Shown: positions 1 through 64,000 of the stretch, piece after piece | Position numbering within the stretch: position 1 is the stretch's first letter | How the letters are laid out: every line of letters starts with the position of its first letter | Origin: Burkholderiales bacterium RIFCSPHIGHO2_01_FULL_63_240 | GTDB taxonomy: Bacteria; Pseudomonadota; Gammaproteobacteria; Burkholderiales; Burkholderiaceae_C | Length of the DNA: 64,000 nt | Assembly: GCA_001770725.1 (NCBI GenBank) | Contig: MERU01000001.1 | Span: forward strand, 248,001 to 312,000 | Direction of reading: 5' to 3' | Notes under the pieces: model-generated | Databases searched by the model: none | What the model saw: the letters and a program-made list of their open reading frames with translations, nothing else | What the model was told of the DNA's origin: nothing | Made by a program: the position numbers and the translations under genes

Positions 1-72
1 GCCCTGGCCGAAAAGGGCATCCGCGAACTCGTGGCCGCCCAGGCCGCCGCCCTGGCACAGCCCCTGGCCTGA
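1..72 (+). CDS. rph: Ribonuclease PH, C-terminal fragment
   Basis: Only the last 23 codons and the stop are inside the window. The readable tail, ending in GIRELVAAQAAALAQPLA, resembles the C-terminus of RNase PH, the phosphorolytic 3'-5' exoribonuclease that trims tRNA ends. The rdgB gene follows 44 bp later, and rph-rdgB-hemW is a common order in Burkholderiales, which supports the call. The identification rests mostly on this context because no catalytic residues are visible. Confidence 0.6.
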   Translation, partial: ALAEKGIRELVAAQAAALAQPLA

Positions 73-116
73 CCACGCTCGCCCCACGAGCCCTGCACGC
101 ATCGAAAGCCCCGAGC

Positions 117-806
117 ATGAGCAAGCGACTGATCCTCGCATCCAACAACGCCAAGAAGCTCAAGGAGCTGCAGGCGCTGATCGCCCCGCTCGGGGTCGAG
201 CTGGTCACCCAAGGCAGCCTGGGCATCCCAGAGGCCGAAGAGCCGCACATCACCTTCATCGAGAACGCCCTGGCCAAGGCCCGCCACGCCGCGGCGGCCG
301 CGGGCGGCCCGGCCCTGGCCGACGACTCCGGCCTGTGCGTCGACGCGCTGGGTGGCGCCCCAGGTGTGCGCTCGGCCCGCCATGCCGTGGACGCCGGCCG
401 CATCGCCGAAGGCCTGCCGCGCGAGCAGATCGACCAGGCCAACAACGAGTGGCTGCTCACGCAGATGAAGGGCCAGGCGCAGCGCGGCGCCCACTTCACC
501 TGCCTGCTGGTGGCCGTGCGGCATGCAGAAGACCCGGAGCCCCTGATCGCCGAGGGCCAGTGGTGCGGTGAGCTGCTCGACGCCCCGCAAGGCGCCCACG
601 GCTTCGGCTACGACCCGCTGCTGTGGATCGCCACGCATGGCCGCAGCGCCGCCGAACTCGACCCGATCATCAAGAACGCCATCAGCCACCGCGCGCTGGC
701 CTGTCAGCAACTGTTGGCGCTGATGCGTGCGCGCTGGGGCCTCGGCAACACCGCTGACGCCGACGCCGCCACGGCCATGACCAGCGGCTGGCCCTGGCAG
801 CACTGA
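117..806 (+). CDS. rdgB: Non-canonical purine NTP pyrophosphatase, RdgB/HAM1 family
   Basis: A cytosolic house-cleaning enzyme that hydrolyses dITP, ITP and XTP to the monophosphates and so keeps deaminated purines out of DNA and RNA. The family motifs are present in order: SNNAKK near residues 9-14, FIENALAKARH in the N-terminal third, ADDSGLCVDALGGAPGV around the catalytic Asp-Asp, and GFGYDP in the C-terminal half. At 229 residues it is somewhat longer than the usual 195-205, with extra residues in the middle (around the EGLPREQID segment) and a C-terminal tail. It lies between rph and hemW on the same strand and ends 18 bp before hemW, so co-transcription is likely. The ribosome site before the ATG is weak. 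Confidence 0.95.
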   Translation: MSKRLILASNNAKKLKELQALIAPLGVELVTQGSLGIPEAEEPHITFIENALAKARHAAAAAGGPALADDSGLCVDALGGAPGVRSARHAVDAGRIAEGLPREQIDQANNEWLLTQMKGQAQRGAHFTCLLVAVRHAEDPEPLIAEGQWCGELLDAPQGAHGFGYDPLLWIATHGRSAAELDPIIKNAISHRALACQQLLALMRARWGLGNTADADAATAMTSGWPWQH

Positions 807-824
807 GCCAACAGGCGCCCCACC

Positions 825-2024
825 ATGATCACCCTGCAACGCCCTGGCGCACTGACGGCCCTGCCCCCGCTGTCGCTGTACGTGCACCTGCCCTGGTGCC
901 TCAAGAAGTGCCCTTACTGCGACTTCAACTCCCACGAAGCGCCCCCCAAGACGCCTGGTGCCTCACGCCTCGGCGCTGAGAAGGAAGCCGCCTACCTCGA
1001 CGCCCTGCGCGCCGACCTCGAAGCCGCGCTGCCCCAGATCTGGGGCCGCCGCGTGCACACCATCTTCATCGGTGGCGGCACGCCCAGCCTGTTCTCGCCC
1101 GAGGCCATCGACCGCCTGCTGGCCGACATCCGCGCCCGACTGCCACTGGAGCCAGGCTGCGAGGTCACACTTGAGGCCAACCCCGGCACCTTCGAGCGCG
1201 ACCGCTTCAAGGCCTTCCGCGACGCTGGCGTCACGCGGCTGTCCATCGGCGTGCAAAGCTTCGACGACACCAAGCTCAAGGCCCTGGGCCGCGTGCACGA
1301 CCGCGCACAGGCCCTGGCCGCCGTCGAAGAAGCCCAACGCTGCTTCGACACCTTCAACCTCGACCTGATGTACGCCCTGCCCGGCCAGACCATGGCCGAG
1401 TTGCAGGCCGACCTCGACCAGGCCCTGGCCTTCGCGCCGCCGCACCTCTCGCTCTATCACCTCACGATGGAGCCCAACACCGTCTTCGGCAACCGCCCGC
1501 CGGCCAACCTGCCCGACGAGGACACCGCCTTCGACATGCTTGACCTGCTGACCGCAGGCACCACCGCCGCCGGCCTGCAGCGCTACGAGGTCTCGGCCTA
1601 CGCACGCCCCGGCCACCACTGCGAACACAACCTCAACTACTGGCAGTTCGGCGACTACCTGGGCATCGGCGCGGGCGCCCACAGCAAGATCAGCTTCCCG
1701 GACCGCATCGTGCGGCAGGTGCGCTGGCGCGAACCCGGCACCTACATGGACAAGGCCGTGCAGGGCCAGGCAACCTCGAACGAAAACGAGGTCGGCCTGT
1801 CGGCGCGCCCCTTCGAGTTCATGATGAACGCCCTGCGCCTCAAAGACGGCTTCGAGCTGCAGCGCTTTGCCGAGCGCACGGGCCTGACGCTGGCCAGCAT
1901 CCAGAAACCGCTGGCCGAAGCCGAGGCCAAAGGCCTGCTGCAACGCGACCTCGCGCGCGCCTGGCCCACCGACAAGGGCTTCGACTTCCTGAGCGACCTG
2001 CAGGCCCTCTTCCTCAACGAGTGA
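825..2024 (+). CDS. hemW: Radical SAM family heme chaperone HemW
   Basis: A HemW-type radical SAM protein, formerly called HemN-like coproporphyrinogen oxidase and now regarded as a heme-binding chaperone for respiratory enzymes. The 4Fe-4S motif CxxxCxxC is complete at Cys25, Cys29 and Cys32 (context WCLKKCPYCDF), followed by GGGTPSLF and the C-terminal HemW domain. The length of 399 residues fits the family. It follows rdgB by 18 bp and probably shares its transcript. A strong hairpin with a T tract lies just downstream, before the convergent fadD. Distinction from true HemN rests on the shorter length and the Cys-Asp-Phe ending of the cluster motif. Confidence 0.94.
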   Translation: MITLQRPGALTALPPLSLYVHLPWCLKKCPYCDFNSHEAPPKTPGASRLGAEKEAAYLDALRADLEAALPQIWGRRVHTIFIGGGTPSLFSPEAIDRLLADIRARLPLEPGCEVTLEANPGTFERDRFKAFRDAGVTRLSIGVQSFDDTKLKALGRVHDRAQALAAVEEAQRCFDTFNLDLMYALPGQTMAELQADLDQALAFAPPHLSLYHLTMEPNTVFGNRPPANLPDEDTAFDMLDLLTAGTTAAGLQRYEVSAYARPGHHCEHNLNYWQFGDYLGIGAGAHSKISFPDRIVRQVRWREPGTYMDKAVQGQATSNENEVGLSARPFEFMMNALRLKDGFELQRFAERTGLTLASIQKPLAEAEAKGLLQRDLARAWPTDKGFDFLSDLQALFLNE

Positions 2025-2034
2025 CGGCCCCATG

Positions 2035-2067
2035 AAAAAAGCCGCTGGCTCTCACCAGCGGCTTTTT
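2035..2067. terminator. Bidirectional intrinsic terminator between hemW and fadD
   Basis: Perfect 8-bp stem gccgctgg / ccagcggc (2041-2048 and 2055-2062) with a 6-base loop. It is preceded by six A and followed by five T, so it can end both the plus-strand hemW transcript and the minus-strand fadD transcript. Confidence 0.9.
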
Positions 2068-2087
2068 CGTTGGGCGACCTGAACGGA

Positions 2088-3785
2088 TCAGGCAGCCTTC
2101 TTCTCGTCGCGCAGTTCGCGGCGCAGGATCTTGCCCACGTTGGTCTTGGGCAGGTCGTTGCGGAACTCGACGTACTTGGGGCACTTGTAGCCGGTCAGTT
2201 GCTCGTGGCAGTAGGCCTTGAGCTGGGCTTCGGTCAGGGTGCTGTCCTTGCGCACAACGAACAGCTTGACGGCCTCGCCGGACTTCTCGTCGGCCACGCC
2301 CACGGCGGCGCATTCCAGCACGCCGGGGTGCAGGTTCACCACCTGCTCGACCTCGTTGGGGTACACGTTGAAGCCCGAGACCAGGATCATGTCCTTCTTG
2401 CGGTCCACGATCTTGACCTGGCCCGACGCGTCCATCACACCGATGTCGCCGGTGCGGAAGAAGTTGTCGGCGGTCATGACCTTGGCGGTCTCATCGGCGC
2501 GTTGCCAGTAGCCAGCCATCACCTGCGGGCCACGGATGGCGATCTCGCCCACGGCGCCAATTTCCAGGTGGTTGCCATCGTCGTCCAGGATGGCGACTTC
2601 GGTCGAAGGCAGCGGATAGCCGATCGAGCCGTTGAACTCGGTGTTGTCCAGGCGGTTGGCCGTGGCCACCGGCGAGGTCTCCGACAGGCCATAGCCTTCG
2701 ACGATGGCGCAACCCGTGACCTTCTTCCACTTCTCGGCGGTGGCCTGCTGAACGGCCATGCCGCCGCCCATCGACACCTTCAGGCCGGAGAAGTCCAGCT
2801 TGATGAAGTCAGGGTGGTTGGCCAGCGCGTTGAACAGCGTGTTCACGGCGGGAAACTGGTTGATCTTGTACTTGCCCAGGGTCTTGATGACGGCCGGCAG
2901 GTCGCGCGGGTTCGGGATCAGGATGTTCATGCTGCCCATGCGAGCGCCCATGAAGTAGCACACCGTCAGCGCGAAGATGTGATACAGCGGCAGCGCGCAA
3001 ACGGCCACCAGCGGCTGGTTGCCCAGCTTGCTCAGCTCAGGCTTGAACCAGGCTTCGTTCTGCAGGATGTTGGCCACCACGTTGCTGTGCAGCAGCGTTG
3101 CGCCCTTGGAGACGCCAGTCGTGCCGCCGGTGTACTGCAAGAAGGCCACATCGCTGGGCTGCATGTTCGGGCGGTTGTACTTGGCCGAGGCGCCCTTGGC
3201 CAGCGCGTCCTTGAAAGACACGACCTTCACCGAGCCGGTGGGCAGGCTGAAAGCCGGCACCATCTTCTTGACGTGGCGCACCACGAAGTTCACCAGCGCC
3301 CCCTTGACGAAGGGCAGCAGGTCGCCCATGGCGGCCAGCACCACGGTCTTGACCGGCGTGCGCGCGATGACTTCCTGCAGCGTGGTCGCGAAGTTCTCCA
3401 GGATCACGATGGCTTCGGCGCCAGAGTCCTTGAGCTGGTGCTCGAGTTCGCGCGGGGTGTAGAGCGGGTTGACGTTGACGACGACGTAGCCGGCACGCAG
3501 CACGGCGGCAATGGCCACCACGTATTGCGGCACGTTGGGCATCATCAGCGCGATGCGGGCGCCCTTGGCCAGGCCCAGCGACTGGAAATAGGCAGCCAGC
3601 GAGCGCGAGAGCTCATCGACCTGCTCGAAGGTCCAGTGCACGTCCATGAACGCAGCCATGTCGCGCTTGGCGTGCTGCTTGAATGCCTGGTCCAGCAAAT
3701 CGACCAGCGAGTTGTACTCGCCCAGGTTGATGGTTGCAGGAACGCCAGGCTCGTAGCTGGCCAGCCAGGGTTGAGAAGTCGTCAT
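2088..3785 (-). CDS. fadD: Long-chain fatty acid--CoA ligase
   Basis: Activates fatty acids to acyl-CoA through an acyl-adenylate intermediate, using ATP, as the entry step of beta-oxidation. The 565-residue protein has the AMP-binding P-loop YTGGTTGVSKGA at about residues 218-229, the A5 motif GYGLSETSP, and the A7/A8 region RTGDIG followed by VDRKKDMILVSGFNVYPNEVE-type sequence. This last part is the fatty-acyl-CoA synthetase signature. It stands alone on the minus strand, convergent with hemW. A perfect inverted repeat (3819-3837) lies 34-52 bp upstream of the ATG and could be an operator. Exact chain-length specificity cannot be read from the sequence. Confidence 0.94.
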   Translation of the reverse strand: MTTSQPWLASYEPGVPATINLGEYNSLVDLLDQAFKQHAKRDMAAFMDVHWTFEQVDELSRSLAAYFQSLGLAKGARIALMMPNVPQYVVAIAAVLRAGYVVVNVNPLYTPRELEHQLKDSGAEAIVILENFATTLQEVIARTPVKTVVLAAMGDLLPFVKGALVNFVVRHVKKMVPAFSLPTGSVKVVSFKDALAKGASAKYNRPNMQPSDVAFLQYTGGTTGVSKGATLLHSNVVANILQNEAWFKPELSKLGNQPLVAVCALPLYHIFALTVCYFMGARMGSMNILIPNPRDLPAVIKTLGKYKINQFPAVNTLFNALANHPDFIKLDFSGLKVSMGGGMAVQQATAEKWKKVTGCAIVEGYGLSETSPVATANRLDNTEFNGSIGYPLPSTEVAILDDDGNHLEIGAVGEIAIRGPQVMAGYWQRADETAKVMTADNFFRTGDIGVMDASGQVKIVDRKKDMILVSGFNVYPNEVEQVVNLHPGVLECAAVGVADEKSGEAVKLFVVRKDSTLTEAQLKAYCHEQLTGYKCPKYVEFRNDLPKTNVGKILRRELRDEKKAA

Positions 3786-3818
3786 TTGTCTTCCTCTGAT
3801 GGGTCGATGGAGGCAGGC

Positions 3819-3837
3819 CTGTCACCAAGCGTGACAG
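3819..3837. promoter_or_regulatory. Inverted repeat upstream of fadD (possible operator)
   Basis: Perfect 7-bp arms CTGTCAC and GTGACAG separated by CAAGC, lying 34-52 bp upstream of the fadD start. The inner 17 bp, TGTCAC-N5-GTGACA, recurs exactly with a different spacer upstream of rpsA (15961-15977). The symmetry and position suggest a dimeric regulator site. Which regulator binds it is unknown. Confidence 0.5.
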
Positions 3838-4067
3838 ACCGAAACTGGAGCGTTGTTCGCTGCATGGATTCTGCAACATTCGCGACCAAGGGTTTTCCCG
3901 CGACACAGCACGCCGTGAACGTTGTTTGAAACGCCGATGCCCATTGAACACGGGATCGTCCCGCGCCGGCTCAGGGTATGTGAGAACTCTGTCACGGGCA
4001 CAATCACCGGCTGATTTGACTCAGAATGTTTTCACCTTGGTGCCCCCACAGATGAAGCAGATCCGAC

Positions 4068-4604
4068 ATGGCTGACCGCGCGATTGATCACCCCCTCACC
4101 CCCAAGCGACGTTGGTTCCTCAAGACCGCGCTGGCCATTGGCGCCGTTGGTGCGTCGCTTGGCGGCCTCGTCTACTGGCACCGCGGCATGGCCGACGACA
4201 AGCTGACCGAGCACGGCCGCGACGTCCTGCGTGGCCTGGCCATCGGCATGGTCGGCCCGATGCTGCCCACCGAGCCCCAGGCACGCGAAGCAGCTTTGGA
4301 GGCACACCTCGAACGCATCGAGATGTTCATGAATGGCCTGCCCACCTTCCTCAAGGGCGAGATCAGCGCCGTGCTGGGCCTGCTGGGCAACCTGCCCACC
4401 CGCAAGATGCTCACCGGCCTGGGCAAGCGCTGGAGCGACGCCTCCGAAGCCGAGATCGCCGAAGCCATCGAGACCATGCGCATGAACCCGCTGCCCACCA
4501 CGCGCCTGACCTACCAGGTTGTCCGGTCGGTGACCTGCATGGTCTTCTTCACCAACTCCACCAACTGGCCGGCCACCGGCTACCCGGGCCCCGTCGAACT
4601 ATGA
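4068..4604 (+). CDS. Tat-exported small subunit of a GMC dehydrogenase (gluconate 2-dehydrogenase subunit 3-like)
   Basis: A 178-residue protein that opens with a twin-arginine signal: the KRRWFLK motif near residue 13, then a hydrophobic stretch ALAIGAVGASLGGLVYW. The rest is helical and resembles the small (gamma) subunit of FAD-dependent gluconate 2-dehydrogenase-type enzymes. That subunit carries the Tat signal and takes the folded flavoprotein partner to the periplasm with it. Its stop overlaps the start of the GMC large subunit (ATGA), so the two are translationally coupled. No cytochrome c subunit is next to the pair. The substrate is unknown. Confidence 0.75.
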   Translation: MADRAIDHPLTPKRRWFLKTALAIGAVGASLGGLVYWHRGMADDKLTEHGRDVLRGLAIGMVGPMLPTEPQAREAALEAHLERIEMFMNGLPTFLKGEISAVLGLLGNLPTRKMLTGLGKRWSDASEAEIAEAIETMRMNPLPTTRLTYQVVRSVTCMVFFTNSTNWPATGYPGPVEL

Positions 4605-6211
4605 GCAAACTCCCTGATCCCTTCCGCGAAGGCCTGGCCCGTGGCTGGAAGGCCACCAATGGCGAGGCGGGCCTGCCCCAAGAGATCCAGTGCGACGTGG
4701 CCATCGTCGGCTCTGGTGCCGGCGCAGGCATCACCGCCGAGCTGCTGACCAAGGCGGGCCTGGACGTCGTCATCATCGAAGAAGGCCCGCTCAAGACCAG
4801 CACCGATTTCAACCAGAAGGAGTCGGAGGCCTACGCCACGCTCTACCAGGAAGGCGCCGGCCGCCGCACCATGGACGGCGCGCTCACGGTGCTGCAAGGC
4901 CGCTGCGTGGGCGGCACCACGGTCATCAACTGGACCAGCTCGTTCCGCACGCCCCCCAGCACCCTCGGCTACTGGCAGGACAAGTTCGGCTTGAAGGACT
5001 TCAGCGAAGCTGCCCTGGCCCCCTGGTTCGAGCAGGCCGAAAAGCGCCTGAACGTGCACAAGTGGGACATCCCGCCCAACCCCAACAACGAGCTGCTGCG
5101 CACTGGCGCGCACAAGCTGGGCATCTCGGCCGAGGTGATCCCGCGCAACGTCAAGACCTGCTACAACCTGGGCTCCTGCGGCCTGGGCTGCCCCACCAAC
5201 GCCAAGCAGTCGATGCTGGTGACGACGATCCCGGCCGCCCTGGAAACAGGTGCCCGGCTCTTTCACCAGACCCGGGCCCAGCGTTTCGAGTTCGATGGCA
5301 AGCGCGTCAAGAGCCTGGAGTGCGTGGGCATCCGCATCAACGGCACCCGCACCTCCGACCAGGTCATGCGGGTCAAGGCGCGGCATTACGTCGTCTCCGG
5401 TGGCGCCATCAACTCGCCCGCCCTGCTCAAGCGCTCCGACGCGCCCGATCCCCACGGCCTGCTCGGCACCCGCACCTTCCTGCACCCGGTGGCCTTCTCC
5501 AACGCCGTCTACAAGGAGCGCATCGAGGGCTGGAGCGGCGCACCGCAGTCGATCTACTCCGATCACTTCGTGCACAACGCCCCGTTCGACGGCCCGATCG
5601 GCTACAAGCTGGAAGCCACCCCCATCCACCCTGGCCTGGTGTCGGTGCTGATGGGCGGCTTCGGCCGCACGTTGGCAGAGCGCTTCGAGAACTACCCGCA
5701 CACCCAGACGATGCTGTCGCTCATGCGCGATGGCTTCCACCCCGAATCGCAAGGCGGCACCGTGCTGCTCAACGTCGACGGCACGCCGCTGCTCAACTAC
5801 GTGATGAGCGACTACGTGCTGGCCGGCTTCAAGCAGTCGCTGCTGACCATGGCCGAGATCCAGTTCGCAGCCGGCGCCACCAAGGTGCTGCCGCTGCACG
5901 AACAGGGCCGCTACTACACCAGCTGGGCCGAGGCCAAGGCAGCCATCGAAGCCTTCGAGATGAAGCCGTATTACGTCGGAGGCGGCAGCGCCCACATCAT
6001 GGGTGGCTGCGGCATGGGTGGCTCTGAAAAGCTCGGTGTGGTGCGCCCGGACGGCGTGCACTGGCAGATCGAGAACCTCTCGGTGCACGACGGCTCGGTC
6101 TTCCCGACCAGCATCGGCGCCAACCCGCAGCTGTCGATCTACGGCATCGTCAACCGCATGGCCACGCAACTGGCCAAGCGACTGAGCGAGAAGGACGTGG
6201 CCCTGGCCTGA
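4601..6211 (+). CDS. GMC family oxidoreductase, large flavoprotein subunit
   Basis: A 536-residue glucose-methanol-choline family dehydrogenase. The FAD-binding Rossmann motif VAIVGSGAGAG sits at about residues 34-43, followed by the GMC pattern GRCVGGTTVINW. The C-terminus has GGCGMGG and the SVFPTSIGANP signature with flavin-contacting and catalytic residues. The start was set at 4601 because it overlaps the small-subunit stop as ATGA; the open frame continues upstream only by reading through the partner gene out of frame. It has no signal peptide, which fits export by hitch-hiking on the Tat-bearing small subunit. Likely role: periplasmic oxidation of an alcohol or sugar, passing electrons to the respiratory chain. 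The substrate cannot be told. Confidence 0.88.
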   Translation: MSKLPDPFREGLARGWKATNGEAGLPQEIQCDVAIVGSGAGAGITAELLTKAGLDVVIIEEGPLKTSTDFNQKESEAYATLYQEGAGRRTMDGALTVLQGRCVGGTTVINWTSSFRTPPSTLGYWQDKFGLKDFSEAALAPWFEQAEKRLNVHKWDIPPNPNNELLRTGAHKLGISAEVIPRNVKTCYNLGSCGLGCPTNAKQSMLVTTIPAALETGARLFHQTRAQRFEFDGKRVKSLECVGIRINGTRTSDQVMRVKARHYVVSGGAINSPALLKRSDAPDPHGLLGTRTFLHPVAFSNAVYKERIEGWSGAPQSIYSDHFVHNAPFDGPIGYKLEATPIHPGLVSVLMGGFGRTLAERFENYPHTQTMLSLMRDGFHPESQGGTVLLNVDGTPLLNYVMSDYVLAGFKQSLLTMAEIQFAAGATKVLPLHEQGRYYTSWAEAKAAIEAFEMKPYYVGGGSAHIMGGCGMGGSEKLGVVRPDGVHWQIENLSVHDGSVFPTSIGANPQLSIYGIVNRMATQLAKRLSEKDVALA

Positions 6212-6250
6212 AGAAGGCCCCACAGGCCCTGCGCGCCAGCTGCAACCAAG

Positions 6251-6275
6251 AAGGCGACCTGCGGGTCGCCTTTTT
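6251..6275 (+). terminator. Intrinsic terminator of the GMC dehydrogenase operon
   Basis: Stem aaggcgacc / ggtcgcctt (6251-6259 and 6264-6272) with a four-base loop, followed by T residues. It lies 40 bp after the stop of the large subunit. Confidence 0.88.
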
Positions 6276-6320
6276 CATGTCACCAGACCAGGCACAACGC
6301 GGCAACGCGTGCCCACAAAG

Positions 6321-6351
6321 AAAAAGCCCCACGCATGGCATGGGGCTTTTT
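6321..6351. terminator. Bidirectional terminator downstream of the OmpA-family gene
   Basis: Perfect 11-bp stem aaaaagcccca / tggggcttttt (6321-6331 and 6341-6351) with a nine-base loop. The A and T tracts on either side allow use on both strands. Its main role is probably to end the minus-strand OmpA-family transcript 40 bp after its stop. Confidence 0.9.
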
Positions 6352-6390
6352 CGAAGCGATTGAACCAGCGGGCCTCAGGCCCGCGGTGCA

Positions 6391-7023
6391 TCACTTGGTG
6401 CGGGTGCCCACCACTTCGATTTCGACGCGGCGGTTCTTGGCACGGCCGTCAGCGGACTTGTTGTCGGCGACGGGCTGCTTCTCGCCTTTGCCTTCAACGT
6501 ACACGCGGGAAGCGTCGGTGCCCTTGCTGGTCAGGTAGTCCTTGACGGCTTGAGCGCGCTTCTCGGACAGCTTCTGGTTGTAGGCATCAGAGCCAACGGA
6601 GTCGGTGTGACCCACGGCGATGATGACTTCCAGGGTGATGCCCTTGACCTTGTCGGTCAGGTCGTCCAACTTGGCCTTGCCTTCCGGCTTCAGGGTGGCC
6701 TTGTCGAAGTCGAAGAAGGCGTCAGCAGCGAAGCTCACCTTTTCGGTGGCAGGAGCCACGGGAACGACAGGAGCGGGAGCAGGTGCGGGAGCCGGGGCAG
6801 CGGGTGCGGCCACGGGAGCCGGAGCAGCCGGAGCGGGCACGCCGTCGCAGCCTTGCACGCCGGTGGCCGGGGTCCAGCCGTTGTCGCGCCAGCAGTATTC
6901 GTTCGAGCCGTTCTTCCAGACGGTGCCATCGGTGGCACGCCAGTTGTCGACGTTCTGAGCGAATGCACCACCGGCCAGGGCGGCGGTAGCAAACAGCGCG
7001 GCGATCTTGTTGAGCTTGATCAT
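6391..7023 (-). CDS. ompA: OmpA family outer-membrane/peptidoglycan-binding protein
   Basis: A 210-residue exported protein. The start MIKLNKIAALFATAALAGG at 7023 gives a clean signal peptide cleaved after AFA-Q and has a GAGGA ribosome site; an in-frame ATG 96 bp further upstream adds an implausible leader. The mature protein has a short Trp/Cys-containing segment, an Ala-Pro repeat linker, and a complete C-terminal OmpA domain (FDFDKATLKPEG, GHTDSVGSDAYN, LSEKRAQAVKDYL, GRAKNRRVEIEV). That domain binds diaminopimelate in peptidoglycan. There is no eight-strand barrel, so it is a short OmpA-like protein and not a true porin. It sits divergent from gyrA, the usual Burkholderiales arrangement. 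Confidence 0.9.
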   Translation of the reverse strand: MIKLNKIAALFATAALAGGAFAQNVDNWRATDGTVWKNGSNEYCWRDNGWTPATGVQGCDGVPAPAAPAPVAAPAAPAPAPAPAPVVPVAPATEKVSFAADAFFDFDKATLKPEGKAKLDDLTDKVKGITLEVIIAVGHTDSVGSDAYNQKLSEKRAQAVKDYLTSKGTDASRVYVEGKGEKQPVADNKSADGRAKNRRVEIEVVGTRTK

Positions 7024-7140
7024 GCAGGTCCTCACGAGTATTAGGCGCAGACAATAACTGCGAACGGCCCATGCGGGCGGTACCCAGAACAGGTTGCTGC
7101 CCTGACGAGCAGGGATCACCCTAGGGCTGGTAACGAAATC

Positions 7141-7168
7141 ATTGTGCCACAGCGATTCAATCCCTCAA
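7141..7168 (-). promoter_or_regulatory. Candidate sigma-70 promoter for the OmpA-family gene
   Basis: Read on the minus strand: TTGAGG (7163-7168), a 16-bp spacer, then CACAAT (7141-7146). This predicts a start near 7134 and a leader of about 110 nt. Each hexamer is an imperfect match, so this is a suggestion only. Confidence 0.35.
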
Positions 7169-7234
7169 GTGCCACCCAGCCTGCGGCGGCGCTCAGTGAG
7201 CTGTTGTTGCTTCAGGACGACATGAGCGGCCAAT

Positions 7235-7240
7235 TACAAT
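7235..7240 (+). promoter_or_regulatory. Candidate -10 element of gyrA
   Basis: TACAAT, followed by GC, in the divergent gyrA/OmpA-family intergenic region 60 bp upstream of the gyrA ATG. No convincing -35 hexamer is seen at the right spacing. Confidence 0.35.
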
Positions 7241-7300
7241 GCTCGTTTGGATGGGGCTCCCCGTCCAAACCAGGCGCTCTCCCATATCAGTGAAGCACGC

Positions 7301-9952
<2,652 letters not shown>

Positions 9953-10017
9953 CGCCGATCTGACATCCTGCGGGGCGAAGATGTCGCCCCTTTCGCAACC
10001 AAGACAAGGACTGCAAG

Positions 10018-10614
10018 ATGATGTTCCGCCAAACCGCCTTGGCCGCCGTGGCCGCCACCCTGGCCCTGTGCAGCCTGTCGGCCCACGCCGACAAGAAGGA
10101 GCAGATCCAGAAGGTGCTGTCCGTGCAGCAACCCGCCCTGGAAGACATGGCCCGTGGCGTGGCCGAGCAACCCGCCCGCCAATTGGCCGGCGGCGCCCGC
10201 AACATCCTGGTGCAGGCCGTGCCCGAGGACAAGCGCGAAGCCACCGCCAAGCAGGTTGACGCCGAGATCAAGAAGTACCTCGACGGCGCCATCCCTGCCG
10301 TGCGCGCCAGCGCCATCAAGCTGGCCCCGACCGCCATCGGCCCCATTCTGGAAGAGCGCTTCACCGAAGAAGAGCTCAAGCAGCTGGTCGTGATGCTGGA
10401 GTCGCCCATCCTCAAGCGCTACCAGTCGGCCCTGCCCGAGATGAGCAACGCCCTGCTGGAGAAGGTCGTCGAAGACGCCCGCCCGGCCGTCAACCCCAAG
10501 CTGCAGGCCGCCGAAGGCAACATCCGCAAGCTGCTCGACACCGCCTCGGGTGGCAAGCTGAGCGCTGGTGAGAAGGCCGCCGCCCCTGCGGCCAAGCCGG
10601 CTGCCAAGAAGTAA
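10018..10614 (+). CDS. DUF2059 domain protein, exported
   Basis: A 198-residue protein with a typical signal peptide (MMFRQTALAAVAATLALCSLSAHA, cleaved before DKK). The mature part is helical and contains the DUF2059 pattern: FTEEELKQLVVMLESPILKRYQ followed by the helix LPEMSNALLEKVVEDA. The C-terminus is Lys/Ala/Pro-rich. The function of this family is not known; it is probably periplasmic. It follows gyrA by 65 bp with a good AAGGA ribosome site and precedes serC, a conserved position in Burkholderiales. Confidence 0.85.
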   Translation: MMFRQTALAAVAATLALCSLSAHADKKEQIQKVLSVQQPALEDMARGVAEQPARQLAGGARNILVQAVPEDKREATAKQVDAEIKKYLDGAIPAVRASAIKLAPTAIGPILEERFTEEELKQLVVMLESPILKRYQSALPEMSNALLEKVVEDARPAVNPKLQAAEGNIRKLLDTASGGKLSAGEKAAAPAAKPAAKK

Positions 10615-10691
10615 GCTAGAGCCTTCTCTCCTGGTGCGGGGCGCCCGGCGGCGCCCCGACCCGTTTTCCAAGACGCCTTTTTCCGCGCGCC

Positions 10692-11810
10692 ATGACCCGT
10701 CCCTTCAATTTCTCGGCCGGACCGGCCACGCTTCCCGAAGAGGTGCTGCAGCAGGCAGCCCGCGAGATGCTGGACTGGCAAGGCAGCGGCATGGGCGTCA
10801 TGGAAATGAGCCACCGGGGCAAGGAATTCATCTCGATCGCCCAGCAGGCCGAAGCCGACCTGCGCGCCCTGCTGGCGGTCCCCGCCCACTTCCGCATCCT
10901 GTTCATGCAAGGCGGCGCCCTCGCCGAGAACGCCATCTTGCCGATGAACCTCTCGCGTGGTGGTCGCACGGATCACGTGATCACCGGTTCGTGGTCGCAA
11001 AAGTCGGCCAAGGAGGCGCGCAAGTACAGCGACGTGCACATCGCCGCCAGCAACGAGGCCGACCACCACACCTCGCTGCCAGCAGCCGGCACCTGGCAGC
11101 TGTCGGGCGATGCGGCCTACGTGCACGTGTGCAGCAACGAGACCATCCACGGCGTCGAGATGCACGAGTTGCCCGACCTGGCCGCACTGGGCTCGAAGGC
11201 CCCCCTGGTCATCGACTTCTCCTCGCATGTTCTCTCGCGCCCCATCGACTGGTCGCGCGTGGGCGTGGCCTACGGTGGCGCCCAGAAGAACATCGGCCCC
11301 TCCGGCCTGACGCTGGTCATCGTGCGCGAAGACCTGCTCGGCCAGGCATTGCCCATCACGCCCTCGGCGTTTGACTACAAGGTCGTGGCCGACAACGGCT
11401 CGATGTACAACACGCCGCCCACCTACGCCTGGTACATCGCCGGGCTGGTGTTCCAGTGGATCCAGCGCCAGACCGAGGCCACGCCGCAAGGCACTCTCAA
11501 AGGCCTGGCCGCGATGGAGGCCCGCGCCATCGCGCGCTCGAAGCTGTTCTACGACTACGTCGATGGCTCGGGCTTTTACCTCAACAAGGTGGCCGTGAAC
11601 TGCCGCTCGCGCATGAACATCCCCTTCTTCCTGCGCGACGAATCGCTCAACGAGGCCTTCCTGGCGGGCGCCAGGGACGCAGGCCTGCTGCAACTCAAGG
11701 GCCACAAGTCCGTGGGCGGCATGCGCGCGTCCCTGTACAACGCCATGCCCATGGCCGGCGTGCAGGCCCTGGTCGACTACATGAAGCACTTCGCAACGAC
11801 CCATGGCTGA
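10692..11810 (+). CDS. serC: Phosphoserine aminotransferase
   Basis: Converts 3-phosphohydroxypyruvate and glutamate to phosphoserine and 2-oxoglutarate; also acts in pyridoxine synthesis. The 372-residue sequence begins [18 protein letters not shown], a SerC hallmark. The PLP-binding lysine is Lys199 in [13 protein letters not shown], and the phosphate-binding MSHRGKEF stretch is present. It overlaps pheA by 8 bp, so the two are translationally coupled at the head of a serine/aromatic amino-acid operon. Confidence 0.97.
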
Positions 11811-12942
11811 CACCCCTGACTCCGCACCCGGGCACTTCCAGCCCGACGGCCGCCCGGTCGACGAGCAGCTGGCCGACCTGCGCGTGCAGATCGACTCGGT
11901 CGACCAGCAACTGCTGTCTCTGCTGAACCAGCGTGCCAGGCTGGCCCAGGCCGTGGGCGAGGTCAAGAAGATCGATGGCTCGCCCGTCTTCCGCCCTGAC
12001 CGCGAGGCCCAGGTCATCGACCGCGTCAAGGCCCGCAACCCCGGCCCGGTGGCGTCCGACAGCATCGCGCCCATCTGGCGCGAGGTCATGTCCGCCTGCC
12101 GGGCGCTCGAGTCGCGCCAGCGCGTGGCCTTCCTCGGGCCCATCGGCACCTTCAGCGAGCAAGCCACGCTCAACTACTTCGGCTCGTCCATCGAGCCGCT
12201 GCCCTGCCCCAGCATCGACGAGGTCTGCCGCGCCACGGTCTCTGGCTCGGCCGATTTCGGTGTGCTGCCCATCGAGAACTCGACCGAAGGCGTGGTCGCT
12301 CGCTCGCTCGACCTGCTTTTGCAATCTCCGCTGACCATCATTGGCGAGACCAGCCTGCTGGTGACCCACAACCTGCTGCGCGTCACGCCCGACCGCGCAG
12401 GCATCACCCAGGTCTGCGCGCACCCGCAGGCCCTGGCCCAGTGCCAGGGCTGGTTGAGCCAGAACCTGCCGGACGCCGAACGCGTGGCCGTTTCCAGCAA
12501 CGCCGAAGGCGCCCGACTGGCCGCCGCCAACCCGGCGGTGGCTGCGCTGGCCAGCGAGCGCGCAGCCACGCAATACGGCCTGCACGTGGTGCAGAAAGCG
12601 GTGCAGGACGAGGCGCACAACCGCACCCGCTTCGTCATGGTCAGCCACACCGACCGCGCCACGCCCGCTGGCGTCACCGGCCACGATTGCACCAGCCTGG
12701 CCGTCTCGGTGGACAACCGCCCGGGCGCCGTGCACGACCTGCTGGTGCCGCTCAAACGCCATGGCGTGTCCATGACGCGCTTCGAATCCCGCCCGGCCCG
12801 CTCGGGTCAGTGGGAGTACGTCTTCTTCATCGACCTGGCCGGCCACCCCGCCCAGGACAACGTGGCCGCCGCGCTCGACGAGCTGCGCGCCCAGTGTTCC
12901 CTCTTCAAGGTGCTCGGCAGCTACCCGCTGGACGCGCACTGA
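11803..12942 (+). CDS. pheA: Chorismate mutase / prephenate dehydratase (P-protein)
   Basis: Bifunctional enzyme of phenylalanine synthesis: chorismate to prephenate to phenylpyruvate. Domains in order over 379 residues are an AroQ-type chorismate mutase (about 18-105, [20 protein letters not shown]), prephenate dehydratase (about 107-285, with [20 protein letters not shown] and NRTRFVMV), and a C-terminal ACT domain (about 293-375). The ACT domain holds RPGAVHDLL and FESRP, which form the phenylalanine feedback site. It overlaps serC by 8 bp and is followed 10 bp later by tyrA. The hisC-type aminotransferase often found between pheA and tyrA in related genomes is absent here. Confidence 0.96.
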
Positions 12943-12952
12943 GTTCACCAGG

Positions 12953-13849
12953 ATGTCGACCATGTTCAACCAGCTCGGTCTGATCGGCTGCGGCCTGATG
13001 GGCGGCTCCTTCGCGCTGGCGCTGAAAAAAGCCGGCCTGGTCAAGCGCGTCATCGGCTACAGCAAGTCGCCCTCGACCGTCGAGAAGGCGCGCCGCCTGG
13101 GCGTCATCGACGTGGCCGCGGAGTCGGCCCTGCTCGCTGTCTCAGGCTCCGACATCGTGCTGATCGCGGTGCCCGTCGCCGCCAGCGAAGGCACGTTCAA
13201 GGCCATCCGCCACCTGGTCGACCCGGGCGTGCTGTTCATGGACGTGGGCTCGACCAAGCGCGACGTGGTCGACGCCGCCCGCCGCGTGCTCAAAGAGCGC
13301 CTGCCCGCATTCGTGCCCGCGCACCCCATCGCCGGTCGTGAAGTGGCCGGCATCGAGCATGCCGATGCGACGCTCTACCAAGGCCGCAAGGTCATCCTGA
13401 CCCCGCTGGAGCAGACCAATCCGGTGCTGGTGCAGAAGGCCACCGACGTGTGGGCCGCCGTGGGCTCGCAGGTGCTCAAGATGACGCCCGAGCACCACGA
13501 CGCCGCCTTCGCCGCCGTCAGCCACCTGCCCCACCTCCTGGCCTTCGCCTACATGAACGCCATGGGTGAGCAGCCTGGCGGCCAGGAGTACCTCTCGCTC
13601 GCCGGCCCCGGATTCCGTGATTTCACCCGCATCGCGGCCAGCGACCCGACCGTCTGGCGCGACATCCTGCTGTCCAATCGGGAAGAGGTGCTGCGGCAAT
13701 CCGAAGCCTTCCGCCAAGCCCTCGAGGCCCTGGAGCGCCAGATGCGCGACTGGAGCGGCCCCGACCTGCAGCGCCTGATCCAGACCGCGTCCGATGCCCG
13801 CAGCCAGTGGAGCCTGGGAGGCGGCAAACCGCCCCAGACCGTCCGCTGA
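12953..13849 (+). CDS. tyrA: Prephenate dehydrogenase
   Basis: Oxidises prephenate to 4-hydroxyphenylpyruvate for tyrosine synthesis, or arogenate in some relatives. The 298-residue protein has the nucleotide-binding motif GCGLMGG at residues 12-18 and the family motif [14 protein letters not shown]. It also has the helical dimerisation domain with [20 protein letters not shown]. The start may be the ATG at 12953 or the one at 12962, which differ by three codons. The gene ends 28 bp before the start of aroA-cmk. Confidence 0.94.
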
Positions 13850-13877
13850 AGCGCTGAAGTTTTCCCCCGTTGTCCGC

Positions 13878-15923
13878 ATGTACACCACCGCCTTCCTCGA
13901 CCTGCCCCCGCTGCTGACCGCCGGTGGCACCCTGCGCCTGCCAGGCTCCAAAAGCATCTCCAACCGGGTGCTGCTGCTGGCGGGCTTGAGCGAAGGCACG
14001 ACCGCCGTGCACGACCTGCTGGCCTCTGACGACACGCGCGTCATGCTCGAGGCCCTGCGCGCGCTCGGCTGCGACATCCAGCAAAACGGCGACACGGTGC
14101 ACATCACCGGCCTGGCCGGCAAGCTCTCGGTCCTGCAGGCCGACCTCTTCATGGGCAACGCCGGCACCGCCATCCGCCCGCTGACCGCCGCCCTGGCCCT
14201 GCTGTCGGCCACGCAGGGTGGCGTGTTCACGCTCAGCGGCGTCCCGCGCATGCACGAGCGCCCCATCGGCGACCTGGTCGATGCCCTGCGCCCCCTTGGC
14301 TGCGTGGTCGAGTGCCTGGCCAACGAGGGCTACCCGCCGCTGCGCCTTGCAGGCGGACGCCTGAACCTGAGCCGCCCCATCCAGGTCCGCGGCGACGTCT
14401 CCAGCCAGTTCCTGACCGCGCTGCTGCTGTCGCTGCCCCTGGTCTCTCAAGAGCAAGACCTGGTCATCGACGTGGTCGGTGAGCTCATCTCCAAGCCCTA
14501 CATCGAGATCACGCTGAACCTGCTGGCGCGCTTTGGCATCCAGGTGCAACGCCAGGGCTGGGAGCGCTTCGTCATCCCGCGTGGCAGCCGCTACCAGTCG
14601 CCCGGCCACATCCACGTCGAGGCCGATGCCTCGTCGGCGTCCTACTTCATCGCCGCGGGCGCCATCGCCGGCATCGAAGAGCCGGTGCGCATCGAAGGCG
14701 TGGGCAGCGCGTCCATCCAGGGCGACATCCGCTTCATCGAGGCCGCCGAGGCCATGGGCGCCAAGGTCACGTCCGGCGCCAACTGGCTGGAAGTGCGCCG
14801 CGGCGCCTGGCCGCTCCAGGCCATCGACCTGGACTGCAACCACATCCCCGATGCGGCCATGACCCTGGCCGTGATGGCGCTGTACGCCCAAGGCACCACC
14901 CGCTTGCGCAACATCGCCAGCTGGCGCGTCAAGGAAACCGACCGCATCGCCGCCATGGCCACCGAGCTGCGCAAGCTGGGTGCCACCGTGGTCGAGGGCG
15001 ATGACTTCATCGAGGTGACGCCCCCCGCCCGAGATGGCTGGCAGCACGCCAGCATCCACACCTACGACGACCACCGCATGGCCATGTGCTTCTCGCTGGC
15101 CGCCTTCAACGCCCTGGCGCCCACGGCCGACGCCAGCAAACCCGTGTCGGTGCGCATCGAAGACCCGCGCTGCGTCGCCAAGACCTTCCCCGACTACTTC
15201 GAGGCCCTGTTCCAGGTCGCCCAGACGCGCCCGGACTGGATCCCCGTCATCACCGTCGACGGCCCCACCGCCTCGGGCAAGGGCACCCTGGCCAGCGCCC
15301 TGGCCACCCGCCTGGGCTACCAGTTCCTCGACTCGGGCTCGCTCTACCGCATCACCGGCCTGCTGGCCGTCGAGCAGGGCATCGACCTGGACGATGACAA
15401 GGCGCTTGAACAACTGGCTCGCCAACTGGGCGAAGCCATCTCGCTGCGCTTTGACCATGAGCACATCTGGGTCGATGGCCGAGACGTCAGCGAGGCCGTT
15501 CGCCGCGAGGAAATCGGACAGGCTGCATCCCGGCTGTCCGCTTATCCAGGCGTGCGCCAGGCGCTGCTGGAGCTGCAAAAAGCCTTCCGCGGCCTGCCCG
15601 GCCTGGTGGCCGATGGCCGCGACATGGGCACCGTGGTGTTCCCGGACGCGGCGCTCAAGGTCTTTTTGACCGCCGCCGTGGCCGAGCGCGCCGAGCGCCG
15701 CCACCGCCAATTGATTTCCAAGGGCGTTTCTGTTACCCTTGATGAGATTTGCTCCGACTTGGAGGCGCGCGACTTGCGGGACCGTTCCCGCGCGGTGGCG
15801 CCCTTGAAGCCGGCACAAGATGCCCAGTTGCTCGACAACTCGGCCCTGACGATCGAGCAATCGGTCGACACGGTGCTGGGGTGGTGGGTGGCTGGCTGGC
15901 CCCACGTCATCGTGCGGCACTGA
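13878..15923 (+). CDS. aroA-cmk: Fused EPSP synthase / cytidylate kinase
   Basis: A 681-residue two-domain protein. Residues about 1-452 are 5-enolpyruvylshikimate-3-phosphate synthase ([63 protein letters not shown]), the sixth step of the shikimate pathway. Residues about 456-681 are CMP/dCMP kinase ([20 protein letters not shown]-loop, [20 protein letters not shown]). The join is seamless, with no frameshift. The start [13 protein letters not shown] was chosen because it aligns with the family; upstream in-frame sequence overlaps tyrA. This fusion is known in Burkholderiales. It ends the aromatic operon before rpsA. Confidence 0.96.
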
Positions 15924-15960
15924 CCTGGTTTTCAGGCCGGTGCCCTCCGTGAAGGGGCCA

Positions 15961-15977
15961 TGTCACATTCCGTGACA
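15961..15977. promoter_or_regulatory. Palindrome upstream of rpsA, matching the one at fadD
   Basis: TGTCAC-ATTCC-GTGACA, perfect 6-bp arms with a 5-bp spacer, about 166 bp upstream of the rpsA start. The arms and spacing are identical to the repeat upstream of fadD (3819-3837). It may be an operator for rpsA-ihfB. No known regulator is assigned. Confidence 0.5.
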
Positions 15978-16142
15978 AACACAAGGCTGTGACGTCCAGC
16001 CCCTGCTGCCAGGTGGGGGCTTGAGCAATCAGGGCTGCCACCTTTGGGCACCCGGGGCGCCATGTTCTTCAACCCAACCCGTTCGGGTCGTTCCTGTCGA
16101 TCCCGAGCGTAGCCGCTGGTTCACGCCAGCACAGGAAATTCC

Positions 16143-17828
16143 ATGTCTGAATCCTTTGCCGCCCTTTTTGAAGAGTCGCTGCAGCGCGCCAACATGCGCA
16201 CTGGCGAAGTCATCACCGCTGAGGTGGTGGCCGTCGAACACAACTTCGTGGTCGTCAACGCCGGCCTGAAGTCCGAAGCCTACGTCCCCCTGGAAGAGTT
16301 CAAGAACGACCAGGGCGAGATCGAAGTCCAAGTGGGCGACTTCGTGTCCGTGGCTGTCGACGCCATCGAAAACGGCTACGGCGACACCATCCTGTCGCGC
16401 GACAAGGCCAAGCGCCTGGCCTCGTGGCTGTCGCTGGAAACCGCTCTGGAATCGGGCGACTTCGTGACCGGCACCGTCAACGGCAAGGTCAAGGGCGGCC
16501 TGACCGTCCTGGTCAACGGCATCCGCGCCTTCCTGCCCGGCTCGCTGCTCGACACCCGCCCCGTGAAGGACATGTCGCCTTTCGAAGGCAAGACCATGGA
16601 ATTCAAGGTCATCAAGCTGGACCGCAAGCGCAACAACGTCGTGTTGTCGCGCCGTGCCGTGGTCGAAGCTTCGATGGGCGAAGAACGCGCCAAGCTGATG
16701 GAAACCCTGCGCGAAGGCGCGATCGTCAACGGCGTGGTCAAGAACATCACCGAATACGGTGCCTTCGTGGACCTCGGCGGCATCGACGGCCTGCTGCACA
16801 TCACCGACATGGCATGGCGCCGTGTCCGTCACCCGTCCGAAGTGGTGACCGTGGGTCAAGAGCTGACCGCCAAGGTCCTGAAGTTCGACGCCGAGAAGAA
16901 CCGCGTCTCGCTGGGCCTCAAGCAAATGGGCGACGACCCCTGGGTTGGCGTTTCGCGCCGCTACCCGGCCGGCACCCGCCTGTTCGGCAAGGTCACCAAC
17001 ATCGCTGACTACGGCGCTTTCGTCGAGATCGAACCGGGCATCGAAGGCCTGGTGCACGTCTCCGAGATGGACTGGACCAACAAGAACGTGGCTCCCAACA
17101 AGATCGTCAACCTGGGCGACGAAGTGGAAGTCATGGTCCTGGAAATCGACGAAGACAAGCGTCGCATCTCCCTGGGCATGAAGCAGTGCAAGCCGAACCC
17201 CTGGGACGATTTCGCCCAGTCGTTCAACCGCGGCGACAAGGTCAAGGGCCCCGTCAAGTCGATCACCGACTTCGGCGTGTTCGTGGGCCTGGCTGCCGGC
17301 ATCGACGGCCTGGTGCACCTGTCCGACCTGTCCTGGAACGAGCCCGGCGAAGCCGCCGTGCGCAACTACAAGAAGGGCCAGGAAGTCGAAGCCGTCGTGC
17401 TGGCCATCGACGTGGAACGCGAGCGCATCTCCCTGGGCATCAAGCAGCTGGACTCCGATCCGTTCACCAACTTCACCACCCTCAATGACCGTGGCGCCAC
17501 CGTCACCGGCGTGGTCAAGACCGTGGACGCCAAGGGTGCCGAAATCACCCTGGGTGACGACATCATCGGTTACCTGCGCGCTTCGGAAATCTCCCGCGAC
17601 CGCGTGGAAGACGCCCGCAATGTGCTGAAGGAAGGCGACGAAGTCACCGCCCTGATCATCAACATCGACCGCAAGACCCGCGGCATCCAGTTGTCGATCA
17701 AGGCCAAGGACAACGTCGAGCAGCAAGAAGCCATGCAATCGCTGCGCGCCGACACCACCAAGGAAGGCTCCGGCACCACCAGCCTGGGCGCCCTGCTCAA
17801 GGCCAAGCTCGACCAGAACAACGGCTGA
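16143..17828 (+). CDS. rpsA: 30S ribosomal protein S1
   Basis: The largest ribosomal protein, which helps the 30S subunit bind structured mRNA. The 561-residue sequence starts [13 protein letters not shown] and contains six S1 (OB-fold) repeats at about residues 20-90, 105-172, 190-260, 277-347, 364-434 and 451-520. Repeats three to five show the conserved YGAFV or FGVFVG pattern and GLVHxSxM/L. The protein ends in a basic tail. A 219-bp leader region separates it from aroA-cmk and holds the palindrome at 15961. The usual neighbour ihfB follows. Codon choice is noticeably biased, as expected for a highly expressed gene. Confidence 0.98.
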
Positions 17829-17845
17829 TCCAGCCCGCGTTCGTC

Positions 17846-17880
17846 CCCCGACCGCCGAAGCCTGCTTCGGCGAGACGGGG
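17846..17880. other. Hairpin after rpsA
   Basis: Stem gccgaag / cttcggc (17854-17860 and 17865-17871), with an outer CCCCG / CGGGG pairing across a small internal loop. There is no T tract, so it may stabilise the rpsA mRNA end or attenuate read-through into ihfB and is probably not a full intrinsic terminator. Confidence 0.4.
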
Positions 17881-17960
17881 ACTGAGCTGAGCGGGGCAGG
17901 CGCCCGTCAAAAGGCCCCTGCTGCCGCTCACCTCAGTCCCTTCCCTGGACACCCGCATCC

Positions 17961-18296
17961 ATGACACGCTCCGACCTCGTCGCCCGGCTGGCCGAGCGCT
18001 TCAGCCAGCTCACCCAGCGCGACGCCGAATTCGCCGTCAAGACCATCCTCGACGCCATGTCGGAAGCGCTGGCCAAGGGCCACCGCATCGAGATCCGCGG
18101 CTTCGGCAGCTTCTCCATCAACCGCCGCCCGCCCCGCATGGGCCGCAACCCGCGCTCTGGCGAACAGGTGCTCATCCCCGAGAAACTGGTGCCGCACTTC
18201 AAGCCCGGCAAGGCCCTGCGCGAAGGCGTCGATCAAGCCGCTACACTGGTTCCACAAACCGATCCTTCAGCCCCCAACGAAACCAAGCCAAACTGA
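17961..18296 (+). CDS. ihfB: Integration host factor subunit beta
   Basis: DNA-bending nucleoid protein, partner of IhfA. The 111-residue sequence has the HU/IHF fold: [17 protein letters not shown] at the start, then the beta-arm region with [20 protein letters not shown] and the [19 protein letters not shown] segment. It carries about 15 extra C-terminal residues compared with E. coli IhfB. It lies between rpsA and lapA, an order widely conserved in beta- and gammaproteobacteria. IHF would be relevant to the sigma-54 promoter upstream of glnK in this window. Confidence 0.95.
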
Positions 18297-18299
18297 CCC

Positions 18300-18656
18300 A
18301 TGCGAGCCTTGAACTGGTTGTGGCGCGGACTGCTGTTCTTCATCCTGTTTGCCTTCGCACTCAACAACCAGCACCTGGTTGAATTGAAGTGGGTCTTTGG
18401 CTGGCGCTGGCAGGCCCCGATGGTGTTCGTCGTGCTGGCCGTGTTCGCACTGGGCTGCGTGACCGGCGTGCTGGCCATGCTGCCAAGCTGGTGGCGCCAC
18501 CGTCGCACCGCCCGCAACCGCCAGCTGCTGATGCCCGAACCGGTGGCGGCGGCGGGTGCGTCGGCCGCATCGGGCGGCAGCGCCGAGCCGCTGAACCTGC
18601 CCAGCGAACTGCCCTTCCCGCCGGACATGCCGGCGCCCCGCAAGCCGGCGAAGTGA
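18300..18656 (+). CDS. lapA: LapA family inner-membrane protein (DUF1049)
   Basis: A 118-residue protein with two N-terminal transmembrane helices (about residues 8-22 and 41-62) and a polar tail, the LapA/YciS layout. LapA works with LapB to regulate LPS synthesis by controlling LpxC turnover. It starts 4 bp after the ihfB stop and is followed by lapB 87 bp later, so it is in the expected operon. The tail is Ala/Pro-rich and longer than in E. coli. Confidence 0.88.
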   Translation: MRALNWLWRGLLFFILFAFALNNQHLVELKWVFGWRWQAPMVFVVLAVFALGCVTGVLAMLPSWWRHRRTARNRQLLMPEPVAAAGASAASGGSAEPLNLPSELPFPPDMPAPRKPAK

Positions 18657-18743
18657 TCGCCACCTGAGCGAGCCTTCGAAGGCCCCGGCCCGCACATCGC
18701 CCTTTCCTCGGCTCACCTGGACAGCGCACTGGCGCCCCGCCCC

Positions 18744-19901
18744 ATGGATTTCAACTTCTACTGGCTGCTGCTCGCCCTGCCCCTGGCCTTCCTGCTGGGC
18801 TGGATCGCGTCCCGGCTCGACCTGCGCCAACTCAAGCGCGAAGACCAGGCCTCGCCCCAGGCCTACTTCAAAGGCCTGAACCTGCTGCTCAACGAACAGC
18901 AGGACAAGGCCATCGACGCCTTCATCGAGGCCGTGCAGCACGACCCCGACACGTCCGACCTGCACTTCGCACTGGGCAACCTTTTCCGCCGCCGCGGCGA
19001 GTACGAACGCGCCATCCGCGTGCACCAGCACCTGCTGGCCCGCGCCGACCTCAAGCGCGAAGAGCGTGAGAAGGCCCAGCACGCCCTGGCCCAGGACTTC
19101 ATGAAGGCCGGCCTGTTCGACCGCGCCGAAGCCGCCTTCCAGGCACTCGAAGGCACGGCCTTCAGCACCGACGCGCGCCTGGCCCTGCTGTCGCTTCACG
19201 AGCGCTCGCGCAACTGGCATGCCGCCATCGAGGTGGCGCGCCAGCTGGAAGCAGCGGGCACCGGCTCGTTCTCGCAGCGCATGGCGCACCACTGGTGCGA
19301 AGTCGCCCAGGAAGCCGACGCCCGCGGCCGCGTGGACGAGGCCGAGCAGGCCCTGCACCGCGCCCGCGAAGCGGCCCCCCAAGCGGCCCGACCGCTGGTG
19401 CTGGCTGGACAACGCGCCCTGCGCCAGGGCCGCCCGGCCGACGCCCTCGCGGCCTGGGATGAGCTCATGGCCGTGCAACCCCAGTCGTTCTCGCTGGTGG
19501 CCATGGACTACGCACGCTGCGCGGACAACCAGGGCCAGGCGGCCACGGCCCTGCGCAAGCTCGACAGCCTCTACCAGCAGATGCCATCGGTGGACGTGCT
19601 GCTGGCGACCAACACCCTGCAGCCCGACCCCGATCTGCGCCGCCAGGCCCTGATGGCGCACATGGCGCGTCAGCCCTCGCTGTCGGCCGCACAAGGCCTC
19701 ATCCGCGAACGACTGAGCACCCACAAGCCGCTGCAAGAGCCGGAGATCGAACGCATGCAGCAGTCGCTGGCCACCGCGGCCCAGCCCCTGCAGCGCTACC
19801 GCTGCGCGGCCTGTGGTTTCGAGAGCCAGCACCACTTCTGGCAGTGCCCCGGCTGCCAAGGCTGGGAAACCTACCCGCCACGCAAGCTCGAAGACCTCTG
19901 A
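18744..19901 (+). CDS. lapB: Lipopolysaccharide assembly protein LapB
   Basis: A 385-residue protein with one N-terminal membrane anchor (residues about 5-22), an array of TPR helices and a C-terminal rubredoxin-type metal site. The metal site is YRCAACGF ... CPGCQGW, two CxxC pairs. LapB links LPS transport with FtsH-dependent degradation of LpxC. All four metal-binding cysteines are present. It is convergent with comM; only 4 bp separate the two stops, and no terminator is visible between them. Confidence 0.94.
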   Translation: MDFNFYWLLLALPLAFLLGWIASRLDLRQLKREDQASPQAYFKGLNLLLNEQQDKAIDAFIEAVQHDPDTSDLHFALGNLFRRRGEYERAIRVHQHLLARADLKREEREKAQHALAQDFMKAGLFDRAEAAFQALEGTAFSTDARLALLSLHERSRNWHAAIEVARQLEAAGTGSFSQRMAHHWCEVAQEADARGRVDEAEQALHRAREAAPQAARPLVLAGQRALRQGRPADALAAWDELMAVQPQSFSLVAMDYARCADNQGQAATALRKLDSLYQQMPSVDVLLATNTLQPDPDLRRQALMAHMARQPSLSAAQGLIRERLSTHKPLQEPEIERMQQSLATAAQPLQRYRCAACGFESQHHFWQCPGCQGWETYPPRKLEDL

Positions 19902-19905
19902 GCTC

Positions 19906-22040
<2,135 letters not shown>

Positions 22041-22149
22041 CCCGCTGCACCGAACTGGCGCACGTTCTCCTCCTTCCTTCGACGACCCGCACCTCATCGG
22101 GTGGGCGTCTCCCCGAACTCACCCCTTCTGACCTGACAAGAGGCATTTC

Positions 22150-23682
22150 ATGAGAAAGCTCATTGCGTCCCTCGCGCTGGGGCTGGCAGCCTTCGGTCTC
22201 CTTGGCGTCTCGCACGCCCAGGAAGCCGCGGCCTCCGCCGCCGAAGTCGCATCCGCTGCCGTAGAGGCCGTGGCCGCCACCGCTTCCGAGGCCGCTCCCG
22301 CAGCGGCCGAGGCGGCATCCGACGCCGCTGCCGCGGCGCCTGCACCCCAACCCAACAAGGGCGACACCGCCTGGATGATGGTCTCCACCCTGCTGGTGAT
22401 CCTGATGACCGTCCCCGGCCTGGCCCTGTTCTACGGTGGCCTGGTGCGCAGCAAGAACATGCTGTCCGTGCTGATGCAGGTGATGGTCACGTTCTCGCTG
22501 ATCGTCGTGCTGTGGTTCGTCTACGGCTACAGCCTGGCCTTCACCGAAGGCAATGCCTACGTGGGTGGCCTCGATCGCCTCTTCATGAAGGGCATCTGGG
22601 ACAACGCCGCCGGCACCTTCGCACTGGGCGCGACCTTCTCGAAGGCCACGCCGATGTACGAAATCGTCTTCGCTGCCTTCCAGGCCACGTTCGCCGGCAT
22701 CACCTGCGCCCTGATCGTCGGTGCCTTCGCCGAGCGCATCAAGTTCTCGGCCGTGCTGCTGTTCATGGTGCTGTGGTTCACCTTCAGCTACATCCCGATG
22801 GCCCACATGGTCTGGTTCTGGATGGGCCCGGACGCCTACACCTCGCCTGAAGTGGTCGACGCCATGAACGCCAAGGCCGGCCTGATCTGGCAACACGGCG
22901 CGCTGGACTTCGCTGGCGGCACCGTGGTGCACATCAACGCCGCTGTTGCTGGCCTGGTGGGTGCCTACATGGTGGGCAAGCGCATCGGCTACGGCAAGGA
23001 AGCCTTCACCCCGCACTCGCTGACCCTGACCATGGTCGGTGCCTCGCTGCTGTGGGTGGGCTGGTTCGGCTTCAACGCCGGCTCCGCCCTGGAAGCCAAC
23101 GGCTTCGCCGCCCTGGCCTTCATCAACACGTTTGCCGCCACCGCCGCCGCCGTGCTGGGCTGGATCCTGGGTGAAGCGCTGCTCAAGGGCAAGGCTTCGA
23201 TGCTGGGTGCCGCTTCGGGCGCCGTCGCTGGCCTGGTCGCCATCACCCCCGCCGCCGGCAACGTCGGCATCGGTGGCGCGCTGGTCATCGGCGTGCTGGC
23301 TGGCCTGATCTGCCTGTGGGGCGTGACCGGCCTGAAGAAGCTGCTGGGCGCTGACGACTCGCTGGACGTGTTCGGCGTGCACGGCATCGGCGGCATCCTG
23401 GGTGCCCTGCTGACCGGCGTGTTCAACTCGCCCAACCTGGGTGGCCCCTCGCTGGTCGCCGACTGGACCACCGTGACCATGGTCACCGGCGACGCCTACT
23501 CGATCGCCGGCCAGGTCTGGATCCAGGCCAAGGGTGTGCTGATCACCATCGCCTGGTCGGGCATCGTCTCCCTGATCGCCTACAAGATCGTCGACGTGGT
23601 CATCGGTCTGCGCGTGCCGGAAGAGGAAGAGCGCGAGGGCCTGGACATCACTTCGCACGGCGAAACCGCTTATCACAAGTGA
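22150..23682 (+). CDS. amtB: Ammonium transporter AmtB
   Basis: A 510-residue Amt family channel. After a signal peptide (MRKLIASLALGLAAFGLLGVSHA) comes an unusual Ala/Glu-rich stretch to about residue 68, followed by the eleven-helix Amt core beginning GDTAWMMVSTLLVILMTVPG. Family motifs include GLALFYGGLVRSKNML, the conserved His of DFAGGTVVHINAA, and the late DVFGVHGIGGILGALLTGVF. It lies 109 bp after glnK with an AGAGG ribosome site and is followed by a strong terminator, so glnK-amtB forms a two-gene nitrogen-scavenging operon. Confidence 0.96.
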   Translation: MRKLIASLALGLAAFGLLGVSHAQEAAASAAEVASAAVEAVAATASEAAPAAAEAASDAAAAAPAPQPNKGDTAWMMVSTLLVILMTVPGLALFYGGLVRSKNMLSVLMQVMVTFSLIVVLWFVYGYSLAFTEGNAYVGGLDRLFMKGIWDNAAGTFALGATFSKATPMYEIVFAAFQATFAGITCALIVGAFAERIKFSAVLLFMVLWFTFSYIPMAHMVWFWMGPDAYTSPEVVDAMNAKAGLIWQHGALDFAGGTVVHINAAVAGLVGAYMVGKRIGYGKEAFTPHSLTLTMVGASLLWVGWFGFNAGSALEANGFAALAFINTFAATAAAVLGWILGEALLKGKASMLGAASGAVAGLVAITPAAGNVGIGGALVIGVLAGLICLWGVTGLKKLLGADDSLDVFGVHGIGGILGALLTGVFNSPNLGGPSLVADWTTVTMVTGDAYSIAGQVWIQAKGVLITIAWSGIVSLIAYKIVDVVIGLRVPEEEEREGLDITSHGETAYHK

Positions 23683-23721
23683 TCTTCGGCTGACCGCCAG
23701 ACGGGCCTCGCGCCCGACACC

Positions 23722-23752
23722 AAAAGGCCACCTCCGGGTGGCCTTTTTTTTT
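23722..23752 (+). terminator. Intrinsic terminator after amtB
   Basis: An 11-bp stem aaaaggccacc / ggtggcctttt (23722-23732 and 23737-23747) with a four-base loop and a run of nine T. It lies 40 bp past the amtB stop. Confidence 0.93.
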
Positions 23753-23847
23753 GCCCATCCGCCCCCATGTTCGCCCCCGTGTCCGGATGTTCCTAGAATG
23801 TCCGGGTGCCTCCTGCCTGACGCCCGCCCACTCCAGACTGCCCGCCC

Positions 23848-25143
23848 ATGGTCCCTCACCTCATCACCGCGCTGACCGGCCCCATCAACGAACTGGAGCA
23901 GCGCATGCTCGAGTCCATGCCGGCGATCGAGCGCTGGTTCCGGCTGGAATGGATGGAGCACACGCCGCCCTTCTACACCTCGGTGGACCTGCGCAACGCG
24001 GGCTTCAAGCTCGCACCGGTGGACACCAACCTGTTCCCGGGTGGCTTCAACAACCTGACCAACGAGATGCTGCCGCTGGCGGTGCAGGCCTCGATGGCGG
24101 CCATCGAGAAGATCTGCCCGGAGGCCAAGAACCTCCTGCTGATCCCCGAGAAGCACACCCGCAACACCTTCTACCTGCAGAACGTGGCGCGCCTGGTGCA
24201 GATCTTCACGCTCACGGGCCTGAACGTGCGCTTGGGCACGCTGGATGAATCCATCACCGAGCCGACCGACATCACCTTGCCCGACGGGAGCACCCTCACG
24301 CTGGAGCCGCTGGAGCGCAGCAAGCGCCGCCTGGGCCTCAAGCACTTCGACCCCTGCACCATCCTGCTCAACAACGACCTCTCGGCCGGCATCCCCGACG
24401 TGCTGCGAGACCTCCACGAGCAGTACCTGCTGCCGCCGCTGCACGCCGGCTGGGCCGTGCGCCGCAAGAGCCAGCACTTCAAGTACTACGAAGAGGCGGC
24501 CAAGAAGTTCTCCAAGCTGCTGGGCATGGACCCCTGGCTGATCAACCCGATGCACGCCGAGTGCGACGAGGTGAACTTCCAGGAAGGCACCGGCCAGGAG
24601 TGCCTGCAATCGCAGGTCGACACCCTGCTGGGCAAGGTCCGCCGCAAGTACAAGGAATACGGCATCAACGAGAAGCCCTTCGTCGTGGTCAAGGCCGACA
24701 ACGGCACCTACGGCATGGGCATCATGACCGTGCGCGACGCCAAGGAGCTCGACGAGCTCAGCCGCCGCACGCGCAACAAGATGTCGGTGGTCAAGGACGG
24801 CCAGGCCGTCAGCCAGGTGATCATCCAGGAGGGCGTGCCCACCTACGAACGCATGAACGACGCCGTGGCCGAGCCCGTGGTCTACATGATCGACCGCTAT
24901 GTGGTGGGCGGTTTCTATCGGGTGCACGCCGAGCGCGGCATCGACGAAAACCTCAACGCGCCGGGCTCCAGCTTCGTGCCGCTGGCCTTCGCCGAGCCCA
25001 CCCAATTGCCCCGCCCGGGGGTCAAACCGGGGGTGAGCGCGCCCAACCGGTTCTACATGTACGGCGTCATCGCCCGCCTGGCGATGTTGGCTGCAAGCTA
25101 CGAACTGGCCGCAACCGACCCGGATGCGGAGGTCTACGCCTGA
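23848..25143 (+). CDS. gshA: Glutamate--cysteine ligase, proteobacterial ATP-grasp-like type
   Basis: First step of glutathione synthesis: ATP-dependent joining of glutamate and cysteine. The 431-residue protein belongs to the GshA type first described in Acidithiobacillus ferrooxidans and common in betaproteobacteria, not the E. coli type. Recognisable stretches are [47 protein letters not shown] and VVGGFYRVH. It starts after the amtB terminator, with the start [11 protein letters not shown]. It is followed by kup, a BenE-like transporter and gshB on the same strand with no terminator, which suggests one operon. Confidence 0.92.
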
Positions 25144-25240
25144 CGATCACGCTGGATCAGGCGGCCCCCGCCCAGGGGAGTATCCGATCCGGTCCGATCC
25201 AGCGCAAAATGGCTGTTCCGCGGCAACACGCCCTTTTTCC

Positions 25241-27127
25241 GTGCAGCAACCTTCTCACGACCCGAGCCACAAGTCCTCGCTGGCCGCGCTGACCCTGGGG
25301 GCCCTGGGGGTCGTCTATGGCGACATCGGCACCAGCCCGCTCTATGCGTTCAAGGAGGTGTTTGCCCACGGGCACCTTCAGCCCACGCCCGAGAACATCC
25401 ACGGCATCCTGTCGCTGATGTTCTGGACACTGACGGTCATCGTCTCGCTCAAGTACGTCACCCTGATCCTGCGCGCCGACAACAATGGCGAAGGCGGGCT
25501 GGTGGCCATGCTGGCGCTGGCGTCCACCGCCGTGAAGGACCGCCCGCAGCTGCGCACGGTGCTGCTGGGGCTGGGCATCTTCGGCACGGCCATTTTCTTC
25601 GGTGACGGGGTCATCACCCCCGCGATCTCGGTGCTCTCTGCCGTCGAGGGCCTGGAGGTGGCTGCGCCCGGGCTGGAGCGCTACGTCATCCCGGTGACGC
25701 TGGTGGTGCTCACGGCGCTGTTCGCCATCCAGAAGCACGGCACAGGCGGCATCGGCAAGTTCTTCGGGCCGATCACGGTGGTGTGGTTCTTCGTGCTGGC
25801 CGTGCTGGGCCTCAAGCACATCTTCGCCAACCCGGACATCCTGGTGGCGCTCAGCCCCCATCACGCGCTGGGCTTCATCTTCAACCACCCGGGCTTGGCC
25901 TTCATCTCGCTGGGTGCGGTCATCCTGTGCGCCACCGGGGCCGAAGCCCTGTACGCCGACATGGGCCACTTCGGCAAGCGCCCGATCCGCCTGGCCTGGT
26001 TCAGCCTGGTCATGCCCGCGCTGGTCATCAACTACTTCGGCCAGGGCGCCATGCTGCTGGCCCACCCGGAGAACATCGAGAACCCCTTCTACGAGATGGC
26101 GCCTCACTGGGCGCTGTACCCGCTCGTGGGCCTGGCCACCTGCGCCACCTTCATCGCCTCCCAGGCGTTGATTTCGGCGGCGTTTTCGGTCACCAAACAG
26201 GTCATCCAGCTGGGCTACCTGCCCCGCCTGCGCGTGCTGCACACCTCCGAGCGCGAAACCGGCCAGATCTACATCCCCTTCATCAACTGGGGGCTGTACG
26301 CCAGCATCGTGCTGGCGGTGGTGTTCTTCGGCTCGAGCAGCAAGCTGGCGGCGGCCTACGGCATCACGGTGGCGCTGGACATGCTGATCACCACCATCAT
26401 GACCTTCTTCGTGATCCGCTTTGCCTGGCACATGAGCCTGCCGCTGTGCATCGCAGCCACGGGGGTGTTCTTCTTCATCGACCTGATGTTCTTCGGCGCC
26501 AACGCCTTGAAGATCATCGACGGCGGCTGGTTCCCGCTGCTCATCGGCATGGTCATGTTCACGCTGATGACGACCTGGAAGGACGGCCGCGCGCTGTTGA
26601 GCGAGCGCCTGCGCTCGGATGCCATCGACCTGCACCCCTTCCTGGAGGCCGTGTTCTGCAGCCCGCCCTTGCGCGTCGAAGGCACGGCCGTGTTCCTCAA
26701 CGCCGATGCGGGCACCACGCCCAACGCCTTGCTGCACAACCTCAAGCACAACAAGGTGCTGCACCGCCAGAACCTGTTCGTGACCGTGCGCTCGCACGAG
26801 GTGCCCTGGATCGAATCGGCCCAGCGCATCGAGATCGAGGACCTGGGCAACGACTGCTGGCAGGTGATGCTGCACTTCGGCTTCAAGGACGAACCCGACG
26901 TGCCGCAGGCCCTCAAGCTGCTGAGCCAGCACGGCGTGCAGGTCGACGACATGGAGACCAGCTACTTCCTCTCGCGCGACATCGTGATCCCGACGATCGG
27001 GGGCGGCATGCTGCCCTGGCGCGAGAAGCTGTTCGCCGGCATGCACCGCAACGCTTCGGGCGTGGCCGACTTCCTGAGCCTGCCGACCAACCGCGTGGTC
27101 GAATTGGGCTCGAAGGTGGAGATCTGA
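25241..27127 (+). CDS. kup: KUP family potassium uptake protein
   Basis: A K+/H+ symporter of the KUP/HAK family, about 628 residues from a GTG at 25241, close to the usual 620-630. The family opening [18 protein letters not shown] follows about 20 residues after the start. About twelve hydrophobic helices run to near residue 440, then a cytoplasmic C-terminal domain that starts after the [10 protein letters not shown] segment. The open frame extends back to 25124 but there is no ATG near the conserved start and the upstream part overlaps gshA, so the GTG is chosen with only moderate certainty. It ends 10 bp before the BenE-like gene. Confidence 0.9.
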
Positions 27128-27137
27128 CCTGAAGCGC

Positions 27138-28337
27138 GTGTTCGGCATCGGCGACGTCGGCCGGGACAGCTCGCTGTCGTCGGTGTCGGCGGGCTTCGTG
27201 GCCACGCTGGTGGGTTTCACGAGCACGATCGCGCTGATCTTCCACGCGGCGCGGTCGCTCGGCGCCACGCCGGAACAGGTCACGTCCTGGGTGCTGGCGC
27301 TGGGCATCGGCATGGGCCTGTCGACCATCGGCCTGTCGCTGTGGACGCGCATCCCGGTGCTGATCACCTGGTCGACGCCGGGCGCCGCCGTGATCGCCAG
27401 CGCCGCCACGGGCGTGAGCCTGGCCGAGGCGGTGGGGGCTTTTCTGGTGTGCGGCGTGCTGATGTGGGCCAGCGGCGCCACCGGCTGGTTCGAGCGCATC
27501 ATGAACCGCATCCCGCTGGCGCTGGCCTCCAGCCTGCTGGCGGGCATCCTGGCCAAGTTCGCGCTGCTGTCGTTCGCCGCGGCCACGCCCCATCCACTGC
27601 TCATCATCTCGATGCTGATGATCTACCTGGTCGGCAAGCGCCTGTGGCCGCGCTACGCCGTGCTGGGCGTGCTGATCGGCGGCACGGCGGTGGCGGCATC
27701 GCAAGGCCTGCTGGACACGCGGCAAATGAGCCTGCAGTTCGCCACCCCGGTGTGGGTGACGCCGGCGTGGTCATGGCAGGCGGTGCTGGGCATGGGCCTG
27801 CCGCTGTTCATCGTGACCATGGCCTCGCAGGCCGTGCCGGGCGTGTCGGCCATCCGGGTGTCGGGTTACCAGCCGCCGGTCTCGCCCTTGATGAGCTGGT
27901 CGGGCATCACCACGGTGCTGCTGGCGCCCTTCGGCGGCTACGCCTTCAACCTGGCGGCCATCACGGCGGCCATCGTGCTGAACCCGCACGCCCACGCACA
28001 AGCGGACAAGCGCTACACGGCAGCAGTGTGGGCCGGCCTGTTCTACATCTTGATGGGCCTGCTCGGTGGCGCCGTGGCGGGCCTGCTGGCGGCGTTCCCG
28101 CCGGCGCTGATCATGGGCGTGGCGGGCCTGGCCCTGCTGGGCACCATCGCCAACGGCCTGGCCACCTCGCTGGCCGACCCTCGCACGCGCGAAGCCGCCA
28201 TCGTCACCTTCCTGGTCACGCTCTCGGGCGTGGTGCTGCTGGGCGTGGGCTCGGCCTTCTGGGGCCTGGTGGCCGGTGGGGTCACCCTGTTCGTGGAACA
28301 CTACCGAACCCGACCGCCTGCCGAAGACACCCCATGA
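27138..28337 (+). CDS. BenE family transporter (benzoate/H+ symporter-like)
   Basis: A 399-residue, 11-12 helix membrane protein of the BenE family. Family features include PVLITWSTPGAA in the first half, QAVPGVSAIRVSGYQPPVS in the middle, and the late FGGYAFNLAAITAAI segment. The start codon is GTG. BenE members are annotated as benzoate transporters, but no aromatic degradation genes are nearby, so the substrate here is open. It lies 10 bp after kup and overlaps gshB as ATGA, so the three are translationally linked. Confidence 0.85.
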   Translation: MFGIGDVGRDSSLSSVSAGFVATLVGFTSTIALIFHAARSLGATPEQVTSWVLALGIGMGLSTIGLSLWTRIPVLITWSTPGAAVIASAATGVSLAEAVGAFLVCGVLMWASGATGWFERIMNRIPLALASSLLAGILAKFALLSFAAATPHPLLIISMLMIYLVGKRLWPRYAVLGVLIGGTAVAASQGLLDTRQMSLQFATPVWVTPAWSWQAVLGMGLPLFIVTMASQAVPGVSAIRVSGYQPPVSPLMSWSGITTVLLAPFGGYAFNLAAITAAIVLNPHAHAQADKRYTAAVWAGLFYILMGLLGGAVAGLLAAFPPALIMGVAGLALLGTIANGLATSLADPRTREAAIVTFLVTLSGVVLLGVGSAFWGLVAGGVTLFVEHYRTRPPAEDTP

Positions 28338-29284
28338 AACTCCTGTTCGTCGCCGACCCGCTCGACACCTTCAAGACCCACAAGGACAGCACCTTCGCAA
28401 TGATGCGCGAAGCCGCCTCGCGCGGTCATGAGCTGTGGGCGTGCGAGCCACAGCAACTGGTGTGGCAGCGCGGCGGTGTGGTGACGGCGCGCGCCCAGCG
28501 CATCACCCTGACCGGCGACGCGCACGACTGGTACGACGAGGTCGAAGCCGCCGATCTGCCCCTGTGCCGCACCGACGCGGTGCTGATGCGCAAGGACCCG
28601 CCCTTCGACGCCGAGTACATCTACACCACCCACCTGCTGACCCAGGCCGAGCGCGAGGGCGCACGCGTCTTCAACAGCCCGGCGGCCCTGCGCGCCCACC
28701 CCGAAAAGCTCGCCATCCTGGAGTTCCCGCAGCACATCGCGCCCACCCTGGTCACGCGCGACATGGCCGCCGTGCGCGCGTTCCACGCCGAGCACCGCGA
28801 CGTCATCCTCAAGCCGCTGGACGGCATGGGTGGCATGGGCATCTTCCGCGTGAAGGACGATGGGCTGAACCTGGGCTCCATCGCCGAGACGCTGACGCAC
28901 GACGGCACGCAGACCATCATGGTGCAGGGCTTCCTGCCGGCCATCAGCGAAGGCGACAAGCGCGTGCTGCTGATCGACGGCGTGCCGGTGCCCTTCGCGC
29001 TGGCGCGCATCCCGCAGGGCGGCGAGGTGCGAGGCAACCTGGCGGCCGGCGGCAAGGGCGTGGCCCAGCCGCTGAGCGATGCCGACCGGGCGATCGCCGA
29101 GCACCTGGGGCCCATCCTGGCGGCGCGCGGCTTGCTGCTGGTGGGGCTGGACATCATCGGAGACCGCCTCACCGAGATCAACGTGACCAGCCCGACCTGC
29201 TTCCAGGAAATCACCGATCAGACCGGCTTCAACGTGGCGCAGCGATTCGTGGATGCGCTGGAGGGCAAGCTGACGGGCAAGTGA
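28334..29284 (+). CDS. gshB: Glutathione synthetase
   Basis: Second step of glutathione synthesis, joining gamma-glutamylcysteine and glycine. The 316-residue ATP-grasp enzyme begins MKLLFVADPLDTFKTHKDST, contains RKDPPFDAEYIYTTHLL and VILKPLDGMGGMGIFRV, and ends with LDIIGDRLTEINVTSPTC. Its length equals that of E. coli GshB. Its ATG overlaps the stop of the BenE-like gene; the open frame runs further upstream only as a shadow of that gene. In many Burkholderiales gshA and gshB are adjacent; here two transporters lie between them. Confidence 0.96.
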   Translation: MKLLFVADPLDTFKTHKDSTFAMMREAASRGHELWACEPQQLVWQRGGVVTARAQRITLTGDAHDWYDEVEAADLPLCRTDAVLMRKDPPFDAEYIYTTHLLTQAEREGARVFNSPAALRAHPEKLAILEFPQHIAPTLVTRDMAAVRAFHAEHRDVILKPLDGMGGMGIFRVKDDGLNLGSIAETLTHDGTQTIMVQGFLPAISEGDKRVLLIDGVPVPFALARIPQGGEVRGNLAAGGKGVAQPLSDADRAIAEHLGPILAARGLLLVGLDIIGDRLTEINVTSPTCFQEITDQTGFNVAQRFVDALEGKLTGK

Positions 29285-29322
29285 CGAATCAGCTCACCAC
29301 GCACCCAGCAGAAAAGCCAGTG

Positions 29323-30891
29323 TCACCAGTTCTCGTCAACCGCACCCTTGTCTTGGAGGACCGGTCGAGGCCCTGCCGTGGCCTCGGATATGGGTGCTCG
29401 AATCGCAGACTTGGGCGCAGCTTCTTTGGATGGGGATGCTCCCCCCTTGCCCACTGACTCAGGCGTGGTCGACACCTGCTTTCGCAGCTCAATGCCACCC
29501 GGCTTGAAAGGCTGCCCCAGGCTGGGCGCTCCATCTTCAAATGTGCCGTGAGAAGTCTTGGTCGCCACACGATCAATGCGCACAACTCCGATCGGCACCT
29601 CATTGCGCCCCAACGAACGCCCAGTCTGAGGATCTTTCAACTCATCACCCAACATGACTGCCTGCCAACGCTGCCCTTCTTTAAGCGACTCTCCACCTTG
29701 GCTCAGCACAACTTGATCGCCAGTCAGGGTCACGACAGACACTGGGAAAATTTCCGCCACAATGGCGCCACCTATTTGGCTCGACAGCGATTCGAGCATT
29801 TGGCTCACCATGCTTTTCCCATCCACAACGCTCGGCATGGTGCTGGGATCAGCATCAGCCAATTTGTGTTCAAAGCTGTCAGACATCACCACCTCGCCAG
29901 TCGCCGCGTTCAGCAGGCGCAAGGTGATGCGTCCGCGTCCAGAATACGAGACCAGCTCCCGATTCGACATGCGCAGCTTTTGCACATGGCGGGGGTACTC
30001 AAACTGCTCAATGGTTGGAACCAGAATCAGGTCGGCAGCCAGCCGCTGCCCCAGCTTCGCAGCATCTTGAACGCGAACGTTGCCGCCGTTGATGTGATCG
30101 ATCTCAGCCTGCATTTCTGACCCGAATTCGCGATCCAGCACGATGAATCGCTTGGTCTGAGTCAGGATGTCCGACAGTCGCCCGCGAACGGCTTGTGCAA
30201 CCTCGTCGGCAGACACCGCAGCATCGCCGACAGGGTAATTGCCCGTCAGCGTACGCGGAAGCGCCACGACGATCTTGGGCCGCCCCTGCTCATCCGGAGC
30301 TCGGTACTGCGCCACATCAACCTTGACGCGCACCTTCCAATAGCTCCGCATCTTTTTGTATTTGGCATCTGCTTCATAGGTGCTCGCCCCACGATTGACC
30401 TCCGCTCCGGTCAACCCAGCACCCGAATAACTGTAGCCACCGTCCGAGGCACGTACGCGCGCAGTCGCTTCCTCATCCAGTTTGTCAATTTCTTCCTGCG
30501 AAAGGACTTCAAAGCCCGCCACAGCCCCTTGACTGGCAGCGATGAGCTTTTGTGCGAAAGCCTCCGCGCGAGCAGAGCCGACGCCCTGCCCATCGACGGA
30601 CAGATCCAACCCCGCTCGCACACTTTGCATTTGGCTTGCAACGCGCACGCCATTCACCTGGGAGACGGCCATTTGCAAGGCGGCGAGCACCGCCAGCTCC
30701 TGTGTGCTTCCCACGGCTTCAACCTCGCGGCTCACCTTGGTGATGCCTCCGAAATCAGGCTGTCCACCAACGGAGACAGGGGCCGCCACAGACGCATCGC
30801 TCGCTGCGGCCGCCACAGCATCATCCTTCTTGCCGCAAGCGATCAGAAGACACACCGACAGCGCCACGACGCAAAGTCCAAGCTTTCGCAT
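29323..30891 (-). CDS. FlgT/CsgG-like three-domain outer-membrane lipoprotein
   Basis: A 522-residue lipoprotein: signal MRKLGLCVVALSVCLLIAC with a lipobox ending at Cys19. Three regions resemble flagellar FlgT. An N-terminal helix-strand domain includes LAVLAALQMAVSQVNGVRV. A middle TolB/CsgG-like domain is marked by RLSDILTQTKRFIVLDRE and LGQRLAADLILVPTIEQF. A C-terminal SH3-like domain is marked by QVVLSQGGESLKEGQRW and DPQTGRSLGRNEVPIGVVRI. It is the last gene of a four-gene minus-strand operon and has a strong GGGAGGA ribosome site. No flagellar or curli genes are nearby. Probable location is the inner leaflet of the outer membrane; the role is unknown. Confidence 0.75.
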   Translation of the reverse strand: MRKLGLCVVALSVCLLIACGKKDDAVAAAASDASVAAPVSVGGQPDFGGITKVSREVEAVGSTQELAVLAALQMAVSQVNGVRVASQMQSVRAGLDLSVDGQGVGSARAEAFAQKLIAASQGAVAGFEVLSQEEIDKLDEEATARVRASDGGYSYSGAGLTGAEVNRGASTYEADAKYKKMRSYWKVRVKVDVAQYRAPDEQGRPKIVVALPRTLTGNYPVGDAAVSADEVAQAVRGRLSDILTQTKRFIVLDREFGSEMQAEIDHINGGNVRVQDAAKLGQRLAADLILVPTIEQFEYPRHVQKLRMSNRELVSYSGRGRITLRLLNAATGEVVMSDSFEHKLADADPSTMPSVVDGKSMVSQMLESLSSQIGGAIVAEIFPVSVVTLTGDQVVLSQGGESLKEGQRWQAVMLGDELKDPQTGRSLGRNEVPIGVVRIDRVATKTSHGTFEDGAPSLGQPFKPGGIELRKQVSTTPESVGKGGASPSKEAAPKSAIRAPISEATAGPRPVLQDKGAVDENW

Positions 30892-30913
30892 TCAATCCTC
30901 CCAAATCATCCGT

Positions 30914-31531
30914 TTACAGCAAGCTGGTCGCATCCTTCGGGATTTCCACGCCGTTGTTCTTGCCGAACTCAACAGCGTTTTTCAGCACATCGGTCAAGTT
31001 TGTGACGCTGGTCGGCAGGTTCTTTGCCACATAAATGCCTGACTGGAGCTTGCCCATCTGAAGCGGAGAAACACCCGACAGGCTCGAAGAAAAGCCCTGC
31101 GCGTCCTTGCCCAGCGACATGTATTTCTTCACCCCCATGGCCAGCGAGAGCAGCCCCTTGGCATACGTCACCTTGGCCTCCCCATCTTTCAGCGCTGCAC
31201 CACTCTTGAGTGCGGTCGAGATGGCTGCGGCGTCAGCGCTGATGGCTTTGTCATTTGCCTCCACACTCTTCAGAGAAAGCGCGTCCGATGTGGCCGCTGC
31301 ATCCACAGCCTGAGCCTTGATGCCCAGCGCCGCAGCCAGGTGACCGTTGGCGGTCAGCACGTCCTTGCCCGCTGCAACGTAGTTACGAACCAGCGAATCC
31401 TGCTGAGTCCCAACATCTGCGCCAGCATTACCTGCGGGCTTGCTGCCACCCAACAAACCACCCAATTGCGCCATGCTCACAGCAGGTGCCGCCAAGGCGA
31501 TCACAGCGACAACAGTCCAAATCTTCTTCAT
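30914..31531 (-). CDS. Uncharacterised exported helical protein
   Basis: I do not recognise this 205-residue protein. It has a clean signal peptide (MKKIWTVVAVIALAAPAVSMA, cleaved before QLGG), then a Gly-rich stretch LGGLLGG. The rest is Ala/Lys/Asp-rich and predicted largely helical, followed by a C-terminal segment NLPTSVTNLTDVLKNAVEFG. No cysteines are visible in the mature part. The ribosome site AGGG is well placed. It sits 22 bp upstream of the FlgT/CsgG-like lipoprotein gene and 58 bp downstream of a FlgT-like gene, so it is very likely an accessory periplasmic component of the same system. Confidence 0.7.
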   Translation of the reverse strand: MKKIWTVVAVIALAAPAVSMAQLGGLLGGSKPAGNAGADVGTQQDSLVRNYVAAGKDVLTANGHLAAALGIKAQAVDAAATSDALSLKSVEANDKAISADAAAISTALKSGAALKDGEAKVTYAKGLLSLAMGVKKYMSLGKDAQGFSSSLSGVSPLQMGKLQSGIYVAKNLPTSVTNLTDVLKNAVEFGKNNGVEIPKDATSLL

Positions 31532-31589
31532 GATGTTTCCCTATCGTGGTTGCAAAAAAACCGCTCACTGCGGCACGTGAAACAAGAAA

Positions 31590-32774
31590 TCAACGGATGC
31601 CCATCGTTGTCATGCGGCTCGACAATTCCTGCGATGCGCTGCTGGCAGCAGACTTCAACGCATTGCCCCGTGCAACGCCTTCATTCGGACCGACACCGGA
31701 GTACGTCACAGGCCCCACAGCCGCTTTCGTGCGAGGAATGGCCTTGGTCACGTCCCAGACCTTGGCGTTGACGGTCACGTCCACGCGCATCAATCCTGTT
31801 TGTGGGTCTTTCGATGCCAGGCCGACGTCCAAGGTGCCCAGCGCCACATACGGCACGCCGTTGTCCTTCATGCTCGAAGCAATGGCCCGCAACGTTTTGG
31901 ACTGCAAGTCGTTGCCCGACTTGTAGTCAGCCTCAACATCCGCAACTTTGAATTTCTCAGACTCGACCATCGCAGCCTCCACCACGTCGTAGCCCGCTTG
32001 CGAGAACGCAGAAACGAAAACCTGATTCAAGTTCGCGCTCGGCAGCAAACGCCAGGTTGCCTCGCTCGCCTTGCGCGTCGTGCTGCCACCCGTTTCGGAC
32101 GTCACGACCGCCTTCTGGGAGGCTTCAAGGCTGGCGCTTTCGTCTTGTTGCTGCGATCTGGAACCATGGGTATCCACCTGCGCACGCTTGACGGACTCGC
32201 CTTCACTGGTTTTTTCTTTCAAGGAACTTATTTCTTGCCGCCTTGCTTGGGTGGACACCTGGGCAGATTCCTCAGATTTTTTGTAGACACGGTCGTCATA
32301 GCTTTTCTCGCTCGCCATCTGCCTAGACACGAAGACAAAACTCAGCATCGACTTTTCCGTCTCCGCCGCCCGACCCACAGCGGAATTTGCCTGCACAGCA
32401 TTGCGCAAATTGGCCACATTCAAAGAAACGCGAACGACAACGGTGTATTTCAGATCATTTTTATCGTCTTCCTCAGCGATCACCGTTGAGTCAAGGATGT
32501 ATCGCCCTTGGTTTTCCAAAACCTTGCTGCGAATGGCATCAAAGCTCGAAGACTCCGCCTGACCTGCCTCAGCGTAATACGCCTCAACCGCCTTGAGCAT
32601 GGCTTCTTGCTGCGCAATTTGCTTGGCTTTTGGCGGCGCCTCTTTTTTATCAAATACGCCCAGGTATTCCTTGTAATTCAACACATGCTGACCACGCGCC
32701 TGTTGAATTTGTGCACCAGCTTGCACACAAGCAAAAGAAACAAAAAACGCAACAAAATATTTAATTACTTGCAT
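31590..32774 (-). CDS. Exported protein with FlgT-N-like and FlgT/TolB-like domains
   Basis: A 394-residue protein with a signal peptide (KYFVAFFVSFACVQAGA, cleaved before QIQ). Residues about 30-135 look like a FlgT N-terminal domain: AMLKAVEAYYAEAG, NQGRYILDSTVIAEED, then KYTVVVRVSLNVANL. A polar, Ser/Glu/Lys-rich middle part (about 150-225) is probably flexible. The C-terminal half (LLPSANLNQVFVSAFSQAGY, LRAIASSMKDNGVPYVALG, DPQTGLMRVDVTVNAKVWD) resembles the TolB/FlgT middle domain. It overlaps the preceding gene by 10 bp. Assignments are by eye. Confidence 0.72.
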   Translation of the reverse strand: MQVIKYFVAFFVSFACVQAGAQIQQARGQHVLNYKEYLGVFDKKEAPPKAKQIAQQEAMLKAVEAYYAEAGQAESSSFDAIRSKVLENQGRYILDSTVIAEEDDKNDLKYTVVVRVSLNVANLRNAVQANSAVGRAAETEKSMLSFVFVSRQMASEKSYDDRVYKKSEESAQVSTQARRQEISSLKEKTSEGESVKRAQVDTHGSRSQQQDESASLEASQKAVVTSETGGSTTRKASEATWRLLPSANLNQVFVSAFSQAGYDVVEAAMVESEKFKVADVEADYKSGNDLQSKTLRAIASSMKDNGVPYVALGTLDVGLASKDPQTGLMRVDVTVNAKVWDVTKAIPRTKAAVGPVTYSGVGPNEGVARGNALKSAASSASQELSSRMTTMGIR

Positions 32775-33979
32775 TTGTTTATGATCCCTCTGGCCGTCAA
32801 AGCCTGCTGCTCCGCATCTTTAGCTGATGCGGCACCTTTGAACCACTTTTCATCGCCATGCCCACCCATGACAAGCGCCAATTTTGTGAACAACCCATTG
32901 ATGGCATCGTAGAAGTGCGGGAAATCATCGACATGTTTCTGGCTTGCGGGCACGACACGAGTCTCTCCATTCTTGATGGCTGTGTTCAGCCCTTTTTTCA
33001 AGGCATCCTCCATTCGCACCTGGGCATACGCCCCATAGACGAAACTGGTGGCGCCTCCAGGCACTTCGCTGAACTTGATCTTCTTAAGTCCAGTCAACTC
33101 CACATTGATTTCATAGTCAGGCACTGGAAGCTTCAAATCCCACACGGCACCGTCAGAAACGCGCATGGACATCACCCCTCCCACTGCGTAGCCCTTTGCG
33201 TACGGCACTACAGGCACTTCGGCTCGCGTGGATATCGCCTCGCTGACAATGTCAGCCAACCACATTTCGGCCGCACCAGATTCAGACTTGATATAAGGCG
33301 GCAGAAAATCCAGCACATCAGGGGAAATTTGCGCCGAAGTTACCTGCAAAAAACGCGGCACATAACTGGGTATCGAAGCCTTGGCGACACTGTCTACAAA
33401 TCTTGCTAACACACCCGGCTTTTCCGCAACCCCTTCATAGACCAGCCTCACACCCCCCCGAATTTCATCTTCGCTCGGAGCATGATCCAGCGCATCGACA
33501 TAGGCGAAGCTCAGCGGATACGCGCGAACCACATTCATCGATTTGAAATCGAAGAACATGGCCTGCGCCCGGATCAGAACCAGTAATTTATGCAACTGCC
33601 CGAATTGCTCGATCACCACCGTTTCAGAGCCAACTACCAAAGCCACAGCTAAGGCCTGATCCCGCCCCTTTAGCTCCTGTATCTGATCCACGATCCTCAA
33701 GCTGGTTGGGTTAGCGCTCTTCAACGCCTGGGACAACTTCTGAAAAATAGGAGTACCAGACTCTTCGAGTGATCGAACGTAACGATGAGAATACGGGAAT
33801 CGGGCATTCATGCCAGATTCGGTCCCAGCATATGCAAAACCAGCAAAAGCCACATCGACAGGTTGTTGAGCCCATGCAGCGCTGAAATAAAACCCGCTCA
33901 GCAAACAAGCTGCAAAAAAGCGGCCCATCCGTCGAGCGAAAAAAAATGCGGTTTGCCGGGCCGATGATGCTGGCACCAT
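32765..33979 (-). CDS. Uncharacterised exported protein, first gene of the FlgT/CsgG-like operon
   Basis: A 404-residue exported protein I do not recognise. The start at 33979 (MVPASSARQTAFFF) was chosen because it has an AGGGAGA ribosome site at 5-6 bp; a GTG/ATG further upstream (33997) lacks one, and Met at 33928 is an alternative. A hydrophobic signal, MGRFFAACLLSGFYFSAAWA, ends before QQPVDVAFAGFAYAG. The mature part is mixed alpha/beta, with VALVVGSETVVIEQF, LLVLIRAQAMFFDF and GGATSFVYGAYAQVRMEDALKK-type segments. It overlaps the next gene by 10 bp, so the operon is translationally coupled. Its base composition is visibly lower in GC than flanking housekeeping genes. Confidence 0.7.
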   Translation of the reverse strand: MVPASSARQTAFFFARRMGRFFAACLLSGFYFSAAWAQQPVDVAFAGFAYAGTESGMNARFPYSHRYVRSLEESGTPIFQKLSQALKSANPTSLRIVDQIQELKGRDQALAVALVVGSETVVIEQFGQLHKLLVLIRAQAMFFDFKSMNVVRAYPLSFAYVDALDHAPSEDEIRGGVRLVYEGVAEKPGVLARFVDSVAKASIPSYVPRFLQVTSAQISPDVLDFLPPYIKSESGAAEMWLADIVSEAISTRAEVPVVPYAKGYAVGGVMSMRVSDGAVWDLKLPVPDYEINVELTGLKKIKFSEVPGGATSFVYGAYAQVRMEDALKKGLNTAIKNGETRVVPASQKHVDDFPHFYDAINGLFTKLALVMGGHGDEKWFKGAASAKDAEQQALTARGIINKCK

Positions 33980-34179
33980 GCACTTCTCCCTTGCCATTAG
34001 AATTTTTTCAGTTCGGCATCATGAATCATGCAGTTACATGGCGCAAGTGGATGTAACGCGACAAACACCCATTTGCGTGGTCTTCTTCATGCAGCGCAGC
34101 AGATCGCCACACGCACGTTCCCTCGCTACATCGAGCTCAAACAGCGACAATACCGGGTTGCCCCTCACCCGGATCCCCC

Positions 34180-36129
<1,950 letters not shown>

Positions 36130-36141
36130 GCGAGAGCCCGC

Positions 36142-37932
36142 TCAGGCCGCCGACGCCAGCCGCGCGCCCGAGCTCGCGGCCATCGCCTGCATGCACGCGG
36201 CCTCGGGGTCGTCGCACTGGATGACCTCGTCGACCAGCGGCGCCAGCCGGCGCGTGTCGGCGCGCAGCACGCGCTGCTTGACCGAGGCGATCTGCGAAGG
36301 GTGCATCGAGAAGCTGCGCAGCCCCATCGCCAGCAGGAACTCGGTGAAGACCGGGTCGCCCGCCATTTCACCGCACACGCTCACGCCCTTGCCCGCCGCC
36401 CGTGCTTGCGCGATGGTGGTGCGGATCAGCTGCAGCACCGCGGGGTGCCAGGGGTCGTAGAGGTGGGCCACGGCCTCGTCGGCGCGGTCGATGGCCAGGG
36501 TGTACTGGATCAGGTCGTTCGTGCCGATGGAGACGAAGTCGAAATGCCGCAGGAACAGCGGCATGGTCAGGGCCGCGGCCGGCACCTCGATCATGGCGCC
36601 GAGTTCGCACTGCCCGAAGGGCTTGCCCGCGTCGGTCAGCTGACGCTGCACGTGGGCGATGTTCTCCAGCGTCTGGCGGATCTCGCGCTGGCTGGCCAGC
36701 ATCGGGATCAGGATCTTGACCGGGCCGTGCACCGCCGCGCGGTAGAGCGCGCGCAACTGGCGGCGGAACATGCTGGGCTCGGACAGGCTCCAGCGGATGG
36801 CCCGCAGGCCCAGCGCCGGGTTGAGCACCGACTCGTGGCGCAGCTCGGAAGCCGTCAGGCCTTCGAGCGGTTTGTCGGCGCCGATGTCGACGGTGCGGAT
36901 GACCACGGGCAGGCCCTTCATGGCCTCGACCGCGCGCCGGTAGGCGTCGTACTGCTCTTCTTCGTCGGGCAGGTTGCCACCCCGGTTCATGAACAGGAAC
37001 TCGGAGCGGAACAGGCCCACGCCCACGGCGCCGGCTTCCAGTGCCGCAGGGCTGTCCTCGGGCATCTCGATGTTGGCCACCAGCTCCACCCGCTCGCCAT
37101 CGAGCGTGACGGCCGGGGTGTGGCGCAGGCGGGCCAGGCGGCCGCGTTCGAGCTCGGCCTGGCGCTGTCGGAAGCGGTACTCCTCCAGCACGATGGGGGA
37201 CGGGTCCACGATCACCAGCCCGGCATCGCCATCGACGATGATGCGGTCGTCCTGGCGGATCAGGCCGCTGGCCTGGCGCGCGCCCACCACGGCCGGGATG
37301 TCCATGCTGCGCGCCACGATGGCCGTGTGCGAGGTCTTGCCGCCCACGTCGGTGACGAAACCGCAGAACACGCTGCGCTTGAAGCTGGCCATGTCGGCCG
37401 GGGCGATGTCGTTGGCCACCAGGATCAGCGGCTCGTCACCGCCGAAGTCACGCGGCCCGTGGGTCGGCGCCTGCAAACCCGCGGCGGCCACTTCCCGGTC
37501 CATGTTGCGCAGGATGCGCTCGACCACCTGCTCCAGGTCGGCCTTGCGCTCGCGGATGTAGGCGTCGTCCATCTCGTCGAACTGGCGGGCCAGGACTTCG
37601 AGCTGGGCCGACAGGGCCCATTCGGCGTTGTAGTGGCGCTCGCGGATCCAGTCGGCGGCCGCGCCGATCAGGGCCTCGTCCTGCAGCAGCATCTGGTGCA
37701 CGTCGAGGATGGCGGCCAGCTCGGCCGGTGCATCGGCGGGCAGGTCGCGCTTGAGGGTGTCGAACTCGACGGCGACGGTGTCGCGGGCCGAAAGCAGGCG
37801 CGCGATCTCTTCCTCGGTCCGCGCAGGATCGATGAAGACGTGGGGCACGTCGACGCGGCTGGAGGCGACCAGCACCGCGCGACCGATGGCCACACCGCGC
37901 GAGACCGGCAGGCCGAAGATCTGGATGCTCAT
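36142..37932 (-). CDS. ptsI: Phosphoenolpyruvate--protein phosphotransferase (Enzyme I of PTS)
   Basis: Transfers phosphate from PEP to HPr. The 596-residue protein begins MSIQIFGLPVSRGVAIGRA. It has the phospho-histidine motif GGKTSHTAIVARSMDIPAVVG with His202, the PEP-binding region VGLFRSEFLFMNRG, and the C-terminal VSVCGEMAGDP with the catalytic Cys. There is no GAF domain, so it is PtsI and not the nitrogen-type PtsP. In betaproteobacteria it usually follows gshA-gshB, an EIIA(Man) gene and ptsH; here those PTS partners are not in view and ptsI is alone. In such genomes the PTS is often regulatory rather than for sugar transport. Confidence 0.95.
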   Translation of the reverse strand: MSIQIFGLPVSRGVAIGRAVLVASSRVDVPHVFIDPARTEEEIARLLSARDTVAVEFDTLKRDLPADAPAELAAILDVHQMLLQDEALIGAAADWIRERHYNAEWALSAQLEVLARQFDEMDDAYIRERKADLEQVVERILRNMDREVAAAGLQAPTHGPRDFGGDEPLILVANDIAPADMASFKRSVFCGFVTDVGGKTSHTAIVARSMDIPAVVGARQASGLIRQDDRIIVDGDAGLVIVDPSPIVLEEYRFRQRQAELERGRLARLRHTPAVTLDGERVELVANIEMPEDSPAALEAGAVGVGLFRSEFLFMNRGGNLPDEEEQYDAYRRAVEAMKGLPVVIRTVDIGADKPLEGLTASELRHESVLNPALGLRAIRWSLSEPSMFRRQLRALYRAAVHGPVKILIPMLASQREIRQTLENIAHVQRQLTDAGKPFGQCELGAMIEVPAAALTMPLFLRHFDFVSIGTNDLIQYTLAIDRADEAVAHLYDPWHPAVLQLIRTTIAQARAAGKGVSVCGEMAGDPVFTEFLLAMGLRSFSMHPSQIASVKQRVLRADTRRLAPLVDEVIQCDDPEAACMQAMAASSGARLASAA

Positions 37933-38020
37933 GACCCGGATCGTAACAGCCCGTGCCGGCCATGTGGCTCGGGATTTGTGATGCGTGTCAACCCTGGGTG
38001 GCCGGGGCATCCGCCGTCGG

Positions 38021-38064
38021 CGTCATGGCAGCGTCATGCGAGCGTCACGGCAGCGTCACGCACC
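38021..38064 (+). promoter_or_regulatory. Four tandem 11-bp repeats upstream of olsB, Pho-box-like
   Basis: Four direct repeats with an exact 11-bp period: CGTCATGGCAG, CGTCATGCGAG, CGTCACGGCAG, CGTCACGCACC. The period and the core (C/T)GTCA(T/C) resemble PhoB half-sites (CTGTCAT-N4). They read toward olsB and end 70 bp before its ATG. Two overlapping Pho boxes would fit, since ornithine-lipid genes are phosphate-regulated in other bacteria. The repeats are certain; the PhoB assignment is inferred. Confidence 0.6.
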
Positions 38065-38133
38065 CGGCCGAAACTGCCCCGCAGAACGCGATACGGCGAA
38101 ACAGAACCTGGCCCCCCACGAAGGAGACCGACG

Positions 38134-38970
38134 ATGCGAGACCTCCCGCTGCCCACCCTGCCCATCGCAGGCCTGTCCACCCCATCGGCCGACACCCCGG
38201 CCGGCCGGAGGTCACTTCACCCGGGCTCGGCGCGCCAAGGCTTTGAAGTCGTTTGGGCTCGCACTGAGGAAGATGTTCGTGCGGCGCAACGCCTGAGGCA
38301 CGAGGTCTTCGTCGGCGAGATGGGCGCTCGCCTGAGCGTGCCCGCCGGCAGCCCCGAGGGCCACGACATCGACCTGTTCGACCCGTATTGCGAGCACCTG
38401 CTGGTGCGCCTGACCACCGAAGATGGCGAGCCCGGCGAGGTCATCGGCACCTACCGCGTGCTCACCCCCGCCTCGGCCAAGCGCGTGGGCGGCCTCTACA
38501 GCGAAACCGAATTCGACCTCACCCGCCTGCGCGGCCTGCGCAGCAAGATGGTCGAGCTCGGCCGCTCCTGCGTTCACCCCGACCACCGCACCGGCGGCGC
38601 CATCATGGCCCTGTGGGGCGCGCTGGCCGAGTTCATGGTCCGCAACGACCTGGACACCATGATCGGCTGCGCCAGCATCTCCATGCGCGACGGCGGCCAC
38701 GTGGCGGCCTCGCTGTGGGAGCAGCTGCGCCAGACCCACCTGGCCCCGATCGACCTGCAGGTGCGCCCCCGCCTGCCCCTGCCGGTCGAAGAGCTGGACC
38801 GCCACCTGCAGGTCGAGCCACCGGCGCTGATCAAGGGTTACCTGCGCGTCGGCGCCAAGGTGCTGGGCGCGCCCGCCTGGGACCCCGACTTCAACACCGC
38901 CGACCTGCCGCTGCTGATGCGCATCGAAGACCTGCCGGCGCGCTACCGCCGCCACTTCCTGGGTGCCTGA
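38134..38970 (+). CDS. olsB: OlsB-like GNAT acyltransferase (ornithine lipid synthesis)
   Basis: A 278-residue member of the OlsB / hemolysin-like acyltransferase family. This enzyme transfers a 3-hydroxyacyl chain from ACP to the amino group of ornithine, the first step to phosphorus-free ornithine lipids. Visible features are EDVRAAQRLRHEVFVGEMGA, FDPYCEHLLVR, VIGTYRVL, ELGRSCVHPDHRTG and the MIGCASISMRDGG segment. The start at 38134 has a strong AAGGAG ribosome site. An OlsA partner is not in view. Four Pho-box-like repeats upstream fit a phosphate-starvation role. The substrate amine is inferred. Confidence 0.82.
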   Translation: MRDLPLPTLPIAGLSTPSADTPAGRRSLHPGSARQGFEVVWARTEEDVRAAQRLRHEVFVGEMGARLSVPAGSPEGHDIDLFDPYCEHLLVRLTTEDGEPGEVIGTYRVLTPASAKRVGGLYSETEFDLTRLRGLRSKMVELGRSCVHPDHRTGGAIMALWGALAEFMVRNDLDTMIGCASISMRDGGHVAASLWEQLRQTHLAPIDLQVRPRLPLPVEELDRHLQVEPPALIKGYLRVGAKVLGAPAWDPDFNTADLPLLMRIEDLPARYRRHFLGA

Positions 38971-39017
38971 CACCCGGCTGAGCGGACCCGGCCCGCGCTG
39001 CGCATAGACTGCGCGGC

Positions 39018-40409
39018 ATGAACCGACCCGCCCCGGGGCACAGCCTGCCCCTGTCCCAGTTGCTGGGCCGATGCGCCAACGCGGTCGCCGCTGTGCGCAA
39101 AGGCCAGTCTCTCAACGAAGCGCTCGCCGCCACCCCAGCGCCCGAGCGCCCCGGCACCCAGGCCCTGGCCTTCACCGTGATGCGCCGCATGGGCCTGGCC
39201 CAGGCCCTGCGACAAAAGCTCGTGCCCAAGGCCCCCCACCCCTGGGTCGATGCCCTGCTGATCTCGGCCCTGGCCCTGATCGACGAAGGCAGCTACGACC
39301 AGCACACCCTGGTCGACCAGGCCGTGCAGGCCTGCAAGAAAAAGCCCAAGGTCGGTCAGGCCGCCAGCGGCCTCGTCAACGCCGTGCTGCGCCGCTTCCT
39401 GCGTGAGCGCGCCGAGCTGATCGCCTCTCTGGCCGACGACGAAGTCGCCCGCCACAACCACCCCGGTTGGTGGATCCGGCGGCTGAAGAAGGACTGGCCC
39501 GATCACTGGCAGGCCATCCTCGCGGCCGACCAGGCGCAACCGCCGCTGACCCTGCGTGCCAACACGCGCCACGGCAGCGCCGCCGCCTACCGCGAACGCC
39601 TCATTGCCGCCGGCCTGCTGCCCGCCGACGCCCCCGCCATCGAAGCGCCCACGCCCCTGGGCCCCGAGCCCATCGTCCTGCCCCGCGCCGTGCCGGTGGG
39701 CCAACTGCCTGGTTTTGCCGAGGGCGATGCCTCGGTGCAGGACGCCTCCGCCCAATGGGCCGCGCCGCTGCTGCTGCAGGCCGGTGGATCGCCCCTGCCG
39801 GCCGGCGCCCGCATCCTCGACGCCTGTGCCGCCCCGGGAGGCAAGACCGCCCACCTGCTCGAGCTGGGCGACTTCGACGTCACCGCGCTGGACGCCGACC
39901 CCGAGCGACTCCAACGCATCAAGGGCACCCTGGACCGCCTGGGCCTGAAGGCCCGCACCATCGCCGCCGACGCCAGCCGCCCGGCCGACTGGTGGGACGG
40001 CCAGCCCTTCGACGCCATCCTGCTGGACGCCCCCTGCAGCGCCTCGGGCATCGTGCGCCGCCACCCCGACGCGCGCTGGCTGCGCCGCGACACCGACATC
40101 GCCGCCCTCGCCCGCACGCAGGACGCCATCCTCGACGCCCTGTGGCCCCTGCTCAAACCAGGCGGTCACCTGCTGTACTGCACCTGCTCCGTCTTCCGCG
40201 AAGAGGGCGAAGACCGCATCGACGCGTTTTTGCAACGCACGCCCGGCGCCCGGCGCCTGCCCGCGCCCGGCCACATCCTCCCTGTGGTCGAATACCCCGA
40301 GACCCCCGCCCATCGGCCATTGGGACACCCTCGCCAAGGTGCGCCCGTGGTCGATCCCGGCGATGGCTTCTTCCACGCCCTGCTCGCCAGACCCTCACAA
40401 GGTGCCTGA
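39018..40409 (+). CDS. rsmB: 16S rRNA (cytosine-967-C5)-methyltransferase
   Basis: A 463-residue RsmB protein with an N-terminal NusB-like domain (about residues 8-150, ALIDEGSYDQHTLVDQAVQA) and a C-terminal Rossmann methyltransferase. The SAM site is DACAAPGGKTAHLLE. The two catalytic cysteines are in LLDAPCSASGIVRRHPD and LLYCTCSVF. It methylates C967 of 16S rRNA. Its stop overlaps the start of the DUF4390 gene by one base, and the NtrY/NtrX pair follows, a gene order often seen in betaproteobacteria. Confidence 0.94.
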   Translation: MNRPAPGHSLPLSQLLGRCANAVAAVRKGQSLNEALAATPAPERPGTQALAFTVMRRMGLAQALRQKLVPKAPHPWVDALLISALALIDEGSYDQHTLVDQAVQACKKKPKVGQAASGLVNAVLRRFLRERAELIASLADDEVARHNHPGWWIRRLKKDWPDHWQAILAADQAQPPLTLRANTRHGSAAAYRERLIAAGLLPADAPAIEAPTPLGPEPIVLPRAVPVGQLPGFAEGDASVQDASAQWAAPLLLQAGGSPLPAGARILDACAAPGGKTAHLLELGDFDVTALDADPERLQRIKGTLDRLGLKARTIAADASRPADWWDGQPFDAILLDAPCSASGIVRRHPDARWLRRDTDIAALARTQDAILDALWPLLKPGGHLLYCTCSVFREEGEDRIDAFLQRTPGARRLPAPGHILPVVEYPETPAHRPLGHPRQGAPVVDPGDGFFHALLARPSQGA

Positions 40410-41005
40410 TGTCGCCTCTGAGCCGCCGCGACCTGCTCCAGCGAAGCGCCAGCCTGGCGCTGGCTGCTGCATGCCTGACGCCGGCTGCTGCTCGGGCTGA
40501 CACCACCGCCACCCGCAACGTCGCCGAGCTCACCAGCCTGGCCGTCAACCTCGGCGATGAAGGCGTGCTGCTGACCTACAACGTGCGCCTGGAGCTCTCG
40601 CGCGACCTGGAGCAAATGCTGCTGCGCGGCGTCACCCTGGTCTTCGTCGCCGAAGCCGAGGTGCTGCGCGAGCGCTGGTACTGGCTGGACCAGAGCCGAG
40701 GCGAGGCCACCCGCCGCTGGCGCCTGGGCTGGCAACCCCTGACCCGCCGCTGGAAACTCAGCCAGGACGGCCTCAGCCGCCACTTCGTCACCCTGCAGGA
40801 AGCGCTCGACGCCATGCGCCGCACCACGCGCTGGCGCATCGCCGAGCCCATCGCGGCAGGAGAAGAAAGTGAGCACCACGTGGTCTTCCGTTTCCGCCTG
40901 GACACCGAAGAGCTGCCACGCCCGCTGCAGATCGGCCTGGGGCCCCAGTCCGGCTGGGACCTGTCGATCGCGCGGCGCATCAACCTGAGCGCGGCGATGC
41001 GCTGA
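40409..41005 (+). CDS. DUF4390 domain protein, exported
   Basis: A 198-residue protein of unknown function. The N-terminus MSPLSRRDLLQRSASLALAAA has a twin-arginine look and a cleavable signal ending near ARA-D. The mature part shows the DUF4390 pattern: VNLGDEGVLLTYNVRLELSRDLEQML, then WYWLDQSRGEATRRWRLGWQPLTRRWKL-like repeats with LSQDGLSRHF, and FRFRLDTEELPRPLQIG near the end. It overlaps rsmB by one base and precedes the NtrY-like kinase by 25 bp. This rsmB-DUF4390-ntrY-ntrX order is common in Burkholderiales, so a role in sensing or envelope status is possible but unproven. Confidence 0.85.
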   Translation: MSPLSRRDLLQRSASLALAAACLTPAAARADTTATRNVAELTSLAVNLGDEGVLLTYNVRLELSRDLEQMLLRGVTLVFVAEAEVLRERWYWLDQSRGEATRRWRLGWQPLTRRWKLSQDGLSRHFVTLQEALDAMRRTTRWRIAEPIAAGEESEHHVVFRFRLDTEELPRPLQIGLGPQSGWDLSIARRINLSAAMR

Positions 41006-41030
41006 GCGGCACCCGATCGCCGCCTGAACC

Positions 41031-43343
41031 ATGAGCACCATCAAGGCCAACCGCTGGGCGTGGATCCTCGCCGGCACCGCCCTCGCTGGCGGCGGCCTGG
41101 TGCTGGCCTTCCTTCTGGTCATGGCCACGCAAAACAGCGAGCGCCTGGAGCCCTACTTCCAATGGCTGGTCTGGGGCAACCTGGCCGTGGCCGCCGTCCT
41201 GGGGCTGACCATCGCGATCGCGCTCGGGCGCCTGGCCCTGCGCCTGCGCGCACGCAAGTTCGGCAGCCGGCTGCTGCTCAAGCTCGCCGGCATCTTCGGC
41301 CTGGTGGGCCTGCTGCCCGGCCTGCTGATCTACACCGTGTCCTACCAGTTCGTCTCGCGCAGCATCGAGACCTGGTTCGACGTGCGCGTCGAAGGCGCGC
41401 TCGAGGCGGGCCTGAACCTGGGGCGCAGCACGCTGGACACGCTCGCGCAGGACGTGGCGGCCAAAACCCGCACCGCCGCCCTGCGCCTGGCCGAAGAGCC
41501 GCGCACCAGCGCCCAGCCAGGCCTGCTGGAGCTCGAACGCCTGCGCGAACAACTCGGCGCACGCACCGTCTCGGTGGCCAGCGAAAGCGGCCTGGTGGCG
41601 ATGACCGCTGGCGGCAACAGCACCCGCCTGCTGACCACCGAACGCCTGCCAATCACCTGGCGCAGCGACGCCCGCAACCGCGGCGTCTACGCCCAGATCG
41701 AAGGCCTCGAAGACCAGGCCGACGCCACCGGTCCGCCCCGCATCATCGCCGTGGCCTGGATGCCCGATCGCAGCTTCAGCCTGCAGTCCAGCGGGCACTA
41801 CCTGGTCGTCACGCAGCTCATCCCCTCCGAGCTGGTGCGCAACGCGCTGGATGTGCAGAGCGCCTACCAGGAGTACCAGCAACGCGCCCTCGGTCGCGGC
41901 GGCCTGCGCAAGATGTACATCGGCACGCTGACGCTGGCGCTGGTGCTGGCGGTCTTCGGCGCCTTCCTGCTGGCGGCCATCCTCGGGCAGCAGCTGGCGC
42001 GCCCGCTGCTGCTGCTGGCCGAAGGCGTTCAGGAAGTCGCCCGCGGTGACCTGCGCCCCAAGACCATTTTCGCCAGCCGCGACGAACTCGGTGGCCTCAC
42101 ACGCGCCTTCGCGGCCATGACCCAGCAGCTCGCCGACGCCCGCAACCTGGCCGAGCGCAGCGTGCAGGAGCTCGAAAGCGCCCGCGCCCACCTGCAGACC
42201 GTGCTCGACAACCTCAGCGCCGGCGTGATCGTGTTCGACGCGCAAGGCCGCATCGACATGGTCAACCCGGGCGCCACCCGCATCCTCAAGCTACCCATCT
42301 CGGCCTACCGCGGCCGCCCGCTCGCCGACGTCAACGGCCTGCAGGACTTCGCCGCCGCCATCCGCCAGCGCTTCGAGCTCTACGCCAACGACCCGACGCC
42401 CGGCGAGCGCCAGCAATGGCAGGAGTCCTACGAGCTCAGCCTGCCCCACTCACCCGACCCGCTGACCCTGCTGGTGCGCGGCGCCGAGCTCCCGCCCGAC
42501 GAAACCCTCATCGTCTTCGACGACCTCACCGAGGTGGTCTCCGCCCAGCGCGCCGAAGCCTGGGCCGAGGTCGCGCGCCGCGTCGCCCACGAGATCAAGA
42601 ACCCGCTGACGCCGATCCAGCTCTCGGCAGAGCGCCTGGAAATCAAGCTCGCCGACAAGCTCGACGACCCCGGCCGCCAGTTGCTGACCCGCTCGGTCAA
42701 CACCATCGTCACCCAGGTGCAGGCGCTCAAGTCGCTGATCAACGAGTTCCGGGACTATGCGCGGCTGCCCTCGGCCAAGCTGGTGCCTTTGAACCTCAAC
42801 GAGTTGATCAGCGAGGTCATGGCGCTGTATGGCCAGGCGCTCGAGCAGGGCACCCTGTCGCTGGACCTCGCGCCCGACCTGCCAGCCATCCAGGGCGACG
42901 CGGCGCTGCTCAGGCAGGTGGTGCACAACCTGGTGCAAAACGCGCTGGACGCCGCCCACGACCGGACCGCTGAACACGGCCCCGCTCACGTGATCGTGCG
43001 CACCGACACGCCGCGCAACGAAGACGGCAGCATCCGCGCGGTGCGGCTGGCCGTGCGCGACAACGGCCCCGGCTTTCCCGACAAGGTGCTGCGGCGCGCC
43101 TTCGAGCCCTACCTCACCACCAAAGCGAAGGGAACCGGCCTGGGCCTGGCCGTCGTCAAGAAGATCGCCGACGAACACAAGGCCCTGGTGCGCATCCGAA
43201 ACCTGACCGCAAACCCCAGTCAGCCCCCCATTGAAACGGGGGCGCAGGGCAATTCCCCGGGTGCACCCCGCTCGGCGGGGGCACAAGTTTCGCTATCATT
43301 TTCAGTGCTGTCATCCATCCCACACCAAAGTGGGTCACACTAG
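41031..43343 (+). CDS. ntrY: NtrY-like sensor histidine kinase
   Basis: A 770-residue membrane kinase. Three N-terminal helices (about residues 10-30, 44-65, 85-105) are followed by a periplasmic-type domain. A fourth helix lies near 305-330, then a HAMP linker, a PAS domain (LDNLSAGVIVFDAQGRID) and the kinase core. The phospho-accepting His is His520 in VARRVAHEIKNPLTPIQL. The ATPase region has NLVQNALDAA, DNGPGFP and GTGLGLAVVKKI. NtrY kinases respond to nitrogen and redox state. The C-terminal tail of about 40 residues is low-complexity. It is followed 33 bp later by its response regulator. Confidence 0.92.
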   Translation: MSTIKANRWAWILAGTALAGGGLVLAFLLVMATQNSERLEPYFQWLVWGNLAVAAVLGLTIAIALGRLALRLRARKFGSRLLLKLAGIFGLVGLLPGLLIYTVSYQFVSRSIETWFDVRVEGALEAGLNLGRSTLDTLAQDVAAKTRTAALRLAEEPRTSAQPGLLELERLREQLGARTVSVASESGLVAMTAGGNSTRLLTTERLPITWRSDARNRGVYAQIEGLEDQADATGPPRIIAVAWMPDRSFSLQSSGHYLVVTQLIPSELVRNALDVQSAYQEYQQRALGRGGLRKMYIGTLTLALVLAVFGAFLLAAILGQQLARPLLLLAEGVQEVARGDLRPKTIFASRDELGGLTRAFAAMTQQLADARNLAERSVQELESARAHLQTVLDNLSAGVIVFDAQGRIDMVNPGATRILKLPISAYRGRPLADVNGLQDFAAAIRQRFELYANDPTPGERQQWQESYELSLPHSPDPLTLLVRGAELPPDETLIVFDDLTEVVSAQRAEAWAEVARRVAHEIKNPLTPIQLSAERLEIKLADKLDDPGRQLLTRSVNTIVTQVQALKSLINEFRDYARLPSAKLVPLNLNELISEVMALYGQALEQGTLSLDLAPDLPAIQGDAALLRQVVHNLVQNALDAAHDRTAEHGPAHVIVRTDTPRNEDGSIRAVRLAVRDNGPGFPDKVLRRAFEPYLTTKAKGTGLGLAVVKKIADEHKALVRIRNLTANPSQPPIETGAQGNSPGAPRSAGAQVSLSFSVLSSIPHQSGSH

Positions 43344-43376
43344 GGACTGCACCCACACCCGGGTATCAGAAATTAC

Positions 43377-44243
43377 ATGGCCACCATTCTTGTTGTTGAC
43401 GACGAACTGGGCATCCGTGCCCTGCTGTCAGAAATCCTGAGCGACGAAGGTCACTCTGTCGAAGTGGCGGAAAACGCCGCCCAAGCTCGCAGCCTGCGCG
43501 AGCAATGCAAACCCGACCTGGTCCTGCTGGACATCTGGATGCCGGACGTCGACGGCATCACGCTCCTCAAGGAGTGGGGTGCCAACGGTCAGCTCACCAT
43601 GCCCGTCATCATGATGTCGGGCCACGGCACCATCGACACGGCCGTCGAGGCCACCAAGTTCGGTGCGCAGGCCTTCCTGGAAAAACCCATCACGATGCAG
43701 AAGCTGCTGCGCGCGGTGGAGCAAGGCCTGACCAAACCCGCCGCACCGCGTGCGGCCAACGGCGCCGCGCCCCACAACGCGCATCACCACGCCCAGCACC
43801 TGGCCACCACGATGGCTCAGCCGATGCACCTGGCCACGGTCACGCCCATCACCGCCGCCTCGTCCTACAACGGTGGCGGCACGCTGCGCACCGAAATGGC
43901 TCCTGCCCAGCACCTGCATGCCGAAGCCCCGCACGTGGCCTCGGCGGCGCCGGTCGCTTATGGGGCCGCACCGGCTCACCACCATGCTCACGCGCATGCA
44001 CCGGTTTCGCACGGCAATGGCTTGTCCGGCCCGTCGAACGAGCAGCTCTTTCAGCTCGATCGCCCCCTGCGCGAAGCACGCGACGACTTCGAGCGCGCCT
44101 ACTTCGAGTTCCACCTGGCTCGCGAAGGCGGCAGCATGACCCGCGTCGCCGAGAAGACCGGCCTGGAGCGCACTCACCTCTACCGCAAGCTCAAGCAACT
44201 GGGCGTGGATCTCGGACGCAACAAGAAAGCGGCCATGAACTGA
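43377..44243 (+). CDS. ntrX: NtrX-like response regulator lacking the AAA+ domain
   Basis: A 288-residue regulator. The receiver (about 1-120) has Asp8, Asp9, phospho-acceptor Asp52 in LLDIWMPDVDG, and the LEKPI lysine. A Fis-type helix-turn-helix (about 245-285, MTRVAEKTGLERTHLYRKLKQLG) ends the protein. The sigma-54 AAA+ domain expected between them in NtrX is missing; instead there is a linker of about 110 residues rich in His and Ala (HNAHHHAQH, HHHAHAHAP). It therefore cannot activate sigma-54 promoters directly. It is paired with the upstream NtrY-like kinase. Confidence 0.9.
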   Translation: MATILVVDDELGIRALLSEILSDEGHSVEVAENAAQARSLREQCKPDLVLLDIWMPDVDGITLLKEWGANGQLTMPVIMMSGHGTIDTAVEATKFGAQAFLEKPITMQKLLRAVEQGLTKPAAPRAANGAAPHNAHHHAQHLATTMAQPMHLATVTPITAASSYNGGGTLRTEMAPAQHLHAEAPHVASAAPVAYGAAPAHHHAHAHAPVSHGNGLSGPSNEQLFQLDRPLREARDDFERAYFEFHLAREGGSMTRVAEKTGLERTHLYRKLKQLGVDLGRNKKAAMN

Positions 44244-44321
44244 TGGGGCCGAAATGCCTCAAAAAGTGATGTATACTGAGAGTCTTCGCTGATCGCGGCA
44301 ACGCTTTGAGCAAAGACAGAT

Positions 44322-44397
44322 GGCCTGGTAGCTCAGTTGGTAGAGCAGCGGATTGAAAATCCGCGTGTCGGTGGTTCGATTCCGCCCCAGGCCACCA
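44322..44397 (+). tRNA. tRNA-Phe (GAA)
   Basis: A 76-nt cloverleaf including an encoded CCA. The acceptor stem GGCCTGG pairs with CCAGGCC, the D-loop is AGCTCAGTTGGTAGAGC, and the T arm GGTTCGATTCC is present. The anticodon stem GCGGA/TCCGC closes a loop TTGAAAA with anticodon GAA at 44355-44357. A TATACT -10-like element lies at 44272-44277, and a terminator follows at 44405. Confidence 0.98.
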
Positions 44398-44404
44398 AAA
44401 CACG

Positions 44405-44438
44405 AAGCCCTTGAATCCACCGGACTCAAGGGCTTTTC
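44405..44438 (+). terminator. Intrinsic terminator after tRNA-Phe
   Basis: A 10-bp stem aagcccttga / tcaagggctt (44405-44414 and 44426-44435) followed by TTTC. It sits 8 nt after the tRNA and only 15 nt before the ATG of the YkgJ gene, so that gene needs read-through or its own short leader. Confidence 0.85.
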
Positions 44439-44452
44439 TCTTTGGTCGCCCC

Positions 44453-44869
44453 ATGCGCTCTCCGATCAACATCGTCGACGTCGACCGCACCGAAACCTGG
44501 TCCCACTACAAGGCCGGCATGTGCGACACCTGCATGGCCAACTGCTGCACCATGCCGCTGGAGATCAGGCTGCCCGACCTGGTGCGGCTGGAGCTGGTCG
44601 ACCCCTTCGAGGCCGAGCACGAAGACGCCAGGCAGATCGCCAAGCGCCTGGTCAAGGCCGGTGTGATCGAGCGCTTTCATCACAAGTCGGGTGTCTTCAC
44701 CGTCATGCGCCGCGCCGATGGCGACTGCCGGTTCCTGGACGCGAAGACCCGCCGCTGCACGGTCTACGACAAGCGCCCGAACACCTGCCGCAAGCACCCC
44801 CAGGTCGGGCCGCGCCCTGGCTACTGCCCGCATGGCCGCCGCGACGACGCGCGTGCCCCGCTGCGGTAA
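44453..44869 (+). CDS. YkgJ family cysteine cluster protein
   Basis: A 138-residue protein with the YkgJ (UPF0153) cysteine pattern thought to bind zinc or iron: CDTCMANCC at about 23-31, CRF near 88, CTVYDKRPNTCRKHP after it, and a final CPHG. The ATG at 44453 was chosen; a TTG start at 44411 would lie inside the tRNA terminator. No ribosome site is evident, so translation could be leaderless. Function is unknown. A polysaccharide deacetylase gene follows 28 bp later. Confidence 0.8.
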   Translation: MRSPINIVDVDRTETWSHYKAGMCDTCMANCCTMPLEIRLPDLVRLELVDPFEAEHEDARQIAKRLVKAGVIERFHHKSGVFTVMRRADGDCRFLDAKTRRCTVYDKRPNTCRKHPQVGPRPGYCPHGRRDDARAPLR

Positions 44870-44897
44870 AGTCCGCCTCTGCACGAAACGCCGACCG

Positions 44898-45668
44898 ATG
44901 ACCACCCAGCCCCCGGCCTCCCCGCCGCTGTCGATCCTGATGTACCACCAGATCGGGCGCTACCCGCGTCCCGATGCGCACCGCGCGCTGTTCTGCCACA
45001 TCGATCGGTTCAAGGCGCAGCTCAGCTACTTCAAGTGGATGGGCGTGGACGTGCTGTCGATGGACCAGGCGCGCGCCTGCCTGTTCGAAGGCCAGCCCAT
45101 CAAGCGGCGCTCGGTTGTCATCACCGTGGACGACGGCTACGACGACTTCCGCGAACACGCCTGGCCGGCGCTCAAAGCCCACGGCTTTCCGGCCATGGTC
45201 TACCTGGTGAGCTCGCTGGTGGGCAAGCGGGCCGACTGGCTCACCGACCGACCCGAGCTGCCCCGCCTGATGGACGCCAGCGCCATCCGCCAATTGCGCC
45301 GCGAAGGCTGTGATTTCGGCTCGCATGCGATGTCGCACCCGCGGCTGTCGGCGCTCAGCGCAGATCAGCAACGCAACGAAATCGTCGGCAGCAAGCAGGC
45401 GCTCGAGGACCTGCTGGGCGAGCGCGTCGACCACTTCTGCTACCCCTATGGCGACTACACCGAGCGCTCGCGCGACATGGTGCAGGCCGCCGGCTACCGC
45501 ACGGCAGCGACCTGCATCCGCGGTGCCGCCAACTTCTCGGCCAACCCCTTCGAGCTGACGCGCAAGGCCATCTCCTACGGCGACAACCTGGTCGGCTTTG
45601 CCTGGAAGCTGCACGCCAAGCAAGCGCGCAAGGGACAAGGCGCCCTGCCCGACCGCGTCGCGGCCTGA
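44898..45668 (+). CDS. Polysaccharide deacetylase (NodB domain)
   Basis: A 256-residue protein of carbohydrate esterase family 4. It has the metal/catalytic motif TVDDGYDDF, the HAMSHPRLS zinc-histidine motif (SHxxxH type), and CYPYGDYTERS. It has no clear signal peptide, so it probably acts in the cytoplasm or at the inner face of the membrane on a lipid-linked sugar. It is the first gene of a coupled series with three glycosyltransferases (45682-48973). That context points to LPS or surface-polysaccharide modification; the substrate is not known. Confidence 0.88.
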   Translation: MTTQPPASPPLSILMYHQIGRYPRPDAHRALFCHIDRFKAQLSYFKWMGVDVLSMDQARACLFEGQPIKRRSVVITVDDGYDDFREHAWPALKAHGFPAMVYLVSSLVGKRADWLTDRPELPRLMDASAIRQLRREGCDFGSHAMSHPRLSALSADQQRNEIVGSKQALEDLLGERVDHFCYPYGDYTERSRDMVQAAGYRTAATCIRGAANFSANPFELTRKAISYGDNLVGFAWKLHAKQARKGQGALPDRVAA

Positions 45669-45681
45669 AGCACGAGTGGGC

Positions 45682-46773
45682 ATGCGCATCGTCCACGTCC
45701 TGCACAGCCACGGCTACGGCGGCGCCGAAAGCCACGCCTTGCTGATGATGAAGCTGCAGCGTGAGGCCGGCCACGACGTCTGCTACGCCGGACCGATGGA
45801 TTCGTGGCTGGGGCGCGAGTGCGAAAAGGCCGGCATCGCCTGCGAGCACATCCCCATGCACGGGCTGTTCGACCCGTGGTCGCACTGGAGGCTGCGTTCG
45901 CTGCTCAAGCGTGTTCGCGCCGACATCGTGCACGGCCACCTGATCCGCGGCGCCATGTACGCGGGCCGCGCCGGACACCGCCACCGAGCGCCCGTGGCCA
46001 TCTGCACGGCCCACGCCACCACGGCGCGCACGCACATGCAACGCTGCGCCCACATCATCGCGGTGTCGGGCGCGGTGCGCGATGGCCTGCTGGCCGCCGG
46101 GTATGCCCAGCGCGACGTCAGCCTGGTCTACAACGGCGTGCCCGAAGGTCCGCCACCGCCGTCGCCCGAGCAGCGCGCGGCCCTGCGCGCGGAACTGGGC
46201 ATCCCCTTTGACACGTTCGCCGTAGCGCACGTGGGCCGCTTCGTGCGCGACAAAGGCCAGGACCTGCTGGTGCGGGCCATGCGTTCGGTGCCGGCAGGCG
46301 TGCACCTCTACCTGATCGGTGACCCGGCGACCGAGTTCGGCAGCCAGGTGCAGGCTTTGTTGGCAGCCGAACCCGCACTGGCCTCGCGCGTGCACTGCCT
46401 GGGCTTTCGCCCAGATGTGCAACGCCTGCTGCCGGCCTTCGATGGGTTCGCCCTGGCGTCACGGCGCGAGGCCCTGTCCATCGCCATCATCGAGGCCTTT
46501 GCCGCGCGGGTGCCCGTGGTGGCAACGCGGGTGGGCGGTGTGCCCGAGATCGTTCGCCACGAAGACACCGGCCTGCTCGTGCCCCCCGAAGACACCCAGG
46601 CGCTGGCACAGGGCATCACCCGGCTGAACCAAGATGCCGACCTGCGCGCGCACCTGGTCACCAACGGCGAGCGCCTCTACACAGCAGAGCTCACGGCCCG
46701 CAGCATGGTCGAGCACACGCTGGCGCTGTACCAACACTGCCTTGGCAGCTCGGCCTCGCACACCACACCATGA
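45682..46773 (+). CDS. Glycosyltransferase family 4 protein
   Basis: A 363-residue GT-B enzyme. The N-terminal domain opens MRIVHVLHSHGYGGAESHAL, typical of retaining GT4 enzymes, and the C-terminal domain has HVGRFVRDKGQDLLVRAM and the E-x7-E motif REALSIAIIEAFAARVPVV. The ATG lies 13 bp after the deacetylase stop, and its stop overlaps the next gene as ATGA. It probably adds a sugar to the LPS core or a related glycan. Donor and acceptor are not evident. Confidence 0.9.
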   Translation: MRIVHVLHSHGYGGAESHALLMMKLQREAGHDVCYAGPMDSWLGRECEKAGIACEHIPMHGLFDPWSHWRLRSLLKRVRADIVHGHLIRGAMYAGRAGHRHRAPVAICTAHATTARTHMQRCAHIIAVSGAVRDGLLAAGYAQRDVSLVYNGVPEGPPPPSPEQRAALRAELGIPFDTFAVAHVGRFVRDKGQDLLVRAMRSVPAGVHLYLIGDPATEFGSQVQALLAAEPALASRVHCLGFRPDVQRLLPAFDGFALASRREALSIAIIEAFAARVPVVATRVGGVPEIVRHEDTGLLVPPEDTQALAQGITRLNQDADLRAHLVTNGERLYTAELTARSMVEHTLALYQHCLGSSASHTTP

Positions 46774-47876
46774 GCACGCCCCACCCCGTGTCCCCGCAAG
46801 GGCCCCGCCGCATCCTCGTCGTCCGCCTCTCGGCGCTGGGCGACATCGTCATGGCTTCGGGCCTGATCCCGGCGCTCAAGGCCCGCTTTCCCAACGCCGA
46901 GGTTTCCTGGGTGTGCGAGCCCGTGTGCGCGCCGCTGCTCAAGCACAACCCGCGGCTCAAGCAGGTCATCGTCTGGCCGCGCGGGGAGTGGCAGGCGCTG
47001 TGGAAGGCCAAGCGCTACCTTGACCTGTGGCGCGCCGTCCGGGCGTTTCGCGCGCAACTGAAGGCCGAGAAGTTCGACCTCGTGCTCGACGGTCAGGGCC
47101 TGCTCAAGAGCGGCCTGGTGGCCTGGTTCACCGGCGCACCGCGGCGCGTGAGCATCATCGCGCGCGAGGGCAGCCACCGCCTGGTGCACGAGGTGGTCAC
47201 GCCCCCACCTGGCGCCGACCCGGTGATGGGCTCGGAATACCGCTACCTGGCCCATTACCTGGGCGCACCGCAAGGCAGCTTTGTGCACGACCTGGCGGTG
47301 GGCGAGGCCCCACGGGCGCGCGCCCGCGAGGTGCTTGGCGAGCGCCTGCAAGCCGCATGGGGCGGACTGCCAAACGCCAGGCCACTCGTGGTGCTGGCGC
47401 CCTTCACCACCCGCCCTCAAAAGCACTGGGTCGAAGCCAACTGGTCCGAGTTGGGCCGTCGGATGCTGGCCCAGGGCCTGCAACCCGTCGTGCTCGGCGG
47501 CCCCGCCGACCGCGAAGCCGCCGAGCGCATCTGCGCGGGCCAGCCACAGTTGATCAACCTGGCCGGCACCTTGAAACTCGACGAGAGCGTGGCGCTGATC
47601 GCCGACGCACAGCTGCTGGTTGGCGTGGACACGGGCCTGACGCACATGGGCTCGGCGCTGCGCATCCCGACGGTGGCGCTGTTCGGCTCGACACGGCCTT
47701 ACCGAGAAGGCCCCAAGGTTGGAGGAGTCGCCCGCACCCGCATCCTCTACGACAACCTGCCCTGCTCGCCCTGCCGCCGCCGCCCCACCTGCAACGGCGC
47801 CTTCACCTGCATGACCGGCCTGACCACCGAGCGCGTGCTGCAAGCCGCCCTGGTCCAGCTGGAGACCCAGTCATGA
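46770..47876 (+). CDS. Glycosyltransferase family 9, heptosyltransferase-like
   Basis: A 368-residue ADP-heptose:LPS heptosyltransferase-type protein. It has the GT9 N-terminus RILVVRLSALGDIVMASGLIP, VLAPFTTRPQKHW in the donor domain, and GVDTGLTHMGSALRIPTVALFG. A Cys-rich C-terminal signature, LPCSPCRRRPTCNG, is also present. It resembles WaaC (heptosyltransferase I) most, but the exact step cannot be set without comparison. It overlaps both neighbours as ATGA, so it is translationally coupled with the two GT4 genes. Confidence 0.9.
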   Translation: MSTPHPVSPQGPRRILVVRLSALGDIVMASGLIPALKARFPNAEVSWVCEPVCAPLLKHNPRLKQVIVWPRGEWQALWKAKRYLDLWRAVRAFRAQLKAEKFDLVLDGQGLLKSGLVAWFTGAPRRVSIIAREGSHRLVHEVVTPPPGADPVMGSEYRYLAHYLGAPQGSFVHDLAVGEAPRARAREVLGERLQAAWGGLPNARPLVVLAPFTTRPQKHWVEANWSELGRRMLAQGLQPVVLGGPADREAAERICAGQPQLINLAGTLKLDESVALIADAQLLVGVDTGLTHMGSALRIPTVALFGSTRPYREGPKVGGVARTRILYDNLPCSPCRRRPTCNGAFTCMTGLTTERVLQAALVQLETQS

Positions 47877-48973
47877 AGGTGCTGCACGTCGAAGCCGGCA
47901 TGCACCTCTACGGTGGCGCGCTGCAGGTCGTCTTCCTGCTGCGGGGATTGAAAGCACGCGGCATCGACAGCGTGCTGGCCTGCCCCACCGGCAGCGCCAT
48001 CGCCGCGGAAGCCGCACCGCACGCCCGAGTCGTCGAAATGAAGATGAGCGGTGACGCCGACGTCGGCCTCACCGGCCGCCTGCGCCAGCTGATTCGCCAG
48101 GAGCGCCCTGACGTCGTGCACCTGCACAGCCGCCGGGGCAGCGACCTGTGGGGCGCGCTGGCAGGCAGGCTCGAAGGCGTGCCCGTGGTGCTCAGCCGCC
48201 GCGTCGACAACCCCGAGGCGCGCTTCGTGGTGAACCTGAAGTACCGCCTCTACGACGAGGTGGTGACCATCTCCGACGGCATCCGCCAGGTGCTGCTGTC
48301 CGAAGGCGTGCCACCGGCCAAGGTGCACTGCGTGCTCAGCGCCGTCGACACCGAGCGCTACCGCCCCGACCGATCGCACCTGGCCTGGTTCCGCGAGACC
48401 TTCGGCGTGCGGGATGGCGAACTCACCATCGGCATGGTGGCGCAGTTCATCGCGCGCAAGGGCCACGTCACGCTGCTTGACGCCCTGCCCGAGGTGCTGG
48501 CCAAGCACCCCAGGCTCAAGGTGATCCTGTTCGGCCAGGGCCCGCTGTGGGACGAGATCAACGCCCGCGTGAAAGGCGATGCGCTGCTGTCGAAACACGT
48601 TCAGTTGCCCGGTTTCCGCAAGGACCTCGACCGCGTGCTGCCCTGCCTGGACGTGCTGGCGCACCCAGCCCACATGGAAGGCCTGGGTGTGTCGCTGCTG
48701 CAGGCCGCGGCCTGTGGCGTGCCGCTGGTGGGCGGGCGCGCGGGCGGCATCCCCGAGATCATCCAGCCGGGACTGAATGGCGAGTTGATCACGCCCGGTG
48801 ACACGGCGGCCCTGGTGCGCGAGCTGGGCAAGGTGCTCGGCTCGGCAGAATTGCGCCAGCGTTATGGGCAGGCCGGCCGACAGTGGGTGGTCGATCGCTT
48901 CTCGGTCGATGCGATGGTCGAGGGCAACCTGAGCGTGTACCAGCGGGCCATCGCGAAACGCCGCAAGGGCTGA
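47873..48973 (+). CDS. Glycosyltransferase family 4 protein
   Basis: A 366-residue GT-B enzyme beginning MKVLHVEAGMHLYGGALQVV, with IGMVAQFIARKGHVTLLDALP and a C-terminal EGLGVSLLQAAACGVPLVGGRAGGIPEI. In the usual E-x7-E motif the second Glu is Gln here (Q after VSLL), which is unusual. It begins in the stop of the GT9 gene (ATGA) and ends a few bases before the convergent rfaE2-gmhB stop. It probably acts in LPS core synthesis along with its neighbours. Confidence 0.88.
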   Translation: MKVLHVEAGMHLYGGALQVVFLLRGLKARGIDSVLACPTGSAIAAEAAPHARVVEMKMSGDADVGLTGRLRQLIRQERPDVVHLHSRRGSDLWGALAGRLEGVPVVLSRRVDNPEARFVVNLKYRLYDEVVTISDGIRQVLLSEGVPPAKVHCVLSAVDTERYRPDRSHLAWFRETFGVRDGELTIGMVAQFIARKGHVTLLDALPEVLAKHPRLKVILFGQGPLWDEINARVKGDALLSKHVQLPGFRKDLDRVLPCLDVLAHPAHMEGLGVSLLQAAACGVPLVGGRAGGIPEIIQPGLNGELITPGDTAALVRELGKVLGSAELRQRYGQAGRQWVVDRFSVDAMVEGNLSVYQRAIAKRRKG

Positions 48974-50059
48974 TCAGCCCTGCTTGAGCAAGGCGTCCAC
49001 GCAGGCGGCCAGGTCGGCATAGGCCGCATCGGCACCCGCCAGCCCATCGGTCGATTCGGCGTTGTCCGACTGAACGATGTAGGCGTGGCCCAGGCCCGCG
49101 GCACGCGCGGCCTCGATGTCCGAAGGCTTGTCGCCCACCATGAACGATTGCGACAGCGACAAGCCATGCTCGCGCACCGCCTGCAGGATCATGCCGGGCT
49201 CGGGCTTGCGGCAATCGCAGTCCACCGCCAGCTCGGGCACCTGACCCTTGGGATGGTGCGGGCAGTGGTAGACGGCCTCGACCTCGGCACCAGCGGCGGC
49301 CAGGGCCTCGCGCATGCGGCGCGTGAGCTCCTGGAACTGCGCCTCGGTGTACATGCCGCGCGCCAGGCCCGACTGGTTGGTCACGACGATGAGCACGTAG
49401 CCGGCTTCGCGCAGGCGGCGCATGGCGTCCACGGCCCCTGGCACGAACTCGAACTCGTCCCACTGGTGAACGTAGGCGCGGTCGAGGTTGATGACGCCAT
49501 CGCGGTCGAGGAAGGCCGCCTTGCGCGGCGAGGTCAGGGCCGAAGGGTGCTTCGCGGCCGCTGCAGCGTCCGACGACTGCCCCGCGCGGATGCGCTGCAC
49601 CAGCGAGGTCGTCGAAAAGCCATCGACGAAGGGGATCGCCAGGGCCTGGCCCCCCCAGGAGCGCACGACCCGGGTTTCTTCCAGCGTTTCCATGTCGTAG
49701 TCGCCGCCCTTGACGTACAGGTCGGGGCGCGCCTCCTTGATCAGCTCGACCGGTGTGCGCTCGTCGAAAAAGGTGACCAGCGACACGGACGCCAGCCCGG
49801 CCAGCACGGCCGCGCGGTCGATGTCCTGGTTCAGTGGGCGATCCGGCCCCTTGCCCAGCATGCGCGCAGAGACATCGCTGTTGACGGCCACCACCAGCGA
49901 GCCGCCCAACTGGCGCGCCGCGTGCAGGTAGCTGACGTGGCCACGGTGCAGCACGTCGAACACGCCGTTGGTGAAGACCACGGGCTTGGGCAGCTCGGCG
50001 ATGCGCGCCGCGATGTCCTCTCGGGCGCAGACCTTGTCCATCAGGCAAGCGCCGCTCAT
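48974..50059 (-). CDS. rfaE2-gmhB: Fused heptose-1-phosphate adenylyltransferase and heptose-1,7-bisphosphate phosphatase
   Basis: A 361-residue fusion of two consecutive enzymes of ADP-heptose synthesis. Residues 1-160 are an RfaE2 (HldE C-terminal) cytidylyltransferase fold: VFTNGVFDVLHRGHVSYLH with HRGH at 38-41, and LYVKGGDYD. After an Ala-rich linker (about 160-178), residues 180-361 are a GmhB HAD phosphatase: FLDRDG with Asp185 and Asp187, and a complete zinc site at Cys266, His268, Cys281 and Cys283. GmhB makes heptose-1-P, which RfaE2 then adenylylates. It overlaps rfaE1 as ATGA with a GAGGAG ribosome site. The gene is intact, with no frameshift at the join. Confidence 0.93.
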   Translation of the reverse strand: MSGACLMDKVCAREDIAARIAELPKPVVFTNGVFDVLHRGHVSYLHAARQLGGSLVVAVNSDVSARMLGKGPDRPLNQDIDRAAVLAGLASVSLVTFFDERTPVELIKEARPDLYVKGGDYDMETLEETRVVRSWGGQALAIPFVDGFSTTSLVQRIRAGQSSDAAAAAKHPSALTSPRKAAFLDRDGVINLDRAYVHQWDEFEFVPGAVDAMRRLREAGYVLIVVTNQSGLARGMYTEAQFQELTRRMREALAAAGAEVEAVYHCPHHPKGQVPELAVDCDCRKPEPGMILQAVREHGLSLSQSFMVGDKPSDIEAARAAGLGHAYIVQSDNAESTDGLAGADAAYADLAACVDALLKQG

Positions 50060-50997
50060 GCGAACAGCTCCTCGTAGCTCAGCGTGGCGGTGCCGAACTT
50101 GGCCACCACCAGGCCGCCGGCGCGGTTGGCATGGCCCATGGCGTCTTCGAGCGACAGGCCGCAGGCCAGCATCAGCGCCAGGGTGCCGATGACGGTGTCG
50201 CCAGCGCCGGTCACGTCGGCCACCTCGCGGGCCTGGGCCTGCACGCTGCTGACGCGGTCGGCCTCGAACAGGGTCATGCCTTCTTCGGAGCGGGTCAGCA
50301 GCAGGGCCTGAAGGCCCAGTTGCGTGCGCAGGGCCTGCGCCTTGACGGTGAGCTCGGCCTCGTCCTTCCAGCCGCCGATGACCTGCTGCAGCTCGGCCCG
50401 GTTGGGCGTGATGACGGTGGCGCCAGCGTAGCGGCCGTAATCGCTGCCCTTGGGGTCGACCAGCACGGCCTTGCCGGCTTGGCGGGCCAGCTCGATCATG
50501 CGCGGGATGTGGGCCAGGCCGCCCTTGCCGTAATCCGAAAACAGCACGACGTCGTGGTGGGCCAGCTCGCGCTGGAAGTCGCCCAGCATCTGCCCCAGCA
50601 CCTCGTGGTCGGGTTCCCGCTCGAAATCGACACGCAACAATTGCTGGTTGCGCCCGATCACGCGCAGCTTGACGATGGTCTGCATGCGCGGGTCCTGGCC
50701 CAGCACGGTGCCCACGCCGTGGCCTTCAAGCAGCTGCTGCAGGCGGCGGGCAGGCTCGTCCTGGCCGACCACGCTCAGCAAGGTCACCTGGCCGCCCAGG
50801 GTCTTGATGTTGAGCGCCACGTTGGCGGCGCCCCCCACGCGCTCCTGCTCGCTGGCCACCCGCACCACCGGCACCGGCGCCTCCGGGGAGATGCGCTCGA
50901 CGGCGCCGAACCAGTAGCGGTCGAGCATGACGTCGCCCACGACGAGGACGCGGTGTGCGGCGAGGGCCTCGCGGGAAGGCTGAGCGGAAGGCTTCAT
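50056..50997 (-). CDS. rfaE1: D-glycero-beta-D-manno-heptose-7-phosphate kinase
   Basis: A 313-residue PfkB-family kinase that phosphorylates heptose-7-P at C1. Motifs are VLVVGDVMLDRYWFG, RVGGAANVALNIKTLGG near the N-terminus and the PfkB signature VADVTGAGDTVIGTLAL. It corresponds to the N-terminal half of the fused HldE of E. coli; here the kinase is a separate gene and the adenylyltransferase is fused to GmhB downstream. The start MKPSAQPSREALAAHRVLVV at 50997 is the family start. It is divergent from the GT9 pair, with a 180-bp intergenic region. Confidence 0.94.
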   Translation of the reverse strand: MKPSAQPSREALAAHRVLVVGDVMLDRYWFGAVERISPEAPVPVVRVASEQERVGGAANVALNIKTLGGQVTLLSVVGQDEPARRLQQLLEGHGVGTVLGQDPRMQTIVKLRVIGRNQQLLRVDFEREPDHEVLGQMLGDFQRELAHHDVVLFSDYGKGGLAHIPRMIELARQAGKAVLVDPKGSDYGRYAGATVITPNRAELQQVIGGWKDEAELTVKAQALRTQLGLQALLLTRSEEGMTLFEADRVSSVQAQAREVADVTGAGDTVIGTLALMLACGLSLEDAMGHANRAGGLVVAKFGTATLSYEELFA

Positions 50998-51177
50998 GGG
51001 GAAACAAGGGGCAAAACCAGCGCCTGAACGAGGGCCGTTCCGGCAGAACCCGTATTGTCCCCAGAAATCGCCCACGGATCGGGCCTGAATGGGCCCAGCA
51101 CGCCGGCCTGGGCTCAGCAGACGCCCCCAGAGCGCAACAAGGCACAATAGCGGGCTGCGTTCCACCCCCTCTCCCAC

Positions 51178-52209
51178 ATGTCCGCCCCCCGCGAATCCAC
51201 CGATTCCCGAGATTCCAGGCCCCGCACGGTCGTCCTGCTGCAGTACACCGGCATCGGTGACGTCATCTGGCACATCCCCTATTTCGAAGCGGTGGCCAGG
51301 ACCAGCCAGGGCGGACGCATCACCTTGGTGGCGCAACCTTCGACGCAGGCCAAAGTGCTGCTGGCGAACGAGCCCTGGGCCGAATCCTTCATCGACCACG
51401 ACTACCGCCCCCGCCTGAGCGACCAGCGGCGTGGCCGACATGGTGGGCTGCGTGGCATGTTGAGCATGGCAGGCACCCTGCGCGAAGGGCATTTCGACCG
51501 CATCGTGCTCTTCTCCGGTCGGGCAAGCCGGGGGCTGTTGGCAGCGCTGAGCGGCATCCCCCAGCGCCTGGGCTACGGCTACCGGTTCTGGCAACGCATC
51601 TTCCTGACGCGCGGCCCCTACATCCAGCCGCACCGCACTGGCTCGGTCGAAGCCTACCCCGAGGCCTCGGCATTCTGTGTGGCCCATGGCTTCTGCAAGG
51701 CACCCATCGTGCCGCGGTTTTCCGCGCCAGCGACCCTGGTCGATGCCATGCGCACCCGCCTGGCGACCCTGCCCCGGCCGCTTTACGCCCTGGCCATCGG
51801 CACCTCCGAAGAGCGCAAGCAGTGGGGTGGGCAGAAATTCGCCGAGCTGGCTTCAGCCTTGTGCGCACAGGGCGCTGGTGTCGTGCTCCTCGGTGGCCCG
51901 CAAGAGCGTGAGCTCGCGCAGGCCATCCTGGCCCGCATCCCATCCACCCATCACGGCCAGGTGCACGTGCTGACCGACGCGCCCCTGCTGGGCAGCGTGG
52001 CCGCGCTCCAGGTCGTCGACGCCTGCATCGGCAACGACACTGGCATGATCCAGATCGCCGCTGCGGCAGCCAAGCCCACCTACGCCTTGCTGGGCAATCG
52101 CCCGGTGCTCGACCACGACCCGCTCCTGGTCAGCATCCTGGCCCCCACGCTGGCCGACGTCAGCGTGGCGCAAGTGCTCGACACCATCGGCGCGAACCTC
52201 TCAGCCTGA
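51178..52209 (+). CDS. Glycosyltransferase family 9 protein (tandem copy 1)
   Basis: A 343-residue GT9 protein, more distant from the standard heptosyltransferases. Features are TVVLLQYTGIGDVIWHIPYF at the start, VLFSGRASRGLLAALSGIPQRLG, a donor-site region with AIGTSEERKQWGG, and CIGNDTGMIQIAAAAAKPTYALLG. It overlaps the next gene by one base. The downstream gene is its clear paralog (long identical stretches), so the pair arose by tandem duplication. Probably transfers a heptose or related sugar in the LPS core. Confidence 0.87.
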   Translation: MSAPRESTDSRDSRPRTVVLLQYTGIGDVIWHIPYFEAVARTSQGGRITLVAQPSTQAKVLLANEPWAESFIDHDYRPRLSDQRRGRHGGLRGMLSMAGTLREGHFDRIVLFSGRASRGLLAALSGIPQRLGYGYRFWQRIFLTRGPYIQPHRTGSVEAYPEASAFCVAHGFCKAPIVPRFSAPATLVDAMRTRLATLPRPLYALAIGTSEERKQWGGQKFAELASALCAQGAGVVLLGGPQERELAQAILARIPSTHHGQVHVLTDAPLLGSVAALQVVDACIGNDTGMIQIAAAAAKPTYALLGNRPVLDHDPLLVSILAPTLADVSVAQVLDTIGANLSA

Positions 52210-53288
52210 TGGCCCCTCTTCCACCCCAGACCATGCCGGATCCCTTGAGCCACAGCCCCAACGCCCCCGAACAGGACCACCGACCGCGAACGGTCGTGGT
52301 GCTGCAATACGCCGGCATTGGCGACCTGATCTGGCACATCCCCTACTTCAAGGCCGTCGCGGCCCAAAGCCAGGGCCAGCGCATCACCTTGCTGGCCCAA
52401 CCCTCGACCCTGGCCCGCCACTTCCTGGGTGCCGAGCCCTGGATCGAGCGCGTCATCGACCACGATCACCGGCCGCGTCGAACCGAAAAGCGCAAGGGCA
52501 AGCATGCCGGCCTGCTGGGCATGTGGCGCATGGCGCAGGAACTCCGGCAAGGTCGATTTGACCGCATCGTGCTGTTCTCGGGGCGCCCCAGCCGCGGCCT
52601 GATCGCGGCGCTCAGCGGCATCCCGCAGCGCCTGGGTTTCGGCTACAACCGATTGCAGCGGCTCTTTCTCAACAAGCCGCCTTACATCGAGCGCTATCGA
52701 GGCCCGTCGCTGGCCTTCTACCCCGAAGCCAGCGCCTTTGCGGTGGCGCAAGGTTTCTGCGACGCCCCCATCGTGCCCCGCCTTGACCTGCCCGCCGAGC
52801 AGGTCTCGAAGATGACCGCACGCCTGGCCAACCTGCCCCGCCCGCTCTACGCTTTTGCCATCGGCACCAGCGAGACGTACAAGCAATGGGGCGCCCAGAA
52901 CTTCGCCGACCTGGCTTGCGCATTGATCGCCGAAGGAGGCGGTGTGATGCTGCTGGGCGGCCCCGGCGAGACGGCGCTGGCCCAGGAAATCGAGGGCCTG
53001 ATCCCTGAGAAGGTCCGCCACTCGCTGGCCATCGTCACCGACGCCCCGGTGCTCGGCAGCGCCGCTGCCTTGCAGGTGGCCGACTTCTGCGTGGGCAACG
53101 ACACCGGCATGACCAACGTGGCCGCCGCGGTCGGGCGCCCCAGCTTCGTCATCATTGGCTCGCGCCCCACCCTTGACCAGGACCCGGTCAACATGCACAA
53201 CGTCACGGCTGAGAAGCTGTCGGACATCACCGTCGAGCGCGTGCTCGACCTGCTCAGAGAGGCTCGCCATGGCGCAAGACACGCCTGA
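52209..53288 (+). CDS. Glycosyltransferase family 9 protein (tandem copy 2)
   Basis: A 359-residue GT9 protein paralogous to the gene before it. Shared features include TVVVLQYAGIGDLIWHIPYF, RIVLFSGRPSRGLIAALSG, YPEASAFAVAQGFCDAPIVPR and CVGNDTGMTNVAAAVG; the N-terminus is about 15 residues longer. By eye more than half the aligned residues are identical. The gene overlaps the upstream copy by one base and msbA by 20 bp. The two copies may act on different acceptor positions. Confidence 0.87.
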   Translation: MAPLPPQTMPDPLSHSPNAPEQDHRPRTVVVLQYAGIGDLIWHIPYFKAVAAQSQGQRITLLAQPSTLARHFLGAEPWIERVIDHDHRPRRTEKRKGKHAGLLGMWRMAQELRQGRFDRIVLFSGRPSRGLIAALSGIPQRLGFGYNRLQRLFLNKPPYIERYRGPSLAFYPEASAFAVAQGFCDAPIVPRLDLPAEQVSKMTARLANLPRPLYAFAIGTSETYKQWGAQNFADLACALIAEGGGVMLLGGPGETALAQEIEGLIPEKVRHSLAIVTDAPVLGSAAALQVADFCVGNDTGMTNVAAAVGRPSFVIIGSRPTLDQDPVNMHNVTAEKLSDITVERVLDLLREARHGARHA

Positions 53289-55026
53289 ACAGAGCATGGA
53301 GCTCAAGGAGACCGGACGCAAGATCCTTGCGTACGGCAAGCCGCACTGGAAGATGTTCGTCGCGTCTTTCGTGTTCTTCACGATCGGTGCGGCGGTTGAA
53401 CCCATCATCCCGGCGCTGTTCAAGAAACTGATCGATTCGGGCTTCAAGGAAGGCCTGAACTACCCGCTGTGGCTGGTGCCCATCGTGATCATCGGCCTGT
53501 TCCTGGTGCGGGGGCTGTTCAACTTCGCCGGCAACTACACGATGACGGCCAGCATCTCGAACGTGGTGCTGAGCCTGCGCCGCGACCTGATGCGAGGCCT
53601 GCTGCGCGCCGACGCCAAGCTGTTCACCACCATCAGTCCGGGCCTGGCCGTCACCAAGATCATCAACGACCCGCAGTTCGCCTCGCAGACCCTGGGCAAC
53701 GTGGTCATCTCGGTGATCAAGGACTCCATGACCCTGGTGTTCCTGCTGAGCTACCTGCTCTACCTGAACTGGCAGCTCACCTTGCTGTCCTTCATCAGCA
53801 TGCCCTTGCTCGGGGTGCTGCTCAAGAAGGTGCAAAAACGCCTGCAACACGTCGGTCAGGCCCAGTACGAATCGCAGCAGCGCCTGGTCAACACGGTGGA
53901 CGACAACGCCCGCGCCTGGCGCGTGGTGCGCACCTTCGACGCTGCCGAGTTCGAGCTCAAGCGCTTCGACGCAGAGGCCAATGTCTTGCGCCGCATGGTG
54001 CTCAAGACCATGGCCACGAGCTCGCTGATCACGCCCATGACGCAGGTCGTGGCCGCCATCGGCGTGTCCATCATCATCACCCTGGCCATCTACCAGGCCA
54101 GCCAGGGCTCGACCACCATCGGCGAATTCGTCTCGTTCATCACCGCCCTGCTGATGACGATCTCGCCCATGCGGCACCTGACCGACGTCTACCAGCCGGT
54201 GACGGGCGCGCTCATCACGGCCCGCGGCGCATTCGACCTGGTCAACGCACCGATCGAGCCCGACAACGGCACACGAGAAATGCCGACGTCGCGCGGCGAC
54301 ATCCAGTTCAAGGACGTCAAGGTCCACTACGAAGGCGCGGCCATGCCGTCCCTGGACGGCTTCAACCTGCACATCGAGCCGGGTCAGACCGTGGCACTGG
54401 TGGGCTCGTCCGGTGCAGGCAAGACCACCGTGGTCAACACCCTGCTGCGATTCGCCACCCCCGCTTCGGGCCAGATCCAGCTCGACGGCGTGCCCATTGA
54501 CGAACTCAAGCTCGCCAGCCTGCGCCGTCACTTTGCCGTGGTCTCGCAGGACATCGTGCTGTTCGACGGCAGCGTGGCCGCCAACGTCGCCTACGCCAGC
54601 CCGCACGGCATCGACCGCGCCAAGGTGGAGCAATGCCTGCGCGCGGCCAACCTTTGGTCGCACGTGTCCACCATGTCGCAGGGCATGGACTCGGCCGTCG
54701 GCGCCAACGGCAGCATGCTCTCGGGCGGCCAGCGCCAGCGCCTGGCCATCGCGCGGGCCCTGTACCGCGACGCCGCCATCTGGATCTTCGACGAAGCCAC
54801 CTCGGCGCTCGACTCCGAGTCCGAAGCCGTGGTGCAGCGCTCCATCGAAGACCTGCGCCATGCCAAGACCCTCATCCTCATCGCCCACCGCCTGAGCACC
54901 ATCAAGAACGCCGACGTCATCTGCGTGATGTCCGAAGGGCGCATCGTCGAGCAGGGCACGCACGCCGAGTTGATGGCCCTGAGTGGCCTGTACGCAGGCA
55001 TGGTCCGGATCCAGGCAGCGGACTGA
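53269..55026 (+). CDS. msbA: MsbA-type lipid A-core ABC exporter
   Basis: A 585-residue half-transporter with six N-terminal transmembrane helices (about 25-320) and a C-terminal ATPase. Walker A GSSGAGKT is at 379-386, the signature LSGGQRQ at 484-490, Walker B IWIFDEATS near 508, and the switch His in LILIAHRLSTIKNAD. MsbA flips lipid A-core across the inner membrane. It sits between LPS glycosyltransferase genes and hldD. The start at 53269 lies within the GT9 gene, giving a 20-bp overlap. Confidence 0.9.
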   Translation: MAQDTPEQSMELKETGRKILAYGKPHWKMFVASFVFFTIGAAVEPIIPALFKKLIDSGFKEGLNYPLWLVPIVIIGLFLVRGLFNFAGNYTMTASISNVVLSLRRDLMRGLLRADAKLFTTISPGLAVTKIINDPQFASQTLGNVVISVIKDSMTLVFLLSYLLYLNWQLTLLSFISMPLLGVLLKKVQKRLQHVGQAQYESQQRLVNTVDDNARAWRVVRTFDAAEFELKRFDAEANVLRRMVLKTMATSSLITPMTQVVAAIGVSIIITLAIYQASQGSTTIGEFVSFITALLMTISPMRHLTDVYQPVTGALITARGAFDLVNAPIEPDNGTREMPTSRGDIQFKDVKVHYEGAAMPSLDGFNLHIEPGQTVALVGSSGAGKTTVVNTLLRFATPASGQIQLDGVPIDELKLASLRRHFAVVSQDIVLFDGSVAANVAYASPHGIDRAKVEQCLRAANLWSHVSTMSQGMDSAVGANGSMLSGGQRQRLAIARALYRDAAIWIFDEATSALDSESEAVVQRSIEDLRHAKTLILIAHRLSTIKNADVICVMSEGRIVEQGTHAELMALSGLYAGMVRIQAAD

Positions 55027-55048
55027 CCCACATCAAGAGGACACAGCC

Positions 55049-56032
55049 ATGATCATCGTCACCGGCGCCACCGGCTTCATCGGCTCCAACATCGTCGCCG
55101 ACCTCAACGCTCGCGGGCGCACCGACCTGCTGCTGGTCGACGACCTGGGCACGCAGGGCAAGTGGAAGAACATCGCCAAGCGACGCTTCCTCGACCTGGT
55201 GGATTACAACGACCTCGATGGCCTGCTGGCCCGACTCAAGCAGCCCGCCGACGCCGTCTTCCACATGGGTGCCAACTCGTCGACCACGTCCACCGATGGC
55301 GACGAGATCCTGCGTGTGAACCTGCACGCGACCATGGCCTGGTGGAAGTGGTGCACCGAGACCGGCACACCCTTCATCTACGCGTCGTCGGCCGCCACCT
55401 ATGGCGATGGCGACCAGGGCTTCGACGACGACCAGAGCCCCGAAGCACTCGACAAGCTCGCCCCGCTGAACCTGTACGGCTGGTCCAAGCACCAGTTCGA
55501 CAAGTGGGCCGTGGAGCGCGCAGCCGAGGGCAAGGCTCCGCCGCAATGGGCCGGTCTGAAGTTCTTCAACGTCTACGGCCCCAACGAATACCACAAGGGC
55601 GACATGCGCAGCCTGGTGGCCAAGAACACCGCGCTCATCGCTCGGGGCGAGACCATTCGCCTGTTCAAGTCGCACAAGGACGGCTATGTTGACGGCGGAC
55701 AACTGCGCGACTTCGTCTACGTGAAAGACTGCTGTGCTGTGATGATGTGGTTGCTGGGCAACCCGCAGGTCAGCGGCGTCTTCAACCTCGGCACCGGCCA
55801 GGCTCGCAGCTTCGTCGACTTGATGCAGGCCATCGGCACCGCCCTGGGCAAGCCAGTGCACATCGAGTACGTGGACATGCCGGAGAGCATCCGGCCGAAT
55901 TACCAGTACTTCACGCAAGCGCGGATGGACAAGCTTCGTGCAGCTGGGTTTGACGCGCCCTTCCACACGCTGGAGGCCGGTGTGGCGGACTACGTTGGGC
56001 AATACCTGACCCGCGATGACATCTATCGCTGA
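55049..56032 (+). CDS. hldD: ADP-L-glycero-D-manno-heptose 6-epimerase
   Basis: Final step of ADP-heptose synthesis. The 327-residue short-chain dehydrogenase has the N-terminal NAD(P) motif VTGATGFIGSNIVADLNARG, then HMGANSSTT and SSAATYG. The catalytic pair Tyr/Lys is in LYGWSKHQFDKWA, followed by FFNVYGPNEYHKG. An AGAGGA ribosome site precedes the ATG, 22 bp after msbA. With rfaE1 and the rfaE2-gmhB fusion it covers three of the four enzyme functions of the pathway here; gmhA is not in view. Confidence 0.96.
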   Translation: MIIVTGATGFIGSNIVADLNARGRTDLLLVDDLGTQGKWKNIAKRRFLDLVDYNDLDGLLARLKQPADAVFHMGANSSTTSTDGDEILRVNLHATMAWWKWCTETGTPFIYASSAATYGDGDQGFDDDQSPEALDKLAPLNLYGWSKHQFDKWAVERAAEGKAPPQWAGLKFFNVYGPNEYHKGDMRSLVAKNTALIARGETIRLFKSHKDGYVDGGQLRDFVYVKDCCAVMMWLLGNPQVSGVFNLGTGQARSFVDLMQAIGTALGKPVHIEYVDMPESIRPNYQYFTQARMDKLRAAGFDAPFHTLEAGVADYVGQYLTRDDIYR

Positions 56033-56038
56033 AAGCAA

Positions 56039-56884
56039 ATGCTGAAGCCCCCCCTGCCAGCAGACGCTCGCACCGCTCTTGCGCAGGTCACGCTCTGCTG
56101 CATTGACACTAGGAGCCCCGAGCTGGCTCTCTACGCCATGCGCCGCTGCATGCAGCACCTGTCGTTCGCCCGCTGCGTGCTCATCAGCTCGACACAAGCA
56201 CGGCACCTTGATCTGGACGGCATTGACCTGGTCGAAATCGCTCCCCTCAAGTCCATCGATGACTACTCAGAATTCGTCATCAAACGGTTGGCCGATCAAG
56301 TGCAGACATCGCACGTGCTGCTCATCCAATGGGATGGCTTTGTGCGCGATGCGCGAATGTGGTCAGACGACTTCTTAAAATTTGATTACATCGGTGCGCC
56401 ATGGACCAGTGGGGCGCTGGCCAACCAAGTGGGCAATGGTGGGTTCACGCTGCGTTCGCGCAAGCTTTTACAAGCGCTGCAAAGCAATGACTACGCTGCG
56501 CACAACCCGGAAGACGTGTGCATCGCGGTAACGCATCGGGCCCGGCTCGAGCGTGAGCACCACATCCGCTTTGCAGATGCACAGACCGCCCGCCGCTTCT
56601 CATGCGAGCGCGGCCCTTGGCGGCCCGCTTTTGGCTTTCACGCCGTTTTCAACTTGCCGCATGTGCTTAGCAGCACCGAAATGGCGCAGTTTTCAGCAGC
56701 CTTGCCCGCCCACCTGACCGCATCGAGCGACGCCAGACATCTCATCCGCGATCTGATCCGCCAAGGTGATTTCGAATCGGCTCAGACGCTGCTCAGGAAA
56801 CGCACCCAGCATCTCGGTTGGCACGCGGACGCATGGCGCCAGAGACTGCAACTGGCATGGGCCCGGCTACACCGAATGAGTTGA
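56039..56884 (+). CDS. DUF5672 family protein, probable glycosyltransferase
   Basis: A 281-residue protein with the DUF5672 pattern: VTLCCIDTRSPELALYAMRR at the N-terminus, then HVLLIQWDGFVRDARMWSDDFLKFDYIGAPW, and VGNGGFTLRSRKLLQAL. This family is often found in surface polysaccharide loci and is thought to be a glycosyltransferase. It lies 6 bp after hldD, so probably in the same transcript, and marks the point where GC content starts to fall. The function is inferred from family context. Confidence 0.82.
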   Translation: MLKPPLPADARTALAQVTLCCIDTRSPELALYAMRRCMQHLSFARCVLISSTQARHLDLDGIDLVEIAPLKSIDDYSEFVIKRLADQVQTSHVLLIQWDGFVRDARMWSDDFLKFDYIGAPWTSGALANQVGNGGFTLRSRKLLQALQSNDYAAHNPEDVCIAVTHRARLEREHHIRFADAQTARRFSCERGPWRPAFGFHAVFNLPHVLSSTEMAQFSAALPAHLTASSDARHLIRDLIRQGDFESAQTLLRKRTQHLGWHADAWRQRLQLAWARLHRMS

Positions 56885-56932
56885 GGACGGCGAGCGCCCG
56901 CCTCTGCGACCGATATTTGCCATCACACCAGC

Positions 56933-58021
56933 ATGTCAACACATCTCCGACACATCGGCATCGGCTTTGGCGACATCAGGCACTTTCATGACGGCCTGGG
57001 CGAATTTTCCAGGCAGCATGGTCTTCACATCGCAGCATTTGCGAAAACGTGGCGCCAGGATTTTGGCCTGCAAGTGCATTTGCACCTGCCTGGAAAGTGG
57101 CATGGCATCTTCGGCGATGACGTTTCCTACTTGTCGACTGAGTCGGGCCAACAGCACTTTCACTGGCAACCGCACCGCTTCGATGTGTGGCACCAGTTGC
57201 ACCAGCACATTCGACATCGCGCACCATTGGGCACGCGCCATTGCATCACGACCTTGCATGACCTCAACATGGTCTACGCAAAGCAAGGATTCTCTCGCTG
57301 GCGAGCCTTGAGAAAACAAGTCCGGCTCCTGAAACGCGCCGATGAAATAATTTGCATCAGTGACCATGTGCTCTCGGACTTGAAGCAGCACACGCGACTC
57401 AAGACGCCTGCGGTCCGCATTCACAACGGTGTGAATTCTCTGGCCGCCGAACCACAGACGCCCGTCAGCGAGCTCGAAGATCAACCCTACCTGTTCCACA
57501 TTGGGCGGATGACACCCAACAAGAACGTGGAATGCCTGATCGAATTGGCCGAACACTGGCCCGACCAGCAATTTGTCTTTGCCGGCCCAAGGAGTGGTTA
57601 CACCGAAGGGTTCCAACACGAGGCCAGTGCACGCGGACTTGCCAACGTCAGATTCTTGTTCGATGTCAGCGAATCACAAAAAGCGTGGCTGTACGCTCAT
57701 TGCGAAGCGCTGCTCATGCCTTCCCTGACCGAGGGATTTGGCTTGCCCGCAATAGAAGCCATGTATTTCGGCAGGCCCGTCTTTCTCTCTGCGCTCACCA
57801 GTCTTCCGGAAATTGGTGGAGAGACCGCGAGATATTTCCACAATTTCGAACCCGAATCCATGAGGCAGACCATCCAGTCAGGCTTGCGAGACATGCGAGA
57901 GCCGGGCAGTGAAGACCGCATCAAAGCGTGGGCCCAGAACTTCACTTGGGACAACTGTATCCGGCGCTACATCTCGCGCTACGCAAAGGCTCTCGATCTT
58001 CCGTTGTGGGGCGCGCAGTGA
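56933..58021 (+). CDS. Glycosyltransferase family 4 protein
   Basis: A 362-residue GT-B enzyme with FGDIRHFHDGLGEFSRQ at the start, LHDLNMVYAKQGFSRWR, and LFHIGRMTPNKNVECLIEL. The intact E-x7-E motif is TEGFGLPAIEAMYFGRPVF, followed by TSLPEIGGETARYF. It resembles mannosyltransferases of surface polysaccharide clusters. It is the last plus-strand gene before the convergent FkbM gene, separated by about 90 bp in which no terminator is obvious. Confidence 0.88.
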   Translation: MSTHLRHIGIGFGDIRHFHDGLGEFSRQHGLHIAAFAKTWRQDFGLQVHLHLPGKWHGIFGDDVSYLSTESGQQHFHWQPHRFDVWHQLHQHIRHRAPLGTRHCITTLHDLNMVYAKQGFSRWRALRKQVRLLKRADEIICISDHVLSDLKQHTRLKTPAVRIHNGVNSLAAEPQTPVSELEDQPYLFHIGRMTPNKNVECLIELAEHWPDQQFVFAGPRSGYTEGFQHEASARGLANVRFLFDVSESQKAWLYAHCEALLMPSLTEGFGLPAIEAMYFGRPVFLSALTSLPEIGGETARYFHNFEPESMRQTIQSGLRDMREPGSEDRIKAWAQNFTWDNCIRRYISRYAKALDLPLWGAQ

Positions 58022-58110
58022 GCACTACAGAGGATCTGCCGCGATGGTCACCGGCGGCACCGGGCATTGACAGTGCCTACAAATGACACGCTCTGGCGCG
58101 TTGTCACGAC

Positions 58111-58947
58111 TCAGACGGCAACAGACTTCGGAACGTACCAGCCGTCAAAGTCAGACACGGACCTGAAGACCTGCTTGTACCCATTGCGGTCCATGAGGTT
58201 CTTGATCCGCTCTTCTTCTTGTGGAAGATGGTGCTCCACGCACATCAGGCCGAAACGATATGAATCGAAAGGAAAGTTTTCCAGGATCTTGAATTCAGAC
58301 CCTTCGACATCAATTGACATGAAATCAATGAACTGAGGCGCATTGTATTTCTTCAACATGTCATACAACGATATGGTTTCGACTTGGTACAGGGCTTCCC
58401 GATCGATGTGCATGTGATCGGCTTCAGCCGAAGATTGAAGCTGGTTCTGATCCGCCTCATAAAACGGGATCTTCTCGCCAGAGCGGGACCACACGCACAT
58501 CGTCTCCAGGTGGCAAGACCTGTTTTTCTTCAGGCCTTCATGCCACTCCCGGCCCGGTTCAGCCAAGATACCCGTCCAGCCGAAAGATTTTTCCAGTACA
58601 TATGTGTTGCTGATCCTGACCCCATCGCAGGCACCGAACTCAACAAAATAGCCGCCTTTTTTGCCGCGAGCGAGAAGCAGACCAAGAATATCTTGATAGA
58701 ACTGCGATTCTGTTTTCCTGACCTGGTTGGCCACAGGCTCAACGGACCCCCCATCCTCGAATTTGGACAGGCGCCCGATCAATTCGATCAACTCGAACAA
58801 ACGAGCACGTTGCGCGATCATTTGGCGCACCGAAAAAGCATGAAATTCTTTTTCCTTGTTGATGGCACGAATTTTTTTCCGCAACCTCAGAGGGGACCAC
58901 GTATTGAGGAATTTTTCAATGCGGGAGGCAATGTAATCAAAAATCAT
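58111..58947 (-). CDS. FkbM family methyltransferase
   Basis: A 278-residue protein with an N-terminal helical extension of about 80 residues followed by a FkbM SAM domain: FVEFGACDGVRISNTYVLEK, GWTGILAEPGREWHEGLKKN, then FIDFMSIDVEGSEFKILENF. These enzymes O-methylate sugars or other small molecules. Last gene of a minus-strand set that starts beyond the right edge. Clearly lower GC content than the housekeeping genes to the left, consistent with a variable polysaccharide locus. Confidence 0.87.
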   Translation of the reverse strand: MIFDYIASRIEKFLNTWSPLRLRKKIRAINKEKEFHAFSVRQMIAQRARLFELIELIGRLSKFEDGGSVEPVANQVRKTESQFYQDILGLLLARGKKGGYFVEFGACDGVRISNTYVLEKSFGWTGILAEPGREWHEGLKKNRSCHLETMCVWSRSGEKIPFYEADQNQLQSSAEADHMHIDREALYQVETISLYDMLKKYNAPQFIDFMSIDVEGSEFKILENFPFDSYRFGLMCVEHHLPQEEERIKNLMDRNGYKQVFRSVSDFDGWYVPKSVAV

Positions 58948-59035
58948 AACAAACTCTTCACTGAATTATTGATAAGATATGAAATCTTCGAGCAAGCTTC
59001 TTCACCAGACGAGAAGCACCTGAACGGGCGCATGC

Positions 59036-60154
59036 CTAGACCTTGCGCTTGAAAACCGTCTCGATATCGACCAGGTCTTGTGCATCGACGCCACTATGGA
59101 AAGGCAGGCACAGGACCTGAGATTTCACCTCCGAAACATAGGGCACCTGCCTCACGGAATGGATCTGGCAATCTCGATACGGAAGGAAATCGGTACAGAT
59201 CGGATGGAAATATTTTCTCGCGAAAATACCCAAACTTTTCAACTCTTCGTACACCTGATCACGATTCCGCCCAAATTTCGCCTGATCGATCACCACAGGA
59301 AAATATTGCTCTGAACTCGTCACGCCATTTTGTTTCGGCTGAAGTGCCACACCAGGCACATCGCCCAGGATTTCAAAATAATTCTGCCGCAGCGCAGCCC
59401 GCACTTGCATTTCACCTGTAATGCCTCGCATGTTCAGGATTCCTATGGCAGACTGAACTTCATTCAGTTTTCCATTGATACCGACGGAGACAACCTCTTC
59501 CTCGTTTTTAATGCCGAAGTTCCGAAGAAAATAAATCGACTCTTGGTCCTCGCGGCGAGGCGTGGCAATTAGCCCCCCCTCCAAGGTATTGAACAGCTTG
59601 GTTGCGTGAAAAGAAAACACCGATGCATCACCGTAAGAGGCGATTGACCGGCCGTTTACCTTGGTTCCAAACGCGTGCGCGGCATCGTAGATCAGCTTGA
59701 GTCCGCGGCGATCGGCCACGTCTTGCAGGGCGTCCAACTCACACACAGTCCCGTACACATGGACACCGAGGATGGCCGAAGTTTTAGGCGTGATGGCCTT
59801 TTCAACTGCCGCTGGATCGAGAGTCAAGGTATCAGGCAATACATCGGCAAAAACTGGGGTCAAACCGTTCCAGCTGATTGCATGCGCTGTTGCAGCAAAT
59901 GTCAACGGCGTCGTGATCACTTCGCTGCCTTCCGGCAAGTCGAAAAGCTTGAGCGCAACCAACAAAGCTATCGTGCCATTGTTGAACAGCATCGCAGTTG
60001 GGACATCAAGATGCTCCCGCATCTGTTGTTCCAGTTGCTGATGCAATGGCCCACCATTGGTCAAAACCTTCGTGCGCCATATTTCAGCAAGCAACGCGTT
60101 CAGGTCACCCAGTTCGGGCAGCAGCGGTTGAGTAACGTAAAGAGGCCTGGACAT
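59036..60154 (-). CDS. DegT/DnrJ/EryC1/StrS family sugar aminotransferase
   Basis: A 372-residue PLP enzyme of fold type I that transfers an amino group to a nucleotide keto-sugar. Typical features: LTNGGPLHQQLEQQMREHL, NNGTIALLVALKLFDLPEG, TPLTFAATAHAISWNGLTPVF, DAAHAFGTK, and the PLP lysine in SFHATKLFNTLEGG. The C-terminal part has FARKYFHPICTDFLPY. It is likely to make a 3- or 4-amino-sugar precursor, but the position cannot be told. It lies next to the ATP-grasp and Gfo/Idh genes on the same strand. Confidence 0.92.
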   Translation of the reverse strand: MSRPLYVTQPLLPELGDLNALLAEIWRTKVLTNGGPLHQQLEQQMREHLDVPTAMLFNNGTIALLVALKLFDLPEGSEVITTPLTFAATAHAISWNGLTPVFADVLPDTLTLDPAAVEKAITPKTSAILGVHVYGTVCELDALQDVADRRGLKLIYDAAHAFGTKVNGRSIASYGDASVFSFHATKLFNTLEGGLIATPRREDQESIYFLRNFGIKNEEEVVSVGINGKLNEVQSAIGILNMRGITGEMQVRAALRQNYFEILGDVPGVALQPKQNGVTSSEQYFPVVIDQAKFGRNRDQVYEELKSLGIFARKYFHPICTDFLPYRDCQIHSVRQVPYVSEVKSQVLCLPFHSGVDAQDLVDIETVFKRKV

Positions 60155-60237
60155 GAGCTATAGATGCCCTCACTGGTAAAGCAGAATTTACAAACCCTGG
60201 GGAGGGCATGAAAAACGGAAGAAAATTTCAGTTCAGC

Positions 60238-61377
60238 TCAAACAACAAAATATGCTGAGCGATTCATGAATCTCTCAAATGCTTGCTCCATGCCGTTTTG
60301 AGAGGCATAAGCCGAAAATAGCACGCCAGCACGATTGCCCTGTCGAGGCAGCAGCGACTCACCAACAGGCAGCAAAGGAAAGAAGGCCTTGATGGGCTCA
60401 GGCTGAATGAACCGCAGGCCATTGTAGACCCCGGCAGAATCAGCTGTTACGGTGTGCCTGAGCACGTGGCAGACCTGCTGCGGGGTGTTGGCCATCGAAT
60501 CGCCCACGAAAAAGGATGCGTAATGATCCGCATAGGGAATTCCCGTGCTGAACTCAATCAGGAGCGAGTAGAGATCACCAGGGCAACGCCGAGTCAGCTC
60601 GACCAAGCACGGCTTTCCATCGCTGACGATGAACTGGGTATGCAGCAGGCCATCGGTCAATTGCAAATGCAACGCCAACCTCTGTAGGCCACCCTCAAGC
60701 TGAACTTGCGCCTCGCCTGCGAAGTCGACATCGACATAGCTGGTATCGACAGCGTAAGGATTGACAGATGAACCCTCCCGCACATAGAACGCCTGCGCAA
60801 TCTTGCCTTGGATAAAAAAGGCGCTGCAACTGTACAAAAAGCCTTCACAAAATGTTTCGATGACACACTGTCCGCTGCGACTCTCCGCCGACCCCAAGGC
60901 TAACGCAGAGCGAAGACCCGCCAAATCCGTGCCATCGAACACGGAGATGCCTCTTCCGCTGAAGGCATCGACCGGCTTGCAGATGAATTTGCCTTCAAGA
61001 GGGAATGAATCAGCACCGACCACCTGGGGGGCTGGCAGATCAAGCTCCACGCACATCCGTCGAAATGCCGCCTTGTCAGAAAGCTTTGTATTGATTTCCA
61101 AGGCATCACCAAGGAACCATGGCTTACCCAACTTGACACAGGTTTCAAGAGAAACATCGGTGCATCCCGGCACGACGCGATCAATGCCCAGCCGGATCAA
61201 ATGGTCACGGACCTCGTCCACCTTGCTGTAGTCCTGCTTGACCCAGCGCTGACCAGCCTTTGCGGCCAGCACATCTGACGCTCGATTACCAATCACCCAC
61301 ACCTCATGGCCGGACCGAATCAGCGCTTGGTAAATTGGTTCGGCCGCAAATGCGGCGTCCATCAACAGGATCTTCAT
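60238..61377 (-). CDS. ATP-grasp enzyme of the polysaccharide locus
   Basis: A 379-residue ATP-grasp protein, carbamoyl-phosphate-synthase-like. The N-terminal domain begins MKILLMDAAFAAEPIYQAL. The nucleotide lid holds GKFICKPVDAFSGRGISVF, and the metal-binding end PCLVELTRRCPGDLYSLLIEF. Such enzymes ligate a carboxylate to an amine. Here the neighbours are an aminotransferase and a dehydrogenase, so it may acylate an amino-sugar with an amino acid. The ATG at 61377 follows a GAGG ribosome site; a TTG five codons upstream is possible. Confidence 0.78.
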   Translation of the reverse strand: MKILLMDAAFAAEPIYQALIRSGHEVWVIGNRASDVLAAKAGQRWVKQDYSKVDEVRDHLIRLGIDRVVPGCTDVSLETCVKLGKPWFLGDALEINTKLSDKAAFRRMCVELDLPAPQVVGADSFPLEGKFICKPVDAFSGRGISVFDGTDLAGLRSALALGSAESRSGQCVIETFCEGFLYSCSAFFIQGKIAQAFYVREGSSVNPYAVDTSYVDVDFAGEAQVQLEGGLQRLALHLQLTDGLLHTQFIVSDGKPCLVELTRRCPGDLYSLLIEFSTGIPYADHYASFFVGDSMANTPQQVCHVLRHTVTADSAGVYNGLRFIQPEPIKAFFPLLPVGESLLPRQGNRAGVLFSAYASQNGMEQAFERFMNRSAYFVV

Positions 61378-61392
61378 TCGATCAAACCTCAA

Positions 61393-62448
61393 TCAGACTT
61401 CCACCAAAACCGGCTCTCGTTGCGCAATCGATTTTCCAATTGCCTCAATCACCTGCATGTTGGCATAGCCATCGCGCAATGAAACCAGCGGAGCTGCTTT
61501 TCCGCGTACCACTTCCAGGAAGTGCTCTAACTGCAGCGCCAATGGATCATGTGGTGAAAACGACAACCGTCCGGAATCAAACGGCTGCCACCACGAAGGA
61601 TCGGCGCCAGGCGCGTATGTGCGCGTCACCATGCTGGGAAAGTCCAACGATCCTCGCGTGCCCGAAAAATGGTAGCAATTATCATTCGGATAGTGTGGAT
61701 ATGCAGGATTTTCCCCACTCGTCATTTCCCAACTCTTGCTGCTGGCCGCCGTATCAGACAATATAAACGTCCCCAACGCGCCACTGCAAAACTCAATGGA
61801 AATCGCCACGGTGTCTTCAACTTCGAACTGGCGGACCCGATTGCTAGCCAGGGCGTAGATACTTCTAATTTCACCGCAGAAGTGGCGCATCAATCCGACC
61901 TCGTGGATGAGGTTGATCAAGATGGGGCCTCCGCCTTTCTTGGTACGCCACGCGCCGTCCAAGAAATAATGTGCGGGCTTATAAAAAAGTGCGGCGCCCT
62001 GCATGCAAACCATACGGCCAAACGAGTCCGAGCGCAAGAAACTGTCGGCCGCCCTCAACAACGGACTGTAAGTACGGTGATGCCCAACCAGGGCGGCCAC
62101 GCCTCGTGCCTCGGCTTCCCGCACGAGCACAGCAGCATCATCCAGAGAGTCTGTCAGTGGCTTTTCAACCAACACTGGCAGCCCTCGGTGTATGCATGTC
62201 AGGGCCTGCTCGCTGTGAAATGCATTGGGAGAGCTGATGATCACTGCATCAACGGCGCCGGATTCGCATGCGGCTTCGATGCTTTGATGCAAGGAAACGC
62301 CGCAACGATGCGAATAAGCAATGTTCTCCTGAGTGGCCGGCCCGACCATCGCCACCAGAACACAGTCAGCGCGCCCCAGGATGAGTTCGACGTGCTTCTT
62401 GCCGATCAAGCCTGGGCCGCAAACGACGAGACGAGTTTTATCCGGCAC
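61393..62448 (-). CDS. Gfo/Idh/MocA family oxidoreductase
   Basis: A 351-residue NAD(P)-dependent sugar dehydrogenase with a Rossmann start RLVVCGPGLIGKKHVELI, the family motif LPVLVEKPLTDSLDDA, and the C-terminal sugar-binding domain. The GTG at 62448 was chosen because GGAGG lies exactly five bases before it and only one base separates it from the upstream stop; a TTG further upstream is less likely. It is typical of enzymes oxidising the sugar ring of nucleotide sugars before transamination. Confidence 0.85.
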   Translation of the reverse strand: MPDKTRLVVCGPGLIGKKHVELILGRADCVLVAMVGPATQENIAYSHRCGVSLHQSIEAACESGAVDAVIISSPNAFHSEQALTCIHRGLPVLVEKPLTDSLDDAAVLVREAEARGVAALVGHHRTYSPLLRAADSFLRSDSFGRMVCMQGAALFYKPAHYFLDGAWRTKKGGGPILINLIHEVGLMRHFCGEIRSIYALASNRVRQFEVEDTVAISIEFCSGALGTFILSDTAASSKSWEMTSGENPAYPHYPNDNCYHFSGTRGSLDFPSMVTRTYAPGADPSWWQPFDSGRLSFSPHDPLALQLEHFLEVVRGKAAPLVSLRDGYANMQVIEAIGKSIAQREPVLVEV

Positions 62449-62449
62449 T

Positions 62450-63655
62450 TCAACCTCCGCTGGGGAAAAGCTCAAATTCTCGCAAAGAAAGTTTCTTCAC
62501 CCGCTCAACATAATCACCGAATGAATACAGACTATCATACTCCGCGGCAAACCTTTTATTCAGATCCGTGTACGCGGCCTGATTACCAGCCAACTTGCGC
62601 ATGACATCACAAATCCGATTCACCATCTCTTCGCCGCTCCCGAATATGTTTTCATAGTCTTTGAAATGCGGAGACGGGAAGAAGTCGTCATTGTACACAG
62701 CGAACCCGACCCCCCCTTGCAATGTGGGCTGAGCCAAGTATCCATCAAAGCCTTCGCCAAACGTGATCGAGAACATACACCGGGTTGCCAAGTCCATGAA
62801 TCGATCAAAGGTGATGTCTTTGATCTCAATCAGCTTGTAATCAGGGAGTTCGGCAGCAATTTTTGCCAGGCATCGCTCCTTGTGCTCGGCCTTGTCGAGG
62901 GAGTAAATGATCAGCTTCTCTTTGTCGGCAAATCCACACCCAGGATACGAACTGAGGTCGGTGTAAGCAGGCAACAAGAGCGTGGGAATGCCGTATTTGT
63001 TCGCCATGTCCTGACTGAAATAGGCATGATGCGCGACCGATTGAGTCACCTCTTTCGCCAAATTCTTCAAGGGGCTCAACTGGGCTGCTTCAGGCATCAG
63101 TTGAATGTTCTGGTTCAGGATGTTCACAAAAACAGTCCGGCCAGAGAGGTATGCCAATTCCTGGCGACTCAAATCATCGCAAAAGTGTGCTGTCGCGTAC
63201 TCCGGAATTTGCAGATAAAGCTCCTCGACATCTGTGCACTGCAACAGTTGAGAAAACCGATACACATTCTCCGGATTCCGAAAATTGGTGTTCCTGAAAT
63301 ATGTTTCCCCTTCCCCATTGGGGCGGGTCATCAACACAACCTCATACCCATGAAACCGCTTCAAACGCCGCAACTGATCGGCGATGGAGAATATTGAAAA
63401 AATCCCCCCACTCATGGCATTGTGCTCGGGCACAAGCAAAACCAGCAGCCTTTTGGCGGACTTTACTTCAGCAGGAAACGTGTGCTGCTGAATGAGTTTG
63501 TTGACTTCGATGTTGGTGTGGTGTGTATCGACAGAATCATCTTCCCTGGTCGCACCCATGATTCTACGCCGAATCTGCCTGCGCTCAAACTTCGTCCTGC
63601 CCCTGAATGCAGCGACATTTGCATAAATCTTCCTGACCTTCAGGCTTAAGCTCAT
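62450..63655 (-). CDS. Probable glycosyltransferase (GT-B like)
   Basis: A 401-residue protein I can only place loosely. After a basic N-terminal stretch of about 55 residues comes a GT-B-like first domain (RLLVLLVPEHNAMSGGIFSIFSIADQLRRLK). A second domain follows with KLIIYSLDKAEHKERCLAKIAAELPDYKLIEI and FSITFGEGFDGYLAQPTLQGGVGFAVYND. The FGEGFDGYLAQP part resembles the acceptor loop of retaining transferases. It is followed one base later by the Gfo/Idh gene. Likely a surface-sugar transferase; substrate unknown. Confidence 0.7.
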   Translation of the reverse strand: MSLSLKVRKIYANVAAFRGRTKFERRQIRRRIMGATREDDSVDTHHTNIEVNKLIQQHTFPAEVKSAKRLLVLLVPEHNAMSGGIFSIFSIADQLRRLKRFHGYEVVLMTRPNGEGETYFRNTNFRNPENVYRFSQLLQCTDVEELYLQIPEYATAHFCDDLSRQELAYLSGRTVFVNILNQNIQLMPEAAQLSPLKNLAKEVTQSVAHHAYFSQDMANKYGIPTLLLPAYTDLSSYPGCGFADKEKLIIYSLDKAEHKERCLAKIAAELPDYKLIEIKDITFDRFMDLATRCMFSITFGEGFDGYLAQPTLQGGVGFAVYNDDFFPSPHFKDYENIFGSGEEMVNRICDVMRKLAGNQAAYTDLNKRFAAEYDSLYSFGDYVERVKKLSLREFELFPSGG

Positions 63656-63697
63656 CTATCCCCCTGATCAACACAAATTGAAGTCGAATTCATCACA

Positions 63698-64000
63698 TCA
63701 CCAAGACGCCTTTCCCCGCTTTTTTAGCTTATAACGAATCCATCTCAGACCAGGGCGTGGCCACATATTTGCCTCAGGAGAGCGCCCTTCTTTGGGCGTT
63801 GCAAAAATCACGGTTTCATCGCCATGGACCGTGCTATGTTGAAGACTGAACTCGTACCCAAGACCAAGGGAATCAATGAATTGAGGGATTTCGTAAAAAT
63901 CGATCAGCTTGTGATAAACGCAAATCGCAAGATTAGGGCGATACTTGACGATGCTGCGTTTTGCACCTCGCAACGCCATCATCTCTGCGCCTTCAATGTC
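63698..64000 (-). CDS. FkbM family methyltransferase, C-terminal part (runs off the window)
   Basis: Only about 100 C-terminal residues are inside the window; the gene continues past the right edge. It opens with the motif DIEGAEMMALRGAK typical of the FkbM SAM domain, then IVKYRPNLAICVYHKLIDFYEIPQF and a basic C-terminus. It is a second FkbM gene, different from the one at 58111. It probably O-methylates a sugar in the same locus. Confidence 0.8.
   Translation of the reverse strand, partial: DIEGAEMMALRGAKRSIVKYRPNLAICVYHKLIDFYEIPQFIDSLGLGYEFSLQHSTVHGDETVIFATPKEGRSPEANMWPRPGLRWIRYKLKKRGKASW

Follow-up and report, generated by a model that had tools for sequence, protein, structure and literature searches.

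CsgG, the secretion channel of curli, crosses the membrane by means of beta hairpins. LptE, TolB and LpoB belong to the same fold class, and none of the three is known for large rings. The H ring of Vibrio is given in a passage of PMC7693769 as consisting of FlgT, FlgO and FlgP; two conserved cysteines are ascribed to FlgT in a passage of PMC4960245, and part of PMC10897342 describes PqiC and PelC as ring-forming proteins. Here we analyse a module of four genes, which we call A, B, C and D, with similarities to FlgT and CsgG. It lies in a 64,000-nucleotide stretch of a Burkholderiales genome; this whole stretch is referred to below as the window. All four genes are on the minus strand, between gshB and uup, and the features of the locus are as follows.

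29277..34137, no strand assigned: inserted segment between gshB and uup, including the last 8 bases of gshB and without counterpart at the corresponding place in three genomes of the same genus.
32765..33928, minus strand: gene A, an exported protein of 387 amino acids with an LptE/CsgG/FlgT-like fold (open reading frame, 20-row alignment, AlphaFold, Foldseek).
32765..32774, minus strand: overlap of A and B by 10 bases, exactly this length in 16 of 19 loci examined.
31590..32774, minus strand: gene B, an exported protein of 394 amino acids with FlgT-N-like and TolB_N/CsgG-like domains and a low-confidence linker (open reading frame, model, Foldseek, profile).
30914..31531, minus strand: gene C, an exported, alanine-rich protein of 205 amino acids (open reading frame, conserved in a 13-row alignment).
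29323..30891, minus strand: gene D, a three-region FlgT-like lipoprotein of 522 amino acids (open reading frame, Pfam CsgG, hhalign against FlgT).

The four coupled minus-strand reading frames proposed in a preliminary description of this DNA are all present, with gaps of 58 bases between B and C and 22 bases between C and D. Its expectation of signal peptides throughout and of a lipoprotein at the end of the operon agrees with what is visible by eye, namely N termini resembling signal peptides in A, B and C and a lipobox, LLIAC, with its cysteine at residue 19 of D. The lengths it gave for B, C and D (394, 205 and 522 residues) hold, whereas its 404 residues for A probably do not. The list of open reading frames offers two longer versions of A, of 404 residues from the ATG at 33979 and of 410 residues from an ATG further upstream; the start is probably the internal ATG at 33928, 17 codons downstream of 33979, because the signal peptide, again judged by eye, then stands directly at the N terminus. 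Several relatives of gene A have starts about 10 codons longer. We regard the four genes as real because all four are kept in 21 other loci and because comparison with the closest relative, L018, gives low dN/dS values for B (0.07), C (0.15) and D (0.10); for A, dS is saturated. A promoter scan found 0 against 1.9 expected, and a terminator scan found 6 against 5.7 expected, which is the chance level.

The complete set of four genes occurs at 22 distinct loci (the window, L018-L023, L026-L030, L033, L036, L068-L073, L075 and L076), and in 21 of these the order is A-B-C-D. The exception is a Caballeronia plasmid on which D comes first, followed by two other genes and then by A-B-C, with identities of 20-28%. 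Where the overlap of A and B departs from 10 bases (the remaining three of the 19 loci), it measures 13 bases, 4 bases and, in one case, a value affected by a chosen start that is too short. Pairwise identities over 19 loci correlate closely among A, B and C (r 0.92-0.97); the correlations with D are 0.67-0.83 and become 0.84-0.95 once L075 is omitted. In L075, from genus g305, D is 62-65% identical to its counterparts in seven window-type loci, against 28-39% for A, B and C. The picture for L030 is similar (L030 and L076 also come from g305). From these identities, an exchange of D between lineages of the module seems to have taken place in that genus.

Several loci carry variants of the module. 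The version in Cupriavidus metallidurans CH34, an environmental carrier, has diverged, with identities of 29-41%. A divergent operon in G748 (L074:8675-14835) consists of B, D, two small exported proteins, a 446-residue protein and a 443-residue protein; the last of these is A-like by eye and matches the Caballeronia A weakly (E 0.009), and against the Caballeronia operon as a whole three proteins match clearly and a fourth weakly. In G696 the module is intact on contig 13, and contig 3 (L078, approximately 5.3-10.3 kb of the locus) holds a further copy that is broken and distributed over several reading frames. A fifth gene overlaps the stop codon of D at L028:11061-11537 and at L070:11519-11989, and the L028 protein matches LEA_2. 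On an Azospirillum plasmid (L034:5771-10774), a relative of D follows genes for YcfL, LpoB and DUF6844, and a very large gene with Ig-like domains lies nearby on the opposite strand. Profiles detected no homologue of A, B or C in the Azospirillum plasmid group; the equation of the DUF6844 protein with B, and of a 441-residue Azospirillum protein with A, found no support in single-sequence tests, which are weak.

The surroundings of the module vary from locus to locus. In the window the neighbours are gshB and uup (both named in the preliminary description and identified by eye), BenE and K_trans, and no flagellar or curli genes were seen near the module, as the preliminary description had noted. 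Across 24 loci, each neighbouring family is present in three at most; reading frames here follow from a crude GC3 rule, and one locus, L019, has no flank. A flagellar, curli or defence operon was rejected on the basis of neighbourhood, there being no constant neighbour, and the PADLOC models of anti-phage defence gave 0 families at E values up to 0.1 for all four proteins.

Carriers of the module are sporadic. With a profile of B, 15 appeared among 399 family genomes and 6 among 398 genomes of the phylum, and the search with C gave 2 of 369 genomes of the class; a collection of phages contained no relative of B. The search with D returned 11 of 150 family genomes, 7 of them credible. Those rejected were G105 and G145, whose matches are periplasmic binding lipoproteins, and G041 and G122, whose matches are limited to model positions 1-57. 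Five other sampled genomes of the window's own genus gave no match to the module. In three of the five, gshB is directly followed by uup, an empty site; in the other two (G525 and G607) the distance between gshB and uup is approximately 2.8 and 15 kb. Against the nearest empty-site genome, homology ends at about 29276 and resumes at 34138, with approximately 4.86 kb in place of 136 bp, and the four genes fill this insert. Because gshB directly precedes uup in three genomes of the same genus, the segment of about 4.86 kb is read as an insertion; on this comparison of sequences, the module is inserted between gshB and uup in the lineage of the window. Inspection of the ends of the insert gave no convincing terminal repeats.

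The low G+C content of the module, remarked on in the preliminary description, is borne out at 0.558 against 0.656 for the remaining window. As proof of transfer we rejected it: the module lies below its flanks in 11 of 17 loci, with a mean difference of only -0.02, and G+C alone is weak evidence because a second block of the window, at 56-64 kb, is equally low. The empty site is the better evidence of transfer. The second block (positions 56000-64000, G+C 0.51-0.58) holds genes for a glycosyltransferase, an FkbM methyltransferase, a DegT/DnrJ aminotransferase and a GFO/IDH/MocA oxidoreductase and looks like a surface-polysaccharide cluster.

The relationship to FlgT is clearest for D. A profile of 21 relatives of D was compared by hhalign with a profile of 22 FlgT_C-bearing proteins from genomes of the same class; these were 22 of 25 fetched, with L100, L102 and L117 omitted as near copies, and their status as FlgT rests on FlgT_C alone. 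The two profiles align with a probability of 97.8% and an E value of 7.9e-13 over D residues 61-473, taking in the N, middle and C regions, which bears out the proposal that the 522-residue protein has all three FlgT-type regions. D thus looks like a distant, full-length homologue of FlgT. In Pfam, D reaches 39.9 bits for CsgG, above the cut-off of 20.8, the only credible Pfam match among the four proteins; the similarity to FlgT and CsgG that profile searches had been meant from the outset to probe is therefore present for both families. For FlgT_M, D scores 19.2 bits against a cut-off of 31.2, and in G000 no FlgT_C match appeared at E values up to 0.001. D also falls below the LpoB cut-offs (18.6 against 22.3 bits in Pfam and 13.7 against 110.55 in NCBIfam), and NCBIfam as a whole gave nothing above cut-off for the four proteins. 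Two columns of the FlgT alignment are cysteine in at least 20 of 22 rows; the only cysteines of D are at residues 7, 14 and 19, in the signal and lipobox region, and the FlgT pair is absent. D is not classed as FlgT, because it stays below the curated scores, has no counterpart of the cysteine pair and lacks support for a flagellar link.

The lipobox cysteine of D is invariant in a 12-row alignment. Two of three distant relatives (L074 and L034) contain no cysteine at all and therefore no lipobox, so the lipid anchor is not a general feature. At the position following the lipidated cysteine, the relatives of D have G, D, N or S, and this variation makes the membrane in which D resides uncertain. 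The C-terminal region of D matches TsaP at an E value of 3.1e-4, with the motif ELKDPQTGRSLG... within the aligned part, and a Pfam scan gave no LysM match in D.

The model of B, built by AlphaFold from a 19-row alignment, is of medium quality (pLDDT 68, pTM 0.47), with ordered domains at approximately 23-130 and 238-390 joined by the linker of low confidence. Searched against the PDB with Foldseek, it has its top match in FlgT (3w1e, E 7.2e-6), followed by the Vibrio LPHT ring (8z5n, E 7.6e-6), the only two below 1e-5; further matches are CT253 (8e-4), TolB, GNA1162, PelC and, more weakly, CsgG. With FlgT this model reaches only low TM-scores (0.25-0.33), which a different placement of the two domains would lead one to expect. 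The FlgT profile matches B in the N region only (78%, E 1.8e-5). The assignment of the first two FlgT regions to B accords with this N-domain match and with FlgT as the top PDB match of the model.

Protein A gave a better model (18-row alignment, pLDDT 87.4, pTM 0.85). Its Foldseek matches, at E values of 1e-4 to 7e-3, are LptE-type lipoproteins, CsgG, FlgT and the PqiC-like XCC0632, whose fold is that of a widespread superfamily, and the order of strands and helices in the model suggests two units of the LptE/CsgG-type fold. No sequence repeat was detected between the halves of A, the FlgT profile gave no match to A (0.25%), and no scanned member of the A or B families had a credible match to a Pfam model. 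The fold common to A, B and D is structural only, because profile comparison finds the three mutually unrelated. For C, Pfam scans of 13 members gave no credible family; the weak matches were to Biopterin_H (E 0.0091, in 1 of 13 and below the cut-off) and Adhesin_P1_N (best E 0.0084, in 4 of 13), and the FlgT profile gave 1.3%, no match. Of the two components that the preliminary description had left without a known fold, the larger, A, now has one in its model, and C stands as described.

The best explanation of the locus, to which as a whole we assign a probability of roughly 0.5, is that the module encodes a ring or collar in the periplasm that is self-contained, non-flagellar and held to the envelope through the lipid on D, and that it has moved as a unit between Burkholderiaceae and related bacteria, where its neighbours are unrelated genes. 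We infer the ring from the relatives FlgT, CsgG, PelC and PqiC, and the membrane location of D and the role of C are likewise matters of inference. All four proteins appear to be exported and are made together, and known proteins of this plan, those of the H ring and the PqiC and PelC rings, assemble into rings in or under the outer membrane. D would supply the lipid-anchored body, with three domains as in FlgT and the middle one CsgG/TolB-like, B may form a second FlgT-like layer from its N and middle domains, and A could add a further layer on the LptE/CsgG fold. Our guess for C is an exported partner, plug or cargo of the assembly.

An unlikely alternative, for all that D and B are FlgT-like, is an accessory ring of the flagellum: the betaproteobacterial equivalent of the Vibrio H ring, with its genes apart from the flagellar cluster. 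It draws further support from the flagellar P-ring protein FlgI, which is found in 18 of 19 carriers tested (8 of 8 and 10 of 11 in two sets; the 19 include G142, with only a fragment of D at a contig end, and G748, with the divergent set). In the window's genome FlgI is on another contig, and in the 18 carriers it is on another contig or more than 1.3 Mb away, although in draft genomes two contigs may still be close neighbours, particularly where they are short, as in G421 and G142; where module and FlgI share a contig (G091 and G667), they are approximately 1.4 and at least 2.5 Mb apart. No FlgI match was found in G597, a genome 100% complete in 30 contigs with the four genes intact (L073), or in its genus mate G018. 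FlgI occurs in 15 of the 16 carriers within the family and in 106 of the 143 non-carriers, an enrichment that is not significant (Fisher p 0.12) but still leaves statistical room for a flagellar link. Most flagellated relatives do without the module, since FlgI is present in 113 of 150 sampled family genomes and B in only 15 of 399, and the lipobox and missing cysteine pair of D also speak against a flagellar part. Because FlgI lies elsewhere in 18 carriers and was not found in G597, the module is not positionally linked or fixed to flagella, with thin support, one genome, on the FlgI-negative side. The proposal of an assembly apart from flagella is in keeping with these results, and in relatives the operon was not found fixed beside flagellar genes.

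We consider it equally improbable that D forms a CsgG-type outer-membrane secretion pore, for which C would be the cargo while A and B serve as adaptors in the periplasm. The Pfam score of the window's D would favour such a pore, as would matches to CsgG at E values up to 0.1 in all 12 members of the first D alignment, the lipobox, and the encoding of a small, conserved, exported C alongside. The pore is less likely because the candidate hairpin stretch of D, placed by alignment with what we take to be the position of the first membrane hairpin of CsgG, is charged and, in three relatives of D, shorter by 6-14 residues, unlike the membrane hairpin that a pore requires. In addition, three distant relatives of D that were scanned gave no CsgG match, the match to FlgT extends over a larger part of D than that to CsgG, and no curli genes were seen near the module.

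It is quite unlikely that the module resembles LpoB or TsaP in its action, regulating or bracing peptidoglycan synthesis, or some other machine of the envelope (for instance the type IV pilus), from the periplasm: the sub-threshold LpoB similarity, the C-terminal TsaP match and the Azospirillum relative of D encoded with LpoB, YcfL and DUF6844 suggest it, but the LpoB score stays under its cut-off, D has no LysM, and no neighbouring family exceeds 3 of 24 loci.

Returning to the self-contained ring or collar, we advance only tentatively the more specific possibility of a horizontally mobile, flagellum-free envelope nanomachine in which a D-anchored FlgT-family ring, stacked from A and B, moves or anchors C. 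If true, this would suggest that the Vibrio H ring is part of an older and broader class of envelope rings that was recruited by the flagellum. FlgT is known as a flagellar part, and a mobile four-gene unit with a full-length relative of FlgT, present also in a genome in which FlgI was not detected, would mean that the H-ring fold is not confined to the flagellum. The module would also offer a minimal, genetically separable system for studying the formation and function of such rings, and the A and B families gain fold assignments and a conserved partnership. Among the literature matches listed, from a coverage that excludes most subscription journals, none describes the four-gene system. FlgT itself is known; what is new here is probably an FlgT-type system that is non-flagellar and includes three other proteins.

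Comparison with described systems places the module as follows. LpoB, YcfL and DUF6844 of the Azospirillum plasmid operon share a gene group with a relative of D, and no A, B or C was detected there. TsaP, which is associated with the type IV pilus secretin, resembles D in the C-terminal region only, and D is without its LysM. The outer-membrane lipoproteins PelC, PqiC and LptE share their fold class with the model of A; A differs in having no lipobox and no detected sequence similarity to them, and its longer model contains two sets of long strands. CsgG resembles D, a lipoprotein above the Pfam cut-off, and is matched by the model of A, whereas D has extra N and C domains, its hairpin region is charged and variable, and curli partners were not seen nearby. 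FlgT of the H ring of the Vibrio/Aeromonas polar flagellum resembles D over the N, middle and C regions and B by top fold match and N profile, and the model of A also matches it. In contrast to FlgT, D carries a lipobox, lacks the cysteine pair, falls below FlgT_M and has no FlgT_C match, and the module stands apart from flagellar genes, with D accompanied by A, B and C.
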